From Limnobacter sp. MED105 (lineage in GTDB: Bacteria; Pseudomonadota; Gammaproteobacteria; Burkholderiales; Burkholderiaceae_B): a stretch of DNA of 64,000 nt. The stretch lies in assembly GCF_000170915.1 (NCBI RefSeq), contig NZ_ABCT01000007.1, positions 62,001 to 126,000 on the forward strand. The letters run 5' to 3'. The translations under genes were made by a program, and so were the position numbers. Below the pieces are notes generated by a model. The model was given only the letters and a program-made list of their open reading frames with translations, ran no database searches and was not told the DNA's origin. Numbering within the stretch: the first letter of the stretch is position 1; the number at the start of each line of letters is the position of its first letter. This document shows, in pieces, positions 1 through 64,000 of the stretch.

Positions 1-2
1 CC

Positions 3-1754
3 GTGACCGAGATTGCGGTGGCTGTACTGGATCGCCTGGCTGCGCGCCGGCTGGTGGGGCTGCTGGCAGATATAGGCGTGTTGGTGGACGACCGCACGGG
101 CTGGCGTTTGTCCACCTCGAATGTTGCAGGCTGGTTTGACCACTTGTTGCAACAGTTTGTAGCGCAAGGGCAACTCACCGACATTGTTCAGCCCTTCACC
201 GGTTTGCCGCTTGAGCACCTAGAGCCTTGGGCTTTCGGAAAAACAGGGAGCCGACACCCGCTGGCGCAGTGGGCAGGCGCTTTTCTGGCCTTGTTTGAAA
301 AACATGGCCTGGATACCGCCTTGCAGCCTGACGAGGCAGGGCAACAATTGCTGACTGTGTTGGGTTTGATGCGACAAGTGCCTGCACAAACCGAATTTGA
401 TGCACACGAATTTTTGGCAGCCTGGCGCAGTTGGGCTGAATCGCAACGTTTTCGGCCGTTGGACATTGAAAGCCCCGTGCGCATGGTGCCCTTGCTCAGT
501 ACGCGCATGCGGCAATTCAAGCGTGTGTTGGTATTGGGTTGTGCACAGTCGCATTTTCAGGAAAGCCCGCCCGGTTTGTTGCCGCCCGCTGTGGCACAGG
601 AATTGGGTTTTCCCGGCCCGCGCTTGGCCCGCATTCAAAAAATATCTGCCTTGTACGAGTTGCTGTTGCACAGCAATGAAGTGACCTTGGTACACAGTGC
701 GCAAGTGGCTGGCAAACCCGAGATGCTGTTGCCTGAATTGATGTGGCTGGACATTGTGCTGCGAGATTCCGAAAGCCATGCCCAGCCTTGGGCCAGCCAG
801 TGGTACCGCGCGCCATCCGATTTTGAAATTGAAGTGCGCGAAGCACCCGAGCAGGCCTTGCAGTTAACGGCTTTGAGCGATTCGGGTTCGATACCAGAGT
901 CGTTGAGAGTGACCGCGCTGGACGACTGGAAGGCGTGTCGGCTCCGCTTTGGTTTGAAACATGCCTTGCCCTGGCCTGCGCAGCGTGATGAGGGTGCCAT
1001 GCGCTATGAGCAGCTGCGCGGTATTTTTGTGCACAAGGTGCTGGAAAAAACAGCACAGTACATGGCTTTGCCCGGCCAGCCCGTCAATCAACTACAAGCA
1101 TGGAAACAAACCTTGTTGGACCAGGCCCAGCTTGTGTGGAACAAGCTGGAGTTGGATGACCGCGCAACCGTTTACCCTTTCCTGAAATTTTTTGATCAAA
1201 TTGTGCCGCGCCTGGCCGGTAAATTAATGGAACGTCAAATTCAGGGTTGGCAATTCAAGGGGGCGGAGCAGCAGATTGAACACACACTTGTATTGCAACC
1301 CAGTGGAGCCTCGCTTGCATTGAAAGGCCGGGTCGACAGGCTCGACACACGGGGCGAAGCGCTGGCGATTTCAGACATTAAATTTACCAACCCGGCTGTG
1401 TTGAAAAAGCGACTGGCAGACCCTCTGAGTCAACCTCAACTGCCAGCCTACCAGGCCATGTTGAACAGCCCTGGTGCGCAACTTGATTTTCTGGGTTTGC
1501 ACAAAGACAAAGTGGATTGGGTCAGTTTTCCGCCCTTAAGCAATGAGTTCAGTGAACAGGGGTTCAAGTCGTGGGGCGAGGTGTTGCTCAGCCAACTGGC
1601 CACTGAACTGAATTCGTTTTTTCAGGGCAAAGCGGTGTGGCAGGCCAATCCGGGTGAGGCTTGTGAATACTGCGCCGTGCGTGGCGTTTGCAGGCCAGAA
1701 ACGCACCCTGCATTCAACGAAGGAATGAACGGTGAGGAGGGTGAAGATGACTGA
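3..1754 (+). CDS. addB: AddB-like PD-(D/E)XK nuclease subunit, C-terminal part (5' truncated by window edge)
   Basis: C-terminal 583 residues of a RecB-family nuclease, the AddB-type partner of the helicase-nuclease encoded next. Such AddAB complexes process double-strand breaks for RecA. Visible nuclease features are the G-x-x-x-H-x-x-x-E helix (H344, E348), D445 in RVDRLD, the D458-I-K460 core and the QLPAY motif at about 479-483. Four cysteines (C312, C554, C557, C563) match the AddB iron-sulfur staple, with one far upstream and three clustered at the C-terminus. The frame is open from the first bases, so the GTG at position 3 is probably internal and the helicase-like N-terminal half lies outside the window. 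The stop overlaps the addA start by 8 nt, which indicates translational coupling. Family assignment is firm; the symbol is by analogy. Confidence 0.88.
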   Translation: MTEIAVAVLDRLAARRLVGLLADIGVLVDDRTGWRLSTSNVAGWFDHLLQQFVAQGQLTDIVQPFTGLPLEHLEPWAFGKTGSRHPLAQWAGAFLALFEKHGLDTALQPDEAGQQLLTVLGLMRQVPAQTEFDAHEFLAAWRSWAESQRFRPLDIESPVRMVPLLSTRMRQFKRVLVLGCAQSHFQESPPGLLPPAVAQELGFPGPRLARIQKISALYELLLHSNEVTLVHSAQVAGKPEMLLPELMWLDIVLRDSESHAQPWASQWYRAPSDFEIEVREAPEQALQLTALSDSGSIPESLRVTALDDWKACRLRFGLKHALPWPAQRDEGAMRYEQLRGIFVHKVLEKTAQYMALPGQPVNQLQAWKQTLLDQAQLVWNKLELDDRATVYPFLKFFDQIVPRLAGKLMERQIQGWQFKGAEQQIEHTLVLQPSGASLALKGRVDRLDTRGEALAISDIKFTNPAVLKKRLADPLSQPQLPAYQAMLNSPGAQLDFLGLHKDKVDWVSFPPLSNEFSEQGFKSWGEVLLSQLATELNSFFQGKAVWQANPGEACEYCAVRGVCRPETHPAFNEGMNGEEGEDD

Positions 1755-4700
1755 TTTACACACCAACTTCACCTCGATTGCCTGCAACCCTGCCAACAGC
1801 GTTGTTGTGGAGGCTTGTGCAGGCAGTGGCAAAACCTGGTTACTCACTGCACGCTTGTTTCGTTTGCTGTTAAGCGGGGCGCGGCCCGATCAAATTCTGG
1901 CAATTACTTTCACACGCAAAGCCGCGCAGGAAATGCAGGAACGCCTGTTTGGCTTGTTGCGTGAATGTGCCTTGTTGAGTGATGACAAACTAAGCACCCT
2001 GTTGACCGAACGCGGCGCTGTGGCCAATGAGGCCAACTTGAATAAAGCGCGGGCACTGGCTGGCGAGGTGTTGACCAATTCTCGTGGGGTAACCATCGAC
2101 ACCTTCCATGGCTGGTTTGCATCGCTTTGCCAAATGGCACCCTTGGCCAGCGGCTTTTCAAGGCAAAGCGAACCCACCGATCAAACCCTGTTCTGGATGG
2201 ACATGGCCATTGATGTGTTCACTGCCAATTTGCTGAACGATCAATCGGAGTTGCTGCCAGCCTTTGACACGCTGGTGTCACAAATGGACCGCGCCGTGGT
2301 GCGGCAGGTGTTACAGCATGCATTGACCAATCGTGTGGCCTGCAGCCTTTGGTTGCACAACAGCGAAGCGCCGCCGTTGAATAGGGTGTTTGAAATTGGT
2401 GAAGGCGAGCAATGGCCTGTCGAGGTGTTGAATAACAGGCATTTTCTTGAGCAGTGGCAACAGGCGGCACGCTGGTTGGCTTTGGGCACCGCGAAGCAGC
2501 AGGGCCATGCGGTAGACATTGAAAAGGCACTGACTGCATTGCGCGAGGGTGCGCATGCAGCGGATGTGTTTGAGCAGTTAAAGGCAGTGTGTTTGACCGC
2601 AAAAAATGAGCCAAGTAAAAACTTTTTCAAGATGACTGCGGGGCAAAAAACTGCAGTGGATGAAACTGACTATGTGCGAACACTGGAGGGCCTGGCCCTG
2701 CAAACTGCACAGGCTTTGCAACTTGAAAAAGACCAGCTCGACATGCAGGCGACTGCCGCTTTGGCGCAATTGATTGAGCCACTGTTTGACACTTACAAAT
2801 CAATCAAGCTTGAGCAAGGTTTGTGCGATTTCGATGACTTGGAAGCCACAGCCTTGCGCATGCTGATGAATGATGAGCAGCGTGCTTACATGCAACAAAA
2901 ACTGGATACGCGCGTGCGCCATTTGTTGGTGGATGAATTTCAGGACACCAACCCTGTGCAGTGGAATATCCTGAAACTCTGGTTGCAAGACTACAGTGGC
3001 GATGACAAGCCCAGTGTGTTTTTGGTGGGTGATCCCAAACAATCCATTTATCGTTTTCGACGGGCCGAAGCGCGATTGTTCAACCACGCGCGCGCTTGGC
3101 TGGTTGAACACTTCGCCGCGAAAACTTTGGAGTCCGATTCAACACGACGTTGTGCGCGGTCTGTGGTTGATGTGGTTAACGCCGTGTTCGAGCCAGGGCA
3201 AACTCGGGGACAAACCGCTTTTCGCGCTCACACCAGTTTGGCTGGCGAAAGCGTTTCAACCTTGAAGGGTTTGAATATTTATCCCAAGCTGCTCAAAGAA
3301 GACGAAGGCCCCGATGAAGCGCAGCGCGTGGTTCAAACCCTGCAACAATGGCTGGCCAATGGCAGCATCCAGAATTTAAGTGAAGTGATGGTGCTGGTGC
3401 GTGCCCACAAAAGTGGTGTGCCCTTGATGGCTGCTCTGCGTGAAGCGGGCCTGGCCTACACCATCAAAGACAAAGGCGAGCGTTACACCTCGCAGGTGTG
3501 GGGCGACACCATTGCATTGTTGGGGTTTTTAAACGACCCGCACGCCAATTTGCACTTGTTGCAATTGCTGCGTTGTCCGCTCATTGGCCTTTCTTCAGCG
3601 CAATTTCAGTCCCTGATACAGGCCGGTAAAATGAATCAAACCGCCACGGTGTGGGGCACGCTTGAGCTGTTGGCTGGCCAATGTAAAGCGCCGTGGACTG
3701 CGCTGCATGCGCAGTTGTCGGAATGGTTGCGCATGGCGCGCGCCTTGCCGCTGTTTGAAACCCTGTCCAAAGTGGTTGCTGATACCAAGGCCTCTGAAAA
3801 ATATTTGAATTCTGCGTCACCGCGTCAGCGGGTCATGATGGCTGAGCACTGGGACTGGCTGAAGGCTTGGGCACTGGGTTTGAACAAGGGTCGTTTCCCT
3901 GGTTTGCAACAGGCCTTTGATGAGGCCGTGAAACTGCAAACCTATGCAAGTTCTGACAGCGAAGGTGCAGCCAACAATCCCGACGTGTTGCGCATCATGA
4001 CCGTGCATTCAGCCAAGGGGCTGGAGGCCAACCATGTGTGGTTGTTCGATGCAAACTCGTCGCCCAAACCGGGTGGCAGCAATGCGGGTTTGCTGATTGA
4101 TTGGGCCTTGGGCGAATCGCACCCCAAGTCAGTCACGGTGATGGGCAATTTGGGTAACCCCAGCCCAGGCCGTGCTGCCGCACAACAGATTGAACAACAA
4201 GCCTATGCCGATGAAGAAGACCACCTGCTGTATGTGGCGCTAACCCGCGCCCGGCATTCCATTCACTTGAGTGGCAGTGAAAAGCGGGGCGCCAGCAAGG
4301 GCTGGTATGAGCGTTTGTTGCCCTTTGCCACACAGGTGCACAGCACATGGCCCATGCCGCAAGGCGCGACGCAATGGCCAGGCCAGGCTGAATTGGCGGG
4401 CTTGTTTGATCCACCAGCACTGTGGGTGCGCCCGCAGTTTCCGGTGCTCAATGCATTGAGTGCGCCTGTGGGCAATGTGGTGCCCCGGCTTGCCTCGCCC
4501 GAGCTGCGAAAAGGTACGGCCTGGCATGCCGCGCTTGAATGGGTGGATGAGCTGGCTGAAACGCCGTTCGATGCCTGGTGGGCGAAGGTGGCCGTGCGTT
4601 GCGAGGCGGTGTTTCGCCCCCTGCGCGATGATGAATTGCAGCATGTGGAGCAAGCCTGCCGTTTGCTGGTGAACAAAGGCGATTTGCAGCCCTGGTTGCA

Positions 4701-4983
4701 GGGGGCGGTGGCCAACAACCACAGCGTGTTCAATGAACTGGAATGGGTATTGGGCGATGGCCGATCGCTGCGGGCTGACCGGGTGCTCGAGTTGCCCGAC
4801 CGTTTTCTGGTGCTGGACTACAAATGGGCAGTAAATTCAGGCAATTTACAAGGCTATACCCAGCAAGTGCTTGAATACGTGGGCTTAGTTGACTTGAGCC
4901 TGAACAAGGGGGATAAACCAGCGCCCACACAAGCTGCACTGATTGACCGGCATGGCGAAGTTCACTGGCTGACTTCGGTGTAG
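1747..4983 (+). CDS. addA: AddA-like UvrD/Rep helicase-nuclease
   Basis: Superfamily 1A helicase with a C-terminal RecB-type nuclease, the AddA subunit of a double-strand-break repair complex. With the ATG at 1747 the protein has 1078 residues, close to AddA of proteobacteria. In order one sees Walker A GSGKT (about 26-30), motif II DEFQDT (about 395-400), VGDPKQSIYRFR (motif III region, about 426), the TVHSAKGLE motif (about 751), YVALTRAR (motif VI, about 828) and a nuclease domain with GTAWHAALE (about 923) and ADR...LDYKW (about 1009-1023), which supplies the D...D-x-K residues. A longer start at 1732 is possible, but the 1747 ATG gives the usual short N-terminus and overlaps addB by only 8 nt. 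The pair is an operon. AddA/AddB, rather than RecBCD, fits Burkholderiales. Confidence 0.92.
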   Translation: MTDLHTNFTSIACNPANSVVVEACAGSGKTWLLTARLFRLLLSGARPDQILAITFTRKAAQEMQERLFGLLRECALLSDDKLSTLLTERGAVANEANLNKARALAGEVLTNSRGVTIDTFHGWFASLCQMAPLASGFSRQSEPTDQTLFWMDMAIDVFTANLLNDQSELLPAFDTLVSQMDRAVVRQVLQHALTNRVACSLWLHNSEAPPLNRVFEIGEGEQWPVEVLNNRHFLEQWQQAARWLALGTAKQQGHAVDIEKALTALREGAHAADVFEQLKAVCLTAKNEPSKNFFKMTAGQKTAVDETDYVRTLEGLALQTAQALQLEKDQLDMQATAALAQLIEPLFDTYKSIKLEQGLCDFDDLEATALRMLMNDEQRAYMQQKLDTRVRHLLVDEFQDTNPVQWNILKLWLQDYSGDDKPSVFLVGDPKQSIYRFRRAEARLFNHARAWLVEHFAAKTLESDSTRRCARSVVDVVNAVFEPGQTRGQTAFRAHTSLAGESVSTLKGLNIYPKLLKEDEGPDEAQRVVQTLQQWLANGSIQNLSEVMVLVRAHKSGVPLMAALREAGLAYTIKDKGERYTSQVWGDTIALLGFLNDPHANLHLLQLLRCPLIGLSSAQFQSLIQAGKMNQTATVWGTLELLAGQCKAPWTALHAQLSEWLRMARALPLFETLSKVVADTKASEKYLNSASPRQRVMMAEHWDWLKAWALGLNKGRFPGLQQAFDEAVKLQTYASSDSEGAANNPDVLRIMTVHSAKGLEANHVWLFDANSSPKPGGSNAGLLIDWALGESHPKSVTVMGNLGNPSPGRAAAQQIEQQAYADEEDHLLYVALTRARHSIHLSGSEKRGASKGWYERLLPFATQVHSTWPMPQGATQWPGQAELAGLFDPPALWVRPQFPVLNALSAPVGNVVPRLASPELRKGTAWHAALEWVDELAETPFDAWWAKVAVRCEAVFRPLRDDELQHVEQACRLLVNKGDLQPWLQGAVANNHSVFNELEWVLGDGRSLRADRVLELPDRFLVLDYKWAVNSGNLQGYTQQVLEYVGLVDLSLNKGDKPAPTQAALIDRHGEVHWLTSV

Positions 4984-4991
4984 AATTCAGT

Positions 4992-5089
4992 CTGGCGGGC
5001 CTCCCCGCATGGCGTAGCGGCCAACCTGGTCAGGTCCGGAAGGAAGCAGCCACAACCGTGAAGTCAGTGCCGGGGTTCTGGCTCGCCTC
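4992..5089 (+). ncRNA. ffs: 4.5S RNA of the signal recognition particle
   Basis: Small bacterial SRP RNA that binds Ffh and targets nascent inner-membrane proteins. The near-invariant core (GGTCAGGTCCGGAAGGAAGC, starting at 5029) is present, including the GGAA tetraloop region. The ends pair: GGCGGGCC at 4994-5001 with GGCTCGCC at 5080-5087, eight pairs with one G-U. The position directly upstream of dnaX is common in proteobacteria. The ends are estimated from the helix. Confidence 0.95.
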
Positions 5090-5136
5090 TTAATTTGTTG
5101 GACACACCTGTGCACACAAACGTGGACCCACTCTGA

Positions 5137-6897
5137 ATGAATCAAACTGCATCTCAGGCTTTGGCTCGAAAATGGCGACCGCGAGACTTTGATTCGCTGG
5201 TGGGCCAGGCCCACGTGGTCAAAGCCCTTTCCCACGCGCTCGACAATCAACGCCTTCACCATGCCTATTTGTTCACGGGCACACGCGGCGTGGGCAAAAC
5301 CACGATTGCACGAATTCTTGCCCGAGCAGTGAATTGCGAACAGGGCATTAGTCGCACCCCCTGCGGCAAATGCCAGGCCTGTGTTGAAATCAGTCAGGGT
5401 CGATTTGTTGATCTGCTGGAAGTGGATGCGGCCACCAACACGCGTGTGGATGAAATGCGTGCTTTGCTTGAAAACGCAATGTATGCACCCACGGCAGGCC
5501 GCTACAAAGTGTATGTGATCGACGAAGTGCACATGCTGTCCACCAGTGCGTTCAACGCCATGCTGAAAACGCTGGAAGAACCACCGGGGCATGTGCTGTT
5601 TATTCTGGCCACCACCGATCCGCAAAAAATTCCGGCCACCGTGCTGTCGCGTTGCCTGCAATTTGCCCTGCGGCAGTTGCCGCCCGACCAGTTGGCCGAT
5701 CACCTGGCGCACATTCTTTCTGAAGAACAAATTGCCTTCGAGCCCGGTGCTTTGCGCCTGTTGGCCAAGGCGGCCCGCGGCAGTGTGCGTGATGCGCTTT
5801 CACTGACCGATCAGGCCATTGCTTACAGCGCAGGCCATGTCACTGAGGACACGGTGAGAACCATGCTGGGTGCCATCGACCAGCAAGTGGTACACCAACT
5901 GTTGCAAGCCTTGGCCCAAGGTGATGGCAAGGCCCTGCTTGAATTGAGCAATGCCCTGGCCGCAGCCAGTGCGCCGTTTGGTGCCATTCTTGATGAACTG
6001 GCCGCCATTGCGTATCGGCTTTCTGTTGCGCACTTCGCGGGCGGGCTTGATGCAGATGACCCCGATCAGGCCGCATTGCAAAACCTGCAAGGCGCCTTTG
6101 GTGCGGAAGACCTGCAATTGATTTATCAAATTGCCACCCACGCCCGCGCTGAATTGCATTTGGCCCCGGAAGAACACATTGGATTTTCCATGGCACTGGT
6201 GCGCATGCTGGCGTTCAAGCCGGGTGGGCAGGGCGCAGTCACTCGTTCTGCACCATTGGCCCCGGCAGTCGTGAAAGCGACAGTGCCCGTGATGGCAGCA
6301 AAACCAGCAGTTGCCCAATCACCTTTACCCAAAGCTGCGCCCCAGGCCGCTGCCCCTGCAGTGGCAGACGACTTCGATGAGTCGCCGCCTTGGGACACTG
6401 CCGATGATTTACCGGTGGCCCAATCACAGCCCGCTGCGCCCGCCATCAAGCCACAGCCGGTGTACAACCAGTCAGCCAGCGGTGATTTGCCCAGCGCAAC
6501 CAATTGGCCGCAGGTGTCCCAAGAAGTGCCAGCCAAAGGCCTGACACGCCAGGCATTGGTGCAGGCCGAACTGGTTGAGGCCAGCCGGGAAGGCGACGTA
6601 CTACAAATTGTTTTGCGCACGGCAATCAAGGCCTACACCGAGGCCAGCATGGTGACCCGCCTTGAGGGTGCCCTTGGCCAGTACTATGGAAGTACCGTAC
6701 GGCTGCAAATGCAGTTTGGCGAGGCGCAGCAAACCGCGCACGCTGTGCAAAGTGAAACCCGCAGGCAGGCCCTTGAGGGGGCCAAGCAGGCTTTGCAGGA
6801 AGACCCGTTTTTAAAAGACATTCAGAACTTGATGGGCGCAACCGTGGTCTCAGGTTCAGAACGCACGCTGAGCAACACAGGCCCAGCCGATATTTGA
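5137..6897 (+). CDS. dnaX: DNA polymerase III subunit gamma/tau
   Basis: Clamp-loader ATPase of the replicative polymerase, 586 residues. The N-terminus ([17 protein letters not shown]) is canonical. Walker [10 protein letters not shown] lies at 48-56, the zinc-binding cysteines at C67, C76, C79 and C82, the DEVH Walker B at about 129-132 and the SRC sensor near 170. Domains I-III (to about residue 370) are followed by an Ala/Pro-rich linker (about 375-480) and a tau-type C-terminal domain that would contact the polymerase and helicase. I saw no clear A-rich slippery site with a following stem, so a frameshifted gamma form is not supported. It is followed by ybaB and recR with 16- and 9-nt gaps, the usual dnaX-ybaB-recR operon. 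Confidence 0.97.
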
Positions 6898-6913
6898 CAG
6901 GAGAGATTTCGAC

Positions 6914-7246
6914 ATGAACATGATGAAAGGCCAATTGGCCGGCTTGATGAAACAAGCCCAGCAAATGCAGGAAAAGATGGCCAAAATGCAGGCCGAGATC
7001 GGTGCCCTGGAAGTTGAAGGACAATCGGGCGGTGGCATGGTGAAAGTGGTGATGACCTGCAAGCACGATTGCAAGCGCATTACCATCGACCCTTCGCTGT
7101 TGGGCGAAGACAAAGACATGCTGGAAGACCTGGTGGCTGCTGCATTCAATGACGCTGTGCGCAAGGCCGAAGCCACCATGACTGAAAAAATGTCTTCAGT
7201 CACCGCTGGTTTCCCAATGCCCCCCGGCTTCAAAATGCCATTCTAA
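6914..7246 (+). CDS. ybaB: YbaB/EbfC family nucleoid-associated protein
   Basis: Small (110 residues) dimeric DNA-binding protein of the YbaB/EbfC family. The Met/Gln/Lys-rich N-terminal helix ([19 protein letters not shown]), the middle with [17 protein letters not shown] and the region [22 protein letters not shown] all match the family. It sits between dnaX and recR, which is its standard position. The start ATG at 6914 has AGGAGAG about 8 nt upstream; a second ATG two codons later (MMK) is less well spaced. Confidence 0.95.
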
Positions 7247-7255
7247 GCAACACCC

Positions 7256-7891
7256 ATGAGCCGTTCCGCGTTTGACGCCTTCGATGGCCTCGACCCCTTG
7301 GTTGATCTGGTGCAAGCGCTTAAACGCTTGCCCGGAGTAGGGCCAAAGTCGGCGCAACGCCTGGCTTTCCACCTGTTGCAAAATGATCGTCAGGCTGCCA
7401 CAGCCTTGGGCGAATCGCTGCTGAAAGCGGTGGCTGAAATTCGCCACTGCAGTATGTGCAACAATTTTTGCCATGCCGATGTGTGTTCCATTTGCAGCGA
7501 CACCCGCCGCAACCCCGGTTTGCTGTGCGTGGTTGAAACCCCGGCCGACCTGGCTGCCATTGAAGCCACTCAAACCTATCGCGGTTATTACTACGTGCTG
7601 ATGGGCCGAGCTTCGCCTTTGGACGGTGTGCGCCCCGAGTCGCTGGATTGGCCCAAGCTGAGCCAGCGACTGGACGACAGCGAAGTGAAGGAAGTTATTC
7701 TGGCCACCAATTTCACCAACGAAGGCGAGGCCACTGCCGTGTTTCTCACCGATCGAATTCGCCGCATGGCGTTGAAAGTAAGCCGCCTTGCCCGTGGCGT
7801 GCCAATTGGCGGTGAGCTTGAATACACCGATCCCAGCACTGTAGCGCGGGCTTTGTTGGACCGCCGCCAGTTGGGTTCTGACCCGGAATAA
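7256..7891 (+). CDS. recR: Recombination mediator RecR
   Basis: RecR (211 residues) works with RecO/RecF to load RecA on SSB-coated gaps. The helix-hairpin-helix ([18 protein letters not shown], about 24-41), the C4 zinc finger (C65, C68, C77, C80) and the Toprim domain beginning at about 88 ([15 protein letters not shown]) are all present. It is the last gene of the dnaX-ybaB-recR operon. Confidence 0.97.
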
Positions 7892-7916
7892 TGTTTCGCA
7901 TGCACAAGTGCACATC

Positions 7917-9137
7917 ATGACCAATTCCCCTGAGCAATCGTCACCTGTTAACAACGGCCCATTGGCTGGCATCCGCGTACTTGAATTGGGTTCGCTGATT
8001 GCGGGGCCTTTTGCAAGCCGAATGCTGGGTGAATTCGGTGCCGAAGTGATCAAGGTTGAAACGCCCGGCACCGGCGACCCCATTCGCAAATGGCGTGTGC
8101 TGCACGAGGGCAACTCCCTGTGGTGGGCTGTGCAGGCCCGCAACAAAAAATCGATCACCCTGAACTTAAAAGCCGAAGAAGGGCTGGCTGTGTTGCGCAA
8201 GCTGATTGAAAGCGCCGACATGCTGGTCGAGAACTTTCGCCCGGGGCAACTTGAAAAATGGGGGCTGAGTCCTGAACAATTACAGGCCTTGAACCCTGGC
8301 CTGATTGTGGTGCGCTTGAGTGGCTATGGCCAAACCGGCCCTTACAAGGACCGCCCAGGTTTTGGTGCGATTGCTGAATCGATTGGGGGCATGCGTTTTT
8401 TAAGTGGCGACACCGATCGCCCGCCTGTGCGCGTGGGTATTTCCATTGGCGATTCTTTGGCTGGTTTGCATGCGGTAATCGGTGCGCTGATGGCCTTGCA
8501 GCATCGCCACAAAACAGGCAAGGGGCAAGTGGTGGACGTGGCCCTGTATGAATCGGTGTTCAACATGATGGAAAGTCTGTTGCCCGAGTACGACTTCGCA
8601 GGCGTGGTGCGCAAACGTTCGGGTGCCAGTTTGCCGGGTATTGTGCCGTCGAACACCTACACCTGCGGTTGTGGTGGATTCATTGTGATTGGTGGCAATG
8701 GCGATGCAATTTTCAAGCGCTTAATGATTGCGATTGGTCGAAGCGATTTTGCAGAAAACCCCGACATGGCCAGCAACGATGGCAGGGTTCGCCACACAGA
8801 GTTGATTGACGACACGATTGCCCAGTGGTGCAAAGAACGCAGCATTGATGAGGCACTTGAAGTGCTTGAAAAAGCAGATGTGCCTGTCAGCAAAATTTAC
8901 AGCATTGAAGACATTGTGCATGACCCCCAATTTGCGGCCCGCGGCATGATTGAAGAACATGCGTTTGGCGAAGACCGAACTTTGAAAGTACCGGGTATTG
9001 TGCCCAAGTTAAGCGATACGCCCGGGCAAACCCGTTGGCTTGGCCCCAAGCTGGGTGAGCACAATGCGCAGGTGCTAGAGGGGCTGGGTTATTCGGCTGA
9101 GGAGATTCAGCGCATGTTGGATGATGGCGTAATTTGA
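7917..9137 (+). CDS. Class III (CaiB/BaiF) CoA-transferase
   Basis: Formyl-CoA-transferase-like enzyme that moves CoA between carboxylic acids. Family marks are the N-terminal LAGIRVLELGSLIAGPFA, the VENFRPG motif, RLSGYGQTGPY and the catalytic aspartate in GISIGDSLAGLHAV (about residue 179). Length (406 residues with ATG 7917) is normal. A GTG at 7908 would add three residues; neither start has a strong ribosome site. Substrate cannot be told from sequence. It follows recR by 25 nt but has no functional link with it. Confidence 0.9.
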   Translation: MTNSPEQSSPVNNGPLAGIRVLELGSLIAGPFASRMLGEFGAEVIKVETPGTGDPIRKWRVLHEGNSLWWAVQARNKKSITLNLKAEEGLAVLRKLIESADMLVENFRPGQLEKWGLSPEQLQALNPGLIVVRLSGYGQTGPYKDRPGFGAIAESIGGMRFLSGDTDRPPVRVGISIGDSLAGLHAVIGALMALQHRHKTGKGQVVDVALYESVFNMMESLLPEYDFAGVVRKRSGASLPGIVPSNTYTCGCGGFIVIGGNGDAIFKRLMIAIGRSDFAENPDMASNDGRVRHTELIDDTIAQWCKERSIDEALEVLEKADVPVSKIYSIEDIVHDPQFAARGMIEEHAFGEDRTLKVPGIVPKLSDTPGQTRWLGPKLGEHNAQVLEGLGYSAEEIQRMLDDGVI

Positions 9138-9139
9138 AT

Positions 9140-9180
9140 AGTGCTTAGTGCTTAGTGATTAGTGATTGTGATTCGTGATT
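9140..9180. repeat. Short tandem repeat, six heptads of AGTGNTT type
   Basis: Six near-identical units run head to tail: AGTGCTT twice, AGTGATT twice, then GTGATT and CGTGATT. The array starts 2 nt after the stop of the CoA-transferase gene and ends where the dispersed repeat at 9182-9626 begins. No coding role is apparent. Confidence 0.8.
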
Positions 9181-9181
9181 T

Positions 9182-9626
9182 GCAGTGCATCCCTCATTCT
9201 GCCTTGATCAAGTCCAATTCCTCGGTGTTGAATCTTGCTTGGGGCATGCGAAACGCAAAAGCGTCTTCGCATCGACCTTGCAGGTCGCCCCTCGCTTCGA
9301 ATCAAACCGGGCGACTTGATCTTGAATCGGCAGAACGATGCGATGCTGCTGCAAATCTTCGCGGGCTGACCAATCAACTCCCGCCGGTTAAGAGATGGCA
9401 GTGACTTAATCCGCATCGGAGCAGCATGTCGCAAGTCATTAGACCGTTTCTCGCACTCGCAAAGATCGCTTTGCCGTCCTTCCGCCTTCAAGAAAGCCTG
9501 CCCGTTTGAACTCACACGCCACGTTCGGCTGTAAGCCGACACCGAGTTCGGCCATCAGTTTTGCCGAATCTCGGTGAGTCAGTGTGAATTCAATAAGGGG
9601 AATTCAGGCTTTCTGGCGGAGGAGGG
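9182..9626 (-). repeat. Dispersed structured repeat, copy 1 (inverted relative to copy 2 at 56502-56868)
   Basis: This fills the 532-nt gap between the CoA-transferase gene and tal. Read on the minus strand it aligns with 56502-56868 plus. Shared blocks are the GCCAGAAA..CTG start, a two-hairpin block, a long run around GTGAATTCAAACGGGCAGG (here GTGAGTTC), a central part with an insertion in this copy, and the block GATGCGAAGACGC..TGCGTTTCGCATGCCCCAAGC. Hairpin A pairs 9540-9552 with 9563-9576 (CACCGAGTTCGGC, one bulged T, 10-nt loop). Hairpin B pairs TCGGCT (9525-9530) with AGCCGA (9534-9539). No transposase is encoded. A minus-strand reading frame (9159-9542) crosses it, but I do not call it a gene. 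Confidence 0.75.
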
Positions 9627-9669
9627 CATGCGACTTTGCGAATGTCTGGTTAAAAACCTTCCCGCAAGT

Positions 9670-10620
9670 TTACGCTTTCAACAACCCATCCAGCGTAACC
9701 GAGTCTTTCACAAACGCTCGAATGCCTTCCGCAAGTTTTTCAGTACCCATGGCATCGGCATTCAGTTCAAAGCGAAATGCCGCCTCGCCGTCTGGGAATG
9801 TCTCACGCGGTTGGGCAAGTGCCCAGTCAGCGTTCAACTCAACATTCAATGGCGTATCGTCTGCCCGCAGTTCGCCCAGCAATTCAGGGCTGATGGTCAG
9901 CAGATCGCAGCCCGCAAGCGCCTTGATTTGCCCCGCATTGCGAAAGCTGGCACCCATCACCTCTGTGCGAATTTCATTTTGTTTGTAATAGGCATAAATA
10001 CGGCGCACCGATTGCACGCCAGGGTCGTTTGCGCCTGCATTGGCTGCTTCATCCCAATTGCTACCTGCTGATTTCTTGTACCAGTCGTAAATTCGACCCA
10101 CAAAGGGCGAAATCAATTGAACACCTGCTTTGGCGCAGGCATGTGCCTGAATGGGTGAAAACAGCAGGGTAAGGTTGCAGTGAATGCCCTCTGCTTCCAG
10201 CGCCTTTGCGGCCTGAATGCCTTCCCAGGTGGAAGCAATTTTGATCAGCAGGCGCTTTTGAGTGTCAATGCCTTCAGCCCGGTACAAAGACACAATGCGG
10301 TTGGCGCGGGCTATGGTTGCTTCGGTGTCAAAGCTAAGCCTTGCATCCACTTCAGTGGAAACGCGACCAGGAATAATTTTCAGGATTTCAGTGCCAAAGG
10401 CCACCAGCAGGCGATCAGTTTGCAGCTCAAGCGGCTCATGACCAAACTTGATCTTGATTTGCTCCAGCAAGGGCAAGTATTGTGGTTTTTGAACTGCTTT
10501 TAAAATTAGCGAAGGGTTGGTGGTGGCATCTTGGGGAAGAAAGGCGGCAATTGCCTGAAAATCACCCGTATCAGCCACCACAGTGGTGGCTTGTTTCAGT
10601 TGTTCTAGTGCGTTGCTCAT
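9670..10620 (-). CDS. tal: Transaldolase
   Basis: Class I transaldolase of the non-oxidative pentose phosphate pathway, 316 residues from the ATG at 10620 ([10 protein letters not shown]), the start that matches TalB. The Schiff-base lysine is in [12 protein letters not shown] (K127). [15 protein letters not shown] and the phosphate-binding TNPSL motif are also present. A start at 10644 would add eight residues not typical of the family. It is a single-gene unit, convergent with the intergenic repeat. Confidence 0.95.
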
Positions 10621-10747
10621 GTCTTGATGGTGGCGAAAATTCAACGAAGTACGGCCCAGTATAGGCGTTTAAGGCGTTTATTTGATGAATGAAATAGTAT
10701 CCTTGAGTCAGGAATTAAAAAAACACAACAAACGATGAGTACTCGCC

Positions 10748-11101
10748 ATGTATTCTGAACAAGAACTTGAACAACAACCCTTGATTGACGATGATCAGTG
10801 GGGGCGCCTCGAGAGTGAATTGGGGCTTGAGATGCTGCAGGAATTTGCGCTGGAGTTTTTTGAGGAAACCCGTGAAATCTGGTTTGTGCCTGGTTTCGAC
10901 CCTTTTTCCATGGATGAGAAAGCGTTTAAGTCCATGGCGCACCGAAGCGCCGGAGCTGCGGGCACCATAGGCTTCAAGAAACTGAGGTTCGCTTTTTTGT
11001 GCATGGAGCACAATCCGCTTGGTGAGGAAACCCGGCGCTACCTGTCTGCCATGAATGCTATTTTTCAATCGACCCAGGACTGGGTACAAAGCAAGCAATA
11101 A
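10748..11101 (+). CDS. Hpt-like histidine phosphotransfer domain protein
   Basis: Protein of 117 residues, highly acidic at the N-terminus. The segment KSMAHRSAGAAGTIGF (61-76) resembles the phosphorylated helix of Hpt domains (H-x-L/S-x-G-A/S-A-x-x-x-G), with H65 as the candidate phosphorylation site. Phosphorelay proteins of this kind shuttle phosphate between hybrid kinases and response regulators. No kinase or receiver is adjacent; dsbB follows after 3 nt. A soluble histidine kinase and a degenerate HD-GYP protein lie within 4 kb, which may be chance. Function is an inference from one motif. Confidence 0.6.
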   Translation: MYSEQELEQQPLIDDDQWGRLESELGLEMLQEFALEFFEETREIWFVPGFDPFSMDEKAFKSMAHRSAGAAGTIGFKKLRFAFLCMEHNPLGEETRRYLSAMNAIFQSTQDWVQSKQ

Positions 11102-11104
11102 ATC

Positions 11105-11608
11105 ATGCAATATTCTTCCGCACGGCCTTGGGCCAGCCTGGGCCTGGCCATTAGTTTCGGTGCGCTTGGGGCTGCACTGTTCTTTCAAATCAGCAAAGAA
11201 TGGTTTCCCTGCCCGCTGTGCATTATTCAGCGTTACGCTTACCTGGAAACTGCCTTGGGCTTTCTCGGCATTGGTTTGACCAGCAAAAAAAGCATGTGGT
11301 CATCGGTGTTTGTGTTGTTGACGCTGCTGGGGTTTCTGGCCGGGGCGGGTGTGGCTTTTTATCACGTGTGGGTGTTGTCCAACCCTTCTCAAACCTGTGG
11401 CGTCGACCCCCTGCAAAACACTTTGAATGCCTTGCCTTGGGTTCAGTACTGGCCCGATATGTTTGTTGCTGATGGTTTGTGCACCGATGAATTTCCACCC
11501 CTGTTGGGCTTGTCATTGCCCATGTGGAGCGGACTTGGTTTTCTGGCGCAAGGCCTGGTGTTGTTGATCGCTGTTCGTACTCGACAGTACGTTAAAGGCT
11601 CATGGTGA
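11105..11608 (+). CDS. dsbB: Disulfide bond formation protein DsbB
   Basis: Inner-membrane quinone reductase that reoxidises DsbA. The 167 residues form four predicted membrane helices. The first periplasmic pair is C36-P-L-C39 (FPCPLC), followed by IIQRYAY with the quinone-binding arginine. The second pair is C98 and C126 in a longer loop. The 3' end overlaps the convergent gene at 11592-11870 by 17 nt, and the start is 3 nt after the Hpt-like gene, so those two are probably cotranscribed. Confidence 0.93.
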   Translation: MQYSSARPWASLGLAISFGALGAALFFQISKEWFPCPLCIIQRYAYLETALGFLGIGLTSKKSMWSSVFVLLTLLGFLAGAGVAFYHVWVLSNPSQTCGVDPLQNTLNALPWVQYWPDMFVADGLCTDEFPPLLGLSLPMWSGLGFLAQGLVLLIAVRTRQYVKGSW

Positions 11609-11870
11609 TGGGGTTGGCCAGGGTCACCCAGTTCTGGGTACCTTGGCTGCTCAACTGTTTTCTTTCCAGGGTTTCCATATAGCCCAGCAAGGCGCCCAGT
11701 GCGTCCATGGCATGCGGGTTTTTGCTTTGCCTGACAGCATTCAGAACCACGGCCAATGCATCGTCCAGGTTGGTGTCGCTGTCTAGCAATGGCGCAGCCA
11801 TTTGAAGCTCAACCGTTTCCGGGAAGCGGAAGTCGTGTTTTGGGGTGGCGTGCAGTTGTATGGCTTGCAT
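11592..11870 (-). CDS. Hypothetical protein, 92 residues
   Basis: Not recognised. From the ATG at 11870 (MQAIQLHATPK) it would be a soluble acidic protein with a helical C-terminal half (LLDSDTNLDDALAVVLNAVRQ). The frame stays open back to 12029, but the extra 53 residues are basic and unlike the rest, and this part of the DNA also carries the 5' region of the plus-strand gene at 12050. The 17-nt overlap with dsbB at the convergent 3' ends is normal for compact genomes. That the frame is a real gene is likely but not certain. Confidence 0.5.
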   Translation of the reverse strand: MQAIQLHATPKHDFRFPETVELQMAAPLLDSDTNLDDALAVVLNAVRQSKNPHAMDALGALLGYMETLERKQLSSQGTQNWVTLANPITMSL

Positions 11871-12049
11871 GGTGGTGAACCTGAATCTGACTTGATCCAA
11901 GAATCTCACCTTTGCCTGTCTGTCCACTTTCCGAATAAACCACTTTTTTTCACTCAGTTCAGCAGATCCCTGAAGCGGACTCCACCGATCGGGCGATCTT
12001 CTTTTGGGCAAGCCACTCGTTATCAACATGACGAATAGGAGTCTGCCCC

Positions 12050-13135
12050 ATGTTGATCAATATTTCAGATGCCCAGGTGGTGCAACCTTTGTTGCAACGC
12101 AAGTCACTGTCGCCCGAGCATTTGTATCTTTATTCCGGCAAGCATTACAACCCGGGTACGCGCATGGTTGGGGAAAGCCTGGTTGCGCTGGAAACTGAAC
12201 TGACTCAATCCACTTTGCTATACCTTCAAGCGCAGGATCTGTTTGAAGAACTGGATTGTTGTTACAAGGTGTTGTCCAAAGCCTTGGTGGATGAAGAGCC
12301 TGAAACTTTCGTGTTGGTGATGGACGAGCTCGCTGGGCGGTTCAAGCACATCGCTATTCATCACTTCGACCTTGCCTACGCTTACCTGGCCTGGCACACG
12401 GCTGACGATTATCCAGTGATGCACCATATGCTGGTGGCCTTGACCCTGTTTCGAGTGGGTTTGTGCAGCAACCGGTTTTCAGAGGGCGAGTTGAGTTCGC
12501 ATTTGAAAGCCGCGTTGACCATGAACATCAGCATGTTGACTTTGCAGGCGCGTTTGCGGGCTCAAACTGAACCACTGTCGCGAGACCAGCGAGAAACCAT
12601 TCGCAAACATCCGGAGCAAAGCGCCAACAAACTGAAGTTGCTGGGTGTGAAGGATGAAATCTGGATTGAATCGGTGCGCATGCACCACGAGTTGCCCGAT
12701 GGTTCGGGGTATCCGAACCAGATACCCAACAACAATGTGGGCTCTGTGCTGTTGAGTGTGTGCGATTCGTTCAATGCAAGAATGGCCCAGCGCGACTACC
12801 GCAGCAATTTCACGGCGGAGCAGGCTGTAAAAGACCTGTTTGCCCATGCGGACCACTTGTACAGCTGTTTCACTGCCATCATTCTTGAGGAGTTGGGAAT
12901 TTACCCGGCTGGCAGCCTGGTGCAGTTAACCGGCAATCAGATTGGTTGCAGCCTGATTCGGGGTGAAACCGCAATCAGCCCGGTGGTACTGGTGTTTCGC
13001 AATTTGCCCTCTCCAGGCCCGGGCGCTGCATTGGTCGACACCTCCACCGATGGCAACAAGGTGCGCAATGCATTGCCCAGGCGAGACCTTGGTAAATTGC
13101 CCGGCCTGCTGGAGTTGTTGTCCAAGGTGGTTTAG
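12050..13135 (+). CDS. HD-GYP-like protein with a degenerate HD site
   Basis: 361 residues. HD-GYP domains hydrolyse cyclic di-GMP. The C-terminal half of the motif is intact: KHPEQSANKL (186-195), HHELPDGSGYP (212-222), CDSFNARMAQRDYR (238-251) and the trailing YPAGSLVQL (285-293). However, the H-D-I-G-K signature that should precede it reads M-N-I-S-M (158-162), so the metal-binding His-Asp pair is missing. The first 130 residues are family-specific and resemble no named domain that I can identify. A non-catalytic c-di-GMP sensor or protein-interaction role is inferred. The gene is convergent with the histidine kinase gene and overlaps it by 4 nt. Confidence 0.8.
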   Translation: MLINISDAQVVQPLLQRKSLSPEHLYLYSGKHYNPGTRMVGESLVALETELTQSTLLYLQAQDLFEELDCCYKVLSKALVDEEPETFVLVMDELAGRFKHIAIHHFDLAYAYLAWHTADDYPVMHHMLVALTLFRVGLCSNRFSEGELSSHLKAALTMNISMLTLQARLRAQTEPLSRDQRETIRKHPEQSANKLKLLGVKDEIWIESVRMHHELPDGSGYPNQIPNNNVGSVLLSVCDSFNARMAQRDYRSNFTAEQAVKDLFAHADHLYSCFTAIILEELGIYPAGSLVQLTGNQIGCSLIRGETAISPVVLVFRNLPSPGPGAALVDTSTDGNKVRNALPRRDLGKLPGLLELLSKVV

Positions 13136-14115
13136 AACGATCCGCGTTCAGGCAGTTGCAGGCTGGCCACTGTTTGATTGCCCACGCGGTTTAATTTCAG
13201 GGCGATGTGATGGCGAGAGGCAATGCGCTCGGCGGTGGCCAGGCCAATGCCTTCGCCTTCGAACTCGTCATTGCCATGCATGCGGTGAAACAGTTGAAAT
13301 TTCTGGGCATCGTGGGTTTCCGAGAAGCCCACCCCGTTGTCGATGATTTCCAGGTTGTTCGGGCTGCTTTGCCGAACAATAACTTTTGGAGACTCCACCG
13401 GTTTGGAGAATTTCACAGCGTTGTCAATCAACTCTTTGAATGCCTTCATCATCATTGGCTTGTCAAATCGCCATTTGCCTTGAACCTGGATTTCAATTGG
13501 CACAGGCGAAAAGTCGAAATGCTCGTTGACCACTTGCACCAGTGTCTCGTTGAGGTCGTGCAGTTGAACATTCAATGGGCAAACACCGAGACGCAGGTAT
13601 TCAATCAGGGCGTCCAGCAGTACACCCATGCGCTTGCCGTTCCGGCGAATTTCTTCCAGTGATTGGCTGGCCTCGGGCGGCGCATTGTCGCCCAGGTCGT
13701 CGGCCAGGAAAAAAGAGTAGGCATCGATGGCGCGAAGTGGGGCTCGGAAATCGTGGGCAATGGTGCCAGACAACCAGTTCAACTGACTGAGTAAATCGTT
13801 GTTCTCTTTCAGTTGTCGCTGGGTTTCAATGTCGACACTTTGATTCAGTTGACCCAGTGATTCTTTCAGGCTGTCAATTTCAGACTGCCGGGCGGACAGT
13901 ATTTGTTCATGTGAACTTTTGGTTTCTTTTAACTGTTCGCGTGCCAGGGCTTGCTGGCGTTTCATCTCGCTGCGCAGTTTGCTGGACAGTGATTCCAGTG
14001 CAGCCTGTTTGCTGCGCAGGTCGTTGAGTTCAAGTTGTTGGCTTGCGGCCTGCTCGGGTGTCAGCAGCCGTTGGCCGGTGACAAAAGACAGCAGTTTGAG
14101 TAGCAGGCGCAGCAC
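13132..14115 (-). CDS. Soluble sensor histidine kinase at the end of the Tad operon
   Basis: 327 residues with no receiver or PAS domain and no clear membrane span beyond a hydrophobic first turn. Residues 20-115 are a predicted coiled coil. The HisKA helix has IAHDFRAPLRAID with H121 as phosphoacceptor, of the type common in phytochrome-like kinases. The ATPase domain has N232 (N-box), DNGVGF (259-264) and GEGIGLA (287-293). The start is a GTG 8 nt after the stop of the DUF3613 gene, so it is probably cotranscribed with the pilus genes. No cognate response regulator is adjacent. A role in pilus control is inferred from position only. Confidence 0.85.
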   Translation of the reverse strand: MLRLLLKLLSFVTGQRLLTPEQAASQQLELNDLRSKQAALESLSSKLRSEMKRQQALAREQLKETKSSHEQILSARQSEIDSLKESLGQLNQSVDIETQRQLKENNDLLSQLNWLSGTIAHDFRAPLRAIDAYSFFLADDLGDNAPPEASQSLEEIRRNGKRMGVLLDALIEYLRLGVCPLNVQLHDLNETLVQVVNEHFDFSPVPIEIQVQGKWRFDKPMMMKAFKELIDNAVKFSKPVESPKVIVRQSSPNNLEIIDNGVGFSETHDAQKFQLFHRMHGNDEFEGEGIGLATAERIASRHHIALKLNRVGNQTVASLQLPERGSF

Positions 14116-14123
14116 GTAAGAAT

Positions 14124-14429
14124 TTAGTTGGTCTTGATCGTTGAAACCTGAGACACCGGTGCTTTTTGATCTTTGGAACCAATTGAATCGGTGTACGCCC
14201 GGTAGGCTTTGCCGGCTGATTCAGCGCTGTAGGCTTCAACCTCGCCCCGGTTAATTCCCTCGGCCTGCTCTTTCAGCCAGGTGCGGGTGCTTAGGCCAGT
14301 TTCCGCATCGGTGGTGCCGGAAATGTGCGATGAGCCTTGGTTTGTCGTGGGCGCAGCGTCCTGCGCGGCAACCAACAAGGGGGAGGCACTTAACACGGCT
14401 GCCAATATCCATTGCTTGCTTGAGTTCAT
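14124..14429 (-). CDS. DUF3613 exported protein of the Tad locus
   Basis: 101 residues with an N-terminal signal peptide (hydrophobic stretch about 8-21, cleavage near AAQ-DA). The mature part has the STRTWLKEQAEGINRGE and AGKAYRAYTDS blocks typical of DUF3613, a family found in tad loci of Burkholderiales. Its start overlaps the tadD stop by 4 nt. Molecular role unknown; a periplasmic accessory of the pilus is likely from context. Confidence 0.75.
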   Translation of the reverse strand: MNSSKQWILAAVLSASPLLVAAQDAAPTTNQGSSHISGTTDAETGLSTRTWLKEQAEGINRGEVEAYSAESAGKAYRAYTDSIGSKDQKAPVSQVSTIKTN

Positions 14430-15262
14430 TGGGGGTTTCCTTTGGCGTCAAAACGCCGTTTGATGGAATTGGCTTGCGACATCACCTGGTTGCGGGTGTT
14501 GTCAGACCATTGCAGTCGGTCCGCGATGTCCATGGCCATGTTGAAATCATCAAATACCAGGCCCCACAAGGCGAGGTTGGCCATGATCTTCGAATCGCCG
14601 CTGGCCAGTTGATTGGCTTTCATCAGCGTGTTGTAAGCCGGTTCTTTCTGGCCTTCCAGCAAGTACACCAAACCCAGGTCCGAGTAGGCATTGATGTTCA
14701 GCGGGTCAACCTGAATGGATTTCTCCAGTCGGGTTGCTGCGGTTTTCAAGTCGCCTCGTTCAATGGCCACTTTGCCCAAGCCATACCAAACCGGCCCGCT
14801 TTTTTGTTGACCTTGTCCGCTCAGCAGTGATTTGTAAACCAGCTCGGCTTGGTCCAGCTGGCTGGTTTTTCGCAGTGAATCGGCGCGCAGTTGTTTGCTT
14901 TGCCGATCGGATCCCCATTTTTGGTCGTAAGCATCCAGGTGGGCCAGGGCTGCGTAGGCGTTGTCCTGTTCAATCATGGTTTGAACAAGTTTCAGGTGCA
15001 GGTTTTTCTCGCGTTCGGCGCGGGCTTTTCTGGTTTGTTCGTCTTCCCGGTCAAGTTCTTTGCGTTCGGCTTCGATCAATGCATCTTGCGTGGGGCTGGT
15101 GGCACTGATGTTGGGCACGCTGGGCGTAATTGCGGGCTCGGGTGCCGGCGCAGGGGCATTGGGTGACTGCTGCGGTGTTGCACACGCGGCCAGAATCAAG
15201 GGCAAGGCGACCATGGCCAGTTGCCGACTGAATTGTCCTGAAATTAAACGACTGCTCAACAC
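14426..15262 (-). CDS. tadD: TadD-like TPR lipoprotein
   Basis: 278 residues. The signal peptide ends in the lipobox LAAC (C27), so it is a predicted outer-membrane lipoprotein. A charged helix (about 60-90) leads into tetratricopeptide repeats (KSGPVWYGLGKVAIERGDL and the INAYSDLGLVYLLEGQ repeat). TadD proteins act as pilotins or assembly scaffolds for the Tad secretin. It lies directly after tadC (3-nt gap). Confidence 0.85.
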   Translation of the reverse strand: MLSSRLISGQFSRQLAMVALPLILAACATPQQSPNAPAPAPEPAITPSVPNISATSPTQDALIEAERKELDREDEQTRKARAEREKNLHLKLVQTMIEQDNAYAALAHLDAYDQKWGSDRQSKQLRADSLRKTSQLDQAELVYKSLLSGQGQQKSGPVWYGLGKVAIERGDLKTAATRLEKSIQVDPLNINAYSDLGLVYLLEGQKEPAYNTLMKANQLASGDSKIMANLALWGLVFDDFNMAMDIADRLQWSDNTRNQVMSQANSIKRRFDAKGNPQ

Positions 15263-15265
15263 GCT

Positions 15266-16219
15266 TTAACCTCCAACCCGTTCAAATGCACGAATAATGG
15301 AGATGATACCGGGGCCGCCAGTCATGATCAGCAAGGCTGGCAGCATGGTGATCACCATCACACCAGTCAGTTTAACAGTCAGTTTGCCCATTGTTTCTTT
15401 GGCGTTGGCTCTTTCTTTTTCTACGAGTCGGTCTGAGAACTGTTTCAAAGGTTCCTGAACAGCACCACCAAACTTTTCAATTTGCTCCAGCACCTGCACG
15501 AATGATTTGAATTCGTCGCTCGAATACATGCTGCTCATTCGTTTCAACATCACTATCCAGGGTACCCCGGACTTCACCTGGGCACGAGACCGTCGCAGCA
15601 TGCGGCCAGTGATCGGCACGAGGTCGTAGAGTTGTGAGGTCATGACCTCGATGGATTGGTCTACGCTCAGGCCCACGCCTTGTAACAAGCGCATTACGTC
15701 AACCACAGCCACGAGTTCCCGTTCAAACGCAGCCTCTCGGCCTTCTCCAACCGTTTTCAGGTACCACTTGGGTGCCATGAAACCGATGCCCGTGACTGCG
15801 ATGACCTGAATCATGGGGATGGCACCAAAACCGGCATCCCAGTTCAGGAAAAGTCCAATTAGCAAGCCAAGAAGACCCAGTGCAATACGAATGAGCACAA
15901 ATCGGCTGAGGTCTTCTTCGCGTCCGAAACCGGCACGGCCCAGCAGTTTTTTGTCTTCTTCTTCAACGAAGTAAGTGAAGGCTTTTGTTTTGCTGAATTG
16001 TTGACCAAGTCGCTCAATGCGGCCTGTCAGCACACTGGTTGGAACCTGGTTTCGCATGTTCGCCGAACTTTGTACTTTGCGTCGCAGTTCAGTGTATTCA
16101 TCAATTCGGGCCAGCGCTTTTTCTTTGCGGCTGGTTTGGCTGAGAAGGCTCCACGCCAGCCCGACAAAACCCAGACCCAGCAGGAAGATGCCTATCGCCA
16201 GTAATGTGTTCATGTCCAT
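15266..16219 (-). CDS. tadC: TadC inner-membrane platform protein (GspF family)
   Basis: Type II secretion F-family protein, 317 residues from the ATG at 16219 (MDMNTLLAIG). An upstream start at 16321 would add a cysteine-rich stretch that overlaps tadB and is unlikely. The hydrophobic N-terminus, two middle membrane spans (about 105-150) and a C-terminal span (VMVITMLPALLIMTGGPGI) fit TadC. It forms the inner-membrane platform with TadB, driven by the TadA ATPase. Confidence 0.9.
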   Translation of the reverse strand: MDMNTLLAIGIFLLGLGFVGLAWSLLSQTSRKEKALARIDEYTELRRKVQSSANMRNQVPTSVLTGRIERLGQQFSKTKAFTYFVEEEDKKLLGRAGFGREEDLSRFVLIRIALGLLGLLIGLFLNWDAGFGAIPMIQVIAVTGIGFMAPKWYLKTVGEGREAAFERELVAVVDVMRLLQGVGLSVDQSIEVMTSQLYDLVPITGRMLRRSRAQVKSGVPWIVMLKRMSSMYSSDEFKSFVQVLEQIEKFGGAVQEPLKQFSDRLVEKERANAKETMGKLTVKLTGVMVITMLPALLIMTGGPGIISIIRAFERVGG

Positions 16220-16229
16220 AATGGCGCCC

Positions 16230-17138
16230 TTAAATGCTCTTGACCATGCGATAGATGATCGCAGCGCCAGCAATTTGCAAGATACCTGCAACAAACAGCA
16301 ACATGCGGCCGGTGTCGTCATTCCACATGGTGCCCAGGTAGGCCGGGTTCAGCGTGAGGATAATGCCGGCCAATGCCGGTGTTAAGCAGCACATGAACAC
16401 GGCTGACATGCGGGCTTCCGATGACATCGCCAGCATTTCCTGATGGTGTTGTTCGCGGTCGCGCAGGTACTGCGCAAGGCGGCCCAGCAAAATATCGCTC
16501 TTGCCACCATAGTTCAGCGCCAGCGCTACCACAGAGGCAATCAGTTTGAATTCGCTCAGCCCATACACCCGCGCCAGTCGGTGCATGGCCTGGTCCAGTT
16601 CCAGGCCCGCATACTGCATTTGAACTGCCAGACCCAGCGCTTCTTTCAGGGGTTGTTCGGCATTTTCAAGCGCAGTGTTGAACGACACGGTCAGGCTGTA
16701 ACCTACTGCACTGACACGCACCACACCGTCCAGAAAGTTGGGCAATTGCCCCAGCATTTGAAGTCTGCGTTTGCGCTGGCGATACAGCACATAGGCGGCA
16801 ATGCCCAGGATGGCGAGAATGAGTGCACCTGCTGCGCTGGCCGCTCCCCGAAAAACAAAGGCAGCGAGCGCCGGTATCAGCGTGAACATGGCAACGCGAA
16901 TGCCGAGTGTTCGATCAATGGTGAGGCCGGCTGAAATCAGGCTGTCTGTGATCCATTGCGGAATGTATTTTTTGCGCAGGGGGTCTTTTTCCAGCGCCAG
17001 TGGATCTCTGGACTTGCTCAGTGCTACATCCAGTCGGCTTTCCGCCAGTTTGCGGTTTTGTTCTTCAGCACCCCGGCCCAGCAACAGCAGGGCCAGAGAA
17101 ATGAATACCAAGGCAGCGGCGATCAGTCCGAATGTCAT
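16230..17138 (-). CDS. tadB: TadB inner-membrane platform protein (GspF family)
   Basis: 302 residues, type II secretion F domain. There is an N-terminal span (LIAAALVFISLALLLLG), a pair of spans at about 80-115 and a C-terminal span. The start codon overlaps the tadA stop (ATGA, 17135-17138), and tadC follows after 10 nt. Confidence 0.9.
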   Translation of the reverse strand: MTFGLIAAALVFISLALLLLGRGAEEQNRKLAESRLDVALSKSRDPLALEKDPLRKKYIPQWITDSLISAGLTIDRTLGIRVAMFTLIPALAAFVFRGAASAAGALILAILGIAAYVLYRQRKRRLQMLGQLPNFLDGVVRVSAVGYSLTVSFNTALENAEQPLKEALGLAVQMQYAGLELDQAMHRLARVYGLSEFKLIASVVALALNYGGKSDILLGRLAQYLRDREQHHQEMLAMSSEARMSAVFMCCLTPALAGIILTLNPAYLGTMWNDDTGRMLLFVAGILQIAGAAIIYRMVKSI

Positions 17139-18508
17139 GTCAGGCGGATGTGCGAGATTTTCGGGTTTTTGGGGTAGGGCACCACGGGTACCCAGTTGTC
17201 CAGCTCCTGCCCATCGGGGCCGAGTCGGCTTTCATGGCGATACAGGTCTTGAAGCAGAATATTGTCATCTACAATGCCGGCCACTTCCGTGATGCTGTAA
17301 ATGCGGCGTTTGCCAGAAGGCAGACGAACAATTTGAACAATCAGGTCGAGCGCCGAGGCAATTTGTCGGCGCAAACTCATTTCATTGCCGGTAAAGCCAG
17401 CAAAGCCAGACAACATTTCCAATCGGTGCAGGCAATCGCGGGGCGTCGAGGCGTGAATGGTACCCATGGATCCATCGTGACCCGTGCTCATCGCCTGTAG
17501 CATGTCCAGCACTTCGGCGCCGCGTACTTCGCCCACCACCACGCGGTCGGGGCGCATACGCAAGCTGTTTTTGACCAAGTCGCGAATTGAAATTGCACCT
17601 GCACCTTCGTGACCACCCGGGCGGCTTTCAAGTCGAACCACATGGTGGTGGTTCAGTTGCAATTCTGCCGTGTCTTCAATGGTGATCAAACGTTCGCCGG
17701 CTGGAATAAATTCAGCCAATACGTTCAACATGGAGGTTTTACCCGTGGAGGTTGCACCGCTCACCACCAGGTTGCAGCGTTTGCGAACGGCTTCCTGCAT
17801 CAATTCATACACACGGGCATCAAAGGTGCCCAAGCCCATCAGGTCTTCAGCGCGCAGCGGGGTGCTTCTGAATTTACGAATGGACACCACCACGCCATCA
17901 CGGGCCAGTGGGGAAATAATGACGTTGATCCGGCTGCCGTCGGGCAGGCGGGCGTCGACCATGGGGCTGGACTCATCAAGCCGGCGACCCAGCGGTGCCA
18001 GGATACGGCGAACAATTCGCAGCAGGTGTGCATTGTCGACAAAGCGAGCCTGAACACGTTCCATACGACCCATTTTGGACACATACACGTCCTTGTAGCC
18101 GTTGATCATCACGTCTTCAACGTTGGGGTCAGCCAGCAAATCTTCCAGTGGGCCAAAGCCCGCAATTTCCTTGTACAACGAGTCGGCCACGAAGGCCACC
18201 TCAGAGTCATTCAATGGAATCTGCTTGCCATAAATCAGGCTTTGCACTTCACCTTGAATAAATTTTTCAAGGGCACTGTTGTCCATTTTGGCAAAGGTAG
18301 CGCCTTTCTTTTCGATGATGGCCAAAATGTGTTCATGGGCCATTTCTTTGACATCGGCCAGCACTGCAGAGTCCATTTCGCTGACTTTCGCGGTGGCAAA
18401 CTGCAAGTCTTCTACGGCATTTGCAGCATTGGACACTGAACCTTCGGCATGCTCAGGTTCTTTGGGTTTTGGGGGCGGCGCTTCCTGGCCGAAAATGATT
18501 TCACTCAT
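17135..18508 (-). CDS. tadA: TadA/CpaF secretion ATPase
   Basis: VirB11/PulE-family ATPase that powers Flp pilus assembly. 457 residues from the ATG at 18508, chosen because it forms an ATGA overlap with the tadZ stop; an ATG four codons earlier is possible. Walker A SGATSTGKTS is at about 247-256, Walker B and the Asp/His boxes follow (LITIEDTAEL; RMRPDRVVVGEVRGAE; STGHDGSMGTIHA). The N-terminal region with PPPKPKEPEH is a flexible lead. Confidence 0.95.
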   Translation of the reverse strand: MSEIIFGQEAPPPKPKEPEHAEGSVSNAANAVEDLQFATAKVSEMDSAVLADVKEMAHEHILAIIEKKGATFAKMDNSALEKFIQGEVQSLIYGKQIPLNDSEVAFVADSLYKEIAGFGPLEDLLADPNVEDVMINGYKDVYVSKMGRMERVQARFVDNAHLLRIVRRILAPLGRRLDESSPMVDARLPDGSRINVIISPLARDGVVVSIRKFRSTPLRAEDLMGLGTFDARVYELMQEAVRKRCNLVVSGATSTGKTSMLNVLAEFIPAGERLITIEDTAELQLNHHHVVRLESRPGGHEGAGAISIRDLVKNSLRMRPDRVVVGEVRGAEVLDMLQAMSTGHDGSMGTIHASTPRDCLHRLEMLSGFAGFTGNEMSLRRQIASALDLIVQIVRLPSGKRRIYSITEVAGIVDDNILLQDLYRHESRLGPDGQELDNWVPVVPYPKNPKISHIRLT

Positions 18509-19704
18509 TTGTTGAACCATTTCTTGAATGTACTGGCAAGGCCGCCTTGGCCGTCCATGTGTTTGCGGTTGGCATTCACTTTGTCGAGCAACTGGGCCAC
18601 TGCTTTGGCATAGGGATCTTTTGAATCAGCTGCAGACAGCACCTGGCCGCCATTCACCGCATTGATTAGTGGTGCGCGTCGGTCGGGCAGGGTGTGTACT
18701 GTTTCAATGTTCAGTTTCTTGGCAATTGATTCTGCATCCAGCGCAACATCTTTGTGATAAGGCGTAACCACCAGGTCGAATGTCTGGGTCGCAATGCCCT
18801 TGTCGTTCAGGCTTTTGATCAATTCGGCGGCAGTCACAATGCCCGGCACCGACTGTGGTGTCAGCACCATGGTGGCGTCGGCGCTTCGCAGCAGGCTGGC
18901 CACAAATTCAATGTTCGAGAACCCGCACAAATCAATCACGATATTCTCGAAAAATGATTTGATCAGGTTCAGAAATTTCAACGCATCAGATGCGGAGATA
19001 TCACGCAGGTCTGCCAGGTTTCGCGGCAGTGAAAGTATGGCCACGCCGGTAGCGTTGTTGCGGCGAAATGCCGTTTTTGCCAGGGTCGCATCAAAGCGTT
19101 TCAGGTTGCGCACGCATTCCACAAAATCCATGGCACCCTGCTTGTCTTCGGCGGGCAAGTGCACAAGGCCATCGCCCAAGGGCAAACCAAAATCCAGCAG
19201 CAACGTGCTGTCTTTGTTTTGTTTGGCCAGCTGCACTGCCAGGTTGACTGCAAGCGTTGTGGAGCCTACGCCTTGCCGTCCGCCCAACACCACCAAGGCG
19301 TAGCCCTTGCGCTCGTTGCTTTGTTTGGGCGCTTTTTCAACCACGCCTGTCAGAATTTTTGTGACTTCGCCAGCGCTGGAGTCGAGGCTCAAAAAGTCTT
19401 TCACACCCGATCTCAGCGCATTGACCACATCTTCAGTCGAGTCTTTTGAACCCATGGCCACAACAGGCAGATCGGGGGCCAGCTCGCGCAGTTCTTTCAC
19501 GATCAGGCTGGCGTCCAGGCCCACTTGGGGAGAGTAATCCACCACGGCCATGCTGGGCGATACCAGGCCCACGCGTTTGGTAATTTCACTGAATGTGCCC
19601 GATTCGCGCACCAACATGAAACGGTCGCCCACTGCGTCTGACAGCCAAAGCCAGTTGGCGTCAGACCCACTGATGAACAATATTCGGGGCATGCTTTGTT
19701 GCAT
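18505..19704 (-). CDS. tadZ: TadZ/CpaE-like localisation ATPase
   Basis: 399 residues. The first 125 residues resemble a receiver-like domain (VVDYS with D56, PVVAMGS). From about 135 comes a MinD/ParA-like ATPase fold. The P-loop is GGRQGVGSTT (141-150), lacking both the deviant lysine (K-G-G) and the GKT lysine, so ATP hydrolysis is doubtful. TadZ proteins with unusual Walker A motifs are known and place the Tad machine at the pole. Sits between rcpA (12-nt gap) and tadA (4-nt overlap). Confidence 0.88.
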   Translation of the reverse strand: MQQSMPRILFISGSDANWLWLSDAVGDRFMLVRESGTFSEITKRVGLVSPSMAVVDYSPQVGLDASLIVKELRELAPDLPVVAMGSKDSTEDVVNALRSGVKDFLSLDSSAGEVTKILTGVVEKAPKQSNERKGYALVVLGGRQGVGSTTLAVNLAVQLAKQNKDSTLLLDFGLPLGDGLVHLPAEDKQGAMDFVECVRNLKRFDATLAKTAFRRNNATGVAILSLPRNLADLRDISASDALKFLNLIKSFFENIVIDLCGFSNIEFVASLLRSADATMVLTPQSVPGIVTAAELIKSLNDKGIATQTFDLVVTPYHKDVALDAESIAKKLNIETVHTLPDRRAPLINAVNGGQVLSAADSKDPYAKAVAQLLDKVNANRKHMDGQGGLASTFKKWFNK

Positions 19705-19716
19705 CGCTAATTCCCC

Positions 19717-21138
19717 TTAATTGGTGGTGAAGCCAGGAACAGGCTCTTTTGCGGAAGGCAGGAAGAGTTGGCCCCACACGCTGCGCGGGCGCATACCTAC
19801 GTTTTGACCTGGAAGGGCCAAAGCGGGTGCGTCTGCTGCACGGGGTTTTACAAATCGCGGTGTCACAATAATCAGCAATTCTTTGTCTTCCCGGCTGTAG
19901 GTGTTGCCCTTGAAGAAGGCACCCAGAATCGGAATTTCAGACAACCAGGGCACCCGGTTGGCGTTTGCGATAATGTTTCGACTGATCAAGCCACCGATGA
20001 CGAAGCTTTGATTTTCGCCCAATTCAACCGTGGTGCTTGCACGGCGCGTCAAAATGGCGGGAACCAGCACACCTTGAATGGAGGTGCCGCGAGAGAAGTC
20101 GAGATCGCTGACTTCGGGCGATACTCTCAAAGCGATTGTTTTGTTCGACAAAATGGTGGGCGTGAAACTTAAACCCACACCAAACTTTTTGTATTCAATA
20201 CCAATGGTTCCGTTGCCGGAGGGCACGGGAATTGGAATCTCGCCACCCGCCAGAAATGATGCATCCTGGCCAGATTGGGCGATCAATGAAGGTTCGGCGA
20301 GAACTTTGGCATAGCCGTCGGCTTGAAGGATGTTCAGACCAGAAACCAGATCACAGGTGCGTGGACCAACAGGCGTCGGGTTAAGCGCGCCAATTACGGC
20401 CTCTCCAACGCACCCCGCACCATTAAAAGCCAAAGAGAATGCATTCGATACCCCGCCCGAACCGCTCACACTTGCCGGCCCCGCAATTGAGTATGTGAAT
20501 CCCCCACCATTAACTTGGCCTGTCAGGTTAATCCCCAAGCGTTGCAATTCACTGCGGGTGAATTCAACCACTTTCACATCCACCTGCACAGTGCCAGACG
20601 TTTGAATGGTGGCCTGGTCAATCAGTTCTGCAGGTTTGCCGTCACTACCGGGCTTGATCAAACTCTCGCGTGCTTGCTGATAGGTGCTCACATTCGGTGT
20701 TGAGCCCGAAAGTTTCAATACCTGTCCTTCGGTTTCAAGGTTCAAGTCTTTCAAGGTGGAAATGGTTTCAGCCGCCTTGCCGGTTACCGATACTGTGATT
20801 ACCCGGGCCATGCTGGCACCGCGGTCCCAAATCAGCAGCGACGTGGAACCTGTTTTCAAACCAGTGACCAGCACGCCTGCATTCTTGCCGCCGCGGTCAG
20901 TGGGTTTGAGTACGGTGACTGAGGCAATCGTGGGGTCTCCAATCGACACCCGTGCCGGAATACCTGGCAAGCTGATGACTTTTTGAAAACCAGTGCTCAA
21001 GGTGAGCACAAAAGGTGCTGCGCTGCTGGGTGCAGCAGGCGTTTGTCCTACTGCCACCTGAGGGCTGATCAGCCCTGCGCAGGCTATCAATGAAATTGCT
21101 GCAACCACGCTTTTCAAAGTGATGTTGTTCTTGTTCAT
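19717..21138 (-). CDS. rcpA: RcpA/CpaC outer-membrane secretin
   Basis: 473 residues. Signal peptide (about 1-31), N-terminal BON/pilus-assembly domain with the GDPTIASV motif, and a C-terminal secretin domain (VLAEPSLIAQSGQDASFLAGG; LRVSPEVSDLDF; PWLSEIPILGAFF). It forms the outer-membrane pore for the Flp pilus. The start overlaps the rcpC stop (ATGA). The C-terminal tail past about 430 is variable. Confidence 0.94.
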   Translation of the reverse strand: MNKNNITLKSVVAAISLIACAGLISPQVAVGQTPAAPSSAAPFVLTLSTGFQKVISLPGIPARVSIGDPTIASVTVLKPTDRGGKNAGVLVTGLKTGSTSLLIWDRGASMARVITVSVTGKAAETISTLKDLNLETEGQVLKLSGSTPNVSTYQQARESLIKPGSDGKPAELIDQATIQTSGTVQVDVKVVEFTRSELQRLGINLTGQVNGGGFTYSIAGPASVSGSGGVSNAFSLAFNGAGCVGEAVIGALNPTPVGPRTCDLVSGLNILQADGYAKVLAEPSLIAQSGQDASFLAGGEIPIPVPSGNGTIGIEYKKFGVGLSFTPTILSNKTIALRVSPEVSDLDFSRGTSIQGVLVPAILTRRASTTVELGENQSFVIGGLISRNIIANANRVPWLSEIPILGAFFKGNTYSREDKELLIIVTPRFVKPRAADAPALALPGQNVGMRPRSVWGQLFLPSAKEPVPGFTTN

Positions 21139-22100
21139 CGCGCTGTTTCCCGGGTTGTTTCTCCGCCGCGAATGACTTCAACAGTGGCCGGTTCGGCCGT
21201 GCGTTGGGTAGTTTGCGCGGGTTTCTTGTTGTCTTTTGTGTTGCCGCTACCGGGCAATATGGCATTGTCCAGCGAAATTCCAGCGAAAGCTTTGTCGCTT
21301 GCTGTCAGCTCAACCGGGGGTTGATTTTTCAGCACCTTCCCATCGGGGCCCTTCACCAAGGCCGGTTTCAAGATGGGTTCAGGTTGTGGATACTTGCTCA
21401 TGTCGGGCAATTCTTCTTCGTCGGGGCTACGCAACACCACGAACAACTCGCCTTGGGTTTGCGCAATCGCCAAAGTGTTGATGTCGCCAGTGGGTACTTC
21501 AACCATCATGGCTTTCAAGCGCACAGGGCGATTGTTGACATCTTTGTCATTGGCGGCATTCGTTGTTTCTGGCGCATTCACCAGTTGTGAACCCACCGAC
21601 AGCACGCGAAGCTTGGGCATGATCAATCGAGAAATTGTTTCTTCAATATCCCGGCTGTTGGATTTGAAAATCGAGAACACATCGACATAATCACCTGCCT
21701 TTATTTTGGCGGTGGCCACGTTGTTTTCATCCAGGCGCAAGGCAAAGGCACGGTAGCCTTCACGAACTTCAGCCGCCACGGCGCCAGATTCAAAGTATTG
21801 ATTGGTCACTGGCAAACCTTTGCCGATATTGAACAAAGGTTTTTTGCCGATCACATCGCCAATGTCGGTGAAGGCACCACTGGGGGCAATCGCAAATTTC
21901 TCCACCTTCAGCATCTCGGGGGTAACAGGTTTACCGAATTGAATTTCGACTGTGCTGACTACCACTGGAAAACGCTCGAGTTCGGTTTTGATGGCTTCCC
22001 CACCTTTCTTCACGTTTTGGCCGGATAGAAAAGCCATGACCATGAAAATCAATCCGATTCCCAATAGCAGCAGTGCGAGTATTTTTGTTTTTCCTGACAT
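21135..22100 (-). CDS. rcpC: RcpC/CpaB pilus assembly protein
   Basis: 321 residues with one N-terminal membrane span (ILALLLLGIGLIFMVMAFL) and a periplasmic SAF domain (about 48-115: VVSTVEIQFGKPVTPEML through EGYRAFALRLDE). The C-terminal 80 residues are proline/lysine rich and probably unstructured. RcpC/CpaB is a periplasmic partner of the secretin. Confidence 0.9.
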   Translation of the reverse strand: MSGKTKILALLLLGIGLIFMVMAFLSGQNVKKGGEAIKTELERFPVVVSTVEIQFGKPVTPEMLKVEKFAIAPSGAFTDIGDVIGKKPLFNIGKGLPVTNQYFESGAVAAEVREGYRAFALRLDENNVATAKIKAGDYVDVFSIFKSNSRDIEETISRLIMPKLRVLSVGSQLVNAPETTNAANDKDVNNRPVRLKAMMVEVPTGDINTLAIAQTQGELFVVLRSPDEEELPDMSKYPQPEPILKPALVKGPDGKVLKNQPPVELTASDKAFAGISLDNAILPGSGNTKDNKKPAQTTQRTAEPATVEVIRGGETTRETAR

Positions 22101-22124
22101 GTCGCGAAGGGCTCCCGGAAGAAA

Positions 22125-22619
22125 TTACAGTGCGTCGGTGTTCTGGTACAGAACTACAGCGCTGGCGCTGAGTTGTTCTGGAAAAAAAGTATCTGCAAAA
22201 GGAATGTTGGACAAAAACGGATTCTCGGCGGTGTTGAAAAACCCTCGAAATTCCAGGCAACTCAGGGCTGGATTGGTACCTGCACCCAAGGCGTTGCCAC
22301 AATCTGCTGCACCGGCCAATTGGTCGGTTGAAAAACTGAAGCCTGCCGGGTACATCGCGCTGGGCAGGGAATTCAATAACAATTGCCTGGCAGCAGCCTC
22401 CGGATCGGCTGTGCTTCCTGCAACAGCCACGCTTCGCGCAGCCTGAGATACTGCTGAGCTAAGCGTGTGTTGCACCATGAACAAGAGGCTATAACCCACA
22501 ATCGCAAAAATGACGGTGAGCACAACCGGCAACATCAAAGCCAACTCCACAAGCTGCGCACCGCGCTGATTTTCAGCGCGGTTTACAAATGCAGAGTGAG
22601 CCCGAGTGGCTGTAGTCAT
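22125..22619 (-). CDS. tadE: TadE-like minor pseudopilin
   Basis: 164 residues. The N-terminal RGAQLVELALMLPVVLTVIF (about 19-38) is the TadE signature: a glycine, then hydrophobic helix with glutamate near +5, as in class III prepilins. The rest is periplasmic, with two cysteines (in AADCGNALG and LSCLEF) likely forming a disulfide. Only one TadE/TadF-type gene is present in this locus. Confidence 0.85.
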   Translation of the reverse strand: MTTATRAHSAFVNRAENQRGAQLVELALMLPVVLTVIFAIVGYSLLFMVQHTLSSAVSQAARSVAVAGSTADPEAAARQLLLNSLPSAMYPAGFSFSTDQLAGAADCGNALGAGTNPALSCLEFRGFFNTAENPFLSNIPFADTFFPEQLSASAVVLYQNTDAL

Positions 22620-22640
22620 GGTTACTTCATCGGCAGAGTC

Positions 22641-22829
22641 TTACTCTGCACCGCCACCGGTCAGGGTGTTCACGATGTTGGTGAATGCGGTATCCAGACC
22701 GTCACCCAAAGTAGCAAAACCAGCCACTGCCAGCGCTACTACCAAGGCCGCGATTACTGCGTACTCGATCAAGGAGGCACCTTCTTCTTTACGTTTCAAA
22801 ACCAACTGCTTGTTTGCTGCTTTGCTCAT
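22641..22829 (-). CDS. flp: Flp/Fap pilin subunit
   Basis: Major pilin, 62 residues. Prepilin cleavage is expected after G17, leaving ASLIEYAVIAALVVALAVAG, with glutamate at +5 and tyrosine at +6 of the mature chain, the Flp signature. The start is taken as the ATG at 22829 because GGAG lies 8 nt upstream of it; the ATG at 22838 would be only 3 nt from that site. First gene of the operon. No prepilin peptidase (TadV/CpaA) gene occurs anywhere in the window. Confidence 0.95.
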   Translation of the reverse strand: MSKAANKQLVLKRKEEGASLIEYAVIAALVVALAVAGFATLGDGLDTAFTNIVNTLTGGGAE

Positions 22830-22871
22830 GACATTCACTCCTGTGTGAAAACATCGAACTCTAGGTCGAAT

Positions 22872-22908
22872 TCCCCCATATTAGGGGTACTCCAAATGGA
22901 TCAAAACC
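22872..22908 (-). promoter_or_regulatory. Candidate flp promoter with a GGGG/CCCC dyad
   Basis: In the 250-nt divergent gap between flp and the EcsC-like gene, the minus strand has TTTTGA then 17 nt then TAATAT (22878-22883), about 50 nt before the flp start. The -10 is framed by CCCC (22874-22877) and GGGG (22884-22887), a possible operator. A second CCCCC run occurs near 22980. The assignment is by eye and weak. Confidence 0.3.
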
Positions 22909-23079
22909 ACAATCAGACCGTGAATTGCACCGTCTATTCACAATTTTGACCCCAAGGACCACAGCAATCCTAGGGAAATACCCCCAAACTGATTACTCCT
23001 TGTGAGTTACGATAGTAAACCAAGTCTGTGACTTGTTGATTAGTACTATTAGAAACAATTTGCCTTTGATGAATTATTC

Positions 23080-23796
23080 ATGCAAAAGACCAATTTACCC
23101 AGAGCCCTAATGGGGCCCCTCCATGCCGTAATCGGTCTAGTCACCGGTGGAGTGCCCGTTTCCAAAGAGCCAGGCAAAGCCAAACGCCCCTATGAGCGTT
23201 CAAAAGAAATTACGCAGAAGGCCTGCGCGAAGGCGGCTGCTGTGTCGGGTAGCTTGGCCTTGCCAGTGGGTCCCCTGGGCATGCTCACCGTGTTGCCCGA
23301 CCTTATTATTGTGTGGCGTATTCAGGCACAAATGGTGGCCGACATCGCTGTGGCGTTTGGTCACAAAAAACCTTTGACTGAGCAAGATTTGATGACGTGC
23401 CTGTTCAGCCATGTTGCGGGAACGGCTGTGCGTGAGTATGAACGATCAATTCCCTTGGAGCATGAAGAGAAAACAGGCAAGTCTGTGCTTGACTTGATCG
23501 ATCGTTTCACCCGCAGTGGAAGCCGTGATGTGGCCATTCGGGTCACCAAACAAATTGGGCAGGTGGTGTTTGAGCGAGTGGCCAAACGCACCGCATCCCG
23601 AATTGTGCCTCTGGCCGGCGCAGCTGTTGTGTCTGCCTATGCTGCGCTGGATACCAAAGAAGTTGCGCGCACTGCGGTTGAAATGTTTTCTGGTGAAAAA
23701 TTACCAGCCCGCAAAACCAAGAAAAGTTACCCAAGGCCAGAGGAAATGTTCAACGTGGACAATGTGAAAGATATTCAACCCGACCAAGGGGCTTGA
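23080..23796 (+). CDS. EcsC-like family protein
   Basis: 238 residues. The region PVGPLGMLTVLPDLIIVWRIQAQMVADIAVAFG (about 63-97), with a hydrophobic hairpin followed by an amphipathic helix, resembles EcsC-family proteins, whose function in bacteria is unclear. A basic N-terminal lead and a C-terminal AGAAVVSAYAALDTKEVARTA segment also fit. Divergent from the Tad operon and apparently monocistronic. The ATG at 23080 has no strong ribosome site. Confidence 0.6.
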   Translation: MQKTNLPRALMGPLHAVIGLVTGGVPVSKEPGKAKRPYERSKEITQKACAKAAAVSGSLALPVGPLGMLTVLPDLIIVWRIQAQMVADIAVAFGHKKPLTEQDLMTCLFSHVAGTAVREYERSIPLEHEEKTGKSVLDLIDRFTRSGSRDVAIRVTKQIGQVVFERVAKRTASRIVPLAGAAVVSAYAALDTKEVARTAVEMFSGEKLPARKTKKSYPRPEEMFNVDNVKDIQPDQGA

Positions 23797-23805
23797 ACGC
23801 TCGCG

Positions 23806-23832
23806 GGCTCTGTGTAACACTCGAACAGAGCC
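23806..23832 (+). terminator. Hairpin after the EcsC-like gene
   Basis: GGCTCTGT (23806-23813) pairs perfectly with ACAGAGCC (23825-23832) around an 11-nt loop, 10 nt after the stop codon. There is no T-run behind it, so it may be only a weak or factor-assisted terminator. Confidence 0.35.
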
Positions 23833-23907
23833 TCGTGTTGCTCACAAGGCAAATCCAAGGCACCTCGCACTCGCAGAAACTCATCCGTTTCGTGGAGGAA
23901 AGTGGTC

Positions 23908-26900
23908 ATGAATGCCCCTCAGTACCCGCTGTACCGCGCAGTCACGCTCAGTGACAAATACACCCTCTCCCAAGGAAAAATTTACCTGACGGGCACGCAA
24001 GCCCTAGTGAGACTCATGTTGCTTCAGTCACAGCTGGATCGCATGAATGGCTTGAACACAGGCGGATTCGTGTCGGGTTATCGAGGGTCACCCCTTGGCG
24101 GAGTGGACCAGGCATTTTGGGCGGCACAACAATTTTTGAAGCCTGCAAACATTCACTTTCAGGCCGGTGTGAATGAAGACCTCGCCGCCACCGCCGTGTG
24201 GGGCAGTCAACAACTTAACCTGTTCCAAGGCGCAACCGTCGATGGTGTTTTTGGCCTTTGGTATGGCAAAGGGCCGGGTGTGGACCGAAGCCTGGATGTG
24301 TTCAAACATGCTAACGCAGCAGGCACCTCCAAACACGGTGGCGTGTTGCTGGTGGCGGGTGATGACCACGCCGCGAAAAGCTCCACCTTGCCTCATCAGT
24401 CTGACCACGTGTTGAAAGCCGCGATGATCCCGGTGCTGTTTCCAAGCAATGTGCAGGAAATTCTCGACTTCGGTGTACTGGGCTACGCGATGAGTCGCTA
24501 TGCCGGCGTGTGGGTTGGCATGAAGGCAGTGGCCGATGTAGTGGAGTGCTCGGCGACAGTTGATATTGATCCCAAGCGATACCAGTTTGAGTTACCCGGC
24601 GATTTCACGATGCCTGAAGGCGATTTGAACATTCGCTGGCCCGACACTGCTTTGGCCCAGGAAGCCCGTTTGATCGATCACAAATTGTATGCAGCGCTTG
24701 CTTTTTGCAGGGCCAACGGCATCAACAAAACAGTGATTGATTCGCCCGTCGCCCGCTTCGGTATTGTGGCCACAGGCAAAGCGTTTCAGGACACTTTGCA
24801 GGCCCTGAGCGATTTGGGGTTGAACCCACAGCGTTGCACCGAAATCGGATTGCGGGTGTACAAGGTAGGCATGGTATGGCCACTTGATGCGGTGGGTATC
24901 CGTGAATTTTCCAGGGGTTTGCAGGAAATTCTTGTGATTGAGGAAAAGCGCCAGTTCGTGGAGTACCAAATCAAGGAGGAGCTTTACGCATGGCGTGAGG
25001 ATGTTCGTCCCAAGGTGTACGGCAAGTTTGATGAAAGACTGTCGGAGGATGGTCGCGAGGGCGGAGAATGGTCTTTGCCGCAAGGCAACTGGTTATTACC
25101 CAGTCACTACGAGCTCGATCCTGCCCTGATTGCCGTGGCCATTGCAAAACGCCTGCGGCACATGCAGTTGCCTGCCGACATTAAAACCTTGATTGACAAT
25201 CGCATCGCCACGATCGAGCACAGCCATGAGGTAGGGCATTCAGCACATTTGCCCGTGGAACGTAAACCGTATTTTTGTTCAGGATGCCCGCACAACACCT
25301 CGACAAAAGTGCCTGAAGGCAGCCGTGCCATGGCTGGTATTGGATGCCATTACATGGCCGTGTGGATGGATCGGAATACTCAAACTTATACACAAATGGG
25401 CGGCGAGGGTGTGCCCTGGATAGGGCAGGCACCTTTTACGCACACTCAACATGTGTTTGCCAACCTGGGTGATGGCACTTATTTTCACTCTGGTATTTTG
25501 GCCATTCGCGCCAGCATTGCTGCGGGTGTGAATATCACCTACAAGTTGCTTTACAACGATGCGGTTGCCATGACGGGCGGACAACACCTGGATGGCACAC
25601 TCACCGTGCCACAACTAACCCGCCAGCTTGCTGCTGAGGGCGTGGCCAAAATTGTGGTGGTCAGTGACAACCCTGCATTGCACTTGCGCAACTTGCCAAA
25701 CGACCCGAAGGCCGAGGGCACTGAAGTGTTTCACCGGCGCGACATGGACACCGTTCAAAGATTGCTGCGTGAAATCCAGGGCACCACAGTGCTGATTTAT
25801 GAGCAAACCTGCGCCTCGGAAAAACGCCGAAGGCGCAAGCGCACTGATCCGGTCACGGGCCAATTGCAATTTCCGAACCCACCCAAGCGCGTGTTGATCA
25901 ACCCGCGTGTGTGCGAGGGTTGTGGCGACTGTTCCAAACATTCCAATTGTTTGTCGATCGAACCTGTATCAACGCCCTGGGGCGTTAAGCGCACGATCAA
26001 TCAATCCACCTGCAACAAAGACTACAGTTGCCTTGAGGGGCTTTGCCCAAGCCTGGTGACGGTGGAGGGTGGTGAATTGCGAAAGCCGGATGTTTCGACG
26101 CATCACAGTGCGCTTGTCAAAGTTTGCGAAAGTCTTGCTGAGCCGCAATATCACATTCATCCCGATGAACTGGATCAACGTTATGCTGTTTTGATCAATG
26201 GCGTGGGCGGCACTGGTGTAGTCACCATTGGCGCATGGCTGGGCATGGCTGCTCATTTGCAGGGTATGGAGGCCTTGGCGCTGGACATGGCTGGTTTGGC
26301 GCAAAAGGGCGGTGCCGTGTTTTCTCATGTGCAGTTTGCCCCAGCGGGTCACACCCTGGCCTCGTCCAGAATTCCTGTGGGTGAGGCCGACTTGATGATT
26401 GGCGGCGACCTGGTGGTGTCGGCCCATGAAAAAACGCTGGAGCTGCTCAACAGCCAGGCTTTTGCAATCGTGAATACCGACACACAGCCGACAGCCGATT
26501 TTATTACTCAGCGCGACTGGTGCGCTCCGGTTGAACAAATGCATGCCGACATAACCGGGGCCTTGAATAACCCAGGGCAACGTTACACATCGATTCGTGC
26601 TCAATGGCTGGCCGAAAAACTGTTTGGCGACACCGTGTATGCCAATGCACTGCTGCTGGGCGCCGCCTGGCAACGTGGTTGCCTGCCTTTGCAGCTGGCA
26701 GCCCTGCGCAAGGCGATTGAGTTGAACGGCGTGAAGGTGAATGAAAACCTGTTGGCCTTTGATGCGGGCCGCGTGGCGGTCTCAAAGCCCGGTTTGCTTG
26801 AGCAGATGCTGGGAAAGAATGTTGCACCCAGTGCTCAGTTTGAAAGTGATGAGGACAAACTGAGCCGCTATCAAACCGAGTTAGCGCATTATCAAAACGA

Positions 26901-27498
26901 GCAACTGGCGGCGCGCTATGCCGCCAAAGTGTTGCCATTGCGTGCAATGTTTGATTCTCAGGGTTTGAAGCACCAATGGATGCGCCTGTGCAGCACCTAT
27001 TTCAAATTACTGGCTTTCAAAGACGAGTTTGAAGTGGCTCGCCTGCACACCAGCCCTGAGTGGCAAGAACAGACCATGGCGCAATTTGAACCGGGTGCGA
27101 AGTTGTACTTTCACTTCGCTCCAACGTGGCTGGCAGGGCACGGCAGCCGGCCGAAAAAAATAAAACTGGGCCCATGGATTTACCCCTTGCTCAAAATATT
27201 GGCCGCTTCACGCCATTTGCGGAACACTGCATTTGACCCATTTAGAGGGAGTTTAGAGCGTAAAAACCAGACTTTACTGGTGACTTGGTTTGAAACCTGG
27301 TTAGAACTGATGCACAATAATCCTTCAATGTTGCAGCACAGCAAACAGATCGATCACCTTCTTGACCTGTTCAATCAGGTGAAAGGATTCGGTCATGTTC
27401 GTGCCCAATCATTTGAACAAGTGCGGTTCGAGATTCAAAAGTCCGTGGAAAACAAGCACAACCTGGATCAGCATGACCAAAGCAGACAACAAACCTGA
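23908..27498 (+). CDS. Fused indolepyruvate:ferredoxin oxidoreductase
   Basis: Single-chain 2-oxoacid:ferredoxin oxidoreductase (1196 residues) of the aerobic proteobacterial type, acting on aryl-pyruvates from aromatic amino acids to give aryl-acyl-CoA. Order of parts: N-terminal pyruvate-oxidoreductase-like and thiamine-diphosphate domains, an iron-sulfur segment (CEGCGDC at about 669, CNKDYSC and CPS at about 703-715), a gamma-type domain starting at VLINGVGGTGVVTIGAWL (about 763) and a C-terminal domain with HFAPTWLAGHG. GGAGG at 23894-23898 is 9 nt from the ATG at 23908, which decides that start against the GTG at 23902. It overlaps the PPK2 gene by 26 nt. Confidence 0.92.
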   Translation: MNAPQYPLYRAVTLSDKYTLSQGKIYLTGTQALVRLMLLQSQLDRMNGLNTGGFVSGYRGSPLGGVDQAFWAAQQFLKPANIHFQAGVNEDLAATAVWGSQQLNLFQGATVDGVFGLWYGKGPGVDRSLDVFKHANAAGTSKHGGVLLVAGDDHAAKSSTLPHQSDHVLKAAMIPVLFPSNVQEILDFGVLGYAMSRYAGVWVGMKAVADVVECSATVDIDPKRYQFELPGDFTMPEGDLNIRWPDTALAQEARLIDHKLYAALAFCRANGINKTVIDSPVARFGIVATGKAFQDTLQALSDLGLNPQRCTEIGLRVYKVGMVWPLDAVGIREFSRGLQEILVIEEKRQFVEYQIKEELYAWREDVRPKVYGKFDERLSEDGREGGEWSLPQGNWLLPSHYELDPALIAVAIAKRLRHMQLPADIKTLIDNRIATIEHSHEVGHSAHLPVERKPYFCSGCPHNTSTKVPEGSRAMAGIGCHYMAVWMDRNTQTYTQMGGEGVPWIGQAPFTHTQHVFANLGDGTYFHSGILAIRASIAAGVNITYKLLYNDAVAMTGGQHLDGTLTVPQLTRQLAAEGVAKIVVVSDNPALHLRNLPNDPKAEGTEVFHRRDMDTVQRLLREIQGTTVLIYEQTCASEKRRRRKRTDPVTGQLQFPNPPKRVLINPRVCEGCGDCSKHSNCLSIEPVSTPWGVKRTINQSTCNKDYSCLEGLCPSLVTVEGGELRKPDVSTHHSALVKVCESLAEPQYHIHPDELDQRYAVLINGVGGTGVVTIGAWLGMAAHLQGMEALALDMAGLAQKGGAVFSHVQFAPAGHTLASSRIPVGEADLMIGGDLVVSAHEKTLELLNSQAFAIVNTDTQPTADFITQRDWCAPVEQMHADITGALNNPGQRYTSIRAQWLAEKLFGDTVYANALLLGAAWQRGCLPLQLAALRKAIELNGVKVNENLLAFDAGRVAVSKPGLLEQMLGKNVAPSAQFESDEDKLSRYQTELAHYQNEQLAARYAAKVLPLRAMFDSQGLKHQWMRLCSTYFKLLAFKDEFEVARLHTSPEWQEQTMAQFEPGAKLYFHFAPTWLAGHGSRPKKIKLGPWIYPLLKILAASRHLRNTAFDPFRGSLERKNQTLLVTWFETWLELMHNNPSMLQHSKQIDHLLDLFNQVKGFGHVRAQSFEQVRFEIQKSVENKHNLDQHDQSRQQT

Positions 27499-28408
27499 AA
27501 CCAAAGTCACCAAACGCAAGGAAACCAAGCGCTCCGAAAAAGTATTGCCTGATGCTTTGGTGCCCGAGAGCCAGTGGGAAATCTTAGGCCAGGCCTGCAT
27601 GGTCAACGGCAAGGCAGTTCGCTTGCGTCAATGGCCAACGCGTTATGGCGACATGCCTTCCAAAGAAGACATGCACGAGCGCGTCGATCAATTGTCGGAG
27701 CGCCTTAACCACCTGCTGACCTGTCTGTATGCACAAGGTGAGCACAAACTGCTTGTGATTCTTCAAGGCATGGACACCGCCGGCAAAGACGGTGCAGCCC
27801 GTGCCATTATGCGTTCAGTGCACCCCATGGCTTTGCGTATGGTGTCTTTCAAAGAGCCTTCCGAGCAGGAAGCGGCTCATGATTTTTTGTGGCGTGTTCA
27901 TCCCCACGTGCCCGGCGCGGGTCAATCGGTGATTTTTAACCGCTCACATTACGACGGCATCATCATGCCGATCATTCAAGACAATGTCTCAGCCACCTGG
28001 ATCGATGAACGTATTCGCCAAGCGAACGACTTTGAACGACTCTTGGTTGAAACCGGAACCACGGTCTTGAAAGTATTCCTGAATATTTCCCGTGAAGAAC
28101 AGCATCAACGCATGATTGAACGCTGGGAAACGCCCGACAAGCGCTGGAAGCTGACTGAAAAAGATCTTCATTGTGGCGAGAACTACAGCATGTATGCCAA
28201 TGCCTACGAACAGGTTCTGGAAAAAACCTGTACCAAGCAGGCACCCTGGTGGATTATTCCCGCCGATCACAAAGGCTTTCGAAACATGCTGGTGGCTGAA
28301 ATTTTGGTGGGCACACTGGAGCGCATGGGCCTGGCTTGGCCCGATCCTGATCCGGCTGTCGCCAAAAGCGAGTTCTGGAAAAAGCCGTCAACCACTCCAG
28401 GAACATAA
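27473..28408 (+). CDS. ppk2: Polyphosphate kinase 2 family protein
   Basis: PPK2-type polyphosphate:nucleotide phosphotransferase, 311 residues from the ATG at 27473 (MTKADNKPE). Walker A is GMDTAGKDG (about 99-107); the lid/Walker B region has FNRSHYDG and the MIERWETPDKRWK segment. The sequence features resemble the single-domain class that phosphorylates nucleoside mono- or diphosphates, but the exact specificity cannot be read out. The first 25 residues are lysine rich. Its start lies inside the 3' end of the oxidoreductase gene, so translation is probably coupled. Confidence 0.9.
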   Translation: MTKADNKPETKVTKRKETKRSEKVLPDALVPESQWEILGQACMVNGKAVRLRQWPTRYGDMPSKEDMHERVDQLSERLNHLLTCLYAQGEHKLLVILQGMDTAGKDGAARAIMRSVHPMALRMVSFKEPSEQEAAHDFLWRVHPHVPGAGQSVIFNRSHYDGIIMPIIQDNVSATWIDERIRQANDFERLLVETGTTVLKVFLNISREEQHQRMIERWETPDKRWKLTEKDLHCGENYSMYANAYEQVLEKTCTKQAPWWIIPADHKGFRNMLVAEILVGTLERMGLAWPDPDPAVAKSEFWKKPSTTPGT

Positions 28409-28453
28409 CCGTTATTTGTGTTCCCAAACAACATTCAATAGGGGACTTTAACC

Positions 28454-28834
28454 ATGAATAAAAATACCTTGAAATTTGCCGTACTGAGCAGTGCCCTGAT
28501 GTTTTCCGCTTCCGCCATGGCGGTGGGCTTGGGTGTGAACACAGGTGTAGGCGTAAAGGCTGAAGTGCCCGGAGTTTCTCTGAATGCAGACGCCAAAGCC
28601 AAAGCCGATGCCAACGCCAATGCTGACTTGAAAGGCAAGTCCAGTGCGGCCGTGAAAGGCGCCAAGTCTCAGGGCGATGAAATGCGCAGTGAAGCAGGTG
28701 CCTTGCATTCTGAAGCCAAAGGTGAAGTGGGCAAGCGCACAGGTCAGCTTGAGTCTGCCGCCGACGTGAAAGCCAAGGCCGACGTAAAAGCCGATGTGAA
28801 AGCTGGCGGCAAGCTGAAGGCTGACAAGAAGTAA
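28454..28834 (+). CDS. Secreted low-complexity Ala/Lys-rich protein
   Basis: 126 residues, no named family recognised. A clear signal peptide (MNKNTLKF... to ASAMA, cleavage near residue 23) is followed by a glycine/valine stretch and a highly charged body built of short degenerate units such as ADAKAKADANANAD and ADVKAKADVKADVKA. The pattern predicts an extended helical or disordered chain in the periplasm or envelope. GGGGAC upstream gives a weak ribosome site. A strong terminator follows, so the gene has its own 3' end. Stress or envelope role is only a guess. Confidence 0.7.
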   Translation: MNKNTLKFAVLSSALMFSASAMAVGLGVNTGVGVKAEVPGVSLNADAKAKADANANADLKGKSSAAVKGAKSQGDEMRSEAGALHSEAKGEVGKRTGQLESAADVKAKADVKADVKAGGKLKADKK

Positions 28835-28871
28835 TTTGCTGTTTCATTCAGTCTTTCAAAACGCAGTGTTC

Positions 28872-28900
28872 AAAAATGCTCCTTCGGGGGCATTTTTGTT
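28872..28900 (+). terminator. Rho-independent terminator
   Basis: An 11-bp stem (28872-28882 with 28887-28897), TTCG tetraloop and flanking T-run (TTTTTGTT). AAAAATGC on the left arm makes it potentially bidirectional. It ends the secreted-protein gene before mscS. Confidence 0.92.
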
Positions 28901-28948
28901 GTTCAGGTTCTCTACACTGTTTCTTTTCGATACCAACAAAAAGTAGTC

Positions 28949-30088
28949 ATGAATTTTTCCAGCCTGCAAGAATGGCTTGTCAGCTTGGGTGTGCCCAGCA
29001 AAGTGTTTGCTTACAACACTTGGGTGTACCAGGTTTTTATGGTTGTATTTCTGACCCTTTTGGTCAGTTACACCGTGGGTTTGGTTTTCAATCGCTTGGG
29101 TCGACTTGCTGAAAGATCAAACAATCCCTGGGACGATGTGTTCCTCGAAAGCGCCCGTAAGCCACTGAAGATTCTGATCTGGTTACTTGGTATTTCCTGG
29201 GCTGCCAGAATCACACATACCGCGAGCAACGCGGAAATCTTTGAATTCATCGACCCAGTTCGCAGGGTGGGTGTCATTGTGTTGATCACCTGGTTCCTGT
29301 TTGGTCTGGCCAAGCGATTCGAGCTTGCCCTGCAAAGTCCGGACCGGGTCAAAGAACCGCTCGACGCCACCACGGCCAGCGCCATCGGCAAACTGCTTCG
29401 CGCCTCCATCATCATCACTGCTGCCTTGGTGATTCTTCAAAATCTGGGGTTCAGTATTTCGGGTGTACTTGCATTCGGCGGAGTGGGTGGTATTGCAGTG
29501 GGTTTTGCTGCGAAAGACTTACTGGCGAATTTTTTTGGTGGTCTGACTGTGTACATGGATCGACCGTTTGTAGTGGGTGACTGGGTACGCTCACCCGACA
29601 AAAATATCGAAGGCACCGTAGAGCACATCGGCTGGCGACTCACGCGCATACGCACCTTTGACAAACGCCCGCTGTATGTGCCCAACGCCACTTTCAGCAC
29701 AATTTCACTTGAAAACCCGTCGCGCATGACGCACCGTCGAATTCAGGAAACGGTGGGTGTGCGTTATGAGGATTTGCAACAGGTGCGCAGTATCGTCGAT
29801 TCGGTCAAGCGCATGTTGATTGAGCACGACGAAATTGATGACAATCAAACCTTGATTGTGAATCTGAATCAGTTTGCTGACTCAAGCGTTAACTTGATGG
29901 TGTACACCTTCACGAAAACTACCATTTGGGTGAAATACCACGAGGTGAAGCAAGACGTGTTGCTGAAAATCGCTGAAATTATTGAACAGCACGGCGCTGA
30001 AATTGCTTTTCCCACCACCACATTGCACGTGGCCAGTCTGCCTGAGCAATTTGCACAGGCAGGTGTTCAACCGGTTCAGCAGCCTTAA
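28949..30088 (+). CDS. MscS-family mechanosensitive channel
   Basis: 379 residues. Three or four N-terminal membrane spans (about 29-50, 72-88, 108-125) precede the pore helix with GVLAFGGVGGIAVGFAAKDLLANFFGG (about 170-197), the glycine/alanine-rich TM3 of MscS. A beta domain (PFVVGDWVRSPDKNIEGTV, about 207) and the C-terminal alpha/beta vestibule follow. It releases solutes on hypo-osmotic shock. The start is 49 nt after the terminator. The 3' end overlaps the convergent rfaE2 by 4 nt. Confidence 0.93.
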   Translation: MNFSSLQEWLVSLGVPSKVFAYNTWVYQVFMVVFLTLLVSYTVGLVFNRLGRLAERSNNPWDDVFLESARKPLKILIWLLGISWAARITHTASNAEIFEFIDPVRRVGVIVLITWFLFGLAKRFELALQSPDRVKEPLDATTASAIGKLLRASIIITAALVILQNLGFSISGVLAFGGVGGIAVGFAAKDLLANFFGGLTVYMDRPFVVGDWVRSPDKNIEGTVEHIGWRLTRIRTFDKRPLYVPNATFSTISLENPSRMTHRRIQETVGVRYEDLQQVRSIVDSVKRMLIEHDEIDDNQTLIVNLNQFADSSVNLMVYTFTKTTIWVKYHEVKQDVLLKIAEIIEQHGAEIAFPTTTLHVASLPEQFAQAGVQPVQQP

Positions 30089-30579
30089 AGTTTGCGGATT
30101 TTCTCGAGCGTGGCGGTGGTGCTGCGCTCGTGCTCAAACGCGATAGACAGTGCCGTGCCTCCCCAGCTTTGCACCTCTTTGGCCCCCACCATCTTTTCAA
30201 CGGGCCAATCGCCACCTTTTACCAGTACATCCGGGCGCGCCGCCAGAATTGCATTCAAAGGCGTGTCTTCTTCGAAGTAGGTGACCAAAGCTACGCACTC
30301 CAGCGCGGCCAGTACATGCATGCGATCCACTTGGGTGTTGATGGGACGGTCTGGTCCCTTGCCCAAGCGTTTGACGGATTCATCCGAATTGACTGCCACG
30401 ATCAGGCTCTGGCCTTCTTGCGCGGCTTGGTCCAGGTAAGTGACATGCCCACGGTGCAACAAATCAAAAACCCCGTTGGTAAAAACCACGGGGCCTTTGA
30501 GTTGCTGTGCGCGTTCAGCGAGTTCGCTGGGGTGGCACACTTTTTTTTCAAAGCGTGCCGGTTTTCCGGTTGTTGTCAT
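30085..30579 (-). CDS. rfaE2: D-glycero-beta-D-manno-heptose 1-phosphate adenylyltransferase
   Basis: Nucleotidyltransferase that makes ADP-heptose for the lipopolysaccharide core. 164 residues, equal to the C-terminal domain of E. coli HldE as a separate protein, which is usual in Burkholderiales. The FTNGVFDLLHRGH motif (33-45; H42-x-G-H45) is the nucleotide-binding signature. GGDW and the C-terminal ERSTTATLEKI segment complete it. The matching kinase (RfaE1) is not in the window. Confidence 0.93.
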   Translation of the reverse strand: MTTTGKPARFEKKVCHPSELAERAQQLKGPVVFTNGVFDLLHRGHVTYLDQAAQEGQSLIVAVNSDESVKRLGKGPDRPINTQVDRMHVLAALECVALVTYFEEDTPLNAILAARPDVLVKGGDWPVEKMVGAKEVQSWGGTALSIAFEHERSTTATLEKIRKL

Positions 30580-30591
30580 GGTGCAATCTAA

Positions 30592-31455
30592 TCAGGCTGC
30601 GTTGCCAACAGGCGGTTCGGTTGCGCCCAAACGCGCCATGACTTCCTTGCGGTAGCGGTTCAAGTCTTGCACCGATTCAAAAGTGCGTTCAAACAGCAAG
30701 CTCATGTTGTGCAAAATGCGGTCAACCACTTTCTTTTCCCAGTCGGCGTCAAAGCGAATTTGACCATCCAGCCAGTTTTCCAGCCAATCCGGATCGGGCA
30801 AGCGGCTTTGTACGGTGTCGTTCGGGAACAGGTCTTTGTTCACATGCAAATTGGTGGGGTGCAATGGTTTTTGTGTGCGACGGGCCGAGGCCATGAGCAC
30901 GCCAATTTTACTGAATGCAGCACGTGCACCATCGCCCACTTCGACCAAGGCTTTTTTCATGTAGCGCAGGTAAGCACCACCGTGACGTGCCTCGTCATGT
31001 GAAATGATTTTGTAAATTTGCTTGATCACCGGTTCTGTATGCCAATCTGAGGCGCAGCGGTACCAATGGTTCAATCGAATTTCGCCGCAGAAGTGCAGCA
31101 TCAGTGTTTCAAGGGGTGGTGCCGGGTCAAATTCAAAGCGCACAGCGTGCAGCTCTTCTTCTGTGGGCAGCAAGTCGGGGCGGAAACGGCGCAAATATTC
31201 CATCAACACCAGTGAGTGCTTTTGCTCCTCAAAAAACCAAATGGACATGAAGGCAGAGAAGTCGCTGTCGTGTTTGTTATCACGCAAAAACATTTCGGTA
31301 GCGGGCAAAGCCGACCACTCGGTAATGGCGTTCATTTTGATGGTTTGGGCCTGTTCTTCAGACAACTTGGAGGCATCAAACTGATCCCAGTTGATGTCCT
31401 TTTCCATGTTCCAACGAACGGACTCCAACGACCTGAATAACTCTGGATACAACAT
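30592..31455 (-). CDS. Ferritin-like diiron protein
   Basis: 287 residues, all-helical. Candidate diiron ligands are E46 or E54, E77-x-x-H80 (EEQKH), E125 and E155-x-x-H158 (DEARH), the double E-x-x-H arrangement of ferritin-like oxidases and acyl-ACP desaturase relatives. The substrate is unknown; its length and layout are closer to stearoyl-ACP desaturase-type or ferritin-like hypothetical proteins than to iron-storage ferritins. It is followed by rfaE2 after 12 nt, possibly as one transcript. The C-terminal third has NLHVNKDLFPND and a long helix. Fold call is fairly sure, function is not. Confidence 0.7.
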   Translation of the reverse strand: MLYPELFRSLESVRWNMEKDINWDQFDASKLSEEQAQTIKMNAITEWSALPATEMFLRDNKHDSDFSAFMSIWFFEEQKHSLVLMEYLRRFRPDLLPTEEELHAVRFEFDPAPPLETLMLHFCGEIRLNHWYRCASDWHTEPVIKQIYKIISHDEARHGGAYLRYMKKALVEVGDGARAAFSKIGVLMASARRTQKPLHPTNLHVNKDLFPNDTVQSRLPDPDWLENWLDGQIRFDADWEKKVVDRILHNMSLLFERTFESVQDLNRYRKEVMARLGATEPPVGNAA

Positions 31456-31586
31456 GTTGCTCCACCTTCACTGAATAAATTCGACTTTGTGATTTTAACA
31501 AGACATGTCATGAAGCGCATGAAGATTTGGTGACACATGGCATTTATGTGCACATGTGTACGCCGAAACAGGTCGAATTCAGGCTT

Positions 31587-32075
31587 TCAGCCTGCCTGTT
31601 TTTTCAACCAGCGCATCAGTCCCCCCAGCACCGGGATCTTCTCGTACAGCTCCTCAGCTGTGTCCCAATAGTCCCTGTGTGACTGCACAAGGCCATTTTG
31701 GTTCAACTGCAGGTGCGACGATCCTTTGATGCACTGCACTTGCCCCACCTTGAAGCGCTTCATCTCGAACAGGAAGTCCCAAGCCATGAACACTTGTTGA
31801 CCCGATTGAAACGCGGTGTGCACTACAAAGCGCGGGTTGTCGACCTGATGGAACATCTCGCCAAAAATACGGGCGATGTCTTCTACCCGGTTCACTTCGT
31901 TGAACGGGTCTTTGAAATAGGCGTCACCCGCGTAAAACCTGGGCATGTCAGCCACGGTTTGCTCAGTGAGGTGCTCAAAAAAATCGATTAATCTGCGCAA
32001 GGGTTCGGACAACTGCTGACGATCCAGCGGAGCCAGGCCACCAGTTTTGTGGGCGGTGTTATTTGCTTTGCTCAT
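31587..32075 (-). CDS. NTF2-like (SnoaL-type) protein, last gene of the lipid/photostress operon
   Basis: 162 residues. The fold is suggested by LIDFFEHLTEQTVADMPRFY, the YFKDPFNEV turn and the central sheet (RFVVHTAFQSGQQVFMAWDF; GSSHLQLNQNG). Such cone-shaped proteins bind small hydrophobic ligands or act as isomerases. It overlaps the SDR gene by 17 nt. It is the distal gene of the eight-gene unit that begins at 38777. Confidence 0.75.
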   Translation of the reverse strand: MSKANNTAHKTGGLAPLDRQQLSEPLRRLIDFFEHLTEQTVADMPRFYAGDAYFKDPFNEVNRVEDIARIFGEMFHQVDNPRFVVHTAFQSGQQVFMAWDFLFEMKRFKVGQVQCIKGSSHLQLNQNGLVQSHRDYWDTAEELYEKIPVLGGLMRWLKKQAG

Positions 32076-32868
32076 GACCCAGTTCCGCTTTGTTTTTGTT
32101 TGCAGTCAGTTTGCGCACCGCAGCAAAGTACAGTGAATAAGGCAGTATGCGCAAGGTACGCAGGGTACGTGTGAATGCTTTGGGGAAATGAATTTCGAAC
32201 TCACCTTTTTCCAGCCCTGTAATAATTTCCTGTGCCGCTTTTTCAGCAGTAATTAAAAATGGCATGGGAAAGGTGTTTTTGCGGGTCAGCGGCGTGTCTA
32301 CAAAGCCTGGGTTCACCACGCTTACGCCCACGTGGTGGGGTTGTAATTCCACATGCAAAGCTTCGGCCAGATTGATCAATGCCGCCTTGGTGGGGCCATA
32401 GGCCAGTGAGTTTGGCAAACCCCGATAACCCGCCACACTCGAGACGATGGCCAGGTGCCCCGACTTCTGTTCAAGCAGCTTGGGTAGTGCATTGGCCAGC
32501 ACATACATGGTGCCGTTCAGGTTGACATCAATTTGTTGTTTTACTTTTTCAATGTCGAATTCAGCAACCGACATCTCCGAGTAAGTGCCTGCCATTAGCA
32601 CGATCAAATCCACACCACCCCAAGCGGCCATGACATTGTCGAAAGCCGTTTTCACTGCGGCTTGTTGGGTAATATCCAGGGGCAGGGCGGTGGCGTGTTG
32701 CAGCTCACCTGCCAGTGTGGTTAGTTTGTCGGCACTGCGCGCCGACAACATTTGTTTGCAACCCAGCTGGTCCAGCTGACGTGCCAAGGCCTCGCCAATA
32801 CCGGTGGATGCGCCCACCAGCCACACCCGCTTGTTTTTCCACTGGGTCAGTTTCGGGTTAAAGCTCAT
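32059..32868 (-). CDS. Short-chain dehydrogenase/reductase
   Basis: 269 residues, classical SDR. Cofactor site GASTGIG (19-25), NAG equivalent LMAGTY, catalytic S143/S144, Y157 and K161 (YGPTK). Residues near the end of beta-2 (SARSADKL) are compatible with NADP. The substrate is unknown. SDR genes of this sort recur in ECF-sigma or LitR-controlled photo-oxidative operons with cfa and DUF1365 (family knowledge). Separated by 12 nt from the DUF3833 gene. Confidence 0.9.
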   Translation of the reverse strand: MSFNPKLTQWKNKRVWLVGASTGIGEALARQLDQLGCKQMLSARSADKLTTLAGELQHATALPLDITQQAAVKTAFDNVMAAWGGVDLIVLMAGTYSEMSVAEFDIEKVKQQIDVNLNGTMYVLANALPKLLEQKSGHLAIVSSVAGYRGLPNSLAYGPTKAALINLAEALHVELQPHHVGVSVVNPGFVDTPLTRKNTFPMPFLITAEKAAQEIITGLEKGEFEIHFPKAFTRTLRTLRILPYSLYFAAVRKLTANKNKAELGHEQSK

Positions 32869-32880
32869 GCGGGTTCCTTC

Positions 32881-33447
32881 TTAATCTCGTTTGCGAAAGC
32901 TCAACAGCACTTCGCCCAATTCAATGCCAAATTTGCTCATGGTGGCCCGGTTCAGCATCACCTTGTCGTCCATCTGGTACATCCAGTCATCGAACTGCAC
33001 TTCGTAGGTGGTGCCATCGACTGGCAGCAGCATGGTGTACTTCCACTGAAATGCGTTGCCAGAAGTTTCTCCGTTGGCTTGCCCCAGAACGTCGCCCGCG
33101 GTGCCGGTGTACTTGTTACCGTCTTTCTTCAATGTCCACACCCGTTTTTGGGTTGTGCCATCGGAGTAAACAAAGTCTTCATCCAGTACGCCAGTATTGC
33201 CATCCCAAGTGCATTTCATGACCACGGTGAAACGCTTTACAACTTTGCCAGAACGGTCCTGAAACACGCCCCACGCATCAATAGTGCCATTGAAATATTC
33301 TTTCAGGTCAAGCACCGGTTTTTCCTGTGCATAGTCCGCGGGTTGCGGGCTCGCGCACGCGGTTAAAATCAACGCACCAGCCAGGGCAAGGAAGCCCAGT
33401 TGCAGTTTGCGTGCCCATTGTTTTGCCCATTGCTTTGCGATAGTCAT
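32881..33447 (-). CDS. DUF3833 lipoprotein
   Basis: 188 residues. Signal peptide with lipobox LTAC (C31), so probably membrane anchored. The body has YFNGTIDAWGVFQDRSGKVV, VMKCTWDG and YEVQFDDWMYQMDDKV, which fit DUF3833, a family that travels with cfa and DUF1365 genes. Overlaps the MFS gene by 4 nt. Function unknown. Confidence 0.82.
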   Translation of the reverse strand: MTIAKQWAKQWARKLQLGFLALAGALILTACASPQPADYAQEKPVLDLKEYFNGTIDAWGVFQDRSGKVVKRFTVVMKCTWDGNTGVLDEDFVYSDGTTQKRVWTLKKDGNKYTGTAGDVLGQANGETSGNAFQWKYTMLLPVDGTTYEVQFDDWMYQMDDKVMLNRATMSKFGIELGEVLLSFRKRD

Positions 33448-34841
33448 GCTGTACTCCCAATTGCGGTATTACTTGTTGTTCGGTTCAGGCTGGCCAGGCC
33501 ACTGCGGCCCAGCAGCACAATGGCCAGCAACTTCAGGGCACAGGGCACCAAGGCGTAAACCCACAGCAGCGGGTCGTTGGCCAGTTGTTGCAGCAAACCC
33601 ATGTTTTGATAAGACTCGGTTTTTGCCATGTCTGCTGAATAGCTGAACCACTGCAAGGTGCCCAGTGCAAAGCTGGGTGCCAAGGCCAGGTTGAATTTGT
33701 TGATCCAGTTCCAAAGACCAAAGTAAGTGCCTTCGGTTTTGCCTCGCTCGCCGTTTTCCTCGATCAAGCGGGCGACCAAGGCTGCGGGTAGCGACAAATC
33801 GGCGCCCAACGCGAAGCCAGTGACAATGCATACAAACAGATAGCCAGCCAGATCACCTTCACCCAAGGCAATCACAACGATGAAGGCGGGGATGGACAGC
33901 ACCATGCCCAACAACCAAGAACGCGCCAGGCCAATTTTGCTGGCCAGCCACACCCAGAATACCGTGGACGCTGCGCCAACCAAAAAGTAAACAGCCAGCA
34001 CCCATTGATCAGAATCGCCCAAGCCCAGGCGGTCGCGCATGTAAAAAGGCACTAGCGTGGCCGGCAGTGCAGCGGCCAACCCGTTGCACAAAAATACTCC
34101 CATTAACTTGCGGAAGTTTTGTCGGCGCAACGGTTGCACGATGTCGGCAAAGCCTTTGCGAATCGCAGCGGCCACGCTGGCTTGCGCGTTGTTGAATGTT
34201 TGAGCCAATGGGTTGGCAGTGTGCTGAAAACCCTGTTGAGCTGTTCGGTCGGGTTGTGGCGAATACTTCAGCAACAAAAACATACCCAGCACCAGCATCA
34301 CGGCGAACACCGTGAAGATCAGTCCTGCATTCGTTTCAAGTGCCAGCGACACGGCAAACACCACACCCAGAATGCCTACGCCTTCACGCACTGCCACATA
34401 AGTAGAGCGTTCTTTGTCGGTGTGGCCCAGTTCAGCTCCCCAGGCCTGGTAAGCAATGCTGGCAAAGCTGTAGCCAAGATGTACCACAATCAAACTGACC
34501 ATGAGGCTGGCCGCATATTCAGTGGGTGTGCTTCCCAGCGGGAAAAATACACCCGCCATGCCCAATAACAACAAAGGCACCGCCAGCAACAAGGGCAAGG
34601 CGTAGCGGTTTCCCTGACCACTTCGGCGGTCTACCCACAGGCCAATTGCGGGGTCGAGTACAGCATCCAGTAACCGTGACAGCAGCAGGATAACGCCCAC
34701 CCATGCGGATGGCACTTCGTAAATGCGGGAGTACAGGTAGGGCACCTGAATGTAGATGGGCACAGCCACGGCGCCCAGGGCCCAGCCCAGAAGGCCGTAA
34801 TTCAGCAGGTCTTTGGCGCTGGTGCGGGGCGGTTGGATCAT
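33444..34841 (-). CDS. MFS transporter (GPH-like)
   Basis: 465 residues, about 12 membrane spans. The loop DAVLDPAIGLWVDRRSG with following GNRY matches the glycoside-pentoside-hexuronide branch of the major facilitator superfamily, but in this gene context a sugar substrate is doubtful; lipid or lysolipid export has been suggested for related operon members. Sits 15 nt after the chalcone-isomerase-like gene. Confidence 0.85.
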   Translation of the reverse strand: MIQPPRTSAKDLLNYGLLGWALGAVAVPIYIQVPYLYSRIYEVPSAWVGVILLLSRLLDAVLDPAIGLWVDRRSGQGNRYALPLLLAVPLLLLGMAGVFFPLGSTPTEYAASLMVSLIVVHLGYSFASIAYQAWGAELGHTDKERSTYVAVREGVGILGVVFAVSLALETNAGLIFTVFAVMLVLGMFLLLKYSPQPDRTAQQGFQHTANPLAQTFNNAQASVAAAIRKGFADIVQPLRRQNFRKLMGVFLCNGLAAALPATLVPFYMRDRLGLGDSDQWVLAVYFLVGAASTVFWVWLASKIGLARSWLLGMVLSIPAFIVVIALGEGDLAGYLFVCIVTGFALGADLSLPAALVARLIEENGERGKTEGTYFGLWNWINKFNLALAPSFALGTLQWFSYSADMAKTESYQNMGLLQQLANDPLLWVYALVPCALKLLAIVLLGRSGLASLNRTTSNTAIGSTA

Positions 34842-34856
34842 GTCGGCGCAGCCGTA

Positions 34857-35426
34857 TCAGCGTTTTAAGCCGATCAATTCGCGGCGCATTTCAGGCGCTG
34901 AAGTTTTTGGATCCAGCCAAATACCCATAAAGGCTTCGGCCAGCTCGGGGTCGTCCACTTTGGCCAAAGGCAAGCCATTGCGAAAAAACTGAACCCCTTT
35001 GCCCGGTGTAAACAAGGCACTCAAGGTGTGGCCTTTTTTGACGTCTGGAAAAATTTCATTTAGCTTCACCAGCCAACCCTGGCGCTGAACCTCAGTGCCC
35101 GCACCAATTTCTTCCATTTCATCAATGCTGCGCTCGGCAATATCGCTGCCTTCAAAATCGCGGGCGTATTTCAGTTCCAGCCATGCAGGGTCACGTTTGT
35201 AGTTAAAGCCTTCCGGGTCGGTGTTGGACCACAGTTGCCCGTCATACACGCGCAAACCAAACCAGCGCAGCGTGCCGTAGCCCATCAGCTTCGCATTCTC
35301 AATGGTTTGTGTGACCTGTTTCGGCGGCGGGTTCAGGTTGCTGTTGGCCAGCGCCAAGGGTGCAGTGCCCAGCAGGGCCAGGCACAACAGCGCGCGTTGA
35401 ATAAACTGAGCCGGAAACAACTTCAT
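34857..35426 (-). CDS. Chalcone isomerase-like exported protein
   Basis: 189 residues with a signal peptide (cleavage near ALANS). The mature protein has YGTLRWFGLRVYDGQLW, LELKYARDFEGSDIAERSIDEM and PGKGVQFFRNGLPLA, typical of bacterial chalcone-isomerase-like proteins, a fold related to fatty-acid-binding proteins. Likely binds lipids in the periplasm rather than flavonoids. Overlaps cfa by 4 nt. Confidence 0.82.
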   Translation of the reverse strand: MKLFPAQFIQRALLCLALLGTAPLALANSNLNPPPKQVTQTIENAKLMGYGTLRWFGLRVYDGQLWSNTDPEGFNYKRDPAWLELKYARDFEGSDIAERSIDEMEEIGAGTEVQRQGWLVKLNEIFPDVKKGHTLSALFTPGKGVQFFRNGLPLAKVDDPELAEAFMGIWLDPKTSAPEMRRELIGLKR

Positions 35427-36649
35427 TGATTCTCCACCTTCTCGAGGTAAAACTGAATGACATCGGTGCTCTCGTATTCAAACCCTGCTTCGCAGTAGGC
35501 CAGGTAAAATTCCCAAGTGCGAATGAATGGATCGTCGAAGCCCTGGTTTTTAACCTGTTTAAGCGTTTTCATGAATTGTTCTCGCCAGCGGCGTAATGTT
35601 TCAGCATAGTCTTTTCCAAAGGCTTTTTCCGACACCACGCGCAAACCATGCTTCTCTGCCATGGCCCTGAATTTGGCAGGTGAGGGCAACATGCCACCCG
35701 GGAAAATATACTGCTGAATAAAATCGGTACCTTTGCGGTAACGGTCAAACAACTCGTCTTGAATCACAATCGTTTGAATGGCTGCCTTGCCACCCTTCTT
35801 CAGCAGACGATTCACTGATTGAAAGTAGGCTGGCCAATATTCTTCACCCACGGCTTCAAACATTTCAATTGAGGCAATGTGGTCAAATTGGCCACGGCAG
35901 TCCCGGTAATCCTGCAGACGGAAGTCAGCTTGATCTGCAAAACCCTGTTTGGCCAACCGCGCTTTGGCATAAGCCAGTTGTTCGGTCGACAAGGTCAGGC
36001 CCACCAGGTTGGCGCCTGCCGCACAGGCTTTCTCGGCAAAACCACCCCAACCACAACCAATTTCCAAAACCTGCTCCCCGGACTTTGGGGTCAGGTAGTT
36101 GAGCATGGCCTGGTACTTGGCGTGTTGCGCCTGCTCCAGGCTCAAGCTGGTGTCACCATCAAACAGTGCGCTTGAGTAGGTCATGGTCGGGTCTAGCCAC
36201 AACTGGTAAAACGGATTGCCCAAATCGTAATGGGCATGAATGTTTTTCTTGGCCTGTGCCTTGGTGTTGCGATTCAGCAGATGTTTGATTTTGTAAGCAA
36301 TACTGCCCAGAAAACTGCCATAAATAACTGTTTCAACAGCTTTGCGGTTTTCCAGAAACACGCCAAGAATAGAGGCTATATCCTGAGTTTCCCATTCGCC
36401 CGCGATGTAGGCTTCAGCAAAGCCGATATCACCAGCTTTCAAAGCCCGTTGGCACACGGCCCACGAGTTCAACTTGATTTTTGCGCTGGGTTGGTCCTCT
36501 TCGCCCCCAAACAGCAAGTGGACACCTTCGGGAGTCACAATCTCCAGGCGGCCTTTCTTCAGTTTGGTCAGCAATTTCAGGGTCCACTGGGCCGACGATG
36601 GTGCGTGGCTGGGCAGTTGGAACTGGGAAAAAGTAATGGCTTGAGTCAT
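35423..36649 (-). CDS. cfa: Cyclopropane-fatty-acyl-phospholipid synthase family methyltransferase
   Basis: 408 residues. SAM-dependent enzyme that methylenates or methylates the double bond of membrane lipid acyl chains. AHYDLGNPFYQLWLD (139-153) and the SAM loop LEIGCGWGG (195-203) are canonical, as is SIEMFEAVG. Its presence beside an FAD oxidoreductase, DUF1365 and SDR genes resembles photo-oxidative operons in which related enzymes make cyclopropane or methylated (furan precursor) acyl chains, so the product may not be a plain cyclopropane. Overlaps DUF1365 by 4 nt. Confidence 0.92.
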   Translation of the reverse strand: MTQAITFSQFQLPSHAPSSAQWTLKLLTKLKKGRLEIVTPEGVHLLFGGEEDQPSAKIKLNSWAVCQRALKAGDIGFAEAYIAGEWETQDIASILGVFLENRKAVETVIYGSFLGSIAYKIKHLLNRNTKAQAKKNIHAHYDLGNPFYQLWLDPTMTYSSALFDGDTSLSLEQAQHAKYQAMLNYLTPKSGEQVLEIGCGWGGFAEKACAAGANLVGLTLSTEQLAYAKARLAKQGFADQADFRLQDYRDCRGQFDHIASIEMFEAVGEEYWPAYFQSVNRLLKKGGKAAIQTIVIQDELFDRYRKGTDFIQQYIFPGGMLPSPAKFRAMAEKHGLRVVSEKAFGKDYAETLRRWREQFMKTLKQVKNQGFDDPFIRTWEFYLAYCEAGFEYESTDVIQFYLEKVENQ

Positions 36650-37464
36650 GCTTCGAGTTCAGTCTGCGTAATTGTTTGACGGGGCGGGGCTGGCTTGCCA
36701 TGAAACTTCGCGCCTTTGAATAGAAGTTTCACTGCTTGCCAATGAATTTTTGCAATCACGGCCAATGTAAACCAGCCGTATTTCAATAAGGTTTTACCCC
36801 AAAGCAGGGTGCTTGGATGCATCAGTTCTCCGCTCACGCTGGTGCTAAGCTGTTGAACCGATCCTTCAAAGTAATTAATGCGAGCCATTGTGCGGTCTGT
36901 GCTGCTCACAAACCTGAACTCATAGCGCCCTGACACCGGGAAAAAAGGCGACACATGAAATTCTTTTCGGGCATGCAGCAGCATGCCTTTGTTCAGCGGT
37001 GCTTTGCTTTCCGGGGCCGTTAGTAAATAAAAATGTCTTTCACCAAAAGTGTTGTTCACTTCACACATCACGGCGCGGCACTGTTGCGCCTCATCGTGGA
37101 AATACCAAAAGCTGACTGGGTTGAACACATAGCCCAACACCTTGGGGAAGGTGTGCAAATGCACTTGGCCTTGCAGTGCCATACCCGTTTCCTGTTCCAC
37201 CTTGTGTACCAACTCGGGAACAAACTCGGGGAAGCCTAAGGTGTGTGGCTCAAACCCGTAATTGCGTGCCGAAACCGACACCAAGCCTTTGCCGTCAATC
37301 ACCGGGTAGGCATGTGTGGGTTTTGAATCGGATTGCGTCGAAAAAACGAGGCGTACAAAGCAGGCACCCGCAGTAAAGCCGTTGGCCTTGGGAAGTGCCC
37401 GGTGATGCTTCACCAAGCCCCAGGCCAGTTTTACTTCGTTGAGTTGAAAACGCCCCTGCGCCAT
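36646..37464 (-). CDS. DUF1365 family protein
   Basis: 272 residues from the ATG at 37464, which forms a TGATG junction with the upstream stop; longer frames back to 37566 lie inside the FAD oxidoreductase gene and are not likely. The segments FPKVLGYVFNPVSFWYFHD, VNNTFGERHFYLL and KEFHVSPFFPVSGRYEF are the DUF1365 hallmarks. This family is nearly always next to an FAD-dependent amine-oxidase-like gene and cfa, as here. Biochemical role not established. Confidence 0.92.
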   Translation of the reverse strand: MAQGRFQLNEVKLAWGLVKHHRALPKANGFTAGACFVRLVFSTQSDSKPTHAYPVIDGKGLVSVSARNYGFEPHTLGFPEFVPELVHKVEQETGMALQGQVHLHTFPKVLGYVFNPVSFWYFHDEAQQCRAVMCEVNNTFGERHFYLLTAPESKAPLNKGMLLHARKEFHVSPFFPVSGRYEFRFVSSTDRTMARINYFEGSVQQLSTSVSGELMHPSTLLWGKTLLKYGWFTLAVIAKIHWQAVKLLFKGAKFHGKPAPPRQTITQTELEA

Positions 37465-38777
37465 CAAGCCGCCTTTTGTCTGGTTTTTGCCAACTTGTCG
37501 ATCACCGCGCGTGCGGCGTTCAAGCCTGAGGTATGCCCGTCTTCGTGAAAGCCGTATTTCATCCACGCACCTGCCAAATAGACATTGTTCAAGCCCTGAA
37601 GTTCGGTCAGGGCCTGTTGAGCCTGAACCGCCGGCACGTCAAACACGGGGTGGGAATAATGAATTTCCCGGAATACCTGCTTTGCATCGGGCTGGATAAT
37701 CGGGTTCAGCGTCACGAAAATCGGTTTTTTCACTGGCAAAGGTTGAAGCAGATTGCTCCAGTAGGTTACCGACACACTGGGCTGGGGATTCAACACGTCG
37801 CTCAAGTAGTTCCAGGATGACCACGTGCTGCGGGTTTTGGGCATCAGTTTCACATCTGTGTGCAAGAAGGCCACATTGGGCTGATATTTAATGTGTTCTA
37901 GCTGGTTTTTTTGCAGGTCGTTGCCCTTGAGCATGCCCAGTGCTTCATCGCTGTGGCATGCCATTATTACATGGTCAAATTCCAGGTCGCCCAGTTTGGT
38001 TTTTACGATCGGTTTTGCACCTGTGGAATTAACTTCCAGCACAGGTGTGCTGTGGTGCACTTCGTCGACGAAAGGCAATATTTTTTGCACGTAATTGCGC
38101 GCACCGTTTTTCACAGTGAACCACTTGGGCCGGTCATTAACTTGCAGCAAACCGTGGTTGTGACAAAACTGAATGAATGTGGCCAGAGGGAACGCCAGCA
38201 TCTGCTCGCTGGGGCAAGACCAAATGGCCGCAGCCATGGGAATCAAATACCAGTCGCGGAACTCTGCACTGTATTTTTCCTCGATCAGGTAGTCGCCCAA
38301 CTGCATTTTCGCTTTGCTTTGAAAGAGTGCTGCCCGGCCAGCGTCGGCCACCATCGCAGTGGCTTCTTTGTTGAAGCGCAAAATATCCAGCAACATGCGA
38401 ATAAAACGCGGGCGCAACAAATTTCTGCGCTGCGCAAATACAGTGTTCAGGTTCGTGCCTGCCCATTCAATATTCAACTCAGGCAAACACACTGAAAAGG
38501 ACATGTCCGATTCCACGGTTTCCACAGCAAGTTCATCAAACAGGCGAATCAGGTTAGGGTAGGTTCGTTCGTTGTACACCAAAAAGCCCGTGTCCACCGC
38601 AACCTGTTTCCCCTCGACTTCAATGTCTACGGTGTTGGTGTGGCCCCCAATATAATCATTGGCTTCAAACAACGTGGTGTGTGCATGTTCGCGCAGGGCA
38701 TAAGCGGCGGTAAGGCCAGAAATTCCTCCACCCACAATGGCGACTTTGGGCAGCAATTCTTTTGAATTCTTGATCAT
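37464..38777 (-). CDS. FAD-dependent oxidoreductase (amine oxidase-like), first gene of the lipid operon
   Basis: 437 residues. Rossmann motif VAIVGGGISGLTAAYAL (G16-G21), ATG motif FEANDYIGGHTNTV and C-terminal FAD contact YLAGAWMKYGFHEDGHTSG. The family is related to phytoene desaturase/amine oxidase and is associated with modified membrane fatty acids in photo-oxidative stress regulons. It is the first gene of an eight-gene minus-strand unit (38777 to 31587) with overlaps or gaps of at most 15 nt. Confidence 0.88.
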   Translation of the reverse strand: MIKNSKELLPKVAIVGGGISGLTAAYALREHAHTTLFEANDYIGGHTNTVDIEVEGKQVAVDTGFLVYNERTYPNLIRLFDELAVETVESDMSFSVCLPELNIEWAGTNLNTVFAQRRNLLRPRFIRMLLDILRFNKEATAMVADAGRAALFQSKAKMQLGDYLIEEKYSAEFRDWYLIPMAAAIWSCPSEQMLAFPLATFIQFCHNHGLLQVNDRPKWFTVKNGARNYVQKILPFVDEVHHSTPVLEVNSTGAKPIVKTKLGDLEFDHVIMACHSDEALGMLKGNDLQKNQLEHIKYQPNVAFLHTDVKLMPKTRSTWSSWNYLSDVLNPQPSVSVTYWSNLLQPLPVKKPIFVTLNPIIQPDAKQVFREIHYSHPVFDVPAVQAQQALTELQGLNNVYLAGAWMKYGFHEDGHTSGLNAARAVIDKLAKTRQKAA

Positions 38778-38831
38778 GTGTACTCAGGGTTAAAAAAAGC
38801 AAGGGTATTCACCAGCATCCTAACCTTTTAT

Positions 38832-38843
38832 TTACTGCAGTAA
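38832..38843. promoter_or_regulatory. Perfect palindrome upstream of the lipid operon
   Basis: TTACTGCAGTAA is a perfect 12-bp dyad 55 nt upstream of the FAD oxidoreductase start, in the likely promoter region. It could be an operator for the neighbouring MerR/B12 regulator or another factor. No identical copy is seen in front of that regulator. Confidence 0.3.
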
Positions 38844-38850
38844 GTGAAAT

Positions 38851-38877
38851 TGGCTCTGGCTTTTCGAGCCAGAGCCA
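38851..38877 (-). terminator. Hairpin after folE2
   Basis: TGGCTCTGGC (38851-38860) and GCCAGAGCCA (38868-38877) form a perfect 10-bp stem with a 7-nt loop, 9 nt past the folE2 stop. On the minus strand it is followed only by ATTTCACTT, a poor T-run, but it separates folE2 from the downstream lipid operon. Confidence 0.7.
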
Positions 38878-38886
38878 GGTTACCGA

Positions 38887-39693
38887 CTAATTTTGTTTGC
38901 GTTTGTCTTCTTCAATCCATGCAACTGCTGAGTGATTGTGGATTGATTCAAAGTTTTCACTTTCAATCTTGTAAGCCAAAACCTTTTTGCTGGCTCTCAG
39001 GCGAATGGCAACATCGCGAACCAGGTCTTCAACAAATTTCGGGTTGTCGTAAGCGCGCTCGGTGACATATTTTTCGTCTGGGCGCTTGAGCAAGCCCCAC
39101 AGTTCGCAAGAAGCCGATTCTTCCGCCATCCGGATCAGTTCCTCAACAGCAATGCCATCGGCCACCAAGGCGCGAATCGTGATGTGGCTGCGTTGGTTGT
39201 GCGCGCCATACTCGGAAATTTTCTTGGAGCAGGGGCACAGGCTGGTCACAGGCACCACCACGGTCATGAACACATCGGTGTTTTTGTCGCCATTGTTGTC
39301 CGCTTCCAGGGTCACCTCATAGTCCAGCAAGCTGGCTACACCCGACACGGGTGCAACCTTGCGCACGAAGTAGGGAAACTTCATGGTGATGGTGCCGGCG
39401 TTGGAGTCCAGGCGTTGAAGCATGTCCCGCATCATTTGTTTCATGCCCACAGGCGTGAGGGCGCTTTCCTGGGTTTGAAGAATTTCAAGGAACCGCGACA
39501 TGTGCGTGCCTTTCACATCGCTGGGCAGAAACACTGACATGTCGATTGTGGCCACAGATGGCTGAGGGCCTTCCAGTGTTTCCACAATGATTGGGTGCTT
39601 GATTGCGCGCACACCCACGCGTTGAATGGCAATGTTGCGCTTGTCCGCGCGTGATTGTTCGTCAGGTAGAAAAAGTCCGTCCGGTGCATTCAT
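38887..39693 (-). CDS. folE2: GTP cyclohydrolase FolE2 (type IB)
   Basis: First enzyme of folate biosynthesis, making 7,8-dihydroneopterin triphosphate from GTP; the IB type can use metals other than zinc. 268 residues from the ATG at 39693, which has GGAG 9 nt upstream; a TTG at 39708 lies on that site and is rejected. Metal and catalytic region: [21 protein letters not shown] (C153, C155, H165). It is 21 nt behind the peroxidase-like gene and may be cotranscribed with it. Confidence 0.95.
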
Positions 39694-39714
39694 GAAGAAG
39701 CGCTCCAATGATAA

Positions 39715-40107
39715 TTACTGCTCTGTGATTGGATGTGCATCGAGTGCACGGCGAATTGCCTGGGTAATCTGGGGGCTGGTGGGTGAAACACCGCTTTTGA
39801 TGGTGCCAACCACTTCGCCCTTGCGATTGATCAGGTATTTGTGAAAATTCCAGTCAGGTTGTTCTCCGCTGGCTTTGGCCAAATGCTTATACAAGGGGTT
39901 GGCCACATCCCCTTTCACCATGCCAAAGTCGCTGGATGGAAAGCCCACCACACTGAAGCCTTTGGACTTGTACTGGCCAGGCTTTGCCTGCGCAGAATTC
40001 CACAGCGGCAAGCCAAACAGCGCGATCATTCCGGCCAGAACCCGTTCCCCAAGGTTTACCCGGACTGGACTAGACAGATGCTTGTCTTTACAATGCGCTT
40101 TATCCAC
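39715..40107 (-). pseudogene. Glutathione peroxidase remnant lacking the catalytic segment
   Basis: 130 residues if started at the GTG 40107; the ATG at codon 27 begins a signal-peptide-like stretch (MIALFGLPLWNSAQA). After it the chain goes straight to YKSKGFSVVGFPSSDFG and then to ANPLYKHLAKASGEQPDWNFHKYLINRKG, both clear pieces of exported glutathione peroxidases. The usual segment with the catalytic cysteine (NTASYCGFT type) and the stretch between GFPSNDFG and FPMF are missing, both without breaking the frame. It keeps the tryptophan of WNF only. It could be a decaying gene or a reduced, non-enzymatic protein. Both readings are inference. Confidence 0.65.
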
Positions 40108-40148
40108 TTGAATGTCTCTATATGTGTGGTGAAATCTCAGCCAATATG

Positions 40149-40224
40149 CTAATTTGATTAGTAATCAGGCTTTGAGTTCCATTATTATTCGTTCAGAGTG
40201 GCAAGTCAATTTGTCTAGGACAAA
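40149..40224 (+). promoter_or_regulatory. Dyad-rich region in front of the B12/MerR regulator
   Basis: The 155-nt divergent gap between the peroxidase remnant and the regulator holds CTAAT-TTG-ATTAG (40149-40161), the overlapping GATTA-G-TAATC (40156-40166) and TTTGTC-TAG-GACAAA (40210-40224). All arms are perfect. Such dyads are candidates for autoregulation by the MerR-family protein, whose start is 38 nt further on. Not experimentally matched to a known CarH/LitR site. Confidence 0.4.
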
Positions 40225-40262
40225 ACAAAGATGTTGAAGTTTCACCGTGGTCAGGTTCAGGT

Positions 40263-41204
40263 ATGAATGAGCGTGCAGATTTAAGTCAACCCTCATTTTC
40301 AATTGCAGCAGTCGAGCGGGATACCGGCTTGCCCAAGGACACCCTGCGTGTTTGGGAAAAACGCTATAACTTCCCGCAGCCTGGCCGTGATTCTTTCGGC
40401 GAGCGCATTTATTCCATTGATCAGGTTGAAAAACTGCGAGTCATCAAGCGCTTGCTCGATGGTGGGCATCGCCCAGGAAAAATCATCGGGTTGAGCATTG
40501 ATGAGTTGGTGAAACTGGCCGAGGTCAGCAGTGCGGGGTCGCGCATGAATGTGGCGCCTGACAGCCTGGACGAGCTAAACAGTTACATGGAACTGATCAA
40601 GCGGCACGATGCCGAAGAATTCCGCCAAACCATGTCGCGCCTTGCGCTGACGATGGGGCTGCATCGTTTCGTGGTAGAGGTGGTTGCACCCATGAACGCA
40701 ATGGTGGGCGATGCCTGGGCGCGTGGTTATTTTGAAATTTTTGAAGAGCACATCTACACCGAAACCATTCAGGTGGTGTTGCGCAATGCCTTGAACACCA
40801 TTCCGTCCACACGCAAAGGCCCGCGGGTGTTGCTGACCACACTGCCCAACGAATTGCATGGTTTGGGTTTGCTGATGGCTGAGTGCATTTTTTCCATGGA
40901 GGGCGCACAGTGTATTTCTTTGGGCACTCAAACCCCGATTTACGACATTGTGTTGGCCTCGCGCGCGCAGAACATCAATATTGTGGCCCTGTCATTCTCT
41001 GTTATTCAAAGTTCGCCCGCCGTGCTGGAAGCAGTGGCCGAGTTGCGTGAAAAATTGCCTCCGATGGTTGAAATTTGGTGTGGTGGCTCTTCTACAGCAT
41101 TGCGCAAAAAGCCTTCTGAAGATTTCGTGTTGTTGTCCAGCCTGGAGTCCATCAGTGAATCAATTGCAGACTGGCGACTGCGCAACAAATTCAATCAGAA
41201 TTAA
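40263..41204 (+). CDS. litR: MerR-family regulator with adenosylcobalamin-binding domain (LitR/CarH type)
   Basis: 313 residues. N-terminal MerR helix-turn-helix (SFSIAAVERDTGLPKDTLRVWEKRY, start about 11), a helical four-helix-type domain and a C-terminal B12-binding domain from about 185. The photoreceptor motif W-x9-EH is intact (W152, E162-H163), and E197-L-H199-G-L-G202 is the E/D-x-H-x-x-G ligand motif, with H199 as lower axial ligand. In CarH/LitR, adenosylcobalamin holds a DNA-bound oligomer in the dark, and light breaks it. The downstream DUF2256 and photolyase genes support a light response. Family and motifs are seen; light control here is inference. Confidence 0.9.
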   Translation: MNERADLSQPSFSIAAVERDTGLPKDTLRVWEKRYNFPQPGRDSFGERIYSIDQVEKLRVIKRLLDGGHRPGKIIGLSIDELVKLAEVSSAGSRMNVAPDSLDELNSYMELIKRHDAEEFRQTMSRLALTMGLHRFVVEVVAPMNAMVGDAWARGYFEIFEEHIYTETIQVVLRNALNTIPSTRKGPRVLLTTLPNELHGLGLLMAECIFSMEGAQCISLGTQTPIYDIVLASRAQNINIVALSFSVIQSSPAVLEAVAELREKLPPMVEIWCGGSSTALRKKPSEDFVLLSSLESISESIADWRLRNKFNQN

Positions 41205-41209
41205 TTTCC

Positions 41210-41380
41210 GTGCCGGATAAGCGGTCTTTCAAAGGCAATAAATCTTATTTGCCCAGCAAGCTTTGCACCGTGTGCGGGAAGGAAATGACCTGGCGCAAAA
41301 GCTGGGCCAAGAATTGGGATGACGTAAAATATTGCTCAGAGGCCTGCCGCAAGGCGGCGCCCAGAGCGGGCAGCAAATAA
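41210..41380 (+). CDS. DUF2256 small zinc-ribbon-like protein
   Basis: 56 residues, starting at a GTG 5 nt after the regulator stop. Four cysteines, C19-x2-C22 and C42-x3-C46, with conserved MTWRKSWAKNWDDVKYCS between them, mark DUF2256. The C-terminus is basic. DUF2256 genes frequently sit next to cryptochrome/photolyase genes, exactly as here (17 nt to the next start). Function is not known to me; a nucleic-acid or partner-binding role is guessed from the zinc ribbon. Confidence 0.85.
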   Translation: MPDKRSFKGNKSYLPSKLCTVCGKEMTWRKSWAKNWDDVKYCSEACRKAAPRAGSK

Positions 41381-41396
41381 GCAGGCAGTAAATAGC

Positions 41397-42938
41397 ATGA
41401 GCAGCAAAACCAAAGCCGTGGTTGTGTTGGGCGATCAACTCGACCTTAACAACCCCGCACTTCTGGCCAACCCCCCGAAATCAGCAGACATACTCATGGT
41501 GGAGTCACCTGTTGAATCCACTGTGGTGTGGGTTCACAAAGTGCGAGTCGCTTTGTTTCTCAGTGCCATGCGCCATTTTGCAGAAGAATTGCGCAAGGCG
41601 GGTTACACCGTGCATTACCGCAGCTTGCGCGACACGGGCCAAAACAACTTGACCACTGAAGTTGCAAACCTGTGCAAACAGCACGGGTACACCAGCATTG
41701 ATATGGCCGAGCCAGGTGAGTGGCGCCTGGAACAAGAATTTTTGAAGTTTGCGAAGTCGGAAAATCTGAAGTTGCGACTACTTGAAGACACACATTATTT
41801 GTGCAGTCGGTCGGAATTTGCAAAGTGGGCCAGTGGCTACAAACAAATGCGCATGGAGTATTTTTATCGCGAAATGCGCAAGCGCACCGGTGTGTTGATG
41901 GAGGGTGTTGAACCTGCTGGCGGCAAGTGGAATTTTGATGCAGACAATCGCAGTGCATTTCCCAAAGCCGGCCCCGGCGATATTACACCCCCTGCATTTT
42001 TTGAACCCGATGAAATAACGCAAGCGGTGTTTGCTGAGGTTGAAGAAAATTTCCCGGATCATCCCGGTACGCTTAAAAATTTTGCATGGCCAGTTACACG
42101 CACACAAGCTTTGCAGGCGCTCGATAATTTCATCGAGAACCGGTTCGCCAACTTCGGTACTTATCAGGACGCCATGTGGACCAACACACCGTTCGGCTGG
42201 CACTCGCTTGTTTCCAGTTCAATCAATCTGCATTTGTTACATCCGCTCGAGGTGATACAAAAAGCAGAAGCGGCCTATCGCGCTGGCAAAGTGGATGTGG
42301 CCAGTGCAGAAGGGTTCATTCGCCAAATTCTGGGTTGGCGTGAATTCATGCGCGGGGTGTATTGGCTGGACATGCCCAAGATGCGTGAAGACAATTATTT
42401 GCAAGCCAAACTTGATCTGCCCAAATGGTTCTGGACTGGCAATACCCACATGAATTGCCTGAAAGATTCGATTGGTCAAACGCTGGACTACGGTTATGCG
42501 CACCACATTCAACGCCTGATGGTGATCGGCAACTTTGCCCTGCTGGCGGGGCTTGTGCCACAGCAGGTCGAGGATTGGTTCTTGGCGGTGTATGTGGATG
42601 CTGTGGAATGGGTTGAACTGCCGAATGTGGCCGGCATGGCGCTGTTTGCCAATGGCGGGCGGTTCACCAGCAAGCCTTACATTGCATCGGGCGCTTACAT
42701 CAAGCGCATGAGCAACTATTGCACCGGTTGCAAGTACAACCCGGCTGAGAAAACCGGTGAACAGGCCTGCCCGTTCACCACGCTGTACTGGGGTTTTCTG
42801 GATCAGCATGAAAAAATGCTGTCAGCCAACCCGCGCACTGGTTTGATGGCCAAAAACATTGCACGGCTGGACGATGCGCAACGCACTGCACTTCGGCAAA
42901 AAGTGGCCGACACCTTCAAGAATATTGAACAACTGTAA
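41397..42938 (+). CDS. phrB: Fe-S bacterial cryptochrome/photolyase (PhrB-like)
   Basis: 513 residues. Member of the iron-sulfur bacterial cryptochrome and photolyase group, some of which repair (6-4) photoproducts. The N-terminal antenna domain begins VVVLGDQLDLNNP; the FAD domain has the long C-terminal helical part with QTLDYGYAHHIQRLMVIGNF. Four cysteines, C354, C442, C445 and C458, have the spacing of the [4Fe-4S] ligands of Agrobacterium PhrB (350, 438, 441, 454). An intact enzyme is therefore likely. Cotranscribed with the regulator and DUF2256. Confidence 0.95.
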   Translation: MSSKTKAVVVLGDQLDLNNPALLANPPKSADILMVESPVESTVVWVHKVRVALFLSAMRHFAEELRKAGYTVHYRSLRDTGQNNLTTEVANLCKQHGYTSIDMAEPGEWRLEQEFLKFAKSENLKLRLLEDTHYLCSRSEFAKWASGYKQMRMEYFYREMRKRTGVLMEGVEPAGGKWNFDADNRSAFPKAGPGDITPPAFFEPDEITQAVFAEVEENFPDHPGTLKNFAWPVTRTQALQALDNFIENRFANFGTYQDAMWTNTPFGWHSLVSSSINLHLLHPLEVIQKAEAAYRAGKVDVASAEGFIRQILGWREFMRGVYWLDMPKMREDNYLQAKLDLPKWFWTGNTHMNCLKDSIGQTLDYGYAHHIQRLMVIGNFALLAGLVPQQVEDWFLAVYVDAVEWVELPNVAGMALFANGGRFTSKPYIASGAYIKRMSNYCTGCKYNPAEKTGEQACPFTTLYWGFLDQHEKMLSANPRTGLMAKNIARLDDAQRTALRQKVADTFKNIEQL

Positions 42939-42991
42939 GCCCATGCTTTGTTAAGGTAAGGCTTCGTTGTTGAAGTTCAGGGAGTAGAAGC

Positions 42992-43987
42992 ATGGGTTTG
43001 CTGGTAGATGGTCAGTGGCAAGACAAGTGGTATGACACCAGTTCAAGCGGTGGCAAATTCCAGCGCGAAAGCGCCAAATTGCGCAACTGGGTTACCGCCG
43101 ATGGCAGTGCAGGACCAAGCGGTGCAGGCGGCTTTAAGGCAGAAAGTGGGCGCTACCACCTGTACGTATCGCTGGCCTGTCCATGGGCACACCGCACCCT
43201 GATTTTTCGCAAGTTGAAGAACCTTGAAAATCACATTGATGTGTCAGTGGTCAGCCCCGACATGCTCAGCAATGGCTGGACATTCAATGTGGATGCCGGC
43301 AGTACTGGCGACTTGTTGTTCGGCAGCGAATTCATGCATCAAATTTACACACGCAACAAAAGCGACTATTCAGGGCGGGTCACTGTGCCTGTGCTGTGGT
43401 GCAAGAAAACCAATCAGATTGTCAGCAATGAGTCGTCTGAAATCATTCGAATGTTCAATTCCGCATTCAATGAAATCACCGGCAACCACGAAGATTTCTA
43501 TCCCGAGAATTTGCGCAGCATGATCGACAGGGTCAATGGCCTGGTGTACGACAACATCAACAATGGTGTGTACCGCGCCGGTTTTGCCACTGCGCAGGGT
43601 GCCTATGAAGAGGCCTACAACGCCGTGTTTATGGCGCTTGATTCAATCGAGAAAATTCTGGAAAACAACCGCTACCTGGTGGGCCCACAAATTACTGAAG
43701 CCGACTGGCGCCTGTTCACCACCCTGATTCGGTTTGATGCGGTGTACCACGGTCATTTCAAGTGCAATCGCCAAAGGCTTGAAGATTTCCCGAATATTTC
43801 GAATTACGTGCGCGAGTTGTATCAGTGGTCGGGTGTTGCTGAAACCGTCGATTTTTACCACATCAAACGCCACTACTACTACAGCCACGACATGATCAAT
43901 CCCACCCGTGTTGTGCCCGCAGGCCCTGCCATCGACTTTGCGCGCGAGCACAACCGCACGCGTTTGCCTGCAAACCACGCTGCATAA
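42992..43987 (+). CDS. Glutathionyl-hydroquinone reductase (xi-class glutathione transferase)
   Basis: 331 residues. Reduces glutathionyl-hydroquinones using glutathione. The active cysteine lies in SLACPWAHRTL (C63), preceded by GKFQRESAKLRNWVTADG; the C-terminal half has WRLFTTLIRFDAVYHGHFKCN and HIKRHYYYSH, as in YqjG/PcpF/ECM4. It is 53 nt after phrB and could belong to the same unit. Relation to redox stress is reasonable but not specific. Confidence 0.93.
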   Translation: MGLLVDGQWQDKWYDTSSSGGKFQRESAKLRNWVTADGSAGPSGAGGFKAESGRYHLYVSLACPWAHRTLIFRKLKNLENHIDVSVVSPDMLSNGWTFNVDAGSTGDLLFGSEFMHQIYTRNKSDYSGRVTVPVLWCKKTNQIVSNESSEIIRMFNSAFNEITGNHEDFYPENLRSMIDRVNGLVYDNINNGVYRAGFATAQGAYEEAYNAVFMALDSIEKILENNRYLVGPQITEADWRLFTTLIRFDAVYHGHFKCNRQRLEDFPNISNYVRELYQWSGVAETVDFYHIKRHYYYSHDMINPTRVVPAGPAIDFAREHNRTRLPANHAA

Positions 43988-44002
43988 TTCGATGGTAATC
44001 TT

Positions 44003-44028
44003 GGGCAACATTCATTTTCATGTTGCCC
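44003..44028 (+). promoter_or_regulatory. Hairpin covering the cca translation start
   Basis: GGGCAACAT (44003-44011) pairs perfectly with ATGTTGCCC (44020-44028), 8-nt loop TCATTTTC. The right arm begins with the first possible start codon (44020), and a second ATG (44029) follows the stem directly. It may control translation of cca or only end the upstream transcript; there is no T-run. Confidence 0.5.
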
Positions 44029-45201
44029 ATGGCCCGCCACCCTGAACTGCAAGGTTTTCAAGTCGACCCAGTCATTGAACAACTACCCAACCATGTCAAA
44101 GTGTATGTGGTAGGAGGTGCTGTGCGCGACGCGTTGATGGGGCGTGCCAGCAGTGACCGGGACTGGGTCGTCGTCGGTGCAACCGTTGACCACATGCTGG
44201 CCGCTGGCTTCACACCGGTGGGTTCTGACTTTCCCGTGTTTCTTCATCCGCGCACCCACGAAGAATATGCCCTGGCACGCACCGAGCGTAAAAGTGGACA
44301 TGGCTACAAGGGATTCACCTTTCATGCAGAACCCTCGGTTACCCTTGAGGAAGACTTGGCTCGCCGTGACTTCACCGTGAATGCCATGGCCATGAATGCA
44401 GAGGGCGGGCTGATCGACCCGTTTCAAGGTCTTGCCGATCTTGAAAACAAGTGTATGCGGCATGTTAGCCCCGCATTCAGTGAAGACCCGTTGCGTGTAC
44501 TTCGCTTGGCGCGCTTTTTGGCACGCTTCCTTGACTTCTCGGTGGCTGAAGAAACCATGGACTTGTGCCGCGAACTTCAGGCCAGCGGGGAATTGAAACA
44601 CCTGGTGCCCGAGCGTGTGTACGCCGAATTGACCAAAGGCATGGGGGAGGAAAAGCCCTCTCGCATGATCAAGTTGATCAGCAAACTCAATGGGTGGGGT
44701 GAATTGGCGCCTGCCTGTTCAGTGCCGTTTTCAAGTTTTGACAAGCCTGAATACGATTGCCTCAACAGTCTTTCCGGGGCAGAAGCGCGCTGGGTTTATT
44801 CGCTTGGTTTTTTCTTGAGCTTGGCACACATCAAAGCCTTGGCCAAGGCATGGCGTTTGCCCCGCACTATCGAAGACCTGTCGGTGTTGGCATGCCATTG
44901 CCTTGCCTTTGTGCAGCAGCAAAGCACCGATCCCGACAGTTTCGCCCGGTTTTTCGGTCAGGTAGATTTGTACAGAAAGCCTGCCCGTTTGCGGCAGGTG
45001 AACCAGCTTGTAGCACAAATCCATGGGGAAGGGCGGGTGCATGCTTTTGTCGAGCAGGCTGTGGCGGAATTGGAACAGGGGCATTACAAAGCTTTTCTTG
45101 GTGATAAAATTGTAAATCACCCGCTTGGCGAACAGGTGGCCCAAGTGGCTGCGAACGCCCGCTTGGCGTGGGTGGAAGAATTGCATTCCAAATACTTTTG
45201 A
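44020..45201 (+). CDS. cca: CCA-adding tRNA nucleotidyltransferase
   Basis: Class II tRNA nucleotidyltransferase that adds or repairs the 3' CCA. 393 residues from ATG 44020 or 390 from ATG 44029. Motifs: VGGAVRD (31-37), SDRDWVVVG with the D-x-D metal pair (D46, D48), ARRDFTVNAMA (about 117) and the ERVYAELTKGM arm. Most relatives start close to the VYVVGG motif, so the first 25 residues form an unusual extension. No HD domain is seen at the C-terminus. Start uncertain because of the hairpin. Confidence 0.93.
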   Translation: MLPMARHPELQGFQVDPVIEQLPNHVKVYVVGGAVRDALMGRASSDRDWVVVGATVDHMLAAGFTPVGSDFPVFLHPRTHEEYALARTERKSGHGYKGFTFHAEPSVTLEEDLARRDFTVNAMAMNAEGGLIDPFQGLADLENKCMRHVSPAFSEDPLRVLRLARFLARFLDFSVAEETMDLCRELQASGELKHLVPERVYAELTKGMGEEKPSRMIKLISKLNGWGELAPACSVPFSSFDKPEYDCLNSLSGAEARWVYSLGFFLSLAHIKALAKAWRLPRTIEDLSVLACHCLAFVQQQSTDPDSFARFFGQVDLYRKPARLRQVNQLVAQIHGEGRVHAFVEQAVAELEQGHYKAFLGDKIVNHPLGEQVAQVAANARLAWVEELHSKYF

Positions 45202-45209
45202 TTCTTGAA

Positions 45210-45253
45210 GTGAGGACGACCTCACCGCTCAACCTTCGATCGGGGACGGCCCC
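45210..45253 (+). promoter_or_regulatory. Guanidine-II (mini-ykkC) riboswitch
   Basis: Two small hairpins with ACGR loops: GTGAGG-ACGA-CCTCAC (45210-45225) with GTGAGG paired to CCTCAC, and GGGG-ACGG-CCCC (45242-45253). That is the mini-ykkC layout, a guanidine-binding RNA that turns on guanidine exporter genes. The ribosome site GGGAG (45266-45270) and a CATTT/AAATG stem (45252-45265) lie directly behind, and the next gene is a SugE/Gdx exporter. Motif, spacing and gene context agree. Confidence 0.93.
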
Positions 45254-45275
45254 ATTTAGTTAAATGGGAGTTGTC

Positions 45276-45587
45276 ATGTCCTGGTTAATTCTGTTTGTAG
45301 CAGGTCTCTTTGAAATCGTATGGGCCATCGGCCTGAAGTACACCGATGGTTTTACCCGCCTTGTTCCTTCTGCCATCACCTTGATTGCTGCAGCAATCAG
45401 CTTCGGTTTGTTGGGCTTGGCCATGAAAACCTTGCCGGTGGGCACCGCCTACAGCGTGTGGGTCGGTATTGGTGCGGCGGGTACTGTACTGATGGGTGTT
45501 GTTTTATTCAATGAGCCCGTCAATGCACTGCGCATTGGCAGTGTGGTGCTGATTGTTTTGGGTGTTCTGGGTTTGAAGCTGTCATGA
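45276..45587 (+). CDS. gdx: Gdx/SugE-type SMR guanidinium exporter
   Basis: 103 residues, four membrane helices of the small multidrug resistance family. The glutamate in [11 protein letters not shown] (residue E13 from the ATG 45276), the [12 protein letters not shown] and [20 protein letters not shown] motifs match SugE/Gdx, which exchange guanidinium for protons. GGGAG at 45266-45270 fixes this start; an ATG at 45264 is too close. Riboswitch control is seen upstream. Overlaps the LOG gene by 4 nt. Confidence 0.93.
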
Positions 45588-46150
45588 AGAATATTTGTGT
45601 GTACTGTGGCTCCAGCGCGGGCAATCGGGCTGAATACACCGAAGGCGCGAAAGCCTTGGCCCGCGCCTTGGTGGGTAATAATCTGGGCTTGGTGTACGGC
45701 GGGTCCAATCTGGGTTTGATGGGTGTGGTGGCCGAAGAGGTATTGGCCCTGGGCGGCACAGCCACCGGCATCATTCCTGAATCGTTGGTGACCAAAGAGT
45801 TGGCCCACCCTGCATTATCTGAGCTGATCGTGACCCGCAACATGCACGAGCGCAAAGCCATGATGGCCGAGCGCTCTGACGGCTTCATCGCCTTGCCCGG
45901 AGGCCTGGGAACTTTCGAAGAGCTGTTTGAAATCCTGACCTGGGCGCAGCTCAGCTTTCATCACAAACCTGTGGGTGTATTGAATGTGAATGGCTACTAC
46001 GATGGTTTGCTCTCGTTTCTGGATCATGCCCGCAACGAGTCATTCATTCGTCCCCAGCACCGCAGCATGTTGATGGCAAATACCTGCGCCGATTCGCTTC
46101 TCGAGGCCTTCAAAACCTACACCGCACCCGCGGTGGTGAAGTGGGTTTAA
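45584..46150 (+). CDS. LOG-family protein (cytokinin riboside 5'-monophosphate phosphoribohydrolase-like)
   Basis: 188 residues. The motif [12 protein letters not shown] (about 105-116), the N-terminal VYCGSSAGN and [13 protein letters not shown] are the LOG signatures. In bacteria such proteins hydrolyse nucleoside monophosphates to the base and ribose 5-phosphate. Starts on the gdx stop (ATGA), so probably translated together, though a functional link with guanidine is not obvious. Confidence 0.9.
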
Positions 46151-46156
46151 GCGGCC

Positions 46157-46705
46157 ATGCACAATGTCATGCACCCAGCTTTTGATATTCGGGATGCCAC
46201 CTTGGCTGACATGCCCGCCGTGCAGGCGCTTTACGCGCATTACGTACTCAAGGAGTTGGCCACCTTTGAACTGGTGCCCCCCACCCATGAAGAAATGTGC
46301 GCGCGCAGACAAGCCATACTGGACAGCCATTTGCCCTACCTTGTGGCCCATATCGATGACGTGATCGTGGGCTATGCCTATGCAGTCAGCTACAGGCCCA
46401 GGCCTGCTTACCGTTACACCGTTGAAGACTCCGTTTACCTGTCACCCAACCACACCGGCAAGGGCATTGGTGCTGCATTGCTCAACGAGTTGATTCGCCG
46501 TTGCGAACAAGGTCCATGGCGGCAAATGGTTGCAGTCATTACTCAAGGTGGTACGGCAGGTTCGGCTGAGTTGCACCGCAAGCTGGGCTTTCAGGAAGTT
46601 GGGCGCATGCCCAATGTCGGTTACAAGTTCAATCGCTGGGTAGGTACGTTGATTATGCAACGTGCTTTGGGTGAGGGTGGCAATTCTGCACCCCCGCCAC
46701 TTTGA
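46157..46705 (+). CDS. GNAT acetyltransferase, phosphinothricin acetyltransferase-like
   Basis: 182 residues. Acetyl-CoA motif YLSPNHTGKGIGAALLNELI (about 95-114), N-terminal RDATLADMPAVQALYAHYV and C-terminal ELHRKLGFQEVGRMPNVGYK. The family N-acetylates amines including methionine derivatives; the natural substrate is unknown. Sits 6 nt after the LOG gene. Confidence 0.88.
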   Translation: MHNVMHPAFDIRDATLADMPAVQALYAHYVLKELATFELVPPTHEEMCARRQAILDSHLPYLVAHIDDVIVGYAYAVSYRPRPAYRYTVEDSVYLSPNHTGKGIGAALLNELIRRCEQGPWRQMVAVITQGGTAGSAELHRKLGFQEVGRMPNVGYKFNRWVGTLIMQRALGEGGNSAPPPL

Positions 46706-46709
46706 GGAA

Positions 46710-47462
46710 ATGACTCTGGATATTAGCAATTACACCCTGATCGTGGGGCTGGCTTTTTTGGTGGCGGGTTTTGTCAAAGGCGTCACAGGCATGGGCTTGC
46801 CCCCGATCGCAATCGGTTTAATGGCCGTTGCCGTTTCGCCCGTGCAGGCAGCCGCACTGATTGTTGTGCCCTCCATGGTCAGCAATGTGTGGCAAATGCT
46901 GATTGGCCCTGGTTTTTTCAAGGCGGTACGCCGCTTTGCTGCCTTGTTGGTCATGGTGTGTGTTGGGGCCGCTTTCGGGGTCGGCGTTTTAACTGGCAGC
47001 ACGCCTGCCTATGCCACGCTGGCTTTGGGCCTGGTGTTGTTTGTGTATGCCGTGCTCGGCTTGTTCAAGTTCAACATGCATGTCACTGCGCACAAGGAAC
47101 GTTGGGCCTCGCCCCTGGTGGGTGGGCTGACCGGGTTTCTGGCCGGTGCAACCGGGGTGTCGTCGGTGCCTTCAGCCCCCTACATGAATTCATTGGGCAT
47201 GGACAAAGACGAGTTGTTACAGGCTTTGGGTTTGGTGTTTACGGTGGGTACTTTTGCTTTGGCGGTGGGCTTGTACGTCAAGGGGCGGTTTGAACTGGCA
47301 GCTGCCTGGGAATCAACTTTGTGCCTGGTGCCGACCATGGCCGGCGTGCTGACTGGGCAAAAATGCCGTGCCTTGCTGAGTGCCGAAACTTTCAAAACCG
47401 TTTTTTTCCTGGGCTTGCTGCTGTTGGGCGGCTACATGATTGCCCGTGTGCTTTGGCTGTAG
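46710..47462 (+). CDS. TauE/SafE (TSUP) family permease
   Basis: 250 residues, about eight spans. VAGFVKGVTGMGLPPIAIG (about 18-36) and the second half repeat VGGLTGFLAGATGVSSVPSAPYM show the duplicated TSUP motif; relatives export sulfite or organosulfonates. GAGG sits 5-8 nt before the ATG at 46710, while earlier in-frame starts overlap the GNAT gene. Confidence 0.88.
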   Translation: MTLDISNYTLIVGLAFLVAGFVKGVTGMGLPPIAIGLMAVAVSPVQAAALIVVPSMVSNVWQMLIGPGFFKAVRRFAALLVMVCVGAAFGVGVLTGSTPAYATLALGLVLFVYAVLGLFKFNMHVTAHKERWASPLVGGLTGFLAGATGVSSVPSAPYMNSLGMDKDELLQALGLVFTVGTFALAVGLYVKGRFELAAAWESTLCLVPTMAGVLTGQKCRALLSAETFKTVFFLGLLLLGGYMIARVLWL

Positions 47463-47504
47463 GCTGATATACACTAAAAGCCGGAAAACCCCAGGGAGAA
47501 AAAC

Positions 47505-47894
47505 ATGCGTCGCATGTGGGTTGCAATCTGCGTCATCTCAGGCCTTATCGGCCTTCTGAATACAGGCCCGCTGCTAGCCGCACCAATTACGGCAGAGAAA
47601 GCCGTTGCCCGTTTGAATCAGGAAGTACAGGTTCAAATGAAAGTGCGTTCCAGCAAACTGCGCACCGATCGCGATGAAGTCGACCTGAATTCACACACCA
47701 GTTTTCGTGATCCAGCCAACTTGACAGTCGTTGTCGATGGTCGCGTGGCCGCCTGGTATTCCTATCAAGGTATTCACGACTTGCCAAAATTCTTTTTTGG
47801 TAAAAATATTGTGGTGTCGGGGATTGTTGAGCAATTCGGCGATCAAACCCGAATTGTTGTCGTCGATCCAGCCCAAATTCAAATCGTGAAGTAA
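47505..47894 (+). CDS. Exported hypothetical protein, OB-fold-like
   Basis: 129 residues with a signal peptide (cleavage near LLAAP). The mature part has short alternating strands (VQVQMKVRSSKL; LTVVVDGRVAAWY; FFFGKNIVVSGIVEQFGDQTRIVVVD), the last part resembling a bacterial OB-fold nucleic-acid-type domain. No specific function. AGGGAG about 8 nt upstream. Confidence 0.7.
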   Translation: MRRMWVAICVISGLIGLLNTGPLLAAPITAEKAVARLNQEVQVQMKVRSSKLRTDRDEVDLNSHTSFRDPANLTVVVDGRVAAWYSYQGIHDLPKFFFGKNIVVSGIVEQFGDQTRIVVVDPAQIQIVK

Positions 47895-47898
47895 GCCC

Positions 47899-48531
47899 AT
47901 GTATTTGCCCAAGCAGTTTGAGGAAACCTCAATTCCGGTGTTGTTGAGTTTGATCAAGGCTCACCCCTTGGCCACAGTCATTACGCTGTCAACCTCAGGG
48001 CTAAACGCCAACCATATACCCATGGTCGTGGCGGAAAATGCGGATGCAACGATGGTGTTGCGCGGCCATGTGGCCAGGGCCAACCCAATGCTGGCTGATT
48101 TGGCGGTGTCCGCGCAAACCTTGTTGGTGTTTCAAGGTGCTGAGCATTACATCACACCCTCATGGTATGCCACCAAAAAAGAAACCGAGAAAGTCGTTCC
48201 CACTTGGAATTACGCGGTGGTGCATGTGAAAGGTCAAATGCGCGTAGTGGATGACGCCGAGTGGTTACACCAGCAACTGGAAGACTTGACCGCGCAACAG
48301 GAAAGCAGCCGAAAGACGCCTTGGTCAGTGAATGACGCACCCGCAGAATTTCTGAATCAAATCAAACAGGCCATTGTGGGTTTTGAAGTCCAAATCGAAA
48401 GCATGGTTGGCAAATGGAAAGTCAGCCAGAACCAGCCGTCCAAAAACAGGGTCACTGTGGTGCAGGGGCTGGAAGAGGACGGCACAGAAAAAGCCCTTTA
48501 CATGCGTGATTTGGTGAAAAAACACCTTTAG
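47899..48531 (+). CDS. FMN-binding PaiB-like protein
   Basis: 210 residues. MYLPKQFEE at the start, ANPMLADL, LVVFQGAEHYITPSWYATK-type segment and VPTWNYAVVHVKG identify the PaiB/FMN-binding split-barrel family, sometimes called negative transcriptional regulators. It lies 4 nt behind the exported protein gene. Confidence 0.9.
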   Translation: MYLPKQFEETSIPVLLSLIKAHPLATVITLSTSGLNANHIPMVVAENADATMVLRGHVARANPMLADLAVSAQTLLVFQGAEHYITPSWYATKKETEKVVPTWNYAVVHVKGQMRVVDDAEWLHQQLEDLTAQQESSRKTPWSVNDAPAEFLNQIKQAIVGFEVQIESMVGKWKVSQNQPSKNRVTVVQGLEEDGTEKALYMRDLVKKHL

Positions 48532-48546
48532 CCCATTTGTTGCACC

Positions 48547-48834
48547 ATGCCTTCGTCCCGGTTAAAAAGCGGTCAGTGTTTGTGTTGTGGGCGTATTACT
48601 GCGCTAACCTTTCATCACCTCATTCCCAAAAAATTACATCGACGTGCTTTCTATCGAAAAAAGTTCGACAGGGAAACTTTGAACCAGGGTGTCAATATTT
48701 GCAGACTTTGTCATGACGGCATTCACGATTTGTACGATGAAATGCAATTGGCCAAGCAATTTTCAAGCGCCGAAACACTGCTGGCCGATGAGGCCTTGCA
48801 AAGGCATTTTGCCTGGGTCGCCAAAAAGAAATAA
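48547..48834 (+). CDS. Small HNH-type protein
   Basis: 95 residues. Paired CxCC (C11, C13, C14), HH (23-24), C52-x2-C55-H56 and H60 fit a treble-clef HNH fold (CLCCGRITALTFHHLIPK and ICRLCHDGIH). Stand-alone HNH proteins may be nucleases or only bind DNA. There is no toxin or restriction partner adjacent, and no mobile-element signs. Confidence 0.75.
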   Translation: MPSSRLKSGQCLCCGRITALTFHHLIPKKLHRRAFYRKKFDRETLNQGVNICRLCHDGIHDLYDEMQLAKQFSSAETLLADEALQRHFAWVAKKK

Positions 48835-48860
48835 GTCAATCCGTTAAAGGGGCTATCGCC

Positions 48861-50114
48861 ATGAATGAAAACTGGTTGTTTTACCTGAACAGAATTCGCG
48901 AAAAGCTCTGGGTCAAGCCTTTGGTAATGTGTTTGCTGTCGATTGTGGCTGCCTTTCTGGCAACCTTGGCTGATCGGCCTGGCGTGGGCGACTGGTTACC
49001 CACCGTTAGCAAGGAGTCTGTGGAAACCCTGTTGGAGTTGGTGGCCTCGACTATGTTAGTGATTGCCATGTTTTCCGTGGGCTCAATGGTGTCCGCTTAT
49101 GCCTCCGCCAGCAGCTCGGCAACACCCAGGTCGTTTCCGCTGGTGGTTGCTGATGACACCTCACAAAATGCCTTGTCTACGTTTATCGGGGTATTCATTT
49201 TCAGCGTGGTGGCCCTGATTGCGCTGAAAAATGATTTCTATGAAAAGGCGGGTGTCTTTGCCCTGTTTGTGCTGACGATTTTGGTGTTTGCAATCGTGAT
49301 TCTTGCGTTCATCCGGTGGGTGGACAGCATTGCCAGGCTAGGGCGTTTGGGCAATACAATCGACAAAGTTGAAGCTGCCACATCGAACGCCTTCGGGCAG
49401 CGTCTCGGTATGCCTTATCTGGGCGGGCAAAAAAGCGATGGAAAGGTAGCGAATGGGGTACCTGTGGTTCGTTCCTCAATCGCTTACCTGCAGCGAATTG
49501 ACATGGTCAAATTACAATCACTGGCTGAAAAATTTGATCTGAAGGTTCATGTTCAATCATTGCCTGGTACCTTTTGTACTCCCAACCGCGCGATCGCCAT
49601 GGTAGAGCAGCCCTCGCAGGCTGAGGACTTGGCTGAAGAATGTTTGCAGGCCATTGCCGAGTGTTTTGTGTTGTCTGACACGCGCACTTTTGATCAGGAT
49701 CCTAGGTTCGGTTTGGTGGTGTTGTGTGAAATTGCCAGTCGCGCGCTATCTCCTGCGGTCAATGATCCTGGCACCGCAATTGATGTCATCGGAACTTTGG
49801 TTCGTTTGTTTCATCAGTGGGCAGGTGGTCAGCAGGACAAAGCCCCAGAGGTGCAATACGATCGAATCATGGTGCCGGGTTTGGACGAGCGGGATATGTT
49901 TGACGACGCATTTACTGGCATTGCCCGGGATGGCGCGGGTGCGGTCGAGGTGGCGATTCGCTTGCAAAAAGCGTTTGAAAGCCTCTCAGCGCTTAAGTAT
50001 CAACCCGTCTCTGAAGCGGCTATCAATCATTCCCGATTGGCGCTGGCCCGCAACGAACTCGTCATGACCTTGCCGCAAGACATTGAGGCTGTCAGAAGCG
50101 CAGCCAGGTTCTAG
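48861..50114 (+). CDS. DUF2254 membrane protein
   Basis: 417 residues. Four membrane spans in the first 160 residues (about 17-37, 58-85, 107-125, 132-150), then a soluble part with SIAYLQRIDMVKLQSLAEK, QDPRFGLVVLCEIASRALSPAVNDPGTAIDVI, the DUF2254 signature. Function unknown; possibly transport related. It has AAAGGGG 10 nt before the start. Confidence 0.88.
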   Translation: MNENWLFYLNRIREKLWVKPLVMCLLSIVAAFLATLADRPGVGDWLPTVSKESVETLLELVASTMLVIAMFSVGSMVSAYASASSSATPRSFPLVVADDTSQNALSTFIGVFIFSVVALIALKNDFYEKAGVFALFVLTILVFAIVILAFIRWVDSIARLGRLGNTIDKVEAATSNAFGQRLGMPYLGGQKSDGKVANGVPVVRSSIAYLQRIDMVKLQSLAEKFDLKVHVQSLPGTFCTPNRAIAMVEQPSQAEDLAEECLQAIAECFVLSDTRTFDQDPRFGLVVLCEIASRALSPAVNDPGTAIDVIGTLVRLFHQWAGGQQDKAPEVQYDRIMVPGLDERDMFDDAFTGIARDGAGAVEVAIRLQKAFESLSALKYQPVSEAAINHSRLALARNELVMTLPQDIEAVRSAARF

Positions 50115-50170
50115 ACAGGGAATACTTGGTACAATCAGAGGCTTAGCTCAACCCTGCCTGAACTGTCCCC

Positions 50171-51910
50171 ATGCTTGCCCAACAACGAAATACGCTGATC
50201 GCCGCATTTGAAGCGGCCGCTGCTGCTGCCCTTAACCAGCCTTTTGAGGGCGTGGTTACGCTGGAGAAACCCAAAGACGCCAGCCACGGCGATGTGGCGT
50301 GTAACCTGGCCATGCAATTGGCCAAGCCTGCCAAGCGCAACCCACGTGAGTTGGCTCAGCTACTGGCTGATCATGTGAAAGCGAACCCTGCCTGCGTCAG
50401 CCTGGTTGATGCTGTGGATATTGCGGGCCCGGGCTTTATCAATATTCGTTTAAGCCAGAATGCTCGGGTAGCTGTTGTGGCACAAGTGCTTGAGCAAGGC
50501 ACTGAATTTGGCAAATCCGGTGCACACGCTGGTGAAACTGTCTTGATCGAGTTCGTGTCGGCCAACCCCACCGGCCCCTTGCATGTGGGGCATGGCCGGC
50601 AGGCTGCGCTGGGCGATGCCATGGCAGCGGTCATGCAAACCCAGGGCTGGAAAGTTCACAAAGAGTTTTATTACAACGACGCGGGCGTGCAAATTCAAAC
50701 TTTGGCCACGTCCGTTCAGGCCCGCGCCAAAGGGCTTAAGCCCGGTGATGTTGAATGGCCCGAAAGTGCCTACAACGGCGACTACATTGCCGACATTGCC
50801 GAGGATTTTCTGGCTGGCAAGGAAGTGAAGGCCGCCGACGGCGAACCCGTCAAAGGCACTGGCAACGTAGACGACTTTGAATGCATTCGTGCTTTTGCTG
50901 TGGCTTATCTGCGTGCCGAGCAAGACCTCGATTTGAAGGCCTTTGGCGTCAATTTCGATCAGTTTTACCTGGAAAGCTCCTTGTATTCCGAGGGCAAGGT
51001 TGAAGCGGCAGTCGCTCTCATGGTTGCGTCCGGTAAAACTTTTGAGGAGGGTGGCGCGCTTTGGTTGCGTTCCACCGATTACGGCGACGACAAAGACCGC
51101 GTCATGCGCAAATCCGAAGGTGGTTACACCTACTTTGTGCCCGATGTGGCCTATCACATCCAGAAATTCAAGCGTGGTTTCGGCAAGGTGATCAATATTC
51201 AGGGTACCGACCACCATGGCACCATTGCGCGTGTTCGAGCCGGTTTGCAGGCTTGCAACGTGGGCATTCCGCAGGGCTACCCTGACTATGTGTTGCACAA
51301 AATGGTCACAGTGATGAAGGGTGGTCAGGAAGTGAAAATTTCCAAGCGTGCGGGAAGCTACGTGACCGTGCGCGACCTCATCTGCTGGTCGGGCGGTGTC
51401 GATGAAACCCAGCCCATGCTGAGCCAGCCCGAAGCCTTGACCAAAGGCCGTGATGCGGTGCGCTTTTTCCTCGTGAGTCGCAAGGCTGACACCGAATTCG
51501 TGTTTGATGTGGATTTGGCCTTGGCCCAGTCTGATGAGAACCCGGTGTATTACGTGCAGTATGCGCACGCCCGCATTCATTCCATTCTGGATCAGGCTGA
51601 AGTTGACCTGTCCACCATTCATGGCGCTGATTTGACCCTGTTGGCGGCACCATCCGAGCTGGCTTTGCTCCGAACGTTGGTTTCTTACCCGGACATTTTG
51701 TCCAAGGCCGCCGAGGAACTGGCGCCACACCACATTGCGTTTTACCTGCGTGAACTGGCTGGTGCTTTCCACACTTTTTACAACGCTGAACGCGTACGTA
51801 TTGACGACATGGCCCTGAAAACCGCGCGGGTTGGGCTGTTGGTGGCTGTGGCCACTGTGTTGTCGAATGGCTTGGCGGTGTTGGGTGTTTCGGCGCCGAA
51901 ACGGATGTAA
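50171..51910 (+). CDS. argS: Arginyl-tRNA synthetase
   Basis: 579 residues, class I synthetase. The N-terminal Arg-specific domain, HIGH motif as HVGH in [18 protein letters not shown] (138-141), KMSKS equivalent KISKRAG (about 389-395) and the C-terminal anticodon-binding domain ending PKRM are present. Followed by a terminator at 51934. Confidence 0.97.
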
Positions 51911-51933
51911 GCAGATTTTGATTGTTTGGGCTC

Positions 51934-51958
51934 AAAACCCTTGTCCAATAAGGGTTTT
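51934..51958 (+). terminator. Rho-independent terminator after argS
   Basis: AAAACCCTT (51934-51942) and AAGGGTTTT (51950-51958) form a perfect 9-bp stem with a 7-nt loop, 24 nt after the stop. Confidence 0.85.
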
Positions 51959-52042
51959 GCAGCAAAACTGAGGTGCCCATTCTCTAGGCGCAGGTGCCCG
52001 GTTTTTGGTACCATAAAAGGCTAGGTAGTCTAAAGGTTTTAC

Positions 52043-55000
52043 ATGAACGCACCCGTCGAATTGAAAACACTGAAACCCTCAGCCGGCGAAACCGCACGCC
52101 TGCGGGAAATTCCGTACAACTACACCTCGTTTTCGGATCGCGAGATTGTGATCCGCTTGCTGGGCGAGTCTGCATGGAACATTCTTCAAGAGCTGCGTCA
52201 GGAGAGAAAAACCGGCCGGTCAGCCCGCATGCTGTTTGAAGTATTGGGCGACATTTGGGTGGTTCGTCGCAATCCGTATCTGCAAGACGACTTGCTGGAC
52301 AATCCCAAACGCCTGACCGCGCTGATCGAGGCCCTGTTCCACCGCTTGAGCGAAATTGACGCTCGCCGTGTTGAGGTGAAAGAAGCGGCTGTTGAGGTCG
52401 ACTCTGAAGACCGCAGCGCCAAAGTGCGCGAATTGCTCACCGTGGCTGAAAAAGCGGTGTTTGAATTCCAGCGCGAGCTGGAAGCCATGGCCATTTTGCG
52501 TGGCCATGCCCGCAAAGCGCTGGGCGAGCACACCGCGAAAGACAACATCAAGTACGACGGTTTGTCCCGAGTTTCCCATGTCACGGACGCAACCGACTGG
52601 CGTGTTGAATACCCCTTTGTGGTACTCACCCCCGACCGTGAATCTGAAATTCCTGGTTTGGTGAAGGCCTGTATCGACTTGGGGCTGACAATCATTCCAC
52701 GCGGAGGCGGCACAGGCTACACCGGTGGCGCAGTGCCACTCACGGCCATGTCCGCCATCATCAACACCGAAAAGCTGGAAGAACTCGGCCAGGTGACAAT
52801 GGAAGTGCTGCCTGGCTTGAGCGAAGAATATGCCACCGTGTTCTCCGGCGCGGGTGTAGTAACCAAGCGCGTATCAGAGGCGGCAGAGCATGCAGGCCGG
52901 GTGTTTGCTGTAGACCCCACATCGGCTGAGGCCAGCTGTATTGGCGGCAACATCGCCATGAACGCAGGCGGCAAGAAAGCTGTGCTGTGGGGCACAGCGC
53001 TGGACAATCTGGCTTGGTGGAGAATGGTTGACCCGCAAGGTGACTGGCTTGAAGTCACCCGCGTTAACCACAACCTGAGCAAGATTCATGATGCACCACA
53101 GGCCGATTTCGACTTGGTGTGGTCAGATGGCCGCCAGGCGCCGAATGCCAAAATTCTGAGAACCGAACGCCTGACAGTGGAAGGCGCGCGTTTCCGTAAA
53201 GTGGGTTTGGGCAAAGACGTAACCGACAAGTTTCTGGCTGGCTTGCCCGGCATTCAGAAAGAGGGTTGTGACGGCCTGATCACTTCTGCCAAGTGGATTT
53301 TGCACCGCATGCCCAAGCATACCCGCACGGTGTGTCTGGAGTTTTATGGTCAAGCCCGCGACGCAGTGCCCTCGATTGTTGAAATCAAGAATTACCTCGA
53401 CGGCGAAGGCAAAGCCATGGGCGCCATTCTGGCGGGCCTTGAGCACCTCGACGAGCGCTATTTGCGCGCCGTGAAGTACAGCCCGAAATCCAAGCGTGGC
53501 GCATTCCCGAAAATGGTGTTGTTCGGCGACATTGTGGGTGACGACGAAAACGCAGTGGCCCAAGCGGCCTCTGAGGTGGTTCGCTTGTCCAACGGTCGCG
53601 CTGGCGAAGGTTTTGTGGCGGTCAGCCCCGAAGCCCGCAAAAAGTTTTGGCTGGACCGTGCCCGCACAGCGGCCATTGCGCGCCACACCAATGCTTTCAA
53701 GATCAACGAAGACGTCGTGATTCCCCTGCCGCGCATGGGCGAGTACACCGATGAAATTGAGCGTATCAACATCGAGCTGTCCATTCGCAACAAGCTGAAG
53801 CTGGTTGCAGCGCTGCGTTCGTTCTTCGAAAAGCCGCTCACCTTGGGCAAAACCGACGAAGTCGATTCCACCAAGCTGTCTGTCGAAGACATTGTAGGCG
53901 ACCGTGTGGGCCGCGCTGTTGAACTGCTTGAGTCGGTACATGAGCGCTGGAGCTGGTTGCTGGGCAATATGAACATGCCTTTGGCGCAGGCCAACCCGGT
54001 ATTGAAAACCATTGGTTTGGGCCATCTGGATGCTGCGCTTGAAAAGCGCTTGGCCGACCAGCCCGAAGCCACCATGTTCGATGTGCTGCAAGACCGCACC
54101 ATTCGCGTTAGCTGGAAAACAGAACTACGCCACAACCTGAACCGCATTTTCGAGGGCGGGGTGTTTGTGCCGGTGATGGAAGAGTGCAAGGCCATTCACA
54201 AGCAAGTGCTGCGTGGCCGCCTTTTCGTGGCGCTGCACATGCACGCTGGCGACGGGAATGTGCACACCAACATTCCAGTGAATTCCGACGACTATGAAAT
54301 GTTGCATGAAGCGGAACACACCGTGGACCGAATCATGCAGATTGCACGCAATCTGGATGGCGTTATTTCCGGCGAGCATGGCATTGGCATTACCAAATAC
54401 CAATACCTGACCAAGGAAGAGTTGCAGCCTTTCCAGGACTACAAGCAGCGCATTGACCCGGAAGGTCGCTTTAACAAGGGCAAGCTGTTGCCCGGTGGCG
54501 ACTTGACCAACGCTTACACGCCCAGCTTCAACTTGATGGGCCATGAAAGCCTGATCATGAGCCAAAGCGACATTGGCTCCATTGCGACTTCAGTGAAAGA
54601 CTGCCTGCGCTGCGGCAAGTGCAAGCCTGTGTGTTCAACGCACGTGCCTCGCGCCAACCTGCTGTACAGCCCGCGCAACAAAATTTTGGCCACCTCATTG
54701 TTGGTTGAGGCCTTCCTGTATGAAGAGCAAACCCGCCGTGGTGTGTCTATCAAGCATTGGGAAGAATTCGAAGACGTTGCAGACCACTGCACCGTGTGCC
54801 ACAAGTGTTTGACGCCTTGCCCGGTTGACATCGACTTTGGCGATGTATCCATGAACATGCGTGCCTTGTTGCGCAAGATGGACAAGAAAAGCTTCAACCC
54901 CGGCACAGCCCTGGCCATGACTTTCCTGAATGCGAAAGACCCGGCCACCATCAAAGCCATGCGTGTTGGCATGACGGGTATTGGTTACAAGCTGCAACGC

Positions 55001-56023
55001 GGCGCTTACAAAGTGGCCAAATCGCTGGGCATGTTGAACAAGCAAACAGCCAAGCCACCTGCCACGGTGGGCAAGGCACCGATTCGTGAGCAGGTGATTC
55101 ACTTCATCAACAAGCCCATGCCCGGTGGTTTGCCCAAGAAAACGGCGCGCGCGCTGCTCGACATTGAGAACAGCGATTACGTGCCAGTGATCCGCAACCC
55201 GAAAACAACGCAAGCCGATACGGAAGCTGTGTTCTACTTCCCCGGTTGTGGTTCCGAACGTCTGTACAGTCAGGTGGGTTTGGCCACGCAAGCCATGTTG
55301 TGGAATGTGGGCGTACAAACCGTGTTGCCGCCAGGTTATTTGTGCTGCGGCTACCCGCAGCGTGGGGCAGGGCAGTACGACAAAGCCGAGAAAATGATCA
55401 CCGACAACCGTGTGTTGTTCCATCGCGTGGCCAACACACTGAACTACCTCGACATCAAAACCGTGGTGGTCAGCTGTGGCACGTGTTACGACCAGTTGCA
55501 GGGTTATGAGTTCGAGAAAATTTTCCCGGGCTGCCGCATCATCGACATTCATGAATTCCTCATGGAAAAAGGTGTGAAGCTGGACAACGTCACGGGTACG
55601 CAGTACATGTACCACGACCCTTGCCACACGCCCATGAAAACTTACGACCCCTTGAAGGTTGTGAACCAGTTGATGAACAGCGAGTTGCAAGGCCAGAACA
55701 TCACGAAAAATGATCGTTGCTGCGGCGAGTCGGGCACATTTGGTGTGTCGCGCCCAGACGTGGCCACGCAGGTTCGATTCCGCAAGGAAGAGGAAATGCG
55801 CAAGGGTGCCGACAAGCTGCGTGAGAAAGCGCCACAGGCCGATGTGAAAATTTTGACCAGCTGCCCGTCTTGCTTGCAAGGTTTGAGCCGCTACAGCGAC
55901 GACGCCAATGTGGATGCCGATTACATTGTGGTTGAAATTGCCAAGAATGTACTGGGCAAGGAATGGCTGCAAAACTACGTGAAAGAAGCCAATGACGGCG
56001 GTATCGAGCGCATCCTTGTCTGA
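52043..56023 (+). CDS. Large FAD/Fe-S oxidoreductase with DUF3683 (D-2-hydroxyacid dehydrogenase-like)
   Basis: 1326 residues. Parts in order: DUF3683 N-terminal region (about 1-180), FAD-binding PCMH domain (about 190-380, with [15 protein letters not shown] at about 219), D-lactate/glycolate dehydrogenase C-terminal domain (to about 810, with [14 protein letters not shown] and GEHGIGITK), two 4Fe-4S motifs ([11 protein letters not shown] at about 854, [12 protein letters not shown] at about 916), and a CCG heterodisulfide-reductase-like half ([30 protein letters not shown]). It thus carries FAD and iron-sulfur electron transfer in one chain. The physiological substrate, likely a D-2-hydroxyacid, is not certain. 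Overlaps HIT by 32 nt. Confidence 0.9.
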
Positions 56024-56474
56024 TTCCGTTTCACAAAATCCCAATTGCCCCCTGTGTGCCACACCGGGCGGTGATTGGGTGTTCAATTGCAGCAAGTTCC
56101 GTGTGATTGAGGCAGTCGATGCAGATTATCCCGGCTTTCTTCGCCTGGTCTGGAACGACCATGTGCGGGAGTTTTCCGATTTAAACCGTGAAGATCGCAT
56201 GCTGTGCATGGATGCGGTGGTGTTGCTTGAACAATTCGTGCTTCGCGTATTTAAAGCCGACAAAGCGAATATTGCAACGCTGGGTAACGTGGTGCCGCAT
56301 TTGCACTGGCACGTCATTCCCCGTTTTACAGACGACAAACACTTTCCTGCGCCCGTGTGGGCTGCAGCCAAACCGGGGGTGTCGCTGTCGCCCCGCCAGC
56401 AGTGGGTGCTTGATTCAAAGCCAAAATGGATGTTGGCGCTGCGTGCTGAATTGCTGGCAGCATTTCCGGGCTGA
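55992..56474 (+). CDS. HIT-family hydrolase
   Basis: 160 residues. The histidine triad is in [13 protein letters not shown]; the upstream [21 protein letters not shown] helix is typical of short HIT proteins that hydrolyse nucleotide phosphoramidates or diadenosine phosphates. ATG 55992 starts 32 nt before the stop of the upstream gene; a TTG at 56016 would overlap by only 8 nt. Cotranscription is likely. Confidence 0.88.
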
Positions 56475-56501
56475 GTCGCTTCGCTCGCTCAGGCGCATAC
56501 C

Positions 56502-56868
56502 CTCTCGCGCCAGAAAACCTGTTTTTCCCTTTTTGAGATTCACCCTGACTCACCTCGCTCGGCAAAAAAGCGGGCCGAGTCTCGGTGCCGGCCTTTGGCC
56601 GACCGTGGCGGGTGAATTCAAACGGGCAGGTTTTCTTGATCGGCGCAGCGAGGATATTGCTACCTTCGCAAGCGAAGCAACGCGCTGACGATTGGCGGTT
56701 TGTGTGCTGCATCGCGTTGCCGGATTTGCAAGACTTCCCGGCGGCTTCGCAGCGCGGGGCGATTCCGTCAGGAATCGATGCGAAGACGCCACTGCGTTTC
56801 GCATGCCCCAAGCCAGAAGCATCAAGCCGGAATGGAAGTCTTGCTAAGGCGAGGTGATGTGGCATTCA
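56502..56868 (+). repeat. Dispersed structured repeat, copy 2
   Basis: Fills most of the 401-nt gap between the HIT gene and phoR, aligning with the minus strand of 9182-9626. Hairpin A inner stem is CTCGGC (56558-56563) with GCCGAG (56574-56579), in copy 1 TTCGGC with GCCGAA. Hairpin B is CGGCC (56589-56593) with GGCCG (56597-56601), in copy 1 TCGGCT with AGCCGA. Each hairpin has a T-A pair in copy 1 replaced by C-G here. A plus-strand reading frame (56585-56857, 90 codons from GTG) matches the first residues of the frame in copy 1 (WRVxSNGQxFL), perhaps only because the DNA is conserved. Confidence 0.75.
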
Positions 56869-56875
56869 AACCGAA

Positions 56876-58234
56876 CTAAGCGCCAACTACCGTCGTTGCT
56901 TCAGCCAAAGCCGCTTTCGAAGCAGCGGCACCAGCCTTCGCCAGCGGCATCAGAATGGTGAAGGTACTGCCTGCATTTGGTCGGCTTTGAATGTCCAGTT
57001 CGCCATCGTGGCGTTGCACCACATGTTTCACAATCGCCAAGCCCAAACCCGTGCCGCCACTTTCTCTTGAACGGCTGCGGTCTACACGGTAAAAACGCTC
57101 AGTCAAACGCGGAATGTGTTCTGCCGAAATACCAATGCCGGTGTCGCGCACCACAAAAGCGGCACAGGCTTTGCCAATTTCGTTTTCTGAGCGTCGAAGC
57201 GTAATCGTGATGTTTCCTTTCTCCGGTGTGTAGCGCACCGCATTGGTCACGATATTCGAGAATGCGCTGAAAATTTCAGCCGAGTTGCCAAAGCCCATCA
57301 GGCCCTTTTCAACATCCACAGAAATATTGTGTTTTCCGGCCGACAGTTGTTGTGCTTCATCGCCTGTTTTTTGGGCAATTCCGCTCAGGTCAACTGGCTC
57401 GCCACCTTCGCCTGCGTTGGGTGAAGACTCCAGCGCCGACAAGGCCAGCAGGTCTTCCACTAGGTTTTGCATGCGATTGGCCTGGGTGTACATCAAATTC
57501 AGGTATTCGGTTTGCTGTTCTTTGCTCAACGGCAGGTCCCGGAATGTTTCCAGAAAACCGCTCAGCACAGTCAACGGTGTTTTCAGCTCATGTGACACAT
57601 TGGCAATGAAATCGCGTCGCATTCGTTCCAGTTTTTCAACCTGGGTGACATCGCGAGACAACACCAGCATTTGTTGGTCGCCGTAGCTGACCAATTGCAC
57701 CGACAAAACCTTGCTTCGGCTGCGTGGCGCAGTCATGATCAAGGGTTGCTCCCAAGAGCGGCTGCGAATGTATTTGGAGAAGTTTGGGTTGCGAACCAGG
57801 TTAATGAGGGGCTGCCCTATGTCACTGCCCAATTTCAAGCCCAGGTGGTCTTGAGCTGTGTCGTTGCACCAGGAAATGTGCCCCTCGGAATCAAGCGTGA
57901 CTACCCCGTCGGGCAGGGCTTGCGCCGCGGTGCGGAATGACACCAGTGCATTGGTGAGTGCCTGTTGTTGACGTTGGTGTAAGCGCAGGTAGCGAAACAG
58001 CTTTGCGGCAAGGTCATCCCACCAGCCCGACACGTCGGGCACGTTTTCAACCTTGAAGTTGTCCAGCCATTCGATAATTCGAAGGCCGGAGCGCACATGC
58101 AGGGCATAAATGAAAAGCGAGGCCAAGATAGACCCCGCCACTGCGCCTTTGTGGCCAGCAACCATTTGACCCACGATGGCGGCTGCACCCAGCACCATGG
58201 CCAACAGTATCAATCGAAAAAAGATGAACGCCAT
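56876..58234 (-). CDS. phoR: Phosphate regulon sensor kinase PhoR
   Basis: 452 residues. Two N-terminal spans (about 1-20 and 25-46), a PAS-like region (about 95-200), HisKA with FIANVSHELKTPLTVLSGF (His near 214), and HATPase motifs FSNIVTNAVRYTP, DTGIGIS and GTGLGLAIVKH. Architecture and position behind phoB (40-nt gap) identify PhoR, which phosphorylates PhoB under low phosphate. The C-terminal ALA-rich tail is variable. Confidence 0.93.
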   Translation of the reverse strand: MAFIFFRLILLAMVLGAAAIVGQMVAGHKGAVAGSILASLFIYALHVRSGLRIIEWLDNFKVENVPDVSGWWDDLAAKLFRYLRLHQRQQQALTNALVSFRTAAQALPDGVVTLDSEGHISWCNDTAQDHLGLKLGSDIGQPLINLVRNPNFSKYIRSRSWEQPLIMTAPRSRSKVLSVQLVSYGDQQMLVLSRDVTQVEKLERMRRDFIANVSHELKTPLTVLSGFLETFRDLPLSKEQQTEYLNLMYTQANRMQNLVEDLLALSALESSPNAGEGGEPVDLSGIAQKTGDEAQQLSAGKHNISVDVEKGLMGFGNSAEIFSAFSNIVTNAVRYTPEKGNITITLRRSENEIGKACAAFVVRDTGIGISAEHIPRLTERFYRVDRSRSRESGGTGLGLAIVKHVVQRHDGELDIQSRPNAGSTFTILMPLAKAGAAASKAALAEATTVVGA

Positions 58235-58274
58235 AGGTGCGTATTCTAGGGGAATATCCCTTCCAGGGGAGCCC

Positions 58275-58982
58275 TTAGTTTAGTGCACCCTCATTTTGCG
58301 TTGCAGTAAAACGGTAGCCGGCACCGCGAACCGTCTCAATGAGGCGGTCATGTCCGGAAATGGTCAGAGCCTGGCGCAGTCGTCGAATATGTACATCCAC
58401 GGTGCGCTCTTCAACAAATACATGGTCGCCCCACACTTGGTCCAGCAACTGGGTGCGGCTGTGCACGCGCTCTGGGTGGGTCATAAAGAAGTGCAGCAAG
58501 CGGAATTCTGTGGGGCCCATGTCGATAATCTTGTCATGGCCCATAATTCGGTGTGTCACCGGGTCCAGTTTCAGGCCGTGTACTTCAACAATATCGTCAG
58601 TCAACTGGGGCGCACGGCGACGCAACACAGCTTTGATTCGTGCCAGTAGTTCTTTGGGCGAGAAGGGCTTGGTGATGTAGTCGTCTGCGCCGGCTTCCAG
58701 GCCATCTACTTTGTCTTGTTCTTCGGTGCGGGCAGTCAACATGATCACTGGCACATGGCGCGTACGCTCGTGACCGCGCAATTCATGCGCAAACTGAATG
58801 CCGGTTTTACCGGGTAGCATCCAGTCCAGCAACACCAGGTCAGGCAATTCAGCGGTGATCAGGGTTTTGGCCTGGTCCGCATCAGCGGCCCGCAGCACTT
58901 TGTGCCCAGCAAAGCTTAGGTTGACGGCAATCAATTCGGCAATCGCGGGTTCATCTTCAACAACTAGGATGGTGCTGGACAT
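58275..58982 (-). CDS. phoB: Phosphate regulon response regulator PhoB
   Basis: 235 residues, OmpR-type. Receiver D53 in LLDWMLPGKTG, K in TKPFSPKELLARI, and a winged-helix DNA-binding domain (DMGPTEFRLLHFFMTHPERVHSR, RTVDVHIRRLR). Start taken at the ATG 58982 with AGAGGAAAA upstream; longer starts at 59006 and 59027 are possible. A Pho box precedes it. Confidence 0.95.
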   Translation of the reverse strand: MSSTILVVEDEPAIAELIAVNLSFAGHKVLRAADADQAKTLITAELPDLVLLDWMLPGKTGIQFAHELRGHERTRHVPVIMLTARTEEQDKVDGLEAGADDYITKPFSPKELLARIKAVLRRRAPQLTDDIVEVHGLKLDPVTHRIMGHDKIIDMGPTEFRLLHFFMTHPERVHSRTQLLDQVWGDHVFVEERTVDVHIRRLRQALTISGHDRLIETVRGAGYRFTATQNEGALN

Positions 58983-59045
58983 CTCGTTTTTCCTCTTCTC
59001 TGGCATATTTGTTTTGTGCAATGCCACCTAAAGTAGTGGATTTCC

Positions 59046-59063
59046 ATGACAGTAATATGACAC
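59046..59063 (-). promoter_or_regulatory. Pho box upstream of phoB
   Basis: On the minus strand GTGTCATATTACTGTCAT, two TGTCAT direct repeats in the 11-nt register of PhoB sites, 64 nt before the phoB start. This indicates autoregulation of phoBR. Confidence 0.85.
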
Positions 59064-59166
59064 TTGAATGAATCGTCATCAAATTAATCCCGCGCGGTGG
59101 TGTAAACCGCTGTTGGCCTTGATGAGATACACTTGAGGATTACGCATTCCAAAGACCCTAAGCAGC

Positions 59167-59592
59167 ATGGAAACCACCAATATCCCCACCCCAACCCGCA
59201 TTGTGGTGCATCAAAAGTCCAAGGTACTCGAAATTGAGTTCGACACCGGCGCCTGTTTTAACCTGCCATTCGAGCTGTTGCGGGTGTATTCACCCTCGGC
59301 CGAGGTTCGTGGACATGGCCCTGGGCAGGAAACCCTGCAAGTGGGTAAAAAAGAAGTAACCATCAACAATCTCGAGCCTGTGGGCATGTATGCCATCAAG
59401 CCGTTTTTCTCGGATGGTCATGATTCAGGCTTGTTTAGCTGGCAATACCTGCTGTGGATGGGCGAAAACCAGGAAGGTTTGTGGGAAGACTATCTGGAAC
59501 GCATGAAAGCAGCCGGCGCGAGCCGAGAACCCAACGCACCTGAAAACATTCCATTTGAACAAAAGAAAGGCGGCGCCTGCGCAAGCCACTAA
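59167..59592 (+). CDS. DUF971 family protein
   Basis: 141 residues. Domain related to the N-terminus of gamma-butyrobetaine hydroxylase, with IVVHQKSKVLEIEFDTG, LPFELLRVYSPSAEV, GHGPG and FSDGHDSGLFSWQYL. In Burkholderiales this gene usually precedes ubiE, as here (18-nt gap). C-terminal GGACASH with a cysteine is family typical. Possible role in Fe-S or ubiquinone-linked metabolism is inference. Confidence 0.9.
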   Translation: METTNIPTPTRIVVHQKSKVLEIEFDTGACFNLPFELLRVYSPSAEVRGHGPGQETLQVGKKEVTINNLEPVGMYAIKPFFSDGHDSGLFSWQYLLWMGENQEGLWEDYLERMKAAGASREPNAPENIPFEQKKGGACASH

Positions 59593-59610
59593 ATAACGCC
59601 ACACATCACG

Positions 59611-60351
59611 ATGAACGACAAAATTACCGATTTCGGCTTCGAGAAGGTTCCTGAAGACCAGAAAGCCAAGAAAGTAGCCGAAGTATTTGATTCGGTAGCG
59701 GCCAAATACGACATCATGAATGACCTCATGTCGGGTGGCATGCATCGCCTGTGGAAGGCAAGCACTGTGCGCGCGGCCGGGGTTCGCCCCGGGATGAAGG
59801 TGCTCGACATTGCCGGCGGTACCGGCGATCTCAGCAAGGCTTTTCTGGACAAAGTGGGCCCGAGCGGTGAAGTTTGGCTGACCGACATCAATGAAAGTAT
59901 GTTGCGAGTGGGTCGAAATCGCATGATTGATCATGGGTATTTGCCGAAAATGGCCCTTTGCGATGCGGAAAAGCTGCCATTTCCCGACAATTACTTCGAT
60001 GTGGTTACTGTGGCGTTTGGTTTGCGCAACATGACCCACAAAGATGTGGCCTTGAGCGAAATGCGCCGGGTAATCAAGCCGGGTGGCAAGGTGCTGGTAC
60101 TTGAGTTCTCGAAAGTGAATCCTTTGCTGGCGCCCGCCTACGATATGTATTCATTCCAGGTTTTGCCAAAAATTGGTCAAATCGTGGCGCAAGACAGTGC
60201 CAGTTACCAATATTTAGCCGAGAGCATTCGCATGCACCCCGATCAGGAAACCCTGAAGAGCATCATGCTTGAAAGTGGATTCGACCAAGTGAAATACACC
60301 AACTTCACTGCAGGTGTCGTGGCGCTACACCAAGGAACCAAATTCGCCTGA
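59611..60351 (+). CDS. ubiE: Ubiquinone/menaquinone methyltransferase UbiE
   Basis: 246 residues. C-methyltransferase of ubiquinone biosynthesis, with [23 protein letters not shown] loop [12 protein letters not shown] (64-75), [11 protein letters not shown] and the C-terminal [12 protein letters not shown]. First enzyme gene of the ubi cluster; a Tim44-like gene intervenes before ubiJ. Confidence 0.97.
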
Positions 60352-60401
60352 GTTTGTCTATTTGGTGCATGCGAAAAATTATTATTCTGGAGGCTTTTGC
60401 T

Positions 60402-61391
60402 GTGAAAACCCGAGTTTGGTCTGTTCGATTGTCTGTGTTGGCCGTTGTGGCTGCATTTCTTGGCTTGAGTGTACTTCCAACCGATGCAGAAGCGCGTCGC
60501 TTGGGTGGCGGCGGCAGTTTTGGCCGCTCTGCACCTTCCCAGTTCCAGAAGTCTCCATCTACGGCACCTTCTGGCACCACCAGTACAGCACCCAGCAAGC
60601 AGCAGGCTACCAACCCTGCGGGCGCTACCGCAGGCACGGCTGCTGCGCCACGTAACCGTTTCCTGGGCCCCTTGGGCGGCTTGGCGGCCGGTTTGGGCCT
60701 GGCAGCCTTGTTCGGTTATCTGGGCTTCGGCGCCGGCATGGCTGAATTCCTGGGCACCATGTTGATGATCGCCGCCGCTGTGTTTGCGGTCATGTTCCTG
60801 GTTCGTATGTTGCGTGGTCAGCAGGCTGCAAAGCCTCGCCCTGCCTACAGCGCACCGGGCGCAACAGGTTCTGGCCAAAACAGTTATCGTCAAGCGTCAA
60901 CAAACCCCATTAACGACCCGGTCCCGGGCATGGGCGCGCCGCGCAACGACCAAGGCTTTGGCCAGTTTGGCAATGCCTCCGCCTTCGACGCACCAATGCC
61001 AGCCGCTACACCCGTAAAAGACCTGCCTGCCGGGTTTGATGAAGCCAATTTTGTGAACAGCGCCAAGAAGTTCTTTGTGACCATGCAAGGGGTTTTTGAC
61101 AAGGGCGATGTTGACGGTTTGCGTGAATACTGTAGCGACGATGTGGTGGACCATCTACGTGCTGAAATTGAAGCCCGTGGCAATGCAGTGAACCGCACCG
61201 ACGTGGTTACGCTGGATGCCCAGCTGATTGGTTTCGAGACCGACGTGGACGAGCAAATCGCGACAGTGGCCTTCACTGGTATGTTGCGCGAGGAGCAAGA
61301 CGCCGCCGCTGAAGAAATCAATGAGTTGTGGATCATGTCCCGTCCAGTTTCAGGCGGTGGATGGGTTCTTTCAGGCATTCACAATCTGTAA
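60402..61391 (+). CDS. Tim44-like domain protein in the ubi operon
   Basis: 329 residues from a GTG at 60402, which has GGAGG (60389-60393) 8 nt before it; other starts (ATG 60369, TTG 60354) lack a site. The N-terminus is signal-like, then RRLGGGGSFG and a Ser/Ala/Pro-rich stretch, two hydrophobic segments (about 98-118 and 121-140), a second low-complexity linker, and a Tim44/MTL45-type domain (about 210-329) with FVNSAKKFFVTMQGVFDKGD. Tim44-like domains bind membranes or partner proteins. Role in ubiquinone synthesis is suggested by context only. Confidence 0.85.
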   Translation: MKTRVWSVRLSVLAVVAAFLGLSVLPTDAEARRLGGGGSFGRSAPSQFQKSPSTAPSGTTSTAPSKQQATNPAGATAGTAAAPRNRFLGPLGGLAAGLGLAALFGYLGFGAGMAEFLGTMLMIAAAVFAVMFLVRMLRGQQAAKPRPAYSAPGATGSGQNSYRQASTNPINDPVPGMGAPRNDQGFGQFGNASAFDAPMPAATPVKDLPAGFDEANFVNSAKKFFVTMQGVFDKGDVDGLREYCSDDVVDHLRAEIEARGNAVNRTDVVTLDAQLIGFETDVDEQIATVAFTGMLREEQDAAAEEINELWIMSRPVSGGGWVLSGIHNL

Positions 61392-61406
61392 ATTTTGACC
61401 TCACCC

Positions 61407-61427
61407 GCCGGGCTTGGCTTGCCCGGC
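61407..61427 (+). promoter_or_regulatory. Hairpin between Tim44-like gene and ubiJ
   Basis: GCCGGGC (61407-61413) and GCCCGGC (61421-61427), perfect 7-bp stem, 7-nt loop, 15 nt past the stop and about 40 nt before the ubiJ start. No T-run directly after it, so attenuation or processing is as likely as termination. Confidence 0.4.
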
Positions 61428-61469
61428 TGGGTTACACTCAAACAAATTTTTGATTGTTGGAAGTGTGCC

Positions 61470-62177
61470 TTGGCCAGTCCCCCCGTATTGTTTTTTCAGT
61501 TCGCCTCTAAACTGCTTTCCTCTGGTCAAGCCAAAGGCGCAGCTGCGGCAGGTGGTTTGCTGTCTGCCCCCTTGAACTTGATGTCAGCCACAGTCACCCA
61601 GACTGTGTGCTTGGTACTAAACCATTTGCTGGATCAACAGCGCAGCAGCAAGACCAAACTGCAAAAGGAAGCGGGCAAGGTTCTGGCACTCAGCATTGCT
61701 CCCATGTCCCTGAACTTGCGTGTCAATGACCAAGGCTATTTTCAGCCGAGCAACGCCACCAATGGGGTTGCGGCATCCGCTGACACCACCATTTCCATGC
61801 AATGGGCCGATTTGATCGGCTCGGTCAGCAACCCCAACAGCATGTCCAGAAAAGCCGCCATCGAGGGCGACATGGACTTTGCGCAAACTGTGTCTACCGT
61901 AATCAACGACTTGAGCTGGGACCCCGAGCGCGATTTGGCCCGCGTGGTGGGCGATGCGCAGGCGGTGTGGGTAATGAATACCTTGTCTGCTCTGGGTACC
62001 AATGCCCGCGATGTGGTGCAACGTTTTAAAAGCAACTTGCGCGAGTATGTGGTGCATGAAAAAGCCATGACACCCACTGCTTCTGAGTTCGACACTTTTC
62101 GCGATGAAGTAAACCAACTGCGCGACGAGCTGGCCCGGCTGGAAAAGCGCCTTGCCAAGTTGGGTGCGCCCAAATGA
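61470..62177 (+). CDS. ubiJ: UbiJ-like SCP2 domain ubiquinone biosynthesis protein
   Basis: 235 residues if started at the TTG 61470 (LASPPVLFF), which has GGAAG 7 nt upstream. The next in-frame ATG is at about 61579 and would cut the conserved start. SCP2-type lipid-binding domain (about 30-130) with [24 protein letters not shown] and [15 protein letters not shown], then the C-terminal coiled part [12 protein letters not shown]. UbiJ binds ubiquinone intermediates for the Ubi complex. Overlaps ubiB by 4 nt. Confidence 0.88.
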
Positions 62178-63769
62178 AGCTTCGCCGTTTGGCACGCATT
62201 GCATTGGTGGCCCGAAAGTATGGCCTGTTCCTGATTGCCGCCGACTCAATCAACAATGGCTTGGCCAAGTGGTTTCTCACGCTGATTTCTTCACGCTCGC
62301 ATGTGCAGGCCCCACGCGGCGAACGCATGCGCCGTGCGCTGGAAGACCTGGGCCCCTTGTTTGTGAAGTTTGGTCAGCTGTTGTCGACCCGGCGCGATTT
62401 GTTGCCCGAAGACGTGGCCGACGAGTTGGCCAAGTTGCAAGACCAGGTGCCCGCGTTTTCTTCCGAGAAAGCCCGTGAATTGATTGAAGCCAGCCTGGGT
62501 CGTCAAATTGATGACATGTTTCTGGATTTCCAGAACATCCCCGTGGCCAGTGCTTCCATTGCCCAGGTTCACTTTGCAGTGATTCGCGAAGGAGCCAATG
62601 AAGGTCAGAAAGTGGCGGTGAAAGTACTGCGCCCCGGCATGATTGAGGTGATTGACAAAGACCTGGCTTTGATGAAAACCGCTGCCCGCTGGATTGAAAA
62701 AATTTCATCCGATGGCAAGCGCTTAAAGCCCCGGGAAGTGGTGGCCGAGTTCAACAAATACTTGCACGATGAACTGGATTTAATGCGCGAGGCGGCCAAT
62801 GCATCGCAGTTGCGTCGAAATTTTTCGCCTACTTCGGGCAGTGGCCACTTGCTGCGCGTACCCGAAATGTATTGGGACTATTGCTGTAGCACCGTGATCA
62901 CCATGGAGCGCATGCACGGCATTCCGATTTCCCAGATCGAGCGGCTGCGCGAGAACAACATTGATTTGAAAAAACTGTCGCGCGAAGGCGTGGAAATTTT
63001 CTTTACCCAGGTGTTTCGCGACGGGTTTTTCCACGCGGACATGCACCCTGGCAATATTTACGTGGGTGATCAGCCCGAGGATTTCGGTCGCTACATTGCG
63101 TTGGACTTCGGCATTGTCGGCACCCTCAGCGATGTCGATAAACAATATCTGGCGCAAAACTTCCTGGCTTTTTTCCGGCAAGACTACAAGCGAGTGGCCG
63201 AGTTGCATGTGCAGTCGGGCTGGGTGCCCAAGGGCACGCGCATCGACGAGCTCGAATCCGCCATTCGTGCCTGCATTGAACCTTTCTTTGGCAAACCGTT
63301 GAAGGAAATTTCGCTGGGGCAGGCACTGATGCGTCTGTTTCAAACTTCCCGCCGCTTCAATGTTGAAATTCAGCCTCAACTGGTGCTGTTGCAAAAAACC
63401 CTGTTGAACGTGGAGGGCCTTGGCCGCCAACTCGACCCCGATCTTGACCTGTGGAAAACCGCCAAGCCCTACCTTGAAAACTGGATGCACCAGCAAATTG
63501 GCTTCAAGGGTTTTCAGTCCAGTCTGCAATGGGAGGCTGCGCAATGGTCACAAATTCTGCCTGCCTTGCCGCGCCTCTTGCATCAAACGCTCACGCACTC
63601 CAATGGTCGGGTCGATGATCAAATTGAACAATTGGTCAAGCAGCAAAAGCGATTGAACCGGGCTTTGTTCTGGATGGTGTTGATGCTGGCTGTGCTGTTT
63701 GGTGTGGTGGCACTCGACCTGTTGTGGCCGTTTTTAATCGGCTACTCCGGGCCGAAAGGCTTGTTCTAG
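62174..63769 (+). CDS. ubiB: UbiB protein kinase-like ubiquinone biosynthesis protein
   Basis: 531 residues, ADCK/ABC1 family. K-F-G-Q motif (K65-Q68), Ala-rich nucleotide loop ASIAQVH (127-133), K150 in VAVKVLRPG, catalytic HADMHPGN (about 287) and DFG at about 311 in ALDFGIVG. Two C-terminal membrane spans ([21 protein letters not shown]). Atypical ATPase needed for ubiquinone synthesis. Standard ubiE-ubiJ-ubiB order apart from the Tim44-like gene. Confidence 0.96.
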
Positions 63770-63830
63770 CAGCGCGCACATTTCTTGCCTATAATCCGAA
63801 ATCAATTTTTCTCTCTGGTGGGTTTTCAAG

Positions 63831-64000
63831 ATGTTGCTTGCCTCCGTTGTTGCATATTTGCTGGTTTCTGTGCTCATTGGCCTGTATGTGGCCAGAAATG
63901 TAAGTAGTGCGGCGGATTACGCCGTGGCTGGCCGGCACCTTTCCCTGCCCATTGTTACAGCCACAGTGTTTGCGACCTGGTTTGGCTCGGAAACTGTGCT
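63831..64000 (+). CDS. Sodium:solute symporter family protein, N-terminal fragment
   Basis: First 56 codons of a gene cut by the window end. MLLASVVAYLLVSVLIGLY forms the first span, followed by SAADYAVAGRHLS and VTATVFATWFGSETVL, the SSSF N-terminal pattern. TATAAT at 63790-63795 is a possible -10 element, without a clear -35. Substrate cannot be told. Confidence 0.8.
   Translation, partial: MLLASVVAYLLVSVLIGLYVARNVSSAADYAVAGRHLSLPIVTATVFATWFGSETV

Follow-up and report, generated by a model that had tools for sequence, protein, structure and literature searches.

What kind of element are the two diverged, inverted repeats that occupy separate intergenic gaps of the window, the 64,000-nucleotide stretch of Limnobacter sp. 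MED105 analysed here (G000:C40:62001-126000)? A first-pass annotation had described them as an inverted pair with covarying hairpins and had proposed either a structured RNA or a non-autonomous mobile element. The inverted pair is real, and the picture of just two copies gives way to a much larger family: BLAST returned 44 matches in the draft genome for copy 1 and 37 for copy 2. Our analyses suggest that the repeats are probably non-autonomous, REPIN-like mobile DNA hairpins of Limnobacter, spread in trans.

Each window copy consists of two modules, A and B, of about 160-200 bp each and placed tail to tail (Table 1); the usual unit of the Limnobacter family likewise has two modules of 150-200 bp, inverted relative to each other and tail to tail. 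The repeats had been correctly located at 56502-56868 and 9182-9626, but their extent was understated, as the hairpins reach slightly further (56478-56864 and 9182-9644). The central insertion said to distinguish the copies proved to be the length of the spacer between the modules (26 bp versus 101 bp). Of the two covarying hairpins that had been proposed, the compensated differences hold, and direct reading of both copies gives three of them: AGAAAACC/GGTTTTCT versus AGAAAGCC/GGCTTTCT; TTCACC/GGTGAA versus TTCACA/TGTGAG, where the latter arm gains one T-G pair; and GGCC-TTT-GGCC versus GGCT-TAC-AGCC. The second half, however, is a separate module that folds on the opposite strand. When single-stranded DNA folding was computed, four module-holding stretches, one of which (56478-56760) covers copy 1 module A plus the start of module B, each beat 200 of 200 shuffles (z -4.8, -9.4, -5.0 and -5.3).

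Table 1. Modules, spacers and neighbouring genes of the two copies, in window positions unless a contig is named.
Feature	Position	Strand	Description
Copy 1, module A	56478..56678	+	branched hairpin; outer arms GCTTCGCT/AGCGAAGC; conserved base AGAAAACCTG/CAGGTTTTCT; bulge TTGA
Copy 1, R1 match in module A	56503-56648 (G000:C40:118504-118649)		
Copy 1, inter-module spacer	56679..56704	.	26 bp
Copy 1, module B	56705..56864	- (sense strand minus)	branched hairpin; stem CAAGACTTCC/GGAAGTCTTG
Copy 2, module A	9454..9644	-	fold as in copy 1 module A; base AGAAAGCCTG/CAGGCTTTCT
Copy 2, inter-module spacer	9353..9453	.	101 bp
Copy 2, module B	9182..9352	+ (sense strand plus)	branched hairpin
Gene upstream of copy 1	55992..56474	+	3' end towards module A; presumably a HIT-like protein
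Gene downstream of copy 1	56876..58234	-	convergent; presumably a PhoR-like sensor histidine kinase
Gene left of copy 2	7908..9137	+	convergent; presumably CoA-transferase-like
Gene right of copy 2	9670..10644	-	convergent; presumably transaldolase-like

Module A is built from outer complementary arms, the stem AGAAAACCTG/CAGGTTTTCT, CCC/GGG, a further stem, and a junction that carries one long branch with an A-rich loop and one short branch. On the 3' side the TTGA bulge lies just outside the stem AGAAAACCTG/CAGGTTTTCT; a five-base loop is confined to the 5' side. Subfamilies of A differ by compensated changes in their stems, and the outer arms of modules vary in sequence but remain complementary. 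A third module family, C (consensus from 22 stretches, 17 distinct sequences), also serves as a partner of A modules. B and C have largely different sequences from A, yet they form a similar branched hairpin. We rejected the idea that the outer arms are independent REP-like elements: of 133 arm matches, 118 have a listed module no more than 70 bp away and are in inverted orientation, six more are at up to 500 bp or in an odd arrangement, and nine stand alone, two of them adjoining modules absent from the list and seven looking like chance. At one locus (L004:1631-1756) an A module has its outer 5' arm in three tandem copies, which follow a period of 42 bases and fall in identity from one to the next (100, 86 and 64%). 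Elsewhere (L022, L026 and L027), A2 modules seem by eye to be enclosed upstream by C-like arms CTGAACTTG...CAAGTTCAG, which gives the impression of one hairpin nested inside another.

Across the 30 A modules of the MED105 genome, 95.8% of 1049 cells are paired, and 16 of the 35 pairs are altered on both sides (79 cells), a level reached by none of 500 shuffles; sliding the pairing partner destroys these values. The proposed constraint on folding is thereby supported. The number of further pair types does not stand out (20, where shuffles average 21.5). More than one Watson-Crick type occurs at 5 of 38 pairs in B (21 sequences) and at 1 of 54 in C (17 sequences); these families vary too little, so the covariation claim is one about A alone. 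Unpaired motifs persist as well, the A-rich loop in all 30 modules, CTCA in 29 and TCTTGA in 25. A modules from several genomes were drawn from 100 of at least 104 contig stretches picked by a 20-base core pattern, and since that pattern spans the start of the TTGA bulge, conservation of the bulge is biased in those loci and is better judged from the 25 of 30 in the MED105 set.

The suggested search of the genome and its relatives with a covariance model found many more copies. The model of module A, R1, gave 46 matches in the MED105 genome and 3-88 in 11 other Limnobacter genomes; as at most 150 candidates were scored per genome, the twelve counts are lower bounds (at least 46, 50, 59, 39, 41, 19, 22, 43, 87, 32, 88 and 3). 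R1 had no match in four of the 16 Limnobacter genomes, namely G014, G015 and the incomplete G002 and G010. Under stricter filters, an order-wide sample of 200 genomes yielded R1 matches only in MED105 and G004, both Limnobacter, and BLAST of copy 1 found 12 of 40 relatives, MED105 included, and none of 24 genomes outside the genus. At least 104 contig stretches carry the 20-base core motif; those listed bear the name Limnobacter or belong to unclassified Burkholderiales or Gammaproteobacteria MAGs. Searches of plasmid and viral collections gave no match. The family is confined to Limnobacter among the genomes searched. A midpoint-rooted CoA-transferase tree groups 11 module-rich genomes at a starred fork, apart from G014, G015 and G004; in the weaker transaldolase tree, also midpoint-rooted, the corresponding fork is unstarred and G014 falls inside.

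Comparison of orthologous sites shows that modules come and go. Empty sites had been proposed as a check, and they exist for both window copies: the copy 1 site lacks a module in G007, with a 27-base unaligned gap where the element would be, and the copy 2 site lacks one in G011 and G012, where the two convergent genes nearly touch, and in G015, where a short gap remains. G005 and G013 retain small relics at the copy 2 site and G007 a similar short stretch, which indicates that some between-species differences are deletions. At shared sites elsewhere, modules are present in some species and absent in others, and at L183, L132 and L068 differing module types occupy one site across species. When the best ortholog was compared with the best of equally many random copies from the same genome, the ortholog was closer for 0.50 of 163 modules (0.44-0.56 across 200 draws). 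The result shows turnover, whether through movement or through conversion, and homogenisation by gene conversion would yield similar numbers. For 18 of the 163 modules the best ortholog is below 0.70 while a paralog is at 0.85 or more; 52 have an ortholog at 0.90 or more, so many copies have been inherited in place. The equal-number test replaces a plain nearest-neighbour tally (82 same-genome, 60 other and 21 ortholog; n=163), which favours whichever class is more numerous. Separately, a 1.34 kb segment (L148:1830-3169) holding what we take to be a hydrolase-like gene is present in one species and absent from another (L160), and its edges overlap by about 10 bases.

Modules sit at gene 3' ends. 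With genes called by a crude longest-ORF procedure and the best 150 of 184 R1 matches considered, the 75 element-bearing gene pairs comprised 39 convergent, 32 co-directional and 4 divergent pairs, compared with 68, 309 and 101 among 478 other pairs. Among 76 clusters scored in the same set, all 33 two-module clusters were tail to tail. In two species, two small genes lie between single A modules beside another gene (L124:2516-3590 and L143:1954-3178); they are presumably an NlpC/P60-like gene and a putative lipoprotein gene, next to what looks like a mutase.

The pattern of imperfect pairs bears on whether the fold is kept as RNA. A structure formed by RNA from one strand accepts G-U and not A-C. 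We therefore counted departures in columns that are at least 70% Watson-Crick, and treated the RNase P RNA of the same genus alike as a control. The control gave 47 G-T and 5 A-C departures (15 of 16 genus genomes, one truncated match omitted). The 149 distinct A modules gave 44 and 62, module B 8 and 6, and module C 7 and 6; Fisher comparisons with RNase P returned p values of 1.7e-9 for A, about 0.008 for B and about 0.006 for C, which, like those for gene position, are indications because the sequences are related and not independent. Raw G-T counts for B (43) and C (64), with 6 A-C each, were set aside, as they come from columns that are mostly not Watson-Crick. The absence of a G-T excess implies that what is preserved is a fold in DNA or on both strands, and not that of an ordinary one-strand RNA; the 30 MED105 A modules, with 1 G-T and 13 A-C, lean even towards the complementary strand. 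Beyond these repeats, the comparison is a cheap test usable for any covarying repeat, one that distinguishes a structure kept in one-strand RNA from one kept in DNA or on both strands. In other parts of the window, Rfam matches above gathering score mark a Guanidine-II riboswitch and a small SRP RNA (45208-45254 and 4994-5090).

Of the two natures that had been offered for the repeats, the mobile element is therefore supported, being multicopy, covarying, dimorphic at orthologous sites and subject to turnover, and the structured RNA is not. A structured RNA transcribed from one strand would account for the strong covariation of A and for its conserved unpaired bases, but it is highly improbable given the RNase P contrast, RNA energies that favour folding of the sense over the antisense strand in only 4 of the 30 MED105 A modules, and Rfam scans that found no match at the window repeats and none in six element loci even with E as high as 1. 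It is also possible, though unlikely, that the modules are bidirectional transcription terminators or mRNA 3'-end stabilisers selected by the host. The base stem is GC-rich, with AAAA before and TTTT after on both strands, and the main A subfamily carries CAGG-TTTTCT on both strands. The convergent bias and the tail-to-tail pairs fit such a role, as does the symmetric pairing, since a need for pairing on both strands would remove G-U; stem-loops and repeats also concentrate at gene 3' ends in other bacteria (PMC1590033). Yet module B has no T run, module A has no match in four members of the genus (two incomplete) and three matches in another, and termination does not need elaborate conserved tops. 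Nor do modules that R1 lists singly beside co-directional genes follow the direction of those genes, 8 lying with and 7 against them (n=15, several having a B or C partner outside the R1 matches). A terminator scan of two window regions found 1 against 1.0 and 1 against 0.6 expected, but it allowed only loops of 3-8 and was thus blind to the module stems.

Another reading needs no selection at all: the modules would be dead palindromic debris in which template switching during replication, together with gene conversion, restores pairing. Template switching is reported to give rise to hairpins with compensatory changes and to maintain them (PMC8794818). Adjacent pairs are sometimes altered together, as in TG/CA to GC/GC in 11 of the 30 MED105 A modules, and there is no G-U preference. 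This process predicts symmetric arms, whereas the modules keep their one-sided internal loop, the TTGA bulge, the CTCA junction and the A-rich loop, and A, B and C share similar branched hairpins in spite of largely different sequences. We consider debris of this kind distinctly improbable, less so than a one-strand RNA. Mobile hairpins remain our preferred reading, and the size, confinement to the genus among the genomes searched, fold, covariation of A, placement at gene 3' ends, presence or absence and turnover between species reported here are direct observations on the family.

The annotation had seen no transposase and no target duplication, and we found neither. RAYT or other Y1 transposases (PF01797) are absent from MED105 and were found only in G008 among 16 genomes (control matches in 5 of 14), so they were rejected as the mobiliser. 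No integron integrase (TIGR02249) exceeded the cut-off in MED105; two of 16 genomes, G009 and G001, had matches above it, and G014, which has no modules, and G008 had substantial partial matches below it. Reverse transcriptase (PF00078) is not in MED105 and occurs in 5 of 16 genomes, including 4 of the 12 with modules; an origin as a group II intron or retron product is not supported. None of the three tracks module presence, and movement by a trans-acting enzyme is accordingly something that we infer. By eye, no mobilising gene was recognised next to modules in the 22 largest clusters from 321 flanking proteins called by the crude longest-ORF procedure; we take these clusters to be household genes. 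Three module pairs 1-1.8 kb apart (L143, L124 and L006/L025) were considered as autonomous copies, and by eye they hold ordinary-looking genes. At the junctions read there was no clean target duplication, the outer boundary is not uniform, and precise ends of the insertions were not found. Limnobacter does appear to have a chromosomal integron, with an integrase match that is full-length in G009, split in G001 and partial in G014 and G008. Near integrases in three genomes lie attC-like sites with classical boxes (L235, at G009:C1:2430000-2446000, L236 and L237), and R1 gave no match below E 0.28 in these loci.

If the modules are mobile, copies would be spread by an enzyme acting in trans on a folded single strand or cruciform, which it might recognise at the conserved base and the junction. 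Selection on the source copies that are mobilised would then keep the fold while the stems drift, and gene 3' ends may be places where insertions are tolerated or targeted. It is tempting to go further and speculate that Limnobacter has an undescribed recombination system that recognises three-branched folded single-stranded DNA or cruciforms at base, bulge and junction, mostly independently of sequence. It would insert copies of these hairpins in trans at gene 3' ends and inside earlier copies, and would need no Y1 transposase, integron integrase or reverse transcriptase of the tested kinds; this fuller scheme is tentative, and we would not expect all of it to hold.

Among the open-licence papers listed by a literature search, none describes this family to judge by titles and the starts of abstracts. 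Comparison with known systems places the modules near several of them. MITEs derived from DDE transposons are short and non-autonomous with inverted ends, and so are the Limnobacter modules, but these have no constant terminal inverted repeat, no target duplication at the junctions read and no parent transposon recognisable by eye between distant modules or in the 22 flanking clusters. Integron attC sites are imperfect palindromes with a conserved base and a variable top, and at the base they carry boxes of consensus RYYYAAC ... GTTRRRY. Paired R boxes occur in 0 of 143 Limnobacter modules, 60-base flanks included, which rules out attC identity, and integrase does not accompany the modules across the 16 genomes.

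A further group is that of longer palindromic repeats between genes. The Ype and RU elements correspond to YPAL and ERIC. RU-1, RU-2 and RU-3 are mobile intergenic units of 103-168 bp (PMC2759123), and Ype elements exceed REPs in size and lie near gene 3' ends (PMC1590033). Limnobacter modules are likewise long, intergenic and palindromic; they differ in being branched and in forming tail-to-tail pairs of different module types. Ype and RU are set apart here by their descriptions, with Rfam scans as the sequence comparison.

The last comparison is with REPs and REPINs. REPINs are inverted REP doublets that form hairpins, show compensatory changes and are linked to RAYTs (PMC3116915), and the REPs with GTAG or CGTC tags occur chiefly where neighbouring genes are co-directional or convergent (PMC3733652). 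Unlike REPs and REPINs of 20-40 bp, the Limnobacter modules measure 150-200 bp (160-200 bp in the window) and are branched. They carry no constant tag (near the module base, GTAG in 1 and CGTC in 29 of 143), and a RAYT (Y1_Tnp) gene is present in only one of 16 Limnobacter genomes, which is not that of MED105. Like REPINs, they are extragenic, numerous in each genome, and built of doublets in inverted orientation, which form hairpins and show compensatory changes. If our reading is correct, large branched mobile DNA hairpins exist in genomes that mostly do without the transposase invoked for REPINs, and a hunt for the enzyme becomes possible.
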